From NCBI GenBank assembly GCA_945949475.1, contig CAMFET010000002.1, positions 1 through 38,345 on the forward strand: DNA of 38,345 nt, written 5' to 3'. The stretch's first letter is position 1. The number at the start of each line of letters is the position of its first letter. The notes beneath the pieces were generated by a model. That model was not told where the DNA came from and made no database searches. It was given only the letters and a program-made list of their open reading frames with translations. Below, in pieces: positions 1-38,345 of this stretch. This DNA comes from an uncultured Phascolarctobacterium sp. GTDB lineage: Bacteria; Bacillota; Negativicutes; Acidaminococcales; Acidaminococcaceae. The position numbers and the translations under genes are program-made.

Positions 1-170
1 TTTTTGTTGTATATTTTTTTATGATTTGTGTCTAAAATTTGTTGACTAGTGCAATGGCAGGAGAATTTTGAGCATAATTCCGAAAGGGGTACAATTTGTA
101 CCCCTCTTAAACTACTCACACCTGACGGAAAAAGTAATTCAAATACTGTATTTAGTCGCAAAAACAAAAA

Positions 171-192
171 GAACCGCATTCTCATGCGGTTC
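171..192 (-). terminator. Rho-independent terminator, probably the original host terminator of the tRNA-Pro gene
   Basis: GAACCGCAT-TCTC-ATGCGGTTC hairpin; on the minus strand it is followed by TTTTTG; lies just outside attL. Confidence 0.7.
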
Positions 193-202
193 CTAAGTTT
201 TA

Positions 203-252
203 AATTTGGTCGGGGCGGCGAGATTCGAACTCACGGCCTCTTGTACCCGAAA
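203..252. repeat. attL: 50-bp direct repeat (truncated tRNA-Pro 3' end)
   Basis: Identical to 38291-38340 (AATTTGGTCGGGGCGGCGAGATTCGAACTCACGGCCTCTTGTACCCGAAA); the anticodon stem is not restored on this copy. Confidence 0.93.
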
Positions 253-497
253 AGATTTTTGGCTGATTTTACTAGATTTGAGAAAAGCTCTAAATGCCCT
301 TGTAGCAAGGGTTTTGGGGCTTTTCTACTCTAAATAGTTTCAAGTATATTTCGTAAAAATATTGCGTATTTATTGCATGATTTTCGTTGTGTTTGCCGAT
401 ATAAACATGCATACTTTTAAACTGCCGAAAATAGTTGAGGTTAGATTTTTTGTTTTGCAAAGTAAAACAGTAGGGAGCCGATTGGGGCTCACATTTA

Positions 498-968
498 TTA
501 TATACCGATATAACCAATCAGACAAACCCCAGCAATAAACAACCAGGTGTCACGCTGCCTTCGCAATCGCTTCTCCCTATTCGCCTGCTGTTTGCGCTCG
601 GCATCCAGCTTACTCTCCAAGCTCTGCAATGATTTTAGCGTTTGCTCCTGCAAGCTCTTGGCACTGGCGAGTGAGTTCTTGGCACTCTTCAATTGCTGCT
701 TGCAAAGCTGTAGCTCGTTCTTGGCTGTGGCTAATTGCTGCACTAGCTCTGCTGAGGGCGTTTTCAGCATTTCCAACTTCATCTGCAGCTCTGCCAATTT
801 CTGCGCTAATTTGGTGTTGTTGCTCCTTAGCAGCTCTAATTTCGATGTCGGTACCACTTTGTACTCCTGCGGTATTTCTGCAGGCGATGCCGACATACAG
901 GGCGAAGCATAACATAGCAATGCAAAGGCAAGCATAAGCACGGTACAGCATTTTCTCATTTGTTTCAT
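498..968 (-). CDS. Spanin-like lysis protein (signal peptide, coiled coil, C-terminal TM)
   Basis: Hydrophobic N-terminus MKQMRKCCTVLMLAFALLCYASPCMSA, long coiled coil, C-terminal WLFIAGVCLIGYIGI; downstream of endolysin/holin genes. Confidence 0.55.
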   Translation of the reverse strand: MKQMRKCCTVLMLAFALLCYASPCMSASPAEIPQEYKVVPTSKLELLRSNNTKLAQKLAELQMKLEMLKTPSAELVQQLATAKNELQLCKQQLKSAKNSLASAKSLQEQTLKSLQSLESKLDAERKQQANREKRLRRQRDTWLFIAGVCLIGYIGI

Positions 969-972
969 ACAT
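610..972 (-). CDS. Overlapping i-spanin-like protein (N-terminal TM plus coiled coil)
   Basis: Alternative frame nested in 498..968; MYETNEKMLYRAYACLCIAMLCFALYVGIAC TM then helical region. Confidence 0.45.
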   Translation of the reverse strand: MYETNEKMLYRAYACLCIAMLCFALYVGIACRNTAGVQSGTDIEIRAAKEQQHQISAEIGRAADEVGNAENALSRASAAISHSQERATALQAAIEECQELTRQCQELAGANAKIIAELGE

Positions 973-1552
973 CCAATACACTCCAGTCTATTTCATGGTC
1001 AGCTAGGTATTTGTATGTGTTTTTGGCGCGGTTCGCATAGCCTTGGCGATACACCTCGCCCACGCCAGCAGCTTTGTAATATTCTTGCCTAAATAGCTCG
1101 CTCAGAGTCCATAGGTTATTGACGTTATTTCCGCGCCTAATACGGTTCTGCAGGAACACTTTTACAACAGCGTCGCTGGTGGGGCACCATATACCGGCAT
1201 AGATAACACATTTGCTATCTGACAGTAAAGGCATGAGCACATCGGCGTAGGCTAAGCAGTCAGAAGCAAGGGTTTCGCGTTGGGCATGCTGGCCCTGCGG
1301 GGATGACAGCACATGCTTTAATTCGTATAGCTCTCCAGCTTCAATGATATCGCTGTAGCTTCGGCCTATAAATTTTCTGCCAGCATCAATCCACGAAAGT
1401 AGGTTGTCGCCACGCGGGCCCTCCCACTGGCTGACGCCAATGGACGGATAATTGCCAGCAGTGCTGCAGCTAACAGAATCAAAACCGCCTTCGACGCCGG
1501 TGGCAATAATACCATCGGCTATTTCTTTTGCCAAAAGATGTCTAAGGTCCAT
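965..1552 (-). CDS. Putative endolysin / lysozyme-like protein
   Basis: SIGVSQWEGPRGDNLLSWID-type motif and position in lysis cassette. Confidence 0.55.
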   Translation of the reverse strand: MDLRHLLAKEIADGIIATGVEGGFDSVSCSTAGNYPSIGVSQWEGPRGDNLLSWIDAGRKFIGRSYSDIIEAGELYELKHVLSSPQGQHAQRETLASDCLAYADVLMPLLSDSKCVIYAGIWCPTSDAVVKVFLQNRIRRGNNVNNLWTLSELFRQEYYKAAGVGEVYRQGYANRAKNTYKYLADHEIDWSVLDV

Positions 1553-1788
1553 TACTTATCGCCTCCGGTTATTCTAAACATGCGGCACTCTATAGCTTTG
1601 TTGCCAAGTTGCACCAGTACCAGCGCCACCACGGTCAAGCAGAACGGCTCATAAATGCCCCATGCTACGTTTTTAAGAGCAAGGTATAGTGATACCCCTG
1701 CCCACAGGACAAACGCAGCCACAGCAGTAAATCTGCCCACGCTGATTGTGTCCTTATCCTTCTTGAGCATGTTAAGAAATTTGCGCAC
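1552..1788 (-). CDS. Putative holin (two TM segments)
   Basis: 78 aa with two hydrophobic segments, adjacent to endolysin. Confidence 0.5.
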   Translation of the reverse strand: MRKFLNMLKKDKDTISVGRFTAVAAFVLWAGVSLYLALKNVAWGIYEPFCLTVVALVLVQLGNKAIECRMFRITGGDK

Positions 1789-1791
1789 GGT

Positions 1792-2106
1792 TTACACCTC
1801 CATAGGATGGTTAGGCAGCTCTCGAAGCTGGCTCATAAGATTATCGATAACACCATTCTCGCCAAGCTCCTCGTATGATTTATAGCATGCTTCAATACTT
1901 TCCATAGCGTAAATCGGTATCCAGCCCTTTGTTGAGTAGTGATTATACCCTTGGATGATACGGTCACGTAGCAAAGCCTGCACGCCTTCTTTTAGGGCAT
2001 CATTCTCACGTTTTTTAGCTCGGAGCATAGTCCAAAGTAAAGTGATGATTGCACCAGCAAGTGCATTAAAGATTTGACCAAGAAATTTGTCTAAAAATAT
2101 TTCCAA
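1792..2106 (-). CDS. Putative holin / small membrane protein with N-terminal TM
   Basis: FLGQIFNALAGAIITLLWTML hydrophobic segment; lysis module context. Confidence 0.45.
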   Translation of the reverse strand: MEIFLDKFLGQIFNALAGAIITLLWTMLRAKKRENDALKEGVQALLRDRIIQGYNHYSTKGWIPIYAMESIEACYKSYEELGENGVIDNLMSQLRELPNHPMEV

Positions 2107-2145
2107 TTATATCCCTCCTTAAGGTAAATCGTAACGGTCAAGCCA

Positions 2146-2631
2146 TTACCACACAATTTTGTCAACTTCCTCAGCTGTTTCGCAGACCAAAACCGAAGCT
2201 TTTATCTCACGGTATCTAACATGTAACTCATTACTACGCACAGCCACATTAGCTACAACACCACGCAAATCATCAGCAGTTACAATCACGTTACTGTTAT
2301 CAGCAGTTGTCCATTCGATTGATTGACCAGTAATGGATAAAGCTATAATAGCACTGTTAATTCTGTCCCTAGCTTTATCGTCAAAATCGAATAAGTTGCC
2401 ATTGTAAGAAATAGGCTTGACTTCTTCTGTATCACGAATGTTTTTTAATTCTGTTAACTTCTGTGCTTTTAATTCGTCAAGACTAGGTGTGGGGATAGCA
2501 ACACATTCGTAGTATTCGCCTTTATCCTCAATATAGGCAGTTTGATTTTCGTTGCACCATTCGGCACAATTTGAATACTGTTCATCGGTAAATTGTCCTT
2601 TATAAAATTTAGTACCAATCATTATGTTCAC
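2146..2631 (-). CDS. DUF4376-like protein (tail fibre-associated)
   Basis: C-terminal helical domain typical of DUF4376; downstream of tail fibre gene. Confidence 0.6.
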   Translation of the reverse strand: MNIMIGTKFYKGQFTDEQYSNCAEWCNENQTAYIEDKGEYYECVAIPTPSLDELKAQKLTELKNIRDTEEVKPISYNGNLFDFDDKARDRINSAIIALSITGQSIEWTTADNSNVIVTADDLRGVVANVAVRSNELHVRYREIKASVLVCETAEEVDKIVW

Positions 2632-2636
2632 CTACT

Positions 2637-3350
2637 TTATTTCCATTTTCCACTTGCAATGTAACTTAATCCATTATCGCTAGAAACAGTTTGATTTATT
2701 GAGATTTTAAATCCCGTTGCACTACGACTATAAACAAGATAATTAAGATAAGGTTCTGTCCATGTTGTTGTAGAATTTATATCTTGAATAGAAATACCGC
2801 TTGGCGTATTATAAAAAGCTACTGGGTATGTTACTTGTGCGTATTTACCGTTAGCACTAACATTAAAAATACCCCAACAAATCTGCAAACCGCTTTCAAA
2901 TCTTATGTAATTACTACCACCAGAATTTATAAGTTCGACTTTTTTAGAATTCCATGTTAAATCACCATTTGGTCTACCATAAAAATCCACAACATTAGTA
3001 CCATCGTGTGCAATTAAACGGAATGCACCAGCACGGTTATCAGCAAAATCTTTGCCATATACAGCCAACGAAGCACCTGTAGTATAATCATCTCCACCAC
3101 GAACAATGAGTAAATCGTCATTAGTTGCTCTTTTTATTTCATTTCCCGTCATAGCACCACCACTCAAAGGCAACGCACCAATATTAGCACAAGCATCACT
3201 AGCAGTAGTAGCACCAGTACCGCCATTAGCAATAGGCAGCGTACCGCTTGTGATATTGCCTGCGCTGTGGGTATGGCTTGCCAAAGCGAATTTACTTTTG
3301 ATTTGATTGTAAAAATAGGTCAAACCTGTTGCATCTAAATATTTACCCAT
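2637..3350 (-). CDS. Tail fibre protein
   Basis: HTHSAGNITSGTLPIANGGTGATTASDA repeat-type fibre motif. Confidence 0.7.
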   Translation of the reverse strand: MGKYLDATGLTYFYNQIKSKFALASHTHSAGNITSGTLPIANGGTGATTASDACANIGALPLSGGAMTGNEIKRATNDDLLIVRGGDDYTTGASLAVYGKDFADNRAGAFRLIAHDGTNVVDFYGRPNGDLTWNSKKVELINSGGSNYIRFESGLQICWGIFNVSANGKYAQVTYPVAFYNTPSGISIQDINSTTTWTEPYLNYLVYSRSATGFKISINQTVSSDNGLSYIASGKWK

Positions 3351-3372
3351 GTTTACCTCCTTATAATGTTTA

Positions 3373-3404
3373 TGCCCCCGTTGTTACGCGGGGGCAGTTT
3401 TTTT
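3373..3404 (+). terminator. Hairpin with plus-strand T-tract between tail fibre genes
   Basis: TGCCCCCG-N8-CGGGGGCA followed by GTTTTTTT. Confidence 0.6.
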
Positions 3405-3406
3405 AG

Positions 3407-4409
3407 TTACGCAAACAAAGCGTCAATTTCAGTAGTGGTAATTGCGCTATCAGCAGTTGCATTGGCTGCAATGCCGTTTAACTTGGTAACCATAGCAGCA
3501 GTCATCAAGCCGTCTTTGGAAGTAGTTGCCGCAGTATAGGTAGTATCAGGCGGTACTTGCCAAGTGCCATCAGCACGCAAATATTTGGTGGATTGGTCAC
3601 CGGCAGCAGGAGCAGGAACAAGACCTGCAGTACCAGCAGCGCTAGCGGTCGCACCTTTCATGTTGGTATAGGTGGTATCGGTAAATTTAGCATTTGCCGG
3701 AACGCTGCTTGCAATAGTGAAGCCGCTATCCTTAATCACATTGCCTGTAGTGCCATTAAATACAGCTACATGAGCTTCGACTGCAGATGCAGGGCCGGTA
3801 ACAGCACCATCAATATTAGCTTGGATAACAGTCCAGTCAGCATCCGCAGCAGCGGTGCCGTCATTTAGGCAAACAATCATGTCACCAATCTCACAAGCCA
3901 CACCTGCGTAAGTGCCAGCGGTGATAACTTTATAAGTCCAGCCAGTGCTATGAGTAGTGGGCAAGGCAGTAACGGTACCACCAGTGCCAATAGTGCCTTT
4001 GTAAATCATTGCATCAGCTGCAGCGATTTTACTGTTGATCAAGCTTTGCACAAATGCGGTAGTAGCGATTTGAGTATTATTTACGCTAGCTTCCGGAGTA
4101 GGTGCGGTCGGAGTGCCGGTCAATGCAGGGCTGGCCAAGGGAGCCTTTGCAGCAAGCGCAGCGTTTACAGCCTTATTTTGCACGGGATTAGTGCTGGTTT
4201 CACTCAATACAGCATCCACTACGGTCTTATTAGCGCCACTCTCAATGCCTGCTAATTTGGTCTTTTCCTCGAATGCCTGCTAATTTGGTCTTTTCCTCGG
4301 TGGTATAGTCATTGGTGCTCAGACCCTTGCCGCTTTCTTTGGCCACAAAAGTGTCCTTCACCTTGCCATGATAATACTGTAAGCCCTCCAGATCCAAAAA
4401 TTTTGCCAT
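3407..4409 (-). pseudogene. Tail fibre gene interrupted by a 28-bp tandem duplication (frameshift)
   Basis: ATG at 4409 (MAKFLDLEGLQYYHGKVKDTF...) runs to a frameshift at the duplication; removing one 28-bp copy gives a 975-nt ORF joining in frame to ...ESGANKTVVDAVLSETSTNPVQNK. Confidence 0.8.
4244..4299. repeat. Perfect 28-bp tandem duplication
   Basis: AATGCCTGCTAATTTGGTCTTTTCCTCG at 4244-4271 and 4272-4299. Confidence 0.97.
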
Positions 4410-4438
4410 TGTTTTTTCCTCTCTTTCTTTGAAAAATT

Positions 4439-5344
4439 TTATATACTGAATACGCTATCAATATCTGTATTAGATAACGGAATAGCGTCATCAGTCGGTA
4501 CATATTCGCTTTCTACTATTTCAGCGATTGTTTCGTTTTCTATTGGCTGCGCTCCACTGTCCTCTACTAGCCAGGTCACGCCACCATCAGTCAATATTTG
4601 TCCCTTTGTAACATTACTGATATCAAGGGATTCCACGCTAGTGGTTCCCTTTGTAGTGCACCTTAGCTGCAGGTCAGCATGATACGGAACAGCCACGGTG
4701 TCATCTACCTTATAATCCGTAGATGCCAGACGATAATTTGCCCATCTGCTTACTGCATAAGCTACAGCCGAAGGAGTCACAAACTTCCTCTGATTGGTGC
4801 CGGCCTCAGTCTCAGCATTACTGGCTAGGTTGCTAGCGTGGGCATCACTGCTGTTATTGTGGTCGGAAATACTGAGTTCTACATAGCCCATGGTAGCTAA
4901 AGCTCCGGCATCAATCTTAACCATTAGATTGTCAGCATTTGTTATACTGATATAAATGGAAAATGATTCACTCACAGCTGTTGCACCGCCTGCTGCAGGC
5001 AAATAGTCTGCCGCAGAAGAAGTGGTTATAGCATACAGAATCTCACCCTCATCCGGATCATCGGCATATAAGCCAAGCTCTGTCATATAATAACCGGTCT
5101 GTAAATCATTATTGGTAATTGTAGCCATGAGTTTACAGAGCCCATTATCAAGGACTTCCTTAGCTGCGATACCAATTATCTGCATCGGATGCACAAGGTC
5201 GTTGAGCTCTTCAAGCTGGGTTCCGGAGCCGACTTTACCATCGCCTAATTTAATCTTAGTAATACATAATGGTGCACCGGCTTCTACCTTAGCGCTTAAC
5301 TGTCTGCCTTTTTTGGTTAAAATCAATCCGTTCCAGTTTGACAC
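4439..5344 (-). CDS. Phage tail-collar fibre protein
   Basis: N-terminus typical of the tail-collar fibre family (LTKKGRQLSAKVEAGAPLCITKIKLGDG). Confidence 0.75.
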   Translation of the reverse strand: MSNWNGLILTKKGRQLSAKVEAGAPLCITKIKLGDGKVGSGTQLEELNDLVHPMQIIGIAAKEVLDNGLCKLMATITNNDLQTGYYMTELGLYADDPDEGEILYAITTSSAADYLPAAGGATAVSESFSIYISITNADNLMVKIDAGALATMGYVELSISDHNNSSDAHASNLASNAETEAGTNQRKFVTPSAVAYAVSRWANYRLASTDYKVDDTVAVPYHADLQLRCTTKGTTSVESLDISNVTKGQILTDGGVTWLVEDSGAQPIENETIAEIVESEYVPTDDAIPLSNTDIDSVFSI

Positions 5345-5985
5345 AATATAATCACGCTCCTTTCCTGCCTAATATTTGTTCTAAAGTTTTGTACTTGAAC
5401 AATATCTGGCATTTTTAACTTAGCAGGATAAATATGGACATCTTTAACCACCTCCATTCCTGCGCTAAAATAAAAGCCGCCTTTTACTTCCCTGTAAAAG
5501 CACAAGCCGTCCAGCCAGCTTCGAGTATTTTTGGTAGCAAAAATCGCTCTGGTCAGGCTATCCAAAACAGATACATCAGGCAGCGCTTCCCTTATCATCT
5601 CAACTCTGAAATGATATGGCTCGCCTTGATATTCATACCATTCTCTGACCTGAGCTGACTTAAAAACTGTAGTACATAGTTCTTCTACAGCTGCAGGTGT
5701 ACCCTTTCGCCTATTCCAGGCAATGGCCTGCTTTACCAATGCGCGTTTTTCTGAGATATCAGAAGCACTATTATAAAAATCTACATGATACTGCCAAGCC
5801 AATTCATCAATGAGAGCTTCGCTCAGATCATCAAGTCTTGGAAGCAAAAGCACAAGCTCTACATGCCTGTTAAGCTCCTGTACCTTTAGACTGATGGCAT
5901 CGCATATGTTCTGCACCGTTTTATCCTGCGAGATAGAACTGGGCAATGTACTCTTAATCAGAGGCCCAGCTTCCAGCTTAAGCAT
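5323..5985 (-). CDS. Phage tail protein I (P2 gpI-like)
   Basis: LPRLDDLSEALIDELAWQYHVDFY...KRALVKQAIAWNRRKGTPAAVEE. Confidence 0.8.
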   Translation of the reverse strand: MLKLEAGPLIKSTLPSSISQDKTVQNICDAISLKVQELNRHVELVLLLPRLDDLSEALIDELAWQYHVDFYNSASDISEKRALVKQAIAWNRRKGTPAAVEELCTTVFKSAQVREWYEYQGEPYHFRVEMIREALPDVSVLDSLTRAIFATKNTRSWLDGLCFYREVKGGFYFSAGMEVVKDVHIYPAKLKMPDIVQVQNFRTNIRQERSVIILCQTGTD

Positions 5986-7099
5986 CTTCTATCCCTCCCA
6001 GATTAACTAGACATTCTGTGCAAACCGCAACATTGCCATTGTTAATAACAGTAAAGGCAGGCGACTCGACCACCACTCTTTTCGCTCCCGCAGCCATTAC
6101 TCTTGCAATAAGCTCCGAGGGATTGATATCACGGCCAAGGACAGCCTTTTGCCAATCAATATATTCATCGACCGCATTGTTGACAGCTTGCTGAATTGCA
6201 GAAGCATAAGCAGCATCTTCCGAATCAATGTAATAGGAGAGTTTAACTACATATTCTTCCTGTTCCGGGGCCAGTACCGTAACCTTATCAGTCAACGGAC
6301 GAATCCTCTTATCATCCAGCACTGCCAGCACCTTGTTCAGTATTTCTTCGCCGGGAATAATACCTCCATTGAGTAATGGTCTGACTTCAACAACACCTGG
6401 TTCAGGAGACCACACATAAACATCTGAAATATTGGCAGAAGCTCTCTTTGCATGATATTTATATGCACCATCCGGACCAGCAACGCTAAAACTCTCAGGA
6501 GCCTCATGAATAACTTCCCTAAAACTATCATCGGATTGTTCTTCGCTTCCGCCTTCGCTTAAGGTAGTATTTTCAACGCTTGCTACATATGGCACTGGGT
6601 CCACCAATATTTTAATCTGCCCAGGAATGTAACCATTACCGATGTCACCGGAATCAAGGCAGGTAGCCCTACCTGTACCGGTCAATTCCCCTGAAAGAAT
6701 AAGCATTGTTTCATCTAAGCCAAAGAAAACATTATCTCCTGCTGTGAAGCGGGTTCCCTTCGGAATAACAGTAGTAGTCCCCAGTTTTGCCGAAAGTGTA
6801 ACCTTAATAGTCGTGGTCGCAGCAGATGCCGGAATACGCTCCGCCCCAACCAAAGCTCCAATATGGTCTAGGTTGGCTCCGCTAGCATATCTCAGCAAAT
6901 TCTGTTTACCGGTTTCATTAATCCTGTTCAGTAACAGAATAATCACATTGGCTATGGTTAGTAAAAACAGCCTTATCGGATCGCCCTTAGCCAAAGTGCG
7001 GCCTGTGATTGTTTCATACTCTGAAATAATAGTTGCTTCAACTGATTTGGCATCAGCATCCACAAAAACTATTTCAGGCAGGCTTTTAAGACTCTTCAT
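5978..7099 (-). CDS. Baseplate J protein
   Basis: Baseplate J-like sequence and synteny (I-J-W). Confidence 0.85.
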   Translation of the reverse strand: MKSLKSLPEIVFVDADAKSVEATIISEYETITGRTLAKGDPIRLFLLTIANVIILLLNRINETGKQNLLRYASGANLDHIGALVGAERIPASAATTTIKVTLSAKLGTTTVIPKGTRFTAGDNVFFGLDETMLILSGELTGTGRATCLDSGDIGNGYIPGQIKILVDPVPYVASVENTTLSEGGSEEQSDDSFREVIHEAPESFSVAGPDGAYKYHAKRASANISDVYVWSPEPGVVEVRPLLNGGIIPGEEILNKVLAVLDDKRIRPLTDKVTVLAPEQEEYVVKLSYYIDSEDAAYASAIQQAVNNAVDEYIDWQKAVLGRDINPSELIARVMAAGAKRVVVESPAFTVINNGNVAVCTECLVNLGGIEDA

Positions 7100-7403
7100 T
7101 GATGCTCACCTGCACTTTCGGTTTTAAATTGCCATCATCGGTAGCCTCATAGGTTATACCCGTAACGACTACTCTAGGCTCGTATTCCTTGATGGCTGTA
7201 ATAATATCAGATGCCAGCTGCGCCTGCGCCACAGGCATAGGCCTGTCTAATACTGAGCAATCAATGCCAAAATCCCGGTCTAAAGGCACCGAGAATTTTG
7301 GAGTGGTGATGATTGTACGCACATTTTGCAGGATTTCTTCAGCCTCGCTTGCTGGTGCAAAATTGATGCAGCCAGTATTAGTTGCCAAAACATCATAAGT
7401 CAT
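7086..7403 (-). CDS. Baseplate wedge protein, GPW/gp25 family
   Basis: ILQNVRTIITTPKFSVPLDRDFGIDCSVLDRPMP; start chosen at MTYDV. Confidence 0.8.
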   Translation of the reverse strand: MTYDVLATNTGCINFAPASEAEEILQNVRTIITTPKFSVPLDRDFGIDCSVLDRPMPVAQAQLASDIITAIKEYEPRVVVTGITYEATDDGNLKPKVQVSINEES

Positions 7404-7807
7404 AGCTTTTTGCCTCCTACATATTCTTGCAGGGTAACATCCACCTTGATTGCAAGGATACTTCCGGCTCGGCCCCAGTACAGTACTGCTTCGCCCAAAG
7501 ATTCCAATACCCAAAGGTTTTGCGTTATCAGCCTTCCGCCAATTACCAAAGGAAAAGCTTTGCCCTTGTCTCTAAGCTTGCGCAATTTATTGAGTTCCAT
7601 CTCAGGTGCAATACCTTGGTCGGTTCTCAGGTGCATGCTAAAGCTGATTTTTTCGGTGTCAGGCCCAATAAATTCCAGCACCGGTTTTTGACCAAGTAGC
7701 TCGTGCTTGGCCCATCGGCCTGCACTGTTGCGATTGTATTCATCAAAGGTGCGCACAAAGGCTTTTGATACCATAAATGGCACGCCAGCCATAAAACCTA
7801 CAAGCAT
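7400..7807 (-). CDS. Phage tail protein, P2 gpU-like
   Basis: Sequence features (RLDxxG-like/WVLESLGEAV) and synteny. Confidence 0.7.
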   Translation of the reverse strand: MLVGFMAGVPFMVSKAFVRTFDEYNRNSAGRWAKHELLGQKPVLEFIGPDTEKISFSMHLRTDQGIAPEMELNKLRKLRDKGKAFPLVIGGRLITQNLWVLESLGEAVLYWGRAGSILAIKVDVTLQEYVGGKKL

Positions 7808-7820
7808 AATATCAATCCTC

Positions 7821-8111
7821 CTATCCGCCTATAAAAACATCACCACTGCCTTCTGCCACGCTACCGCCACAGCTTACAGGATCGCCAATGCGCCCTGCAG
7901 GTCTACCATTGATAAAGACGGTAGAACTGCCAGCCGCTATAACTCCACTGTGACTAGGATGAGCAACACAACTATGAGGATCATAGCTATCATTCACCCG
8001 TCCTGCCCCTCTGCCATTAATATAAACATTATCGCTGGCAGAAGTCAGCGCAGTAGGCGGGCATGCATCATGCCCGGTATCGTTATCATTCAATCTAGTT
8101 GCTGCTGGCAT
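7821..8111 (-). CDS. PAAR-domain spike tip protein
   Basis: Repeated GxxxVxINGRxAGRxxD motifs, PAAR pattern. Confidence 0.85.
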   Translation of the reverse strand: MPAATRLNDNDTGHDACPPTALTSASDNVYINGRGAGRVNDSYDPHSCVAHPSHSGVIAAGSSTVFINGRPAGRIGDPVSCGGSVAEGSGDVFIGG

Positions 8112-8128
8112 TTTGCCACCTCCATAAG

Positions 8129-8533
8129 CTAGTTGATAAAGACATTAGCGCCCTTAATTGTGATGTTCCCCTTGGCTATTATTTCAATATTGCCTTTGCT
8201 GTAGCGCACAAAGGAGCCATCAGCAAAAGTTATGCTGCGCACGGCAGGGTCGCTTTCCACGGGTGTATCTACATCGCTGTAAAATGCCCCCATGATAAAG
8301 CCCTCTTTAAGGCCCTGCCCGCTGGTATTAGGAAGAAAAATACACAGCACCTGGGTATCCACTTCCGGCAGCCAATAGCCTCTTGTTTCCTTGCTTCCCA
8401 TAACTAGCACGGGAAGCCATTGTGATACAAGGTTTTCCTGTTCGCCAAAGGTCACGCGGGCCCTACATGACTGCCCGTCCACCGCCGATACCTTGCCGAT
8501 ACGGATAATATTTTTTAAGATGTTAGTATCCAT
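8129..8533 (-). CDS. Baseplate assembly protein V (spike)
   Basis: KNIIRIGKVSAVD...SQWLPVLV; start chosen at MDTN. Confidence 0.8.
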   Translation of the reverse strand: MDTNILKNIIRIGKVSAVDGQSCRARVTFGEQENLVSQWLPVLVMGSKETRGYWLPEVDTQVLCIFLPNTSGQGLKEGFIMGAFYSDVDTPVESDPAVRSITFADGSFVRYSKGNIEIIAKGNITIKGANVFIN

Positions 8534-9581
8534 CAAGACATCTCCTGACCTCAATATCAGTGTTATAGCCACTGCTGCCGGCACTGTGTGTTGCTCTCGT
8601 GATGATATATTTTCCATCAAAGCGACCATATCCGCTCAGCATTACATTTACCGCTGCCAAAAGGCCAATGTTGCCCAAGACGCTAAAGCTACCAGTTATC
8701 TCATTGCAATTCTTTTCGCGGAGCTTCTTCTTTGCCAAGCGCTCAGCGTCGGCGACAGTGTCAACCTGTTCGTTAATCTCTAAGACCTTTCCGGACTCCT
8801 TTTGAGGGTCTTTAAAGGTTGCCTCTAGTATCTGTTTGGTTTTGCCTTGCTGGTACTTTACATGGCAGGCCTTGTAAATATCTCTGATTTTACTCTTGAG
8901 ATTCCAGGACTGTATGGCGGTCACAGTAGTTCCCCCACTGCTAGGCATGCCCAGATAGGGCTTAATAATGGTATAAGCTGGCTCTGCCTTTTCGTAATCC
9001 GACTCGTCGAATATAACTACTTGCTTATTACATATCTTGAGGGCTAAGCCGTGGTCCTTGCAGAGCTTCAGCAAAAAGCCTAGATCGGATTCTTCAGTTT
9101 GCTCTACTCGGTCAATTTGGGGATTGTACTCCACGTCGTAAGCAAGCTCTAGGCCAGCCCCCACGGCCACATCATTAGCAATACGCTTAAGCTCCGCCTT
9201 TTCCCAGCTGCGAGTGTGTTCGCTCCCACGCAGATTATTGTCATCGGGTATGCTGACAGCTTTTATCTGCACCTCGCTGGGATTTCCTTGGCAAGTAATC
9301 TCATCAATCTCAAAGAGCCCAACATGGCTAGACACTGTGCTAACACTTCCATCCCATTTATAGAGAACAAATGTCACGTCTAGTGTAGCTCCTTTTTCGG
9401 GGAGCCAGCTTGATTGCCATAGCCCATCTTTATCCATGAGCGTTATCTGCAAATCATCGGCCTCTCCAGACATATTATCCGTGTAATTGATGCTCTTGAG
9501 ATAGGGCTCAAGGTAGCTGGATATGTCTTTGCCATCGTATTTTACAAGCGCTTGGAACTTTCTAGCGTTGATATCAACCAT
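8523..9581 (-). CDS. Late control protein D / tail hub
   Basis: GpD-like hub sequence; upstream of V and downstream of X. Confidence 0.8.
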   Translation of the reverse strand: MVDINARKFQALVKYDGKDISSYLEPYLKSINYTDNMSGEADDLQITLMDKDGLWQSSWLPEKGATLDVTFVLYKWDGSVSTVSSHVGLFEIDEITCQGNPSEVQIKAVSIPDDNNLRGSEHTRSWEKAELKRIANDVAVGAGLELAYDVEYNPQIDRVEQTEESDLGFLLKLCKDHGLALKICNKQVVIFDESDYEKAEPAYTIIKPYLGMPSSGGTTVTAIQSWNLKSKIRDIYKACHVKYQQGKTKQILEATFKDPQKESGKVLEINEQVDTVADAERLAKKKLREKNCNEITGSFSVLGNIGLLAAVNVMLSGYGRFDGKYIITRATHSAGSSGYNTDIEVRRCLDGY

Positions 9582-9583
9582 CT

Positions 9584-9787
9584 TTATCGCCTCCACGGCG
9601 GTAGGTTAGAAGTTTCGGGAGCAGTATACTCAGGTACCTGCAGCACAATGTTGGCTGGAAATACAACGACATCAGCGTATTCCTGATTGGCTTCCAACAG
9701 GGTATTCATTCCAAGCTCGCTCCCGTATACCTTATAGGCAATAGAATCCCACATGTCACCTTGGACTGTAGTGTAGGTATTAAGCAT
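9584..9787 (-). CDS. Tail protein X (LysM-like)
   Basis: YTTVQGDMWDSIAYKVYGSE. Confidence 0.85.
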   Translation of the reverse strand: MLNTYTTVQGDMWDSIAYKVYGSELGMNTLLEANQEYADVVVFPANIVLQVPEYTAPETSNLPPWRR

Positions 9788-12170
9788 AGCTTACCCTCCT
9801 TTGTTGGTTTCGTAGCTCCTCCAGCATTCTCTTGAACTTAGCCATTTCGTCATCAAGGACTTGGCGAAGCTTTTGCTCATCGGTATTGCCTTGAATGGTA
9901 ATGTTAGGAGCAAAGGTGGCGTTTATTTCTCCATTACCAACTCCTAATGGATTGCCCATAATCTTGTTGGTCTGAGCTAGCAGTCCAATATTGCGAGCGT
10001 TGGGAGTATGTGGTATAGCTGATTCACCACTGTTTTCCGCAAAAGTTGTAAGGAATGCCCCTTTACCGTAAATGCCACCGGTAGCATTTTGGGCTACATT
10101 CGGAGTGTTGCCAACGGTATTTTGAGCAAGTATGTTGACCTTGCCAAAAATAGGCGTGCTTAAAAACTTTTGAATGCTATCCCATTTATCCTTGAGCCAT
10201 GTAAAAGCCTCGTTCAACTTGTTTTTGATACCATCAACGAATTGTTGGAGAGCTTCACTTGGGCTATTCCATAAGGTTATAAACCATTGCTTAACCATAT
10301 CCCAATTAGCAATTAGGGCTGTACCTGCTGCTATTGCCCATCCAATAGGCCCTGAAATAAACATGAGTGTATTTGCTGTGGGACTATCCCATAGGTTGGA
10401 GAAGAATTGTTTTACAGTGTCCCAATTTGTGTATAGGGCATAACCAGCAGCAATCAGGCCCGCTACGCCAGCTATAACCAATCCAATAGGATTTGCACTC
10501 ATAGCTGCGTTCCAAGCCCACTGAGCTATTGTCCATGTTTTTGTTGCAACTGATGCCGCCAGTGTTACGCCCTTATGAATAATGATTCTAGCAGTTTGTA
10601 CACCAAGGCTACCTGCCTTAATGGCAGCATTCCAAGCCCATTGTGCTGCAGTCCATGTTTTAGTTAATATAATCGATGCTTTTGTTGCTATATTGTGAGT
10701 AAATATGTATTGCTTTACTGACACAAATGCTAATTGGACTCCATTTATTGCTAATTTAACTCCATTAAATACCCAAGCAACCATATTAGCTGCTGCACCA
10801 AGGGCTGTTATAGCAGCCACAGAAGCAACTCCTGTGCCTATAAACTTGCTGTTTCTATTGATATAATCACCGAGAGTTTTACTTGCAGGAGCCATTTCGT
10901 TAAGTAAGTACCTAAAGCTAGGTATCATGCCATTGCCTATGCTTGTCATAACTGCATTAAACTCATTTTTCATTAAAGTCAGCTGGTTAGCAGTAGTTTC
11001 AGCTTTTGTATTAAACTCTTCCTGCATACTTCCAGCATATTGAGTTTTGTCGGCCACTAGACCAAAGTTTTTCTCTAAAGCCTTAATATTTGATAACAAT
11101 GGTGCAATAGCGCCTATTGACTCTTTGCCAAATAATTGTTGAAGAGTAGAAGCCTGCTCTTCTTTGCTTAGTGATTTTATAGCATTCAATACATCCATAA
11201 TGGCTCCCTTTGCATCAACTTGCATTCTTTTGGCCATATCTTGTGAATCAAGGCCAAGTCTAGCAAATGCTGCACTTTGGGACTTTGTAGCACCTTCACC
11301 CGCTACCATGGTAAGTATGAAATTTTTAATACCAGTCGCAGCTACTTCAGACTGAACACCAGAACCTACTAGGCTAGCGCCCAATGCGGCAATCTCTCCA
11401 GATGCCACACCACCAACAGAACCTAAAGGTCCAATCCTTGTTACTACATCAGAAATAAGAGGAGCGGAAGCTGCTGTTTTGTTGCTTAAGTAGTTAATTT
11501 TATCTGCTAATTCAACTACTTGATTTTGGTCCATTTTAAAAGCTGTTCGCCACTTGGCCATCATTTCTCCAGCTTGGTCAGCCGTGATATCAAAAGCAGT
11601 TCCCATTTTTGCTGCTGATTTTGCAAAAGCTAGCAAATCTTCTCTTGCAATACCAGATTGTCCCCCGGCTGCAACTATACTAGCCAAGTCACTAGCAGCC
11701 ATCGGAATCGTTCTTGTTAATTCCAAAATATCTTTGTTCATTTGTTGGAACTGTTCTGGAGTTTCAAAGTCAACAACCTTTCTTACATCCGACATAGCAG
11801 CTTCGAATTGTATTGCCTGTATGAGGGGTTTAGAAAAACCATACGCAATTCCGCCAAGGCTCATCATATTGGCTTCATTTTTACTCATTGATGTTCGTCT
11901 TTGATTGAGCTTACCCTGAATTTTTAAATATTTTTGGGCATGCTCAGAAGCCTTTGCGTAATACTTATATGTTTGAGCTAAAACATTGTTGTAGCTCTTC
12001 GTGCTTAGTATGCCTTTTTTTGTTGCTTCAGCTGACATCTTAACAATTTGCGCATTGTTTCTTATTTTCTCGTTTAACAGCATAATTTGCGAAGACGCCG
12101 AAGAGAAAGCATTATTAAAATTGTTCTTTATTGCAGCCGCGATATGAAAACCAAAAACAAATTCTTTCAT
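9780..12170 (-). CDS. Tail tape measure protein
   Basis: 796 aa; TMP-like core (FEAAMSDVRKV...TAFDITADQAGEMMAKW) and hydrophobic segments. Confidence 0.9.
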   Translation of the reverse strand: MKEFVFGFHIAAAIKNNFNNAFSSASSQIMLLNEKIRNNAQIVKMSAEATKKGILSTKSYNNVLAQTYKYYAKASEHAQKYLKIQGKLNQRRTSMSKNEANMMSLGGIAYGFSKPLIQAIQFEAAMSDVRKVVDFETPEQFQQMNKDILELTRTIPMAASDLASIVAAGGQSGIAREDLLAFAKSAAKMGTAFDITADQAGEMMAKWRTAFKMDQNQVVELADKINYLSNKTAASAPLISDVVTRIGPLGSVGGVASGEIAALGASLVGSGVQSEVAATGIKNFILTMVAGEGATKSQSAAFARLGLDSQDMAKRMQVDAKGAIMDVLNAIKSLSKEEQASTLQQLFGKESIGAIAPLLSNIKALEKNFGLVADKTQYAGSMQEEFNTKAETTANQLTLMKNEFNAVMTSIGNGMIPSFRYLLNEMAPASKTLGDYINRNSKFIGTGVASVAAITALGAAANMVAWVFNGVKLAINGVQLAFVSVKQYIFTHNIATKASIILTKTWTAAQWAWNAAIKAGSLGVQTARIIIHKGVTLAASVATKTWTIAQWAWNAAMSANPIGLVIAGVAGLIAAGYALYTNWDTVKQFFSNLWDSPTANTLMFISGPIGWAIAAGTALIANWDMVKQWFITLWNSPSEALQQFVDGIKNKLNEAFTWLKDKWDSIQKFLSTPIFGKVNILAQNTVGNTPNVAQNATGGIYGKGAFLTTFAENSGESAIPHTPNARNIGLLAQTNKIMGNPLGVGNGEINATFAPNITIQGNTDEQKLRQVLDDEMAKFKRMLEELRNQQRRVSYA

Positions 12171-12196
12171 GCATTATTCTCCTTTCCGTTTTTATG

Positions 12197-12205
12197 TGGT
12201 ATAAT
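12197..12205 (+). promoter_or_regulatory. Extended -10 promoter TGGTATAAT for antisense small ORF
   Basis: TGnTATAAT at 12197-12205, about 60 nt upstream of the small ORF. Confidence 0.55.
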
Positions 12206-12265
12206 GTTAATAACATGTGTTCCCTATTTTCTGATAACCGGTCAATGTAAAGGATGGTGTTCACT

Positions 12266-12364
12266 ATGTTGGATTTTTTTGCTAGTATGGTATGCCTTGT
12301 AGGGATTATCGCAGCTCCTTTGGCCATAATTACTGAACTTTACGATATTTTCTTTGGTGATTGA
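12266..12364 (+). CDS. 32-aa hydrophobic peptide MLDFFASMVCLVGIIAAPLAIITELYDIFFGD (moron; type I toxin-like)
   Basis: Complete ATG...TGA ORF on the strand opposite to the late operon, own promoter, AAAGGA upstream and terminator downstream; below the size cut-off of the ORF track. Confidence 0.55.
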   Translation: MLDFFASMVCLVGIIAAPLAIITELYDIFFGD

Positions 12365-12373
12365 TTTGAGTAT

Positions 12374-12398
12374 CCGCCCATTATTGGGCGGCTTTTTT
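12374..12398 (+). terminator. Rho-independent terminator of plus-strand small ORF
   Basis: CCGCCCA-TTAT-TGGGCGG-CTTTTTT. Confidence 0.85.
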
Positions 12399-12802
12399 AT
12401 TTACCATATCTGCATACTGTACCAGCTCATCAAGATTAAGATTTAAGTAAAAGTTCAAAGGAGTGTATGTGGCCATGCACATAGCTAGAGCCAATTCTTT
12501 TATGGGCTTGGCATCTTTAATGCCTAGCCCAGCAAAAAATTTGCTACAGGCATTACCAAATTTCTAAAATCAGTAGCCGGCAAATCCTCAATTTCGTCTG
12601 CCAGCACGCCGATGAGCTTGCCTGCCACAATGGCTTGGAATGTCATGGAGAGGAATACGGAGGGAGTCTGGTCACCCTTCAATCTTGCCTCACGCTCTGC
12701 ATCAATCAGCTGTTTGCCAGTCAAGGAATTAAAGTCCAGCTTAACTTCCTTGGTTTCTTCACCTTTAATCATCAATGGTTTGCTCAATTTAATAGTTTCC
12801 AT
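12381..12802 (-). CDS. Tail assembly chaperone, -1 frameshift product (P2 E+E' analogue)
   Basis: In-frame A AAT TTT slippery site at 12542-12536; -1 shift gives a 51-aa extension FAGLGIKDAKPIKELALAMCMATYTPLNFYLNLNLDELVQYADMVNKKAAQ*. Confidence 0.75.
12524..12802 (-). CDS. Tail assembly chaperone, zero-frame product (gpE-like)
   Basis: 92 aa between tube and tape measure genes; TGKQLIDAEREAR. Confidence 0.8.
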   Translation of the reverse strand: METIKLSKPLMIKGEETKEVKLDFNSLTGKQLIDAEREARLKGDQTPSVFLSMTFQAIVAGKLIGVLADEIEDLPATDFRNLVMPVANFLLG

Positions 12803-12831
12803 TTTGCTTCCTCCATTTCAATATTTGTATG

Positions 12832-12866
12832 TGCCCCTGGTCTTAAGCCAGGGGCATTGTTTTTAC
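12832..12866 (+). terminator. Hairpin with plus-strand T-rich tail
   Basis: TGCCCCTGG-TCTTAAG-CCAGGGGCA followed by TTGTTTTT. Confidence 0.55.
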
Positions 12867-13381
12867 GCTAGGCCCAGAGCCTCACGTACATCAGCCAGCC
12901 AATCTTCACCATCCACCTTGTAGATGTAGTTGAATTTATCCAGCTCAATAACATCTTTATCATCAAGGGTGACCTTGATGTAATTTACTTCCAAGGTATT
13001 GCTGCTACCAACGGAAGCGCCCATGTCCAGCTTGCCCATCTCAAATTTCTTGGGCACCCCACGAACTACAACCTTAAGCCTGCTGGTTTTAAATTTACCA
13101 GTGCTAGAGTCGTAAACCTGTTGAGCGCCACGTAAATCGAGGTTAACGCTTTCGGGTTTAGCCAGAAAGCTATTATCCTTGGTTACAGTGCGCCAATTGA
13201 GCTGCACCTCCATGGACTTAAAGTGGCCAATTACAGGGCTATCGATTTCGCCTGCAAGGCCAGCGCCTTTAACCGTATCGGTCACAGCATCAAAGGACGG
13301 CATGCTTACATCAGCAACACCGATAAGATCGGTGCCATCCTTGTAGACACGGAAATTAATTAATTTCTCAGGTACTTGCAT
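12863..13381 (-). CDS. Phage major tail tube protein (FII-like)
   Basis: Sequence and position next to sheath gene. Confidence 0.85.
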   Translation of the reverse strand: MQVPEKLINFRVYKDGTDLIGVADVSMPSFDAVTDTVKGAGLAGEIDSPVIGHFKSMEVQLNWRTVTKDNSFLAKPESVNLDLRGAQQVYDSSTGKFKTSRLKVVVRGVPKKFEMGKLDMGASVGSSNTLEVNYIKVTLDDKDVIELDKFNYIYKVDGEDWLADVREALGLA

Positions 13382-13394
13382 CGCTTACCCTCCC

Positions 13395-14840
13395 TTAGCT
13401 AAATAGTGTCTGGAAATAAGACGGGTCATACTCCAGAACATTCTCGATATCACGTGCAGCAGGGGACGGGCTCAAATAAGTATGGAACTTGATAATGCCA
13501 TCCATGAGGTTGGTAGTGGGGTTTTCGCTGTCGATAAACTCAACACGACCTCCCAAAATCTTTTCCTCCGCTGCCAAACCATTTAGGCGCATGTTTTCAC
13601 TGTCCAGAATGGTATGAATTAAGCGCTTGGTAATAGGCTTGTCTACTTTAGCCCAATAGGTTTGGATAAAGGTAGTACGATGCCAGATGAACATACGGCG
13701 GATGCAAATCATACTGTCTTTAACATCTGTATTAGAAGGGTAACATGCTGTGCGGTTACCCCAGCATTTCCAGCCACCGATAAAATTCAAAGCAGTTACG
13801 ATGCCTTGGCCATTCAAGTATGCTGCTTGCTCCGGTCCCAGAACTACCTCGGTACCATCCTCTAAGCAGGTGCCATTGATTTGCATTGCCTTATTGGACG
13901 GGCTTTCATTTGGCACGTCACCATTGTCGCTGTCAACAGTGGCCATTACACCCAAAACATGAGTAGACAGATGATAAATATCGTCACCCATACGCACCAT
14001 AGGCCAACATGCAACCTGTAGCGTATCGGTATAGTTATTATCATTCTTCCATTTAGCCACATCAGTATACTTCTTGACATCCTTGGTAGGAATGTCATTG
14101 AGGGTAATAGCAAGGAAATGGTTATTGATATTGCTTGCCTTTGCCTTCATAACAGCCGCAACTTCCGCATTATCGGTCCAGCCCGGTGCCAAAACAGCAC
14201 TAGGAACAAGGCCGAACAACGGGAATACACTATTCAATGTCTCCAACCCCTTAGCTTCACCAGTGGAAACATCGATGCCACCAATGATGTCATCAGCATC
14301 TACTGCAGTCGGGTCGAGCTCATCATAAGATACAAAAATGCTGGTTGCATCCTTTAGCTCGCCATCATCAAGTACAGTAATGATAAGATGCTCTTCATTA
14401 TCATAAGCAGCTTCATAGTCCACGCCCTCTTTGAGAGCTTGGCCAGCACTTGCTTTCTTCACAACCAAAGTTTCCAGCAATACGGCAGCCTCAACGCTGG
14501 CGATTTTGTTATTCAGCGGCACTTCAGTGTCGGTCACTACTGTTTTATGCACTGCCGGATCCACCACATTTACAAACACTACAGGAGCGCGGTTATAGAG
14601 AGCAAATTGGCTCTTGATTACCTCGCACAGAGTGTAATTTTTCCAATCATTACTGTAGCCTAAGGCTGCCACAGCTTCAGCGTAGGTATAGCACAATACA
14701 GGCTTATTTGCTTGTGCACGGTCAGTGGCTAAATGCACGGGAGCGGTACCAAATACAACCGGCAAGCACGCCGTACCATTGACAGGCGGCACAATGCTGG
14801 TGGGGATTTCGCTCACATGAATGCCATGCTTATAGGCCAT
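13395..14840 (-). CDS. Phage tail sheath protein
   Basis: 481 aa, typical sheath sequence (HGIHVSEIPTSIVPP...; ENVLEYDPSYFQ). Confidence 0.9.
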   Translation of the reverse strand: MAYKHGIHVSEIPTSIVPPVNGTACLPVVFGTAPVHLATDRAQANKPVLCYTYAEAVAALGYSNDWKNYTLCEVIKSQFALYNRAPVVFVNVVDPAVHKTVVTDTEVPLNNKIASVEAAVLLETLVVKKASAGQALKEGVDYEAAYDNEEHLIITVLDDGELKDATSIFVSYDELDPTAVDADDIIGGIDVSTGEAKGLETLNSVFPLFGLVPSAVLAPGWTDNAEVAAVMKAKASNINNHFLAITLNDIPTKDVKKYTDVAKWKNDNNYTDTLQVACWPMVRMGDDIYHLSTHVLGVMATVDSDNGDVPNESPSNKAMQINGTCLEDGTEVVLGPEQAAYLNGQGIVTALNFIGGWKCWGNRTACYPSNTDVKDSMICIRRMFIWHRTTFIQTYWAKVDKPITKRLIHTILDSENMRLNGLAAEEKILGGRVEFIDSENPTTNLMDGIIKFHTYLSPSPAARDIENVLEYDPSYFQTLFS

Positions 14841-14843
14841 GTT

Positions 14844-15107
14844 TTACACCTCCATATTTTTTGCTACTTCAGCATAATATTTGTGGAGAGGCGTGCCCGG
14901 CTTCTCCAATTCTTTTTCTGCCTCGTTTAGTTTGCCGATGGGCACAAATAATTTTGCAAGCTTGGGGCATCTTGAGAGCTCGCCCTCCAGATGGGAAGGC
15001 AAACCACCAATAAAGACACTATAACGAGGCAAGCGACCACAGCTCAACGCCGGGCCAATATAAATTAGTTTTTCAGACTTCGATGCTTTCGGCTCCGTAG
15101 TCGTCAT
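14844..15107 (-). CDS. Hypothetical phage protein
   Basis: ORF with MTTTEPKASKSEK start, synteny. Confidence 0.5.
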   Translation of the reverse strand: MTTTEPKASKSEKLIYIGPALSCGRLPRYSVFIGGLPSHLEGELSRCPKLAKLFVPIGKLNEAEKELEKPGTPLHKYYAEVAKNMEV

Positions 15108-15555
15108 AATAAATCCCCTCCTCTTGAGGATGTCCAATCGTATAGATAGCCGTAATACTGCCCTGCCACTGCGGATAAGGCTGCTCATCAGCTATCTTTA
15201 CCTTAACAGGCAGCTCTAGCCTGCTGATGCCAGTCACACAACGGTGTTTTAGAATATACTGCCTGATATGCTCAAGCAGGTTAAAGAGGCTGCGCCAGCC
15301 GTCGGTTTTATCGTCATCGTAAATGCTGAAGCCAATCTCTACGGTGGCCGTGCTCAGCTTCTCGTCAGCAGTATCCTCAGCACTAATAACAAGAGCATAA
15401 ATAAATGACGCTGTTTCCTTCGAGTCGGTGCGGATGGGCGGGTAGCCAGCATAAACCTCAATTGGTATTTCACCAGTCTTTTGCATTGTGCAGTATTCCT
15501 TCACCGCGGCTCTTAAGAACTCTGCCAAATTATCCATAAGTGTAGTAATGGTCAT
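15073..15555 (-). CDS. Hypothetical phage protein (possible tail terminator/completion protein)
   Basis: 160 aa ORF in head-tail connector region. Confidence 0.5.
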   Translation of the reverse strand: MTITTLMDNLAEFLRAAVKEYCTMQKTGEIPIEVYAGYPPIRTDSKETASFIYALVISAEDTADEKLSTATVEIGFSIYDDDKTDGWRSLFNLLEHIRQYILKHRCVTGISRLELPVKVKIADEQPYPQWQGSITAIYTIGHPQEEGIYYDDYGAESIEV

Positions 15556-16109
15556 TACTTACCTCCTAGCTTATTAAAGCGATAATCAATCTCGTGCAAG
15601 AAGCGCTTGTTCAGCGTATCCTCTGCCAAGGGCACCAGCTCAGCCATAACATTTTTAGATCCAAACATTTGAGGAACGCTTGGACCTCTAGGCACACGTA
15701 AGGGATACCTAGCATTGCGCTTTATCCTTTGCATAGCGCCTACAAAGCCTTTGAGCGACCTGCCAATAAAGAGCCCAGGGACCGGCTTGAGCGAGCCTTT
15801 CTTGAGCACCTGCACACGGACAGGGCCTTTCTTTCTTGGCCTTACCCTAAAGGCAGTGATAAGGTTGGCATTGCCTGTGCTGCTGATAACGCCACGCAGA
15901 TTGCTGCTGGAGGCTCTCTTGGTGGTCACCTTGCTCTTTATATCACGGGCCTTAATGGTGTAGTTCTCTCTAATGCTTTTGGATGTTTTGGCCTTAACAG
16001 TGGTTACAGTACGGTTGATGGCAGCTGCAGCAGCTGCTTTTATCGCCTTAGGGCTATTGCCCAACATGGTTTTGGCGTACTCAATGTTTTTGGCTTCGAT
16101 AGTAATCAT
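15555..16109 (-). CDS. Prophage minor tail protein Z (GPZ)-like
   Basis: KAIKAAAAAAINRTVTTVKAKTSKSIRENYTIKARDIKSKV. Confidence 0.75.
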   Translation of the reverse strand: MITIEAKNIEYAKTMLGNSPKAIKAAAAAAINRTVTTVKAKTSKSIRENYTIKARDIKSKVTTKRASSSNLRGVISSTGNANLITAFRVRPRKKGPVRVQVLKKGSLKPVPGLFIGRSLKGFVGAMQRIKRNARYPLRVPRGPSVPQMFGSKNVMAELVPLAEDTLNKRFLHEIDYRFNKLGGK

Positions 16110-16453
16110 CGCTCATTACCTATTAGTTGAATAGTGAGCAAGCCCATATCCTCGTCACAGGCCTCCACCGTATATAGATTGCCGTCCAATTCAAAGGCCA
16201 TGCCAAAGACGGGAATGGATGGTAAATCCGCCGCCTTGCAGGTAACCATTACCCTGCTACCATACAGGCCAGGATATGCGTTATCGGCACTCAAGCCTAT
16301 GGATAATTTTTCAGCAGTAGACACATCCTGCACCACTGCCAAGCACTCCACGCCATTGAGATTATGAGCATCAGCGAACTCATTGCCGTTGATGAAGACG
16401 TTGGCGTTATCAGCAGCAATAATATCCTTAAAGCTTAATTCAGGGGTGCTCAT
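16106..16453 (-). CDS. Hypothetical head-tail connector protein
   Basis: 115 aa ORF, synteny. Confidence 0.5.
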   Translation of the reverse strand: MSTPELSFKDIIAADNANVFINGNEFADAHNLNGVECLAVVQDVSTAEKLSIGLSADNAYPGLYGSRVMVTCKAADLPSIPVFGMAFELDGNLYTVEACDEDMGLLTIQLIGNER

Positions 16454-16935
16454 TTGAGTACCGCCTCCGGGTTATATGCAGGCAGCTCGCCAGCCTCAGC
16501 AGCTTCCACGATATCATCGATGTCAATTTGGCTTGTGATGGATTCAATGATTTCAGTCTTGGTCTTTGCCCTGCCAAGCTCTATGCTTTCATTGGTGGCG
16601 AAGGCTTTGAGCTCTTGGATAGTCATTTTGTTGAAGTCAATGACTTCATCCTCGGACACATTTTCCTGCTCCTGAACGCCCGCAGGAGCGTCCTCAGAGG
16701 TTTCTTTTTTGCCATTGGCAGGATTACCCTCAGGCTGTTTTTCCTGCTCCTGTAGAGCGTTTTCAGAGCCCGTAGGAAAGGCCTTTTCTTCCACGTTATC
16801 AGCAATAGCCTCAAACTCCAAAGGAGCAGCCTTGGCCAATGCCAAGGCCTCCTCGGACGCCATTTCCACTACTTGCCCTGCATGATAAACTACGCCGTTG
16901 TATCTCAGGGAGAACTTCTTCACTAATAGCTTCAT
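16450..16935 (-). CDS. Hypothetical protein, charged/low-complexity
   Basis: 161 aa ORF between capsid and connector genes. Confidence 0.5.
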   Translation of the reverse strand: MKLLVKKFSLRYNGVVYHAGQVVEMASEEALALAKAAPLEFEAIADNVEEKAFPTGSENALQEQEKQPEGNPANGKKETSEDAPAGVQEQENVSEDEVIDFNKMTIQELKAFATNESIELGRAKTKTEIIESITSQIDIDDIVEAAEAGELPAYNPEAVLK

Positions 16936-16946
16936 GGCGGGCCTCC

Positions 16947-17999
16947 TTATTTAACTTTGAGTACGTACCAATCATCGATGCTTTCGGGAACAATCAAGCA
17001 ACGGCTGGAAATGGATACTTCGCAGGTATCGTTGTTCATGTCCACGGTTACCTTGGGTACAAAACGGCCCTCATAGGTATGGAAGTTAAAATCTGCTTCC
17101 ACTTGGGTTACAGCACCATACATGCGACGGCCACGGCCCGGAACGCCAATGATGATATAGTTATCAGGGATGTATTGCTGTAGCTCGCCAGCTTCATCGT
17201 TGTAAACACCTTCATAGGTGTAGAGATCCAGGTTTAATGCATCGATGCGACCAAAGCGACTCAGCTCAGGGCTTTGCAGTCTAGGCACAAAGCTCATCAA
17301 TGCAGCAGTATCGCGGGACGGAATCAGCATTTTTTCGTATATGCTCTTATTTTGCAGTAATAAAGCTGAAGTTTTTTCACTGCATAGTGCTACAGTAGGA
17401 ATTAAGCCAGCGTTACGGCGAATGGTTCTAGAGGCATCCTGCAGGTTGCCGTATGCATCAGCTGCAGCATTGTCCCAGGTTTCGCCACCAGCAAGAGTTT
17501 GCTTTTGAGTGAAATCAAAGGAAATAGTATCGATTTTTTTGGTGGTGCCGTCATCAGCTAGGCCTTCAATGGTGTATTGGCCATCAATCAAAAGCTTGGC
17601 AGCAATATAGTTTTCACGGCGAATGCACATGTTGGTCAATTCAGCAATATCTTCGCTACGATATTCAGCTGCTCTTTCTTCCGCGGTGCGAGAGCTAACT
17701 ACACTTTCGCCGGGCATGCGTTTTCTCAAATCGTCAGCAGTCAGAAGACGCTTCGGGCGCATCAAAGGTGCCTTATAGGAATGGGTTACAAAGCCGTCAC
17801 GGGCCATGACTACGCCCTTGGAGCCGGGAACTACGAAGGGTGCCATGCTGCGACCGCCTTTTTTGTAGTCTACGTCAATATATTCGCTGGCAAAAGTAAC
17901 AGCGTTCGGGAAAAAGATTTCAGTCAAAATGGGGTTGGGCGGGTATGCACGATTGATAACGCCCAACAGGGTGCGGGTATCGTTTAATTCAAAAGCCAT
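16947..17999 (-). CDS. Major capsid protein, lambda gpE family
   Basis: 350 aa; YPPNPILTEIFFPNAVTFASEYIDVDYKKGGRSMAPFV...IVPGRGRRMYGAV. Confidence 0.9.
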   Translation of the reverse strand: MAFELNDTRTLLGVINRAYPPNPILTEIFFPNAVTFASEYIDVDYKKGGRSMAPFVVPGSKGVVMARDGFVTHSYKAPLMRPKRLLTADDLRKRMPGESVVSSRTAEERAAEYRSEDIAELTNMCIRRENYIAAKLLIDGQYTIEGLADDGTTKKIDTISFDFTQKQTLAGGETWDNAAADAYGNLQDASRTIRRNAGLIPTVALCSEKTSALLLQNKSIYEKMLIPSRDTAALMSFVPRLQSPELSRFGRIDALNLDLYTYEGVYNDEAGELQQYIPDNYIIIGVPGRGRRMYGAVTQVEADFNFHTYEGRFVPKVTVDMNNDTCEVSISSRCLIVPESIDDWYVLKVK

Positions 18000-18016
18000 T
18001 GTTATTCCTCCTTTGC

Positions 18017-18382
18017 TTAGAGCGCTTTGGCCAAATAGATGCCGACAATGCGCAGCTCCTCTTCGTGCGCCAGAACAGTGTCGCCAGATGCCTTGACGGT
18101 CATAGCATCAGGATTAAACAGTCCAGCAGTGTAAACAGTAGCCACTGCATCATCACCGGTCAATTCCACATCCTCCGCCAAGACGGTATTTGCCACCTTA
18201 ACCTCGGCAGTTTCAGACTCGGTGTCGACAATTTCATATTTGCCGTTACTCAAGGCTAATACAGTGCCACGCTTTAAAGTGGCAGTGTCGCCCTTCAGGG
18301 TGACATTCTTGGTCATTACGGGCACGGCAACGCCGGCAATGAGTTTGTCATAGGTAGTGTGAGTATTTTCTAAGTATGTCAT
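18017..18382 (-). CDS. Head decoration protein (gpD-like)
   Basis: Sequence with TLKRGTVLALSNGKYEIVD and position upstream of gpE gene. Confidence 0.75.
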   Translation of the reverse strand: MTYLENTHTTYDKLIAGVAVPVMTKNVTLKGDTATLKRGTVLALSNGKYEIVDTESETAEVKVANTVLAEDVELTGDDAVATVYTAGLFNPDAMTVKASGDTVLAHEEELRIVGIYLAKAL

Positions 18383-18888
18383 TATGCTCTACCTCCCTTG
18401 TATTTGTTTTGCAACAGGTTAACCATGTAGTCAGCTGCAGCTGCGTCACGCTGCTGCTCGGTCATGTTGCCACCGGGATTTGCGCCCACTTGGTTGCTAC
18501 CAGATTGCATTTGGTCTTCAACCAGCTTTTGCATGAATTGTTGGCCGCCGGGCTCACCCTTTTGTTCGTCCTTGATGATGTCCAAAACAGCTTGGATATC
18601 GGACAGGTGTTGGCCGTTTTCTTTAGCTTGGTTAATAATGCGATGCACTACAGCGTTATTGGGCTGGTCAGCCTCCTCCAGCTCTTTGATGCGATTGCGC
18701 TCAGCTGCAACAGCTGCTTGTACCGGGTCGGATGCAGTCACGCCACCTTGGTTCACGACTTGAGTGGCCAGTACATTGCTTGGTGCTGCATTTTGCGGAG
18801 CAGCAGGAGCAGCTTGAGCATCATCGCCCACCTTGATTCCTACGGCATTGCATACGGCGATTAGTGCTTTTTTGATGTCATCATGCAT
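18382..18888 (-). CDS. Predicted internally initiated scaffold protein (Nu3-like)
   Basis: AAAAGGAGG 8 nt upstream of an in-frame ATG (MHDDIKKALIAVCNAVG...) within the protease gene. Confidence 0.5.
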   Translation of the reverse strand: MHDDIKKALIAVCNAVGIKVGDDAQAAPAAPQNAAPSNVLATQVVNQGGVTASDPVQAAVAAERNRIKELEEADQPNNAVVHRIINQAKENGQHLSDIQAVLDIIKDEQKGEPGGQQFMQKLVEDQMQSGSNQVGANPGGNMTEQQRDAAAADYMVNLLQNKYKGGRA

Positions 18889-19590
18889 GCTAAATTCCTC
18901 CTTTTGGGTTTGATCTTGCACATTAGTGTGCTTTGTGATTTTGTTTTTGATTTCGCTAGCCTCGTCATCCGTAAGCTGGCGTTCGAGATTATTGACAAAC
19001 AGCATGTTGCCATTTACAACAGGGTTAACCTCACCCTGTATCTCATCAGCAAAGCCATATTTAATGCATTCCTCAGCAGTGAGCCAGGTAGTAGCTCTCA
19101 TCATGGAGTACAGTTTCTCCTTGCTAATCTTGGATCGCTTCATGTAGCTATCAATAATGCTGGCCTTAACAGGCTTAAGGGAGTCAATGCATTTTTGCAG
19201 GTCTTCCTCGTTCAGGTTGCCTTCTATGCGCAGCATCGGGTCATGGATCATCATCATGGAGCCAGCCGGCATGATGATTTTCTGAGCTGCCATAACGATG
19301 ATGGTCGCAGCGCTGGCTGCAAGACCATCCACGATAGAGGTAGTTGCTCCCTTATAGGTTCTTAGATTGTTAGCAATAGTTTGAGCCGCAAAGACGCTGC
19401 CGCCGTTACTATTGACCCTCACGGTGACAGGTCTATTCTCCAGCTTTGCTAAATCATCAGCAAAACTGATGGGGTCCACGGAGCTGTTGTCAAAAATACT
19501 CTTTTTACCAACAATATCGCCATAAATCCTAATTTCAGCGGTATTGTCAGCCTTGTTGATTATTTCCCAAAACTTTTTACTCTTGGGCAT
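18382..19590 (-). CDS. ClpP-like head maturation protease fused to scaffold region
   Basis: VRVNSNGGSVFAAQTIANNL...GLAASAATIIVMA...MMMIHDP serine protease motifs; helical C-terminus. Confidence 0.85.
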   Translation of the reverse strand: MPKSKKFWEIINKADNTAEIRIYGDIVGKKSIFDNSSVDPISFADDLAKLENRPVTVRVNSNGGSVFAAQTIANNLRTYKGATTSIVDGLAASAATIIVMAAQKIIMPAGSMMMIHDPMLRIEGNLNEEDLQKCIDSLKPVKASIIDSYMKRSKISKEKLYSMMRATTWLTAEECIKYGFADEIQGEVNPVVNGNMLFVNNLERQLTDDEASEIKNKITKHTNVQDQTQKEEFSMHDDIKKALIAVCNAVGIKVGDDAQAAPAAPQNAAPSNVLATQVVNQGGVTASDPVQAAVAAERNRIKELEEADQPNNAVVHRIINQAKENGQHLSDIQAVLDIIKDEQKGEPGGQQFMQKLVEDQMQSGSNQVGANPGGNMTEQQRDAAAADYMVNLLQNKYKGGRA

Positions 19591-21175
19591 TTTCTTCACC
19601 TCCCTCCTTCATGCTGCTAGCGTAGGGATAGTTAAGCCCTGCATTATCCCAGTGGGTATGCTCCGCCTGCAGCTGGGATATATTCTCCTCGTACTCGGTG
19701 CCAGTGATTTCCGCTGCCTCCTGCTCCCCAGTGCTAAGGCCGTAATCAATACGGAGCTTGGCCGCTGTAACCTCTTTCACGGGGTCCAGCATGCCCATGG
19801 TCGGGCCGTACCACGAAGCTCTGCTCCATGCTCGCCGCATAAGCGGGTCGCTGAAAAAGCCCGGAGCCTTGACTCTGCCAATAGCCACCGCCTCTGCAAG
19901 CCAACGCTCGTACACAGGCTGGCAAAAGTCTCTGGCAAACCATGTCCGTCTCTTTTTGGCCACGGATTGGAATTGCAGTAAAGCGCCACGAGCAGCGCTA
20001 TAGGAGCTTTGGAAACGAGATAACAGCACTTCAGATGGTATTTCTAGTGCTGCGCCGATTTGAGAGATAAGGGAGTTCGTGAAGACATCGAAAGTGGACA
20101 GGCTGCGAGATGCATCCACCGTTTGTACCTCATAGCCAGGGGGCAGCTCATTCATGGTGCCTGCGCCTAGCTCAAAAATGTAATCGTTAAAGTCAACTTT
20201 TTCCTCTTGGCTAAATGCTTCCGGCAAGGCGTTGCCAAGGCCCGCAGCATTCTGCGTCTTGAAAAACAGGGTGAAATAGCTTTTAACAATTGCCGCTGTC
20301 AACTCAGCCGTAGCATAACGGTGAATTTGCTTGAGCTCTTCAATGACCGGTGCTAGGATAGGCACGCCACGATATTGCTCAGGACGCTCTTCGTGGCTAA
20401 TCTGCAGCACGTTGGGTTCGCCCATTTTACGGCCAAAAGCCTCAATACGCACCCACTCCAAAGTTTTCATGTCCGTAGGGTCGTAGGGGATGCGATTGCT
20501 TACCCAGTAGGCTAAAACAGCTCCATCAGAGTTGATTTCCACGCCATTGATGATGCGATTGCCATTCTTAGGGTTGATGACCTCAACCATGTTGATGGGT
20601 CCCATCGAGGTATAGGTGCCGGGATTGCTCACACGAGCAGCCTCGAAAAGCTGTATCTTGGTGCAATAGGGGTTGTCACCTAGGGGCCTGCGATATTTAA
20701 TCGCTGCCCAGCTGTCGCCATCCACCACGGAGCTAATAAAGGCGATGTCCTGCATATCGTAGAAGTTATTCTTGCGATATAGGTCACAGTCCACGCTTGA
20801 TGCCCACATATCGAACTCGGACTTGGTATGCCTGCGCCACTCTGCAGCCTCTTGCTGACTAATTCCTAGTAGCTTGTAATCAGGCCTCGGAGCAGGAATT
20901 AGTCCAGCTCCCACTACATTGGTTCTGTAGCGGTTCATGGCAGCTGCGCCCACAGGGCTATTGATAGCCATGTCAGAGGAACGATTACGCAGAATGTTTA
21001 GGTTGGTGTCGATATCGCTTTTGGGGCTTGATTTGATGGGCCAATAGCCTCGTAAGGCCTGCTTTTCAAAGCTGGCGCCACCGCCACTGTAGCCAGTGTT
21101 CAGCATATCTCCTCTTTGGTTGATATGGCCAGTGGGATGCCTGGCCTTAGGTTGAGTCGCTTTTCTCTTACTCAT
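19577..21175 (-). CDS. Phage portal protein, lambda family
   Basis: SDMAINSPVGAAAMNRYRTNVVGAGLIPAPRPD...VDGDSWAAI. Confidence 0.9.
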   Translation of the reverse strand: MSKRKATQPKARHPTGHINQRGDMLNTGYSGGGASFEKQALRGYWPIKSSPKSDIDTNLNILRNRSSDMAINSPVGAAAMNRYRTNVVGAGLIPAPRPDYKLLGISQQEAAEWRRHTKSEFDMWASSVDCDLYRKNNFYDMQDIAFISSVVDGDSWAAIKYRRPLGDNPYCTKIQLFEAARVSNPGTYTSMGPINMVEVINPKNGNRIINGVEINSDGAVLAYWVSNRIPYDPTDMKTLEWVRIEAFGRKMGEPNVLQISHEERPEQYRGVPILAPVIEELKQIHRYATAELTAAIVKSYFTLFFKTQNAAGLGNALPEAFSQEEKVDFNDYIFELGAGTMNELPPGYEVQTVDASRSLSTFDVFTNSLISQIGAALEIPSEVLLSRFQSSYSAARGALLQFQSVAKKRRTWFARDFCQPVYERWLAEAVAIGRVKAPGFFSDPLMRRAWSRASWYGPTMGMLDPVKEVTAAKLRIDYGLSTGEQEAAEITGTEYEENISQLQAEHTHWDNAGLNYPYASSMKEGGEENAQE

Positions 21176-21189
21176 ATTCATGCCTCCTG

Positions 21190-21417
21190 TTAATCTCTAA
21201 AGAGCACTCTCCGCGCCCTTTGATGGCCAGCTGCAGCTGAGTCATCGTCATTTTCTTGGGCTCCTAAGGCTTGGAGCCTTTTTATTTCTGCCTGTATCTG
21301 CGACAGGTCAGCTCTAGTCAAGGTCCTATTGCCAATCTTGTAGCTTTGGCCACCTAGCAGGATGGTCCTTTCCGCTGCCAGATACTGTCTATAGCGCTCA
21401 TTCATGGGATTTGCCAT
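21190..21417 (-). CDS. gpW-like head-tail joining protein
   Basis: 75 aa between portal and TerL; MNERYRQYLAAERTILLGGQSYKIGNRTLTRADLSQI. Confidence 0.75.
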   Translation of the reverse strand: MANPMNERYRQYLAAERTILLGGQSYKIGNRTLTRADLSQIQAEIKRLQALGAQENDDDSAAAGHQRARRVLFRD

Positions 21418-23348
21418 TATCTTTCACCTCGTTTTATGCAGCCATAGCGTTTTTTGATGGTTTTCTTGGCTGGTGGAGTAATTTTTGCCACCTCTGCCAC
21501 CTCGCTCTTATTTTGCAGCATTTGCTCTAGGATTGAGAAATCCGGTCCTATGCTCTGCAAGCAGGCCAGATTGTACACTGCCAAGTCTAGGGGCTCATTG
21601 CGTCTGTCCTTGGCTATGTTTTCCCAGCGCATTACTATTACGCCGTTATGCTTGCGAGGTACTAGTTCCTCGGAGATAAGGCCACGAAAGTAGATGCGGT
21701 CATAGCCACGGTTGCGCAAAATCTCAGTGACTAAATCCCCGTTAACATTTTTGGTTTCGGCTTTATTCAAGGGGAAGTGCATATACTTGGCTCCGGGCAC
21801 CTCTATGCTCAGCCTGTCCATGATGTATTGTTTTCCCGAGTCCGTGCCCAGGAGCACAAGCGGTATACTGTGGTTGTCGACTTCTGCTTTGCTGATTTTA
21901 GCTATTAAGGGCTCGCCCGGCTTTGATGCACCCTTGATAGCAAAGCGCTGCTTGTGGTAGTTCCTCAGACAGTAGGCGTACACATATTTTGTGTAGTGGC
22001 CACCGGAGTCGATAAAGGTGCGCGCTACCATAAGGCCCCTGCCATTGGCAAAGCGATAAACCTTGTCTAGCTGTTCATCCAGCTTGCTCCACACCTCTTG
22101 AGTATCGGGAACGCCCATAATGATGCCCTTGACTATGCCCCATTGCTCTTCGCCGTGGCCCCAACCTTTTATCTCATACTCCAAGCGGTTGTCCTGCACG
22201 TCCACTGCCGCTGTCAAAATCAACACGCCATCCGGCAGCTCTGCGCCGTAGTCTTCACGGCGTTGCAGAAATACGTCCTCGCTTTCAAAGCTGCCCTTGC
22301 GCTCGTAGCTTTCACCAAAGCGTGTGTTATAAACAACCTTTTCACGTTCAGGGTCGCCCTCTGCCTCAAGCCACTCCTTCATAACCCTGTCCCATGTTAG
22401 CCAAGGGCTGGTCCAGCAGTTCACAAAGTAGCTTCTTGTATCAGTCCGAAAGGAATCAGGGTTCTGGCTGATAAATCTTTGGGGCGCATTCCTCATTTCG
22501 CTTTCGCTAAACTTAAAGCCACAGTCCGGGCATACCCAGTGCACGCTTTTTACAAAGACATGCTTTTTGTTCTGCCTGTGACTGGTCTCATGGTCGGTCA
22601 CCATTTGCCGATGAGTGAGCAGATGCCATTCCTTGCAGTTAGGACATTGGTGCTGCCATTCCTCTTGGGTGCCCGTCATATACTCATCATCGATGCGACT
22701 GGCGTCCTTGATGGTAGGCGTGCTGAATAGGCCAATCAGTCGGTTCCAGTAGGTAGTAGTTCTTTTCGCTGCCAAATCCACAGGGTCGCCCTCAGCGCCA
22801 GCGCTATCAGGGAAGCGGTCCACCTCGTCACAAAGCAGGATGCGGATAGGTCTAGACGCTAAGCCACTAGGAGCATTGGCCCCGGCGATAATTAAGCGCC
22901 CGCCAGTAAAATATTTGCTCATGATCGTATTGCTAGAGCTCCTGCTTTTACTCTCACGAAAAATGCGCTTGAGCACCTTGGTAGCTTCTATCATGGGTTG
23001 GATGCGGCTCTTGGAGAAATCTTCACCGTCAGCCAAGGTTGGCTGGATCATCATCATGGTGCAAGGGTCCAAATGCGCAAAGCGGCCAATCACATTATTC
23101 ATAATGTCGCTCTTGCCAACCTGAGAACAGGATTTTACTATCACACGGTGCACGCCCTTGGCCGTGAATGCGTCCATGATGTCTTTTTGGTATGGTGCTC
23201 TATTAGTGTGCCAGCGTCCTGGCTCAGCTGCACCCTGCGCTAACATGCGATAGGTGTCAGCCCATTCACTGACTGAGGTTTTCGGGATGGTTTTCAGCGA
23301 TTTGGAGAATATGCTTTTTAAAAGCCTTGCCGTTCTGCCAATACCCAT
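21417..23348 (-). CDS. Terminase large subunit, GpA family
   Basis: 643 aa; VKSCSQVGKSDIMNNVIG Walker A-like; GpA nuclease motifs. Confidence 0.93.
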   Translation of the reverse strand: MGIGRTARLLKSIFSKSLKTIPKTSVSEWADTYRMLAQGAAEPGRWHTNRAPYQKDIMDAFTAKGVHRVIVKSCSQVGKSDIMNNVIGRFAHLDPCTMMMIQPTLADGEDFSKSRIQPMIEATKVLKRIFRESKSRSSSNTIMSKYFTGGRLIIAGANAPSGLASRPIRILLCDEVDRFPDSAGAEGDPVDLAAKRTTTYWNRLIGLFSTPTIKDASRIDDEYMTGTQEEWQHQCPNCKEWHLLTHRQMVTDHETSHRQNKKHVFVKSVHWVCPDCGFKFSESEMRNAPQRFISQNPDSFRTDTRSYFVNCWTSPWLTWDRVMKEWLEAEGDPEREKVVYNTRFGESYERKGSFESEDVFLQRREDYGAELPDGVLILTAAVDVQDNRLEYEIKGWGHGEEQWGIVKGIIMGVPDTQEVWSKLDEQLDKVYRFANGRGLMVARTFIDSGGHYTKYVYAYCLRNYHKQRFAIKGASKPGEPLIAKISKAEVDNHSIPLVLLGTDSGKQYIMDRLSIEVPGAKYMHFPLNKAETKNVNGDLVTEILRNRGYDRIYFRGLISEELVPRKHNGVIVMRWENIAKDRRNEPLDLAVYNLACLQSIGPDFSILEQMLQNKSEVAEVAKITPPAKKTIKKRYGCIKRGER

Positions 23349-23836
23349 TATTTCTCATCCTCTTCGTCAACTTTATCAAACATGGTAGGAGTGTAGTCCC
23401 TGATCTCCGATAGCCTATCCTCAACCTCATTGTTCAGCAGCTCTTCCATATCAGCCATGGATTTGCCGAACAAGATAGGGGCCATCTTTGACGGAAGACC
23501 GTGGATTTGCGCCCTAAAATTGGTGAGCATTTCGCTGAGCACCGCTTCTACATCACTGGCCGCATGCAGCTCAAGGCGTTTTTTGCCAAGCTCCAGTTCT
23601 GCCAGTTCCCTCTTAGCCTTCTCATGCTTGGCCTTTTCCGCCATGTAATCTATGGTTTCATCGGTTTGGTACTTGTAGCTGTAATATTCAGCTATGGCCT
23701 CGGGCAAAATAAAGTCTCCCTCAGCCTGTCTTGTCAAAACGTCCTCCTCAGTGAGCTGGCGCACACGGCGATCAGTAATATTCAACAGCCGTGCCAGCTC
23801 CGCACCGGAGCCTCTTAGCTCTGCCTTTTTCGCCAT
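23348..23836 (-). CDS. Terminase small subunit, Nu1-like
   Basis: N-terminal HTH (GSGAELARLLNITDRRVRQLTEEDVL) upstream of TerL. Confidence 0.85.
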   Translation of the reverse strand: MAKKAELRGSGAELARLLNITDRRVRQLTEEDVLTRQAEGDFILPEAIAEYYSYKYQTDETIDYMAEKAKHEKAKRELAELELGKKRLELHAASDVEAVLSEMLTNFRAQIHGLPSKMAPILFGKSMADMEELLNNEVEDRLSEIRDYTPTMFDKVDEEDEK

Positions 23837-24129
23837 GTTTTCACCTCCACTGCCATGGTTTTTGGGGTTAGGTACTAATTTTTTGCCTGTTTTGGTGTTT
23901 TGTCCACTACAGGCACTATATTTTTACAGCTTCTGGCTCCATTTTTCGCTTAGGTTCGGTTAGGCCTTGGGCGGAAGTGGTGGAAGGCAAAAGCGGAAAT
24001 CGGTGCGTGGCCAAATTTCCGCATTTTGCATCCATGGAAGCTAACAGTGAGCGAACAAAAATTTTCTTGCGCATTATTGGAAGTTTTGTGAAAAAAATGC
24101 GTTCGAAAATGTTTGCTTCAAAATGAGCA

Positions 24130-24250
24130 GGCGGAAGGAAGTGGATTTAAAAAAAACTGCAGCTAGACAATTTCCGGGCCTCGGCTGAGCCGCAGGCTTT
24201 TTTCCTCTCAGAAAGTACCTACGCCCACCCGCGTACACAGTCCACTACAC
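24130..24250 (-). other. Candidate cos / packaging region
   Basis: Non-coding, GC-rich, directly upstream of Nu1/GpA genes, ends in GAAATTGTCTAGCTGCAGTTTTTTTT (minus strand). Confidence 0.35.
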
Positions 24251-24292
24251 ACAATACAGCATGCATGTGGTATCCTTGCACAATGCATCCAA

Positions 24293-24326
24293 CAAAAAAG
24301 CCAGCACGCACTCTTGCGCACTGGCT
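24293..24326 (-). terminator. Rho-independent terminator downstream of RelA/SpoT cassette
   Basis: AGCCAG/CTGGCT plus CGCA/TGCG stem, minus-strand T-tract. Confidence 0.65.
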
Positions 24327-24378
24327 CTGTATGCAGTTATTTGCCGGTCATTTGTTGGCAGCCTAGGCCACCAACAGA

Positions 24379-24408
24379 GAAGCCGCTGACCTCTCGGCCA
24401 ACGGCTTC
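24379..24408 (-). other. 13-bp hairpin with GAGA tetraloop
   Basis: Minus strand GAAGCCGTTGGCC-GAGA-GGTCAGCGGCTTC. Confidence 0.7.
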
Positions 24409-24471
24409 ACTCTGTGTTCTAGTTTTCTTTCCCGCTTTGCTCAGTTTACAGTATATCACATGTCAATACTC

Positions 24472-25065
24472 TCATTCTATAACATGTTTACTTAAAAGCG
24501 TTTTAACATTATTGTACACGAAATTGTACTTCTCTGGCCCATTATTTGCAGAAAGCACTCTATCTACTATAATGTTTGAATACTTTTTTATATTCTCTAC
24601 CGACATATGTCCATATTTCTTATATGCTTTTTCCTCATAAAGGTCTTCTTTATATTGTTTTAAATATTCTAAATTAATTTTTTCAACAAAATCCTTGCAA
24701 GAATCTATATCTAAAGAGTTATCATCCAATAGGCTTATAACTAAATAAAAAATATCATAATATGTAAGATTGACATTATAACTTAGGTTTTTGATGAAAT
24801 TCTTTTCACTCTTTATAATCTTAATATCAGAAAAGAAAGTATCTCTCTCAACTACAGAATTCCAATCTTTTGATTTTGTTGGTATTACATGCGTAGTAAT
24901 GGTGGTATCTCCACCTAATTCATTATATATACCAACTAAAAAATCACGTAATCTCTGGCTTTCATCCAGTTCTTTTCCCATGTCTTCAGCCGGAATTACG
25001 ATATCATAAGCAAATCTATCCCCTTTTTCAAAAGAATTTGCGATAAATACATTATGGATGAACAT
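24472..25065 (-). CDS. Unknown protein, putative partner/antitoxin of RelA/SpoT-domain protein
   Basis: 197 aa; overlaps upstream gene by 14 nt (translational coupling); AT-rich. Confidence 0.6.
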   Translation of the reverse strand: MFIHNVFIANSFEKGDRFAYDIVIPAEDMGKELDESQRLRDFLVGIYNELGGDTTITTHVIPTKSKDWNSVVERDTFFSDIKIIKSEKNFIKNLSYNVNLTYYDIFYLVISLLDDNSLDIDSCKDFVEKINLEYLKQYKEDLYEEKAYKKYGHMSVENIKKYSNIIVDRVLSANNGPEKYNFVYNNVKTLLSKHVIE

Positions 25066-25708
25066 TCCTGACCTCTCCTTTCTCTGCTCGTGCAGCTTCC
25101 TTTAAATCGGTGATATATTTACGCTTGTGACTTTCATGTAAGCTTATATTAAGGTCATAGCTTTCTCTATCCCAAATCTGTAGTTCCCATTTAAAATGCC
25201 CATTTGCTGCAGGTGTATACACATGCACGGCTTTATATCCATCAAGTTTACTAGAATTTGTAATGATTATTTCTGACGGAAATATCTCTTTTAACTCTTT
25301 TGTTAACATTTCACAGTCTATTGGATCATCAACGACAACCCTAAATCCAAACAAGTCATTTAAACACTTATGTGTTTTGATTCTCCCTTTCTCTTTTTTA
25401 TTGCAGTATGATTCCAGTTTTTGCTTAACAGATAGTGGATCCTTTACTCTTGTTCTATCTAAAAAAGAATAATCGAAACATGGTGTTATTAAAGCAGCTT
25501 GTTTATTTATGAAATTTATATACCTTCTGATATAGGCTAATGTTTCATTATCTTGAGATATTTCATAGACTTTTACTGAATTAAAATTAATTGTTTTTAT
25601 GCTTTCTTTATTTAAATAATCCAACCAGCTTTTCTCAATGTTTTCGTGAATCTCAAGAATATCATTGACTAGTTTAATAAGAGAATCCTTGACCATTTTA
25701 TCCTCCAT
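25052..25708 (-). CDS. RelA/SpoT-domain nucleotidyl/pyrophosphotransferase (toxSAS-like)
   Basis: RVKDPLSVKQKL...LNDLFGFRVVVDD...SKLDGYKAVHVY...FKWELQIWD motif order of the RelA_SpoT synthetase domain. Confidence 0.75.
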   Translation of the reverse strand: MEDKMVKDSLIKLVNDILEIHENIEKSWLDYLNKESIKTINFNSVKVYEISQDNETLAYIRRYINFINKQAALITPCFDYSFLDRTRVKDPLSVKQKLESYCNKKEKGRIKTHKCLNDLFGFRVVVDDPIDCEMLTKELKEIFPSEIIITNSSKLDGYKAVHVYTPAANGHFKWELQIWDRESYDLNISLHESHKRKYITDLKEAARAEKGEVRNVHP

Positions 25709-25723
25709 TCTTCATCCCCTTTA

Positions 25724-25732
25724 AGTATAGCA
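25724..25732 (-). promoter_or_regulatory. Extended -10 promoter TGCTATACT for the RelA/SpoT cassette
   Basis: TGnTATACT about 16 nt upstream of the start codon at 25708. Confidence 0.5.
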
Positions 25733-25752
25733 TCTAGACACCTATTTAGTCA

Positions 25753-26190
25753 CTATTTTTCTTGAGTATCAGTTGTTTTAGTAAATTGAATTATTTCTGA
25801 TAACGCCATCCCATGTATCCGATAAATATGTGTTATGCTGTAGTTTGTTTCAGCTGCAATCTGCTCCCACTTTTTGAAATTGCGATAGCGCATCTGTAGC
25901 ACAAGATGAGCCTGGGGATCGTCAACAAGGTTGATTAGGCGAGTAACCTCTTTAAGTGCCATGTAAAGATTATCCATATGCTCCTTGATGATGGCCTCGT
26001 AATCAGCAATGCTCACAATGGTGCGTTCCAGCTTATGCCCATCTCCACATCCAGCTGGTGCTTTGCTATATTGGGGCGTAACTCTTGCAGCATTATCGCG
26101 GAGCTTTTGCAGTTCGAGATAGTCCTCTTCCAAGGACCTCTGCCAATAATATGCACTTTTGAGTTTTCTTTTCAATTCGTCCTTGGTCAT
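25753..26190 (-). CDS. DUF1492-like phage late transcription regulator
   Basis: DYEAIIKEHMDNLYMALKEVTRLINLVDDPQAHLVLQMRYRNFKKWEQIAAETNYSITHIYRIHGMAL (sigma region 4-like HTH). Confidence 0.7.
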   Translation of the reverse strand: MTKDELKRKLKSAYYWQRSLEEDYLELQKLRDNAARVTPQYSKAPAGCGDGHKLERTIVSIADYEAIIKEHMDNLYMALKEVTRLINLVDDPQAHLVLQMRYRNFKKWEQIAAETNYSITHIYRIHGMALSEIIQFTKTTDTQEK

Positions 26191-26281
26191 GATGGTCTCC
26201 TTTTAGCCTGTGTGCTAATATAAACTGTTATGCTTGGCTATTTTCCTAGGTTTTATATTTACAGAGTTGAAAAATAAGTGT

Positions 26282-26671
26282 TTAATCGTCCTTGAGATAA
26301 AGGCATAGCTCCAGCCTTGGGCACTTGCGATCAAGGCTGAAATCCATATCACGCACTAGCACCATTTTGTCGTCTGGGTACAGAACTCCCTCTAGAGCAT
26401 CACAAAGCAGCTTGTGGAGATTATTCATATCCCTACGGCGCAGGTCTGGCCAAAAGGCCGTGACTTCCAGAATAATCTTTTGGTCAGGTTCGGGCATGGT
26501 CCACCCTTCCTGCCGAGCTATTGCTTTCGCTGCGTAGCCCGTCATGAGCTTCCAGTTTTGTGCTATCTCAGTAAGAGCACGTCCCTTTTGCCCCTCCTGA
26601 TGCCTGTTCTTATAAGCAGCATTGACGCTAGGAGGGAGCTGGGTGCGCATATATAGTTTTTGCTTCTCCAT
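26282..26671 (-). CDS. RusA-like Holliday junction resolvase
   Basis: PPSVNAAY...RRRDMNNLHKLLCDALEGVLYPDDKMV. Confidence 0.85.
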   Translation of the reverse strand: MEKQKLYMRTQLPPSVNAAYKNRHQEGQKGRALTEIAQNWKLMTGYAAKAIARQEGWTMPEPDQKIILEVTAFWPDLRRRDMNNLHKLLCDALEGVLYPDDKMVLVRDMDFSLDRKCPRLELCLYLKDD

Positions 26672-26802
26672 GTTATCCTTTCCACCGCCCGTCGCAGGAA
26701 GGGCCAGCAATATGCTATACTTCTTCAATGACTGCGCCGGTGCTTGTATATACGCATATAGAGGCAGATGCTGGCCATCCTTGCCACAGGCGGTTATGTA
26801 TT

Positions 26803-27672
26803 CTAGATTCTTCTTGGCGGATGAGCTGCTGAGTAGCCGTTGAGTAACCGTTGAGTAGCTGCCAAGTTATCCGGCCTACCCTTAGAAGGAGCTTGAGCTA
26901 TATCATCATCAGCACCAATCCTTCGCATCATGGCATACATATACCAAGTGCCGGTTACCTCGTTAAACTTTTTCACAAACTCAGTGAGCTCGAATCCCTT
27001 ATTCTGTTTTTCGCAATAATTCTTGGTAGCCTCGCTATCCTCGGGCCAAAGGCTGAGCTGCTCATACTTTGCTATGCTGGTCTTGGTATAGCTTACAGTA
27101 TACTCGGGCTTAAGTAAATTACGAGAAGGGTGCCAACGTTTTCTGCCCTTGGGGTCCTTGGCCAGATAGGCAATAATGTTGGCCAAGCCATTCTTGGTAG
27201 GACGCAGCTTATCAGCATTGGCATAGCCAAGCTTCCACATCTCTTCCAGCTGCTGGCGGTCCATATCACCACTGACCAGCAGATGGTGATGGATTCTGCC
27301 GGTGCTGCTTTGCTCAGTGATGTAAATATACTTCATGGCAGAGAGCTTCATGCTGCTCCTCCATCGGTTGACTCTACGCAGGTAATTTTTGACAAGCTGC
27401 TCAGCTCTTTCAATTTCCTCGGGCAGATTCTCGGGGTCATAGGTGAGCACCAAATGATAATCACCTTTTCTGAAATTAGTCTTGACCAGCTGTCTAAAAT
27501 ATCTCCTGGCATTTTGGTCATTAAGGTTTTTCTGCTTGGGGGCAGATACTTTTTTCTTTTTGCTACGCTGACCAACTCTCACAGGCTCGGTGAATGCGAA
27601 CAAGGAAATTTCTCTTTCATCATCTCCGCAATATGTTGTTATTGTTTTGATTCCTTTTTCCATGGTTCGCAT
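26803..27672 (-). CDS. HUH-type rolling-circle replication initiator (Rep)
   Basis: HLVLTYDPENLPE (motif I-like), GRIHHHLLVSG (HUH), IIAYLAKDPKGRKRW (YxxK). Confidence 0.8.
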   Translation of the reverse strand: MRTMEKGIKTITTYCGDDEREISLFAFTEPVRVGQRSKKKKVSAPKQKNLNDQNARRYFRQLVKTNFRKGDYHLVLTYDPENLPEEIERAEQLVKNYLRRVNRWRSSMKLSAMKYIYITEQSSTGRIHHHLLVSGDMDRQQLEEMWKLGYANADKLRPTKNGLANIIAYLAKDPKGRKRWHPSRNLLKPEYTVSYTKTSIAKYEQLSLWPEDSEATKNYCEKQNKGFELTEFVKKFNEVTGTWYMYAMMRRIGADDDIAQAPSKGRPDNLAATQRLLNGYSAAHPPRRI

Positions 27673-27721
27673 GACTTTTTCTCCTGTGGCTCTAAAGATA
27701 ATACTTACATACTAGCTACAA

Positions 27722-27790
27722 AGGCGTAAGCACGCCTATTTTCTTCTATATAATAGAAGAAAGCTATGGGCCGATGGCACAGCCACCGGC
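27722..27790. repeat. Three consecutive inverted repeats upstream of rep
   Basis: AGGCGT-AAGC-ACGCCT; TTTCTTCTAT-ATA-ATAGAAGAAA; GCCG(A)TGGC-ACA-GCCA(C)CGGC. Confidence 0.85.
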
Positions 27791-27803
27791 TCCATATAGC
27801 AGT

Positions 27804-28064
27804 TTAACAGCTTGTGAACTCCTTTTTATTCCAGCGCTCCACTGCCATCTTAACAAAATCCTCCTCGGTTTTTACCCAGGGAGGGCACTCGTCACGATTC
27901 AGGTAGACTACATATTGCTGGCAGCCGTGATAGATAACAATATGTTTGCCTTTATAATAATCTACTTGGGCAAAGCCTTGGTCATAAACACGACAAGGGC
28001 ACTTTTTTAGCGTTAATCCCAAGCGCTTGTAAATTTGCTGAAATTGCATTTGGTTATGGGCCAT
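27804..28064 (-). CDS. Hypothetical protein
   Basis: 86 aa ORF in early operon. Confidence 0.5.
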   Translation of the reverse strand: MAHNQMQFQQIYKRLGLTLKKCPCRVYDQGFAQVDYYKGKHIVIYHGCQQYVVYLNRDECPPWVKTEEDFVKMAVERWNKKEFTSC

Positions 28065-28696
28065 TATTCCTGCCTCCCAGTCGCATGATGTACTTCCACC
28101 TCGACATCACTGCCTAATTCACTTTGGGCACGGCGAGCAACCTCGTCAGCAAAGCCACCATTACGCTCCGCCTCCGCTGCCTCATCCAAGGTTGGCTGTT
28201 CGCGCTTGCCATAATATGCATAAGCAAAGGCCTCGCTAGCAAGTTTGTCAAAGATTTGTCTTTCTGTGGCTAATACTTGCTGTGTCATCAAGCCTGTGCC
28301 ATCGGCATGGTGGTTAACATCAACGCCCTCTGCGTAGAACTTATGAGTAGTAACTCTCAACGGCACCAGCGAATGAACTAGGTTCCAAAGGTGTACGGTC
28401 AGCTGGTAGCCTTCGCCAAACTTTTTACTGTTGATGTATTTAACCTTGACAACCTGAACATGAAGGTCTTTTCTATCCTCGTTTAATAGAGGAAACTCCA
28501 AAAAACGCTTGGCTATAGGAGCCAGCTGGTGCCACAGCTGCATAAAATCCGAATGGGGCTTATCGCTTCTGCTGACAACGCAGCACTCTGGAGGGCTATC
28601 CACAGGCGTGATCGCGTAGTCTACAGTTAGATTCCCATTGTTAAAACTAATTGTATAGACGCTATAATTTTCACAGTCATTGCTTTGCCTAATCAT
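28064..28696 (-). CDS. Hypothetical early phage protein
   Basis: ORF; start chosen at MIRQSND to avoid overlap with upstream gene. Confidence 0.55.
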   Translation of the reverse strand: MIRQSNDCENYSVYTISFNNGNLTVDYAITPVDSPPECCVVSRSDKPHSDFMQLWHQLAPIAKRFLEFPLLNEDRKDLHVQVVKVKYINSKKFGEGYQLTVHLWNLVHSLVPLRVTTHKFYAEGVDVNHHADGTGLMTQQVLATERQIFDKLASEAFAYAYYGKREQPTLDEAAEAERNGGFADEVARRAQSELGSDVEVEVHHATGRQE

Positions 28697-28703
28697 TCTG
28701 CCA

Positions 28704-28979
28704 TCACCACCTATCATTTTTCCAGCCCTTGCGCTGGGTCCGGCGCTTGTCGTGGAAGCGTGGCTCTTTGATGCCATGAATCTGCTTCAGCCTAAGAGCT
28801 GCCTCTGCGTATACCCTCGCCAGATAGTCCCGCTTCAAACAGTCCAAATGAGCCTGATAGGAAATAAGGGACGTGTTGATGCAAATGTAAGCAAAGTTAA
28901 AAATGCCTAGCTCGCCACGGTTAATGCCGGCGATGCATTCTCTTAGGGTAAGCGTCCTGACTTTATTGCATTTAATCAT
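28704..28979 (-). CDS. Hypothetical protein
   Basis: Overlaps upstream stop (ATGA-type). Confidence 0.5.
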   Translation of the reverse strand: MIKCNKVRTLTLRECIAGINRGELGIFNFAYICINTSLISYQAHLDCLKRDYLARVYAEAALRLKQIHGIKEPRFHDKRRTQRKGWKNDRW

Positions 28980-29338
28980 TGCTCTAATCCCTCCCAATGC
29001 CACTGCACAGGCTCTCCCATACCGGCCAGATACTCCTGATACTTTTTGAGTGGTGCGTCATTGCCCCAGTCCTCAATAGCAGCCTTATAAAGCTCTCCAA
29101 ACACCTGCAGGCGGGTTTCCTTGTTCTTCAGCTTGCCATAATTTTCGTAGATAATCTTGCTGGCCATGGCCAAGGTTTGAGTCCCCATATATTCGGCCAG
29201 GCGTTGGAGGTAGTCCTTTTTGACAGCCTCCACAATGGCGTTGTATTCTTTTTCGGTTAATATGCTATCGGCCAAGCGCTTAGGGGAGAGCTTGCTCCCC
29301 CCCTGATTAGCCCGCCGCATTTTTCGTGCCATGCTCAT
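28976..29338 (-). CDS. Hypothetical protein
   Basis: ORF in tightly packed early operon. Confidence 0.55.
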   Translation of the reverse strand: MSMARKMRRANQGGSKLSPKRLADSILTEKEYNAIVEAVKKDYLQRLAEYMGTQTLAMASKIIYENYGKLKNKETRLQVFGELYKAAIEDWGNDAPLKKYQEYLAGMGEPVQWHWEGLEQ

Positions 29339-30417
29339 TTTTGCTCCTCCATCAATGCTCTTTCTGCCTCCATGGAGTTCAGACGGCCCTTGGCCACGCC
29401 AAGACTTTGCTCTAACACCGTCTTAAAGGCCTCCGTCATACGATATTGCAAATCTTTGTTTGTTACGTTAGCAAGCTCGTTAAATAGAGCATTGATGTAG
29501 CTCATGGCCTGCTTAAACTTTTCCTTGTAGGCAAGCTTTGCCTGCTCATCACGTAGCTGGTGCGCATTTTCGGCTACCTTGGCACGCAGCTCCTCAAGCT
29601 CGCGCTGTACTGCCTCGGGCACCTTTTCCACTTCTACAATCTCCTTGGCCGCTTCCATGGTTACGGGCTTGGCCAGCTCCGCTTCTAGCTCGCTGATGCG
29701 CTTGTTAAGTGCTTCCTTTTCGCCTTCTAGCTCTTCCAGCTTCCTTGCTCCCTCTGATGCATCAGCCAGCTGACCCTTTAGATCCTTGACCTGCCCCTTG
29801 AGCTCTTTTAACTTCTTTACTGCCTCATCACGTTGGTTGGCGCTCATAGTGGCCTCCGCCCGGAGCTCTTTAGCTTTTTCCTCGTGCTCAGCTACCTCGG
29901 CTGCCAAGCGGTTATAGTTGGCCAAGGCCTTATCAGCTTTGCTGGTGGCCAAATCTTGAGCTTGCTCCGCCTCTACAGCTCTGCGCTCCGCCTGTTCCTT
30001 GGCTTCCTTATATTCCTTAACCTTAGCCTGCAGCTCGCGGGTGGAAATATCCTCAACACGGGCCTCTTGAATAAAACTCTCTCGCTCTTCCTTGGGTACG
30101 CCCAAGAGTAGAACAGCCTGTGTATAGCTCAAATTCTCAAGCGCTTGGGATTTTGCGGCACTGCCAAAAAGCACGCCTTGGTCAGCACCATATTCCTCAT
30201 AGACACGCATTAGGTTGTTCGCCGTACTCACGGAGAATGCTACCTCCTCCGCCAACCATTTGCCCCACTGCCCATGCTCTACCATGAGCTGTGCTTCCTT
30301 TAGCTTTTGCCCAATTAGAATACTATTAGTAAGCACCAGCTTGCGGGTCTGGTCCTTGATAAGGTTGATTTCCGCAGCCACCATGGCTAGCGTGCGGGTT
30401 GTTTGCATTTCGTTCAT
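29335..30417 (-). CDS. DUF3102-like protein with coiled coil
   Basis: IGQKLKEAQLMVEHGQWGKWLAEEVAFSVSTANNLMRVYEEYG. Confidence 0.8.
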   Translation of the reverse strand: MNEMQTTRTLAMVAAEINLIKDQTRKLVLTNSILIGQKLKEAQLMVEHGQWGKWLAEEVAFSVSTANNLMRVYEEYGADQGVLFGSAAKSQALENLSYTQAVLLLGVPKEERESFIQEARVEDISTRELQAKVKEYKEAKEQAERRAVEAEQAQDLATSKADKALANYNRLAAEVAEHEEKAKELRAEATMSANQRDEAVKKLKELKGQVKDLKGQLADASEGARKLEELEGEKEALNKRISELEAELAKPVTMEAAKEIVEVEKVPEAVQRELEELRAKVAENAHQLRDEQAKLAYKEKFKQAMSYINALFNELANVTNKDLQYRMTEAFKTVLEQSLGVAKGRLNSMEAERALMEEQK

Positions 30418-32054
30418 GCTGCCTTCCTGCCTTTCCTTAAGTTTGCCAATACTTTGGCCTTATATTCTTCCACGAATGCTAATATCTCGGGCTCAGGTGT
30501 GCGATTTCTGTCAGCTCGCACTTGAATTACTTCATTTTCGGGGCTGATTTCCATTGTTACCAAGGGATCATCAGGAGCTTCCATGGCTCTGACAAACACA
30601 ATATTCGTTTTCCCCGCAGCGTATTTTTCTGCATAGGTGCCGACACAATGATGCAAGGCAGAGCCTTCTGCGACAAGCTCCTCTGTATCCTTTGCCGGCC
30701 TACAGAAATATTTCCCACTTTGGTAGCTTAGTTTTTCCCTGTTCTCTAAGGTCTCTGCTATTTTCTTGTCCAGCAATTCATTGGCTCTAAGCTTCAACTG
30801 GCTAACCAGATTGTCATGGGCTCGCTTCAGGTTATTGGGATACATGATGGCCGTATCACGCAGATCAAGCTCCAGTTCTACCGCTGAGTCCAAATAGTCG
30901 CTCCAATATATCAAAGCGTCAGACATGTTTAGCCTTCTGCTGCTCTTTATGCAACTTCCAAGATATTTAAAGACCTTGGGAGTAGTTATACCGTAGCCGT
31001 TGATAGCTCTGAGCCTTTCCAGCAGGTTGTCTCTTATCTCAAATTCATTAATAAGTGAGTGGTCACTAGGCAAATCTGTGATGCTGCGTTCAGGATGGCC
31101 TGTTACATAATCCTGCATCACGGAGAGCCAATTCCCTCCAATGTAGCCGGCAAGCCCTTTGAGATATTGCTTTTCCTTGCGTCCCAAATGCGGTAAACGC
31201 AAAAAGCCAGTCATTGTTTGCGCTCTCCAATTTACGGCCACCTTTTTCTTTTCAACTATCTTTTCAACAATTAACCTGTTTAGGCCGTTCTTTATGATGA
31301 GCTCTGTTTTGGGGTGCTTTAAGTAGAATTCCAAGTATTTTACAATATCACCATCAAGCTCAATCATGTAGTCGGCTTGGCAATGCTCCAAACAGGTGCC
31401 CTTTATGGAGTCAAAAAGCGAGCCCAAGGCAATGCCAAGGTTCATGTCCGGTACTCCTCTGCTCATAAAGTAACCACCAGCATTCCAGTAATTTGAGAAG
31501 CGCGTAAAAGCGCTCTTGTGTTTGTTGTAGCTAATGCTGTAGCCAATGTAATCATGGACGCTCCTGTGGTCTACGCCGTTAGGAGTAAAGAGCATGTAGC
31601 TGTGGTCCTCAAAGGCATAGCACGGAGCTGGATCGCCTTGGCCCACGGCAAGATACATGTTGAAATAGATGCCCCTGCATGTGACCAAGGTTTTATCGTA
31701 ATCTGCCTTTTGGAAGTAGAGGAAATAGCCCCTGCGCTCCATGCCATGCCTCCGCCAAGCGTGTACGACCTCGCCAGCACATCCACAGACGGGGCATTTG
31801 CAATCATCCTTATGCTTTACGCCCTTGGGCAGCTCCACCATGTGGCCACAGGCTACGCATACAGCCTCGTTTCTGCGCTGCCTATCCGTAACCAGCAGCA
31901 CATTGAAGCCCTTTTTGAAACAGAAGTCATGAGCGATATCCTCAATGTTTTGGTCATAGCCTTGCGGGATGTAGCGCAGGAACTGTAGCCAGTCCCTGCG
32001 CTTTTCTTTATCGGTAAGGCCTTTTATAATTGCCTCTGCGTGTTTTTTATCCAT
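30414..32054 (-). CDS. PcfJ-like protein
   Basis: CxxC zinc ribbon, LVAEGSALHHCVGTYAEKYAAGKTNIVFVR. Confidence 0.8.
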   Translation of the reverse strand: MDKKHAEAIIKGLTDKEKRRDWLQFLRYIPQGYDQNIEDIAHDFCFKKGFNVLLVTDRQRRNEAVCVACGHMVELPKGVKHKDDCKCPVCGCAGEVVHAWRRHGMERRGYFLYFQKADYDKTLVTCRGIYFNMYLAVGQGDPAPCYAFEDHSYMLFTPNGVDHRSVHDYIGYSISYNKHKSAFTRFSNYWNAGGYFMSRGVPDMNLGIALGSLFDSIKGTCLEHCQADYMIELDGDIVKYLEFYLKHPKTELIIKNGLNRLIVEKIVEKKKVAVNWRAQTMTGFLRLPHLGRKEKQYLKGLAGYIGGNWLSVMQDYVTGHPERSITDLPSDHSLINEFEIRDNLLERLRAINGYGITTPKVFKYLGSCIKSSRRLNMSDALIYWSDYLDSAVELELDLRDTAIMYPNNLKRAHDNLVSQLKLRANELLDKKIAETLENREKLSYQSGKYFCRPAKDTEELVAEGSALHHCVGTYAEKYAAGKTNIVFVRAMEAPDDPLVTMEISPENEVIQVRADRNRTPEPEILAFVEEYKAKVLANLRKGRKAA

Positions 32055-32063
32055 GATGCCACC

Positions 32064-32477
32064 TTAAAAGAAGTCATCCAAGTTGACGCTCACGGATGCT
32101 TCCTGCTTCGGAGCAGGAGCTGGCTGCAACTTCTCAGGCGTTACATCGGAAGGCTTTTCCTCCGCCACACTTGCAGGCTCTGCTACGATTTGAATGGCTA
32201 TCTTGGCATCAATGCCGTAGTAATCAACTACCATTTGCATAACACGCTCGGGAGCCATGTAGCAGCATCCGCCCTTGGCCTCCTGCTTAGCAACCTTCTT
32301 GACCTCTTCAAACGCATTGTAGAGCTTTTTGTCATTGGCCGTAATTTTTTCTGCCTCGTCAGGGTATTGGCTAATGTATTGGATGAGCAGGTCTGCCACG
32401 ACCTTAAGCCCTTTGATACCGGAGGCCTCTGCCTCGGTATCCAGTTTATTGATAGCTACTTGTAATTTATCGTCCAT
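32064..32477 (-). CDS. PcfK-like protein
   Basis: GGCCYMAPERVMQMVVDYYGID; adjacent to PcfJ; acidic C-terminal tip NLDDFF. Confidence 0.75.
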   Translation of the reverse strand: MDDKLQVAINKLDTEAEASGIKGLKVVADLLIQYISQYPDEAEKITANDKKLYNAFEEVKKVAKQEAKGGCCYMAPERVMQMVVDYYGIDAKIAIQIVAEPASVAEEKPSDVTPEKLQPAPAPKQEASVSVNLDDFF

Positions 32478-32746
32478 TATTTCTTACCTAGCTTTCTTTT
32501 GGCTTTTTCGGTGCTTGCTGCAGGAGTTTGTTTGCCTCTCACGGCCGTGCGGGCCAACTGTGCCGGCAATTCCTCGCTCCACATAAAACAGGTAGGGCAT
32601 ACGCAATAGGATGTGCGCCCGCTTACGTCATCGCCCCAAATGCAGTTCACGGTCTGCTTACCGCAAATCTGGCATGTATGAAGAGCGTACTCAGCCTCTT
32701 TGGCCTTTTCCTTGGCCGCTGCTCTGCGATAATTGTATTTGCGCAT
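32477..32746 (-). CDS. Zinc-ribbon hypothetical protein
   Basis: CxxC...CxxC. Confidence 0.5.
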   Translation of the reverse strand: MRKYNYRRAAAKEKAKEAEYALHTCQICGKQTVNCIWGDDVSGRTSYCVCPTCFMWSEELPAQLARTAVRGKQTPAASTEKAKRKLGKK

Positions 32747-32747
32747 G

Positions 32748-33029
32748 CTAAACCTCCTCTGCAGCTGGCTTCACTTTAAAATAGCGCAGCGCTCTTGTTG
32801 CTTGAGCCTGCAGGCGGTCGTCAGCCTCCACTGCCTTACGGCGGATAACCTTTGCCATCTCAGGATGCTGCATGGTGACATCATAATTACTTTTGGCCAG
32901 TATGGAGCGTTTTTCCATAAGCTTCATTTTTAGCTCCATCTCAGGTGTGGGTTTTTCCTTTGCTCTGCCCCTGGCCACGCGAAACTCACTATCATCCATG
33001 ACTCCAAGGGATGCTCTCTTTCTTGGCAT
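32748..33029 (-). CDS. Hypothetical protein
   Basis: ORF in early operon. Confidence 0.5.
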   Translation of the reverse strand: MPRKRASLGVMDDSEFRVARGRAKEKPTPEMELKMKLMEKRSILAKSNYDVTMQHPEMAKVIRRKAVEADDRLQAQATRALRYFKVKPAAEEV

Positions 33030-33051
33030 TATATTTCCTCCTTATAAAGCC

Positions 33052-33081
33052 TTGCCAAAGGGCAAGTATTTGGTTTATAAT
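33052..33081 (+). promoter_or_regulatory. Sigma-70 promoter TTGCCA-N18-TATAAT (plus strand)
   Basis: -35 at 33052-33057, -10 at 33076-33081. Confidence 0.6.
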
Positions 33082-33087
33082 AGAGGT

Positions 33088-33155
33088 GAACACGTTTGGC
33101 ATTGTTCACCTTTTGGCCCGTTGATGTTGGTAGCATCAGCGGGTCGTTTTATTTT
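33088..33155 (+). ncRNA. Candidate small RNA / mini transcription unit antisense to early operon
   Basis: Promoter, inverted repeat GGTGAACA-N10-TGTTCACC, then 10-bp hairpin CCCGTTGATG-N7-CATCAGCGGG and TCGTTTTATTTT. Confidence 0.4.
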
Positions 33156-33300
33156 GCTCGCACTTTCGGATGCGAGCATTGAGAGCCTTGCGCTGCTCCT
33201 GTCTCCACTCACTGTCGCACTTAGGGCAGATATAGGGCTCGTCACAGTTGTGTACCGATACATAAAGCTCGGTGCCACAAAGGTAGCAGGTTTTCTTCAT
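33136..33300 (-). CDS. 54-aa zinc-ribbon protein (absent from ORF track)
   Basis: MKKTCYLCGTELYVSVHNCDEPYICPKCDSEWRQEQRKALNARIRKCEQNKTTR; CxxC...CxxC; ATG-TGA. Confidence 0.6.
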   Translation of the reverse strand: MKKTCYLCGTELYVSVHNCDEPYICPKCDSEWRQEQRKALNARIRKCEQNKTTR

Positions 33301-33303
33301 GGC

Positions 33304-33609
33304 CTACCTCCACAGTGTGAAGGCAATGATGGTGCCAGGCTTGATGTACAAATAGCGGTTATCCTTCAGCAAATCATTCTCATCCAGAATGTGCCATTCG
33401 AAATCCTCCACAGTTTTATACTTTTTCTGCTTGTCAATATACCTTACAGCGATACGGTGCACGCTACCACCGCTGCCAATGACCTCGGTTTGCTTGTGAG
33501 GCGTCAGGCCATAGGCCAGATAGCACTCATGAACGATAACCAAAAGAGTGGTTACTAGGCAGGTAACATACAGAGCGTTGCTAAAAAACTTTTTCATCGT
33601 ATCCATCAT
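33304..33609 (-). CDS. Hypothetical protein with N-terminal TM
   Basis: SD AAGGAGG before MMDTMKKFFSNALYVTCLVTTLLVIV. Confidence 0.5.
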   Translation of the reverse strand: MMDTMKKFFSNALYVTCLVTTLLVIVHECYLAYGLTPHKQTEVIGSGGSVHRIAVRYIDKQKKYKTVEDFEWHILDENDLLKDNRYLYIKPGTIIAFTLWR

Positions 33610-33622
33610 GCATGCCTCCTTG

Positions 33623-33865
33623 CTATTGAGCGACGGCCTTAACGCTGATGCTGCGCACATATTCATCAATGCAGTATGCAGGTATCAGGCGATATCTGCC
33701 ACGGATAACATAGCCGATGCGCCCAGCTTCCATTTCCTCCTTGAGGAACTTGGGGCCACAGCACAGTAGAATTTCTGCCTCGCCGGTCGGGTAAAGCTCC
33801 CGCCGTGGCACATTTTTGATAGCCCTAGGTTGGGGCTTGGTTTGGGTTTTAGCTGTTCTTGCCAT
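33623..33865 (-). CDS. Small DNA-binding/excisionase-like protein
   Basis: EILLCCGPKFLKEEMEAGRIGYVIRGRYRLIPAYCIDEYV resembles winged-HTH/Xis layout. Confidence 0.4.
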   Translation of the reverse strand: MARTAKTQTKPQPRAIKNVPRRELYPTGEAEILLCCGPKFLKEEMEAGRIGYVIRGRYRLIPAYCIDEYVRSISVKAVAQ

Positions 33866-33893
33866 TTAAACTACCTCCTTTAGCATTCTGACC

Positions 33894-34091
33894 TCATACA
33901 TCGTAGTACAGCTGCTTGAGCAGACCTGCAATTGCATTCCTACGCTCGGAGTTTATCCTAACAATATTCCGAGCAGTTTCACTATCATCGTCTTTATATC
34001 TGCTTATACTTGCATCAACCTCTTTCAATTCAGCCAGCAGCATGTTGGTAATCATGCCAATTTCAAGATTACTTTTTAATTCCAACTTCAT
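33894..34091 (-). CDS. Hypothetical protein
   Basis: Small early ORF with upstream SD. Confidence 0.45.
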   Translation of the reverse strand: MKLELKSNLEIGMITNMLLAELKEVDASISRYKDDDSETARNIVRINSERRNAIAGLLKQLYYDV

Positions 34092-34096
34092 AGTTG

Positions 34097-34291
34097 TTAC
34101 CTCCTCTCTTCCCCCAGGCTATCCAGCATCTCCCTAAGCTCGCTCAAATATTCCAGCTTATCCCAGCCTTCGAGCTCACACACCTGCATATCGACTAATA
34201 TATCGGCCAACAGGCGATGCTTCATTTGCTCTCTGGCTAAACGGTTGAAGTCTATCGGACCTTCTTTATCGGTAAACATGATGCCTGACAT
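34097..34291 (-). CDS. Hypothetical protein
   Basis: Small early ORF. Confidence 0.4.
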   Translation of the reverse strand: MSGIMFTDKEGPIDFNRLAREQMKHRLLADILVDMQVCELEGWDKLEYLSELREMLDSLGEERR

Positions 34292-34315
34292 ATTCTTCTT
34301 GCCTCTCTTGATTCC

Positions 34316-34540
34316 TTAGGACCTGTCATCAAGAACTGTGTTGTCCTCAAACTCTAACGAAATACTTACTTTTGCTTTTCCGGGGTCATACTTAAGAATG
34401 ATTTGAGCCGGTCGGCCTAAGTTTGTTAGCTTGATGATTGCATCACTGAGCATATTTGATATTGTTACTGCCTTTAAAAGGTCAATCCTATTTATTTTTA
34501 TCTCGCCCTGTTTACGCAGGGCTTTTTCTTTTTCCTCCAC
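34316..34540 (-). CDS. Hypothetical protein
   Basis: Small early ORF. Confidence 0.4.
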   Translation of the reverse strand: MEEKEKALRKQGEIKINRIDLLKAVTISNMLSDAIIKLTNLGRPAQIILKYDPGKAKVSISLEFEDNTVLDDRS

Positions 34541-34554
34541 CTTTTATGCCTCCC

Positions 34555-34749
34555 TCATTCCACCAGCTCGTCCATTTTGCACTTCAGAGCCTTGGCGATT
34601 TCATACAATACCTTGGAGCTGGGGTTGCGCCGGCCTGCTTCAATCTGACTGATGGCCTCCTGGCTCACCCCCGCTGCCACCGCCAGCTCCTGCTGGGTCA
34701 GCTCTAATCCCTCCCGCAGGCTTTTGATAAAAGTGTTTTTAATCTTCAT
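34555..34749 (-). CDS. XRE-family HTH regulator
   Basis: LREGLELTQQELAVAAGVSQEAISQIEAGRRNPSSKVLYEIAKALKC. Confidence 0.85.
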   Translation of the reverse strand: MKIKNTFIKSLREGLELTQQELAVAAGVSQEAISQIEAGRRNPSSKVLYEIAKALKCKMDELVE

Positions 34750-34771
34750 GGGACCTCCTATCAGGCTTATT

Positions 34772-34802
34772 AATGTGAGAAAGTCAAGGACTTTCTCACA
34801 TT
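34772..34802. repeat. Perfect 14-bp inverted repeat
   Basis: AATGTGAGAAAGTC-AAG-GACTTTCTCACATT. Confidence 0.97.
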
Positions 34803-34831
34803 TTTGCTATAACTACATGTTATAGCAAAAA
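34801..34831. repeat. Perfect 13-bp inverted repeat
   Basis: TTTTTGCTATAAC-TACAT-GTTATAGCAAAAA. Confidence 0.97.
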
Positions 34832-34929
34832 TCGCCATCGGGGCCTGATGCGCTTGGCTGCTGGCCTTGGGCCCGCGGGAGCCGTCCCTTCCCGTGCATC
34901 CTCTGCCAAATTTCCAAGCGCTTGGAGGT

Positions 34930-35160
34930 TTACTGTTCAGAATTCTGAACTTTAGGTGTAAAAAAATAAGTATCTACATCACATTTGGCAAGTCCTAAGA
35001 GTTCCAAGCTCTTCAACATTTCACTTTGGGTGAACTCAGTATTGTTATTTAGCTTAGAATAAAGAGAAGTTCTACCAATGCCTAGTGCCTGAGCAAAAGC
35101 CTCCTGAGTGCCAAATACTTCCTTAATTTTGCCTTTGAGTTTATTATAAGAGAAGCCCAA
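34930..35160 (-). CDS. Cro-like HTH regulator (DUF739-like)
   Basis: YNKLKGKIKEVFGTQEAFAQALGIGRTSLYSKLNN; divergent from CI-like gene. Confidence 0.75.
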   Translation of the reverse strand: MGFSYNKLKGKIKEVFGTQEAFAQALGIGRTSLYSKLNNNTEFTQSEMLKSLELLGLAKCDVDTYFFTPKVQNSEQ

Positions 35161-35188
35161 TTTAATCCCTCCATTCTAACTGTTCTAT

Positions 35189-35204
35189 GTTCGGTTTTCT
35201 GAAC
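35189..35204. promoter_or_regulatory. Candidate repressor operator GTTCGGTTTTCTGAAC
   Basis: Near-palindrome in the CI/Cro intergenic region; related to GTTCAGAATTCTGAAC at 34935-34950. Confidence 0.55.
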
Positions 35205-35341
35205 TACAATTATAGTACCACTTTTAACAGCGTCCGTCAATAGCTTTTATTCATTTTGCCGAACTTTTTGCACGTTTTTTAGTTATTTTTGTTGCTTTTT
35301 CTGAACACAGAATATATAATGCTATACAAGGAGGGATTGAG

Positions 35342-35743
35342 ATGACAACTTTTTCAGATAGACTCAGATATTTTATGGAGCAAAAGGGCCTAAAGCAAGC
35401 CGATTTGGTGGAGAGAACAAAGATAAATAAATCATCCATCAGCGAATATCTTTCAGGAAATTACGAGCCTAAACAAAGAAATATATATAAACTGGCCGTT
35501 GCCTTAGGCATTAAGCCAAGCCAGCTTATGGGTGTAGAAGAGGACCAGCCCGCGGCCCCTGCCACCACTGCCAACGCCATGGAGCTCAGCGAGCGGGAAA
35601 TACTGCTCATAAAAAAATACCGCCAGCTGGACGCTGACGGCCAAGAGGATGTAGAGGATTTTGTTTCCATGAAGCTGGCCAAGGCCCAGCGCAAAGCTGA
35701 GGAGGCCATGACGGCAGAGGAAAAAGAAGAGGCTTTAGGGTAA
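35342..35743 (+). CDS. CI-like XRE repressor
   Basis: FSDRLRYFMEQKGLKQADLVERTKINKSSISEYLSGNYEPKQRNIYKLAVALGI. Confidence 0.85.
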   Translation: MTTFSDRLRYFMEQKGLKQADLVERTKINKSSISEYLSGNYEPKQRNIYKLAVALGIKPSQLMGVEEDQPAAPATTANAMELSEREILLIKKYRQLDADGQEDVEDFVSMKLAKAQRKAEEAMTAEEKEEALG

Positions 35744-35779
35744 TCAAGTGAGATTTCACAAATTCTTTAAAGCAAAATA

Positions 35780-35808
35780 TTGACAAAAATACTATGTTTG
35801 CGTATAAT
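35780..35808 (+). promoter_or_regulatory. Consensus sigma-70 promoter TTGACA-N17-TATAAT
   Basis: Exact -35 (35780-35785) and -10 (35803-35808) hexamers with 17-bp spacer. Confidence 0.9.
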
Positions 35809-35813
35809 AGAGG

Positions 35814-35887
35814 CACGGTGAGCGCCGGGTCCCCTACGGGGGCCGGTACGGAAAGACCTCCTCTGTTATGCAGAGGAGGTCTTTTTT
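35814..35887 (+). ncRNA. Structured ncRNA upstream of Abi gene (candidate abiF-type RNA)
   Basis: Starts just after a consensus promoter; GC-rich hairpin CCGG(GU)CCCC-UACG-GGGGCCGG, then terminator; no ORF. Confidence 0.7.
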
Positions 35888-35888
35888 T
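35854..35888 (+). terminator. Rho-independent terminator between ncRNA and abi ORF
   Basis: AGACCTCCTCTG-TTATG-CAGAGGAGGTCT-TTTTTT, 12-bp stem. Confidence 0.9.
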
Positions 35889-36848
35889 ATGAAAGCATTC
35901 AAAACAATTGATGAACAAGTAGCTATTCTCAGGCAGCGTGGTTTGGTTATAGATGACGAAGATCGTGCTAAAAAGTATCTTTTGAGTCAAAACTATTATA
36001 ATCTTATTAACGGATATGCGAAATTTTTTCCAAGGGAAAACGAAAACTATACTTCAAATACAAGCTTTGATGAAATTACTAGCCTTTACATTTTTGAAAG
36101 AGATATAAAGCAGACGCTGCTTTTGGGTATTCTTGAGGCTGAAACGCATCTAAGGGCTATTTTCTCATATCGATTTTCTGAAATGTTTAAAGATGAACCC
36201 TATGCCTATTTAAGTATAAACTCCTTTGAAAAGGAAAATGCACTTTCAATTATACAAACCATATCAAGCTTGTCTAAAACAATACGCTCTTACGAAAGCC
36301 ATAATAGGCACAGCAGCATCGCCCATTACATAAGAGTGCACGGAAGTGTTCCCATATGGGTTTTGGTTAATTATATAAATTTTGGTGAATTACGTCATTT
36401 GTTGAAATACTCAACAAATGCTTTGCAAAATAGAATAGCTAAGGATTTTTGTGAATTTATTGAGCAAAATATTCCTAATGCTTCTGAACCTTTTCACCCT
36501 GAAACACTAAATAGCTTTCTTGATAACATCAACGATATCAGGAATATATGTGCTCACAATAACCGTCTTTTGGGTTTCCGCTGTCACCAGAGCACTAAAT
36601 ACTGGGCACCTTTGCACACGAAATATAATATTCTGCCAAATGATAGCAGACGTAGCGCATATGAGATATTTTTAATTTTGCAGTGCTTTATAAGCAAAAA
36701 CGAATATGCTATGCTGCACAATACTTTGAGAAAGCGTTTTAGAACTCTAAGTAGAAAACTGAAAACCATCCCAATAAACAATATTTTATACGAACTTGGC
36801 TTTCCCAATGACTGGCATATTAATACCGATAAGCTCGAACAAATTTAA
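35889..36848 (+). CDS. Abi_2 / AbiF-AbiD-like abortive infection protein with HEPN RNase motif
   Basis: KTIDEQVAILRQRGLVIDDEDRAKKYLLSQNYYNLINGYAKFF N-terminus; C-terminal RNICAHN (R-X4-H). Confidence 0.85.
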   Translation: MKAFKTIDEQVAILRQRGLVIDDEDRAKKYLLSQNYYNLINGYAKFFPRENENYTSNTSFDEITSLYIFERDIKQTLLLGILEAETHLRAIFSYRFSEMFKDEPYAYLSINSFEKENALSIIQTISSLSKTIRSYESHNRHSSIAHYIRVHGSVPIWVLVNYINFGELRHLLKYSTNALQNRIAKDFCEFIEQNIPNASEPFHPETLNSFLDNINDIRNICAHNNRLLGFRCHQSTKYWAPLHTKYNILPNDSRRSAYEIFLILQCFISKNEYAMLHNTLRKRFRTLSRKLKTIPINNILYELGFPNDWHINTDKLEQI

Positions 36849-36862
36849 GGGAGGCTGATTGT

Positions 36863-38083
36863 ATGTCCATCATCACAAGGAAAACAGGCACTAAGCGCTA
36901 TTCCTACTCCATATGCACGGATGAGATTCTGCCCAATGGCCGGCACAAATATATTAACGGCCCGTATTTTGCTACTAAGAAGGAAGCTAAGGAAGCAGAA
37001 GCCACTGCCTTGGCCCAGCTGCAGACCGGAACCTATACGGAGCCAACCAAGATGACCGTCAACGAGCTATTGGAAACAGTCATTGGCCTGAAGGCAGTAT
37101 TAAGGCCCTCTAGCATCTCCTCCCTCAACAGCTTTGCCAAGCGTGTGAAGTCCCAGCCACTGGGAGCCATGCGTCTGAACAAGGTCACGCCCATTGACAT
37201 AGAGCGCTATAGGCTTTTCCTCTTCACTGAATCGGGCCTTGCCAACCAAACCATCAGAGAAGAGCTGTCCTTTATCCGCTCCTCATTTGCGTGGGCCGTG
37301 GATAATGATTTGCTAGGTAAGAGTCCGGCCCGCCGCCTAAAGCTGCCACCCAAGGAACCGCCCAAGGGCATGCATGTGCCCATAGAAATCCTGCTACAAA
37401 TGCTCAGGATCATCAAAAAATATGATTACTTTAATCTATATATGCCATTCCTGCTAGGAGGCATGTGCGGTATGCGCATCAGTGAGACGCTGGCCGTGCG
37501 CGATGATGTATTGGACGGCAGCGATGTGGCTGTTACTAATAACCTGCTACGTGAAAATGGCAGGCTGCAGTTTACCTTACTCAAGACACGCACATCTGCC
37601 CGTGACATCCCTCTAATTTCCTTTGTACGCCACGAAATAGAAGAGTACAAGGGTTTTATCGCGTTTGCCAAAAAAGAAGCGCTACGGAAGCGTAAGGAGC
37701 TTCTAGCCAGTCCTGGCTTTATCGCTGAAAGCAGTGACCCTGCGTGGAAAAATAATTTAGGTCTGCTCATTGTGTTTCCTGATGACGGCCGAGGCATGTG
37801 CCGTGACCATGTAGAGCGCAGATGGCGCAAATTTAAGGAGCGGTGCCCTGAATGGTTAGAGCTTGTGAAAAAATATCCACTGCTTGCCGGTATGCGCCAC
37901 CATGATTTTCGTCATAGCTTTGGCAGTAACATGCGCGATAGAGGGGTGCCGATAGCTGATATCAGCGAAATTCTCGGTCATGCCGATGTATCCTTCACGG
38001 CTAAAACATATGCATTGCCCTTGCAGGATACTCATAAAAAGGCAATGCTCTTATACGAAAAATCCATTGAAAAACTACTATAA
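36863..38083 (+). CDS. int: Tyrosine recombinase / phage integrase
   Basis: MCGMRISETLAVRDD...HDFRHSFGSNMRDRGVPIADISEILGHADVSFTAKTYA; adjacent to attR. Confidence 0.93.
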   Translation: MSIITRKTGTKRYSYSICTDEILPNGRHKYINGPYFATKKEAKEAEATALAQLQTGTYTEPTKMTVNELLETVIGLKAVLRPSSISSLNSFAKRVKSQPLGAMRLNKVTPIDIERYRLFLFTESGLANQTIREELSFIRSSFAWAVDNDLLGKSPARRLKLPPKEPPKGMHVPIEILLQMLRIIKKYDYFNLYMPFLLGGMCGMRISETLAVRDDVLDGSDVAVTNNLLRENGRLQFTLLKTRTSARDIPLISFVRHEIEEYKGFIAFAKKEALRKRKELLASPGFIAESSDPAWKNNLGLLIVFPDDGRGMCRDHVERRWRKFKERCPEWLELVKKYPLLAGMRHHDFRHSFGSNMRDRGVPIADISEILGHADVSFTAKTYALPLQDTHKKAMLLYEKSIEKLL

Positions 38084-38090
38084 ATGCAAA

Positions 38091-38126
38091 AATCTCGGAA
38101 GCTTTTGGTGCTTCCGAGATTTTTTA
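38091..38126 (+). terminator. Terminator after int (bidirectional-looking)
   Basis: AATCTCGGAAGC-TTTTGGT-GCTTCCGAGATT-TTTT. Confidence 0.85.
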
Positions 38127-38171
38127 ATAAATTTTATTTTACTATCTAGTTTTAAGCGGTTTTAACTTGTG

Positions 38172-38202
38172 TATTGCATCAAATATTGCATGAATATTGC
38201 AT
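38172..38202. repeat. Three TATTGCAT repeats (candidate integrase arm-type sites)
   Basis: TATTGCAT at 38172, 38184 and 38195; related copies at 360 and 371. Confidence 0.6.
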
Positions 38203-38257
38203 AACCCCGTATTTTAGGCTATTTTTGCACCTTTGGCCAAAACCACAAAAACAGAAA

Positions 38258-38279
38258 AACCCGCATAACCATGCGGGTT
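38258..38279 (-). terminator. Phage-supplied terminator downstream of the reconstituted tRNA-Pro
   Basis: AACCCGCAT-AACC-ATGCGGGTT, minus-strand T-tract. Confidence 0.75.
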
Positions 38280-38290
38280 TCAGCTTTTTC

Positions 38291-38340
38291 AATTTGGTCG
38301 GGGCGGCGAGATTCGAACTCACGGCCTCTTGTACCCGAAA
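38291..38340. repeat. attR: 50-bp direct repeat
   Basis: Identical to 203-252. Confidence 0.93.
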
Positions 38341-38345
38341 CAAGC
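38295..38345 (-). tRNA. tRNA-Pro(CGG), 3' part, truncated by window end
   Basis: Minus strand: CTTGT-TTCGGGT-ACAAG anticodon arm, GTGAG-TTCGAAT-CTCGC T arm, CGCCCCG-A-CCA. Confidence 0.85.

Follow-up and report, generated by a model that had tools for sequence, protein, structure and literature searches.

Genomic setting and organisation of the cassette

The window, i.e. the whole stretch of 38,345 nucleotides that was analysed, is a tailed-phage prophage with terminase, portal, major head, and tape-measure genes. Between its CI-like repressor gene and its integrase gene, as claimed in the preliminary description, it carries a cassette composed of the following features (coordinates, strand, description):

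35342..35743, plus strand, CI-like helix-turn-helix repressor gene (Pfam HTH_19/HTH_3; PHROG transcriptional regulator/repressor), co-directional, upstream, and the expected source of read-through
35780..35808, plus strand, sigma-A/70 promoter TTGACA-17-TATAAT (12/12 consensus matches; best site in the region)
35804..35813, plus strand, candidate antiterminator segment ATAATAGAGG (-10 box and discriminator), complementary to 35860-35869 and upstream of the expected start site
35815..35888, plus strand, predicted antitoxin-type non-coding RNA of about 73 nt (fold z-score -6.3; anatomy kept in homologues)
35822..35849, plus strand, bulged hairpin composed of an outer stem (35822-35828/35843-35849), an inner stem (35831-35834/35839-35842), and a UACG tetraloop
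35852..35888, plus strand, intrinsic terminator, 14-bp stem and U-tract (from fold and sequence)
35860..35869, plus strand, CCTCTGTTAT, loop and upper part of the 5' arm of the terminator, partner of 35804-35813
35874..35879, plus strand, Shine-Dalgarno sequence AGGAGG, within the terminator 3' arm
35889..36848, plus strand, gene for an AbiF/AbiD-type HEPN protein of 319 aa, putative toxin (Abi_2 PF07751, PADLOC AbiD, PHROG 2158, 8VZ6)
36540..36557, plus strand, RNICAH (R218-X4-H223) HEPN RNase motif, residues 218-223
36863..38083, plus strand, tyrosine integrase gene (Pfam Phage_integrase; PHROG 1)

The exact consensus promoter, the strong terminator, and the GC-rich bulged hairpin of the preliminary description were all retrieved, the hairpin core (CCGG-GU-CCCC-UACG-GGGG-CCGG) occupying positions 35825-35846 and the outer stem being lengthened to 35822-35849 on the basis of the homologues. 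The transcript, earlier put at roughly 75 nt, is indeed predicted to be structured; its length is here put at about 73 nt, counted from a start at 35815 that was inferred from the position of the promoter. The 74-nt segment has a folding energy of -44.7 kcal/mol, compared with -25.6 ± 3.0 kcal/mol for shuffled sequences. The open reading frame list places the start of the Abi_2 gene at the ATG at 35868, within the terminator loop. However, the ATG at 35889 is likely the actual start, because both the homologues and the ribosome site favour it, so that the gene probably begins directly after the U-tract, as described earlier. A second Shine-Dalgarno sequence ahead of the start codon was not seen at this locus. 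A minus-strand promoter behind the TATAAT-like loops of the terminators was considered and rejected, as this locus has CATAAC and no such promoter was predicted.

The placement between cI and int recurs in streptococcal and staphylococcal phages, and several homologues have a CI-like or XRE gene on one side and an integrase gene on the other. In 25 of the 26 close homologues, the upstream ORF nearest to the cassette is co-directional, as determined by a simple, mechanical ORF calling, and this ORF is often CI-like or ImmA-like, judged from its sequence. No plus-strand terminator was found between the cI stop codon and the cassette promoter. Elsewhere in the window, a 14-bp AT-rich hairpin with a T-run (AATGTGAGAAAGTC...GACTTTCTCACATT; 34772-34802) forms a strong terminator. 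The end of the window (38290-38345) resembles part of a minus-strand tRNA gene truncated at the edge, perhaps the attachment site; ARAGORN found no complete tRNA there.

The Abi_2/HEPN protein

The Abi_2-like nature of the encoded protein was borne out by a match with PF07751 (E 2e-36; 126 bits versus a curated cut-off of 25.6), by PADLOC AbiD (1.5e-51), and by a match along the full length with PHROG 2158, annotated as abortive infection resistance protein (4e-76). In addition, the protein is similar over its full length to 8VZ6 (profile E 1e-19), the solved structure of PbAbiF with its ncRNA (PMC12737573), with the R-X4-H motif aligned. The C-terminal RNICAH motif, noted before as an HEPN RNase signature, aligns with RNSCCH of 8VZ6 in this profile comparison, and its residues R218, N219, A222, and H223 are invariant among 26 homologues. 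Toxic RNase activity was shown for AbiFCd of Clostridioides difficile, R202 and H207 being required for this toxicity (PMC12373285). By analogy, the product is a putative HEPN RNase toxin.

A further 12 genomes of the same class, prophages of Enterococcus and Streptococcus, and many satellite phages of Streptococcus contain homologues with 38-55% identity. Of the close homologues examined that had sufficient upstream sequence, all but a badly anchored one (L034) showed the order promoter, hairpin, terminator, ORF. One genome of the same class (G718) contained three matches (L029 and two further ones), of which one is a broken copy interrupted by a stop codon and another is a fragment.

Conservation and classification of the cassette RNA

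A conserved structure upstream of homologous Abi_2 genes, on which the preliminary description had depended, was found. Among the 16 close homologues that aligned without gaps, the hairpin base pairs were kept in 94% of the cells, with the consensus AGYGCYGGNAUCUCUACGGGGACCRGYGCGGA. Furthermore, five pairs had changes on both sides, and the compensatory changes amounted to 19 double-change cells versus 5.5 expected, a number reached in 0 of 500 shuffles.

Membership of the cassette RNA in the Rfam abiF motif was not supported. The covariance model RF03085 gave no match with the cassette RNA at its gathering score of 37, nor even at E ≤ 10, and no match in 20 homologous loci; it did match the positive control, phage phiC2 (37.6 bits). 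RF03085 motifs also occur upstream of Abi_2 genes and possess a two-part stem with an asymmetric bulge, but their consensus is CCCGCCAAGCCUCU...GGCGGG with an 11-nt loop and a 3' bulge, whereas the bulge of the cassette RNA is on the 5' side and its loop is of the UNCG type. With its own promoter, structured RNA, terminator, and abi gene, and with a secondary structure conserved across homologues, the cassette probably belongs to the wider class of AbiF-associated antitoxin RNAs. Matches with the Rfam families PyrR, MCS4, and Phe_leader were far under gathering and were dismissed as chance matches with the terminator.

Complementarity between promoter and terminator

Already in the first upstream regions compared, the -10 box and discriminator of the promoter proved to be reverse-complementary to the upper part of the terminator 5' arm together with the loop. 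At the present locus, ATAATAGAGG and CCTCTGTTAT form 10 bp, including one G-U pair. The corresponding pairs are TTTAGAATGAA/TTCATTCTAAA in pneumococcal prophages, TATAGAATGAA/TTCATTCTATA in enterococci, and AAACTAGA/TCTAGTTT in a further locus (L071). Among 26 non-redundant close loci, the best complementary stretch averaged 8.4 with the own partner, compared with 5.1 when the promoters came from other loci and 4.6 after shuffling, and stretches of at least 7 occurred in 77%, 14%, and 3% of the cases, respectively. None of 20000 permutations of the partners gave a value as high as that observed, and spacer or transcribed-leader windows of equal length never reached a stretch of 7. An antiterminator within the cassette's own transcript was hence rejected, the leader window being without complementarity. 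In 18 held-out loci, i.e. those outside the set read when the pattern was first spotted, the mean duplex energy was -11.3 kcal/mol versus -6.9 kcal/mol for permuted partners (0/20000). The pairing register was the best one per locus and controls were treated alike, except in the double-change count, in which 8 of the 11 pairs had changes on both sides and 42 double-change cells were found versus 13.6 ± 3.0 expected. Shared ancestry is unlikely to have caused this covariation, since the control partners came from the same clade. The promoter-terminator pairing is thus well supported by the sequence comparison. Counted from the start of the -10 box, its coverage peaks at positions +5 to +8 and declines by +10 to +11, just before the expected start site. 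The sole Shine-Dalgarno sequence is part of the terminator 3' arm in about 20 of the 26 close homologues, and the start codon follows it at a distance of 5-8 nt.

Not all close homologues displayed strong pairing: it was absent in L023 and present only with a mismatch in L031 and L068. Clear pairing was also absent in most distant AbiF relatives and in C. difficile phiC2. As to individual distant loci, an AbiF relative on a Leptotrichia plasmid (29% identity; L028:1830-1980) has two complementary blocks, ACAAGUGA/UUACUUGU and UUAUUA/UAAUAA, and a further distant locus (L041; 28% identity) has a 9-bp match.

Proposed mechanism and alternative explanations

Starting from the observed anatomy, hairpin covariation, and promoter-terminator covariation, the cassette is very probably an AbiF/AbiD-type prophage module of an RNA antitoxin and an HEPN RNase toxin. 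The RNA-controlled HEPN module of the preliminary description is hence retained as regards family membership, the match with 8VZ6, and the covarying hairpin, and is not supported as regards the Rfam abiF motif. It is reasonably probable that in this module the origin of the transcript sets the balance between toxin mRNA and antitoxin RNA. A layer of antitermination added to the core module, which the sequence pattern suggests, has slightly better than an even chance, and the chances are about even that the promoter doubles as an antiterminator and the module thereby senses lysogenic or foreign read-through transcription.

According to this proposal, the strong own promoter would mainly yield the short structured RNA ending at the terminator, and almost no full-length mRNA. 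As in the homologues, this RNA would bind the HEPN dimer and keep it inactive, while the terminator would also conceal the ribosome site of the toxin gene. Transcription entering from upstream, whether as read-through from cI in the lysogen or from any newly arisen start, would produce an RNA that includes the -10 box and discriminator. Because the pairing ends before the start site, the antiterminator would be present in such an upstream RNA and lacking in the RNA from the own promoter. In the upstream RNA, the -10/discriminator segment would pair with the loop and 5' arm of the terminator while the 3' arm is still to be transcribed, allowing the polymerase to pass and exposing the ribosome site. 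Translation would need an open terminator, because the Shine-Dalgarno sequence sits in its 3' arm. How much toxin mRNA is made relative to antitoxin RNA would therefore depend on the transcription start point. The module may have an anti-phage role, such as the abortive infection or superinfection exclusion put forward in the preliminary description, or a maintenance role, and it may be expressed in the lysogen, as was also put forward there.

The folding predictions constrain this proposal. For this locus, the terminator hairpin is calculated to be more stable than the antiterminator at equilibrium, by about 11 kcal/mol, and the read-through RNA is predicted to adopt the terminator form. Therefore, antitermination would have to be kinetic. 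In the growing RNA, the antiterminator is predicted to remain the most stable fold up to a point 3-10 nt short of full exposure of the terminator stem. The equilibrium stability difference favours an alternative explanation, namely a plain module of the AbiF/RCd22 type, in which a leaky terminator sets the toxin level, the RNA inhibits the protein, and the complementarity plays no role in antitermination. Such a mechanism has been demonstrated for RCd22-AbiF (PMC12373285), and phiC2 manages without clear pairing. However, a plain module leaves the coevolution of promoter and terminator arm, as well as its boundary at the start site, unexplained, so that this explanation is possible but rather unlikely.

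Alternatively, the two sites could be a pair of DNA operators, with a regulator such as CI binding the -10 box and the palindromic terminator and thereby looping or repressing the promoter. Indeed, the sites overlap the -10 box and a palindrome, and a CI-like gene often adjoins. Yet, where the terminator arms differ through G-U pairs, the promoter agrees with the 5' arm in 24 cases and with the 3' arm in two, and it also matches 53 of 70 terminator loop positions; as the promoter follows the 5' arm and the loop, pairing of RNA is favoured over a palindromic DNA site. Moreover, G-U pairs are tolerated (16 of 253 pairing cells) and the motif varies freely among loci provided that pairing persists, making a DNA operator pair very unlikely. 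Least probable is the opposite sense, in which the pairing would stop upstream read-through from making toxin, for instance by a locked leader or an extended antitoxin stem: the observed promoter-terminator pairing itself would fit, and IS elements with a start site inside an inverted repeat are generally known to follow the same logic, fold-back protection being known for the IS10 and IS50 transposase mRNAs, but the pairing occupies the terminator 5' arm instead of the ribosome site and leaves AGGAGG free.

Comparison with known systems

AbiF modules are held to be ancestors of Cas13. The cassette adds to the AbiF/AbiD systems of RNA antitoxin and HEPN toxin that were shown experimentally, namely RCd22-AbiF, PbAbiF, and AbiD1. 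The closest studied system is RCd22-AbiF of the C. difficile prophage phi027, with the order promoter, ncRNA, terminator, abiF; its RNA neutralises AbiF when supplied either in cis or in trans, and the amount of abiF mRNA is limited by its terminator (PMC12373285). Both systems are located in a prophage, have a SigA promoter, a short structured RNA, a terminator, and an abiF gene co-transcribed with the RNA, and encode an Abi_2 family protein with R-X4-H. In contrast, RCd22 is about 100-130 nt long, contains two RF03085 motifs, has a separate ribosome site, and lies in the lysis module, whereas the present cassette has one hairpin of another sequence class, its Shine-Dalgarno sequence in the terminator arm, and a location between cI and int. 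Phage phiC2 of C. difficile shows no clear promoter-terminator pairing. The Prevotellaceae system PbAbiF-AbiFr (Zilberzwige-Tal et al.), as described in PMC12373285 and PMC12737573, has an upstream ncRNA too and its protein is alike over the full length, the similarity being remote and the comparison concerning the proteins alone.

In the case of lactococcal abiD1, a short RNA of 50 nt ends at a terminator that immediately precedes the gene, and full-length mRNA arises by read-through only; the ribosome binding site follows the poly-U and is sequestered in a second stem-loop, activation being due to phage Orf1 and cold (PMC2661086). The present cassette shares the short RNA ending at an upstream terminator, the read-through design, and the folded translation initiation region, and differs in the position of the ribosome site and, as proposed here, in the mode of activation; an RNA antitoxin is not described for AbiD1 in that study. 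Type III toxin-antitoxin systems (ToxIN, TenpIN, CptIN) likewise have an RNA upstream of an RNase gene with a terminator between them, but the toxin here is of the HEPN type and not ToxN-like, and tandem repeats as in type III antitoxin RNA are absent, both this locus and its homologues having a single hairpin.

The literature searched contained no report of a promoter-overlapping antiterminator in AbiF-like modules, and no earlier report of a Shine-Dalgarno sequence serving as terminator 3' arm or of promoter-terminator pairing was found; these last two features are absent from the preliminary description as well. The RNA class is apparently uncatalogued and the regulatory layer apparently undescribed. 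This class, missing from Rfam, recurs in satellite phages and in prophages between cI and int, and a gene-only annotation hides it. What triggers expression of the AbiF toxin was posed as a question in the C. difficile study (PMC12373285), and the present clade offers a concrete candidate, namely the origin of the transcript. Use of a promoter also as antiterminator could be a general design in RNA-antitoxin modules.

In distant Abi_2 genes (25-35% identity), the order of the elements is mostly retained, but the RNA sequences are different ones and the U-tract is followed by a ribosome site of its own. Several of them (L005, L006, L008, L026, L027, and L039-L053) have mutually different hairpin RNAs in the order promoter, hairpin, terminator, and RF03085 did not match the RNAs scanned at these loci; Rfam seems to cover just part of the Abi_2-associated RNAs. 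Scanning viral contigs for the pattern yielded neither further Abi loci nor orphan RNAs having a promoter and a T-run. Finally, two stretches from genomes of the same class (L087:1501-1537 and L088:1501-1537) matched RF03085 above gathering, with no evident adjoining Abi_2 ORF in the fetched stretch; these abiF RNAs are possibly orphan or decayed antitoxin RNAs.
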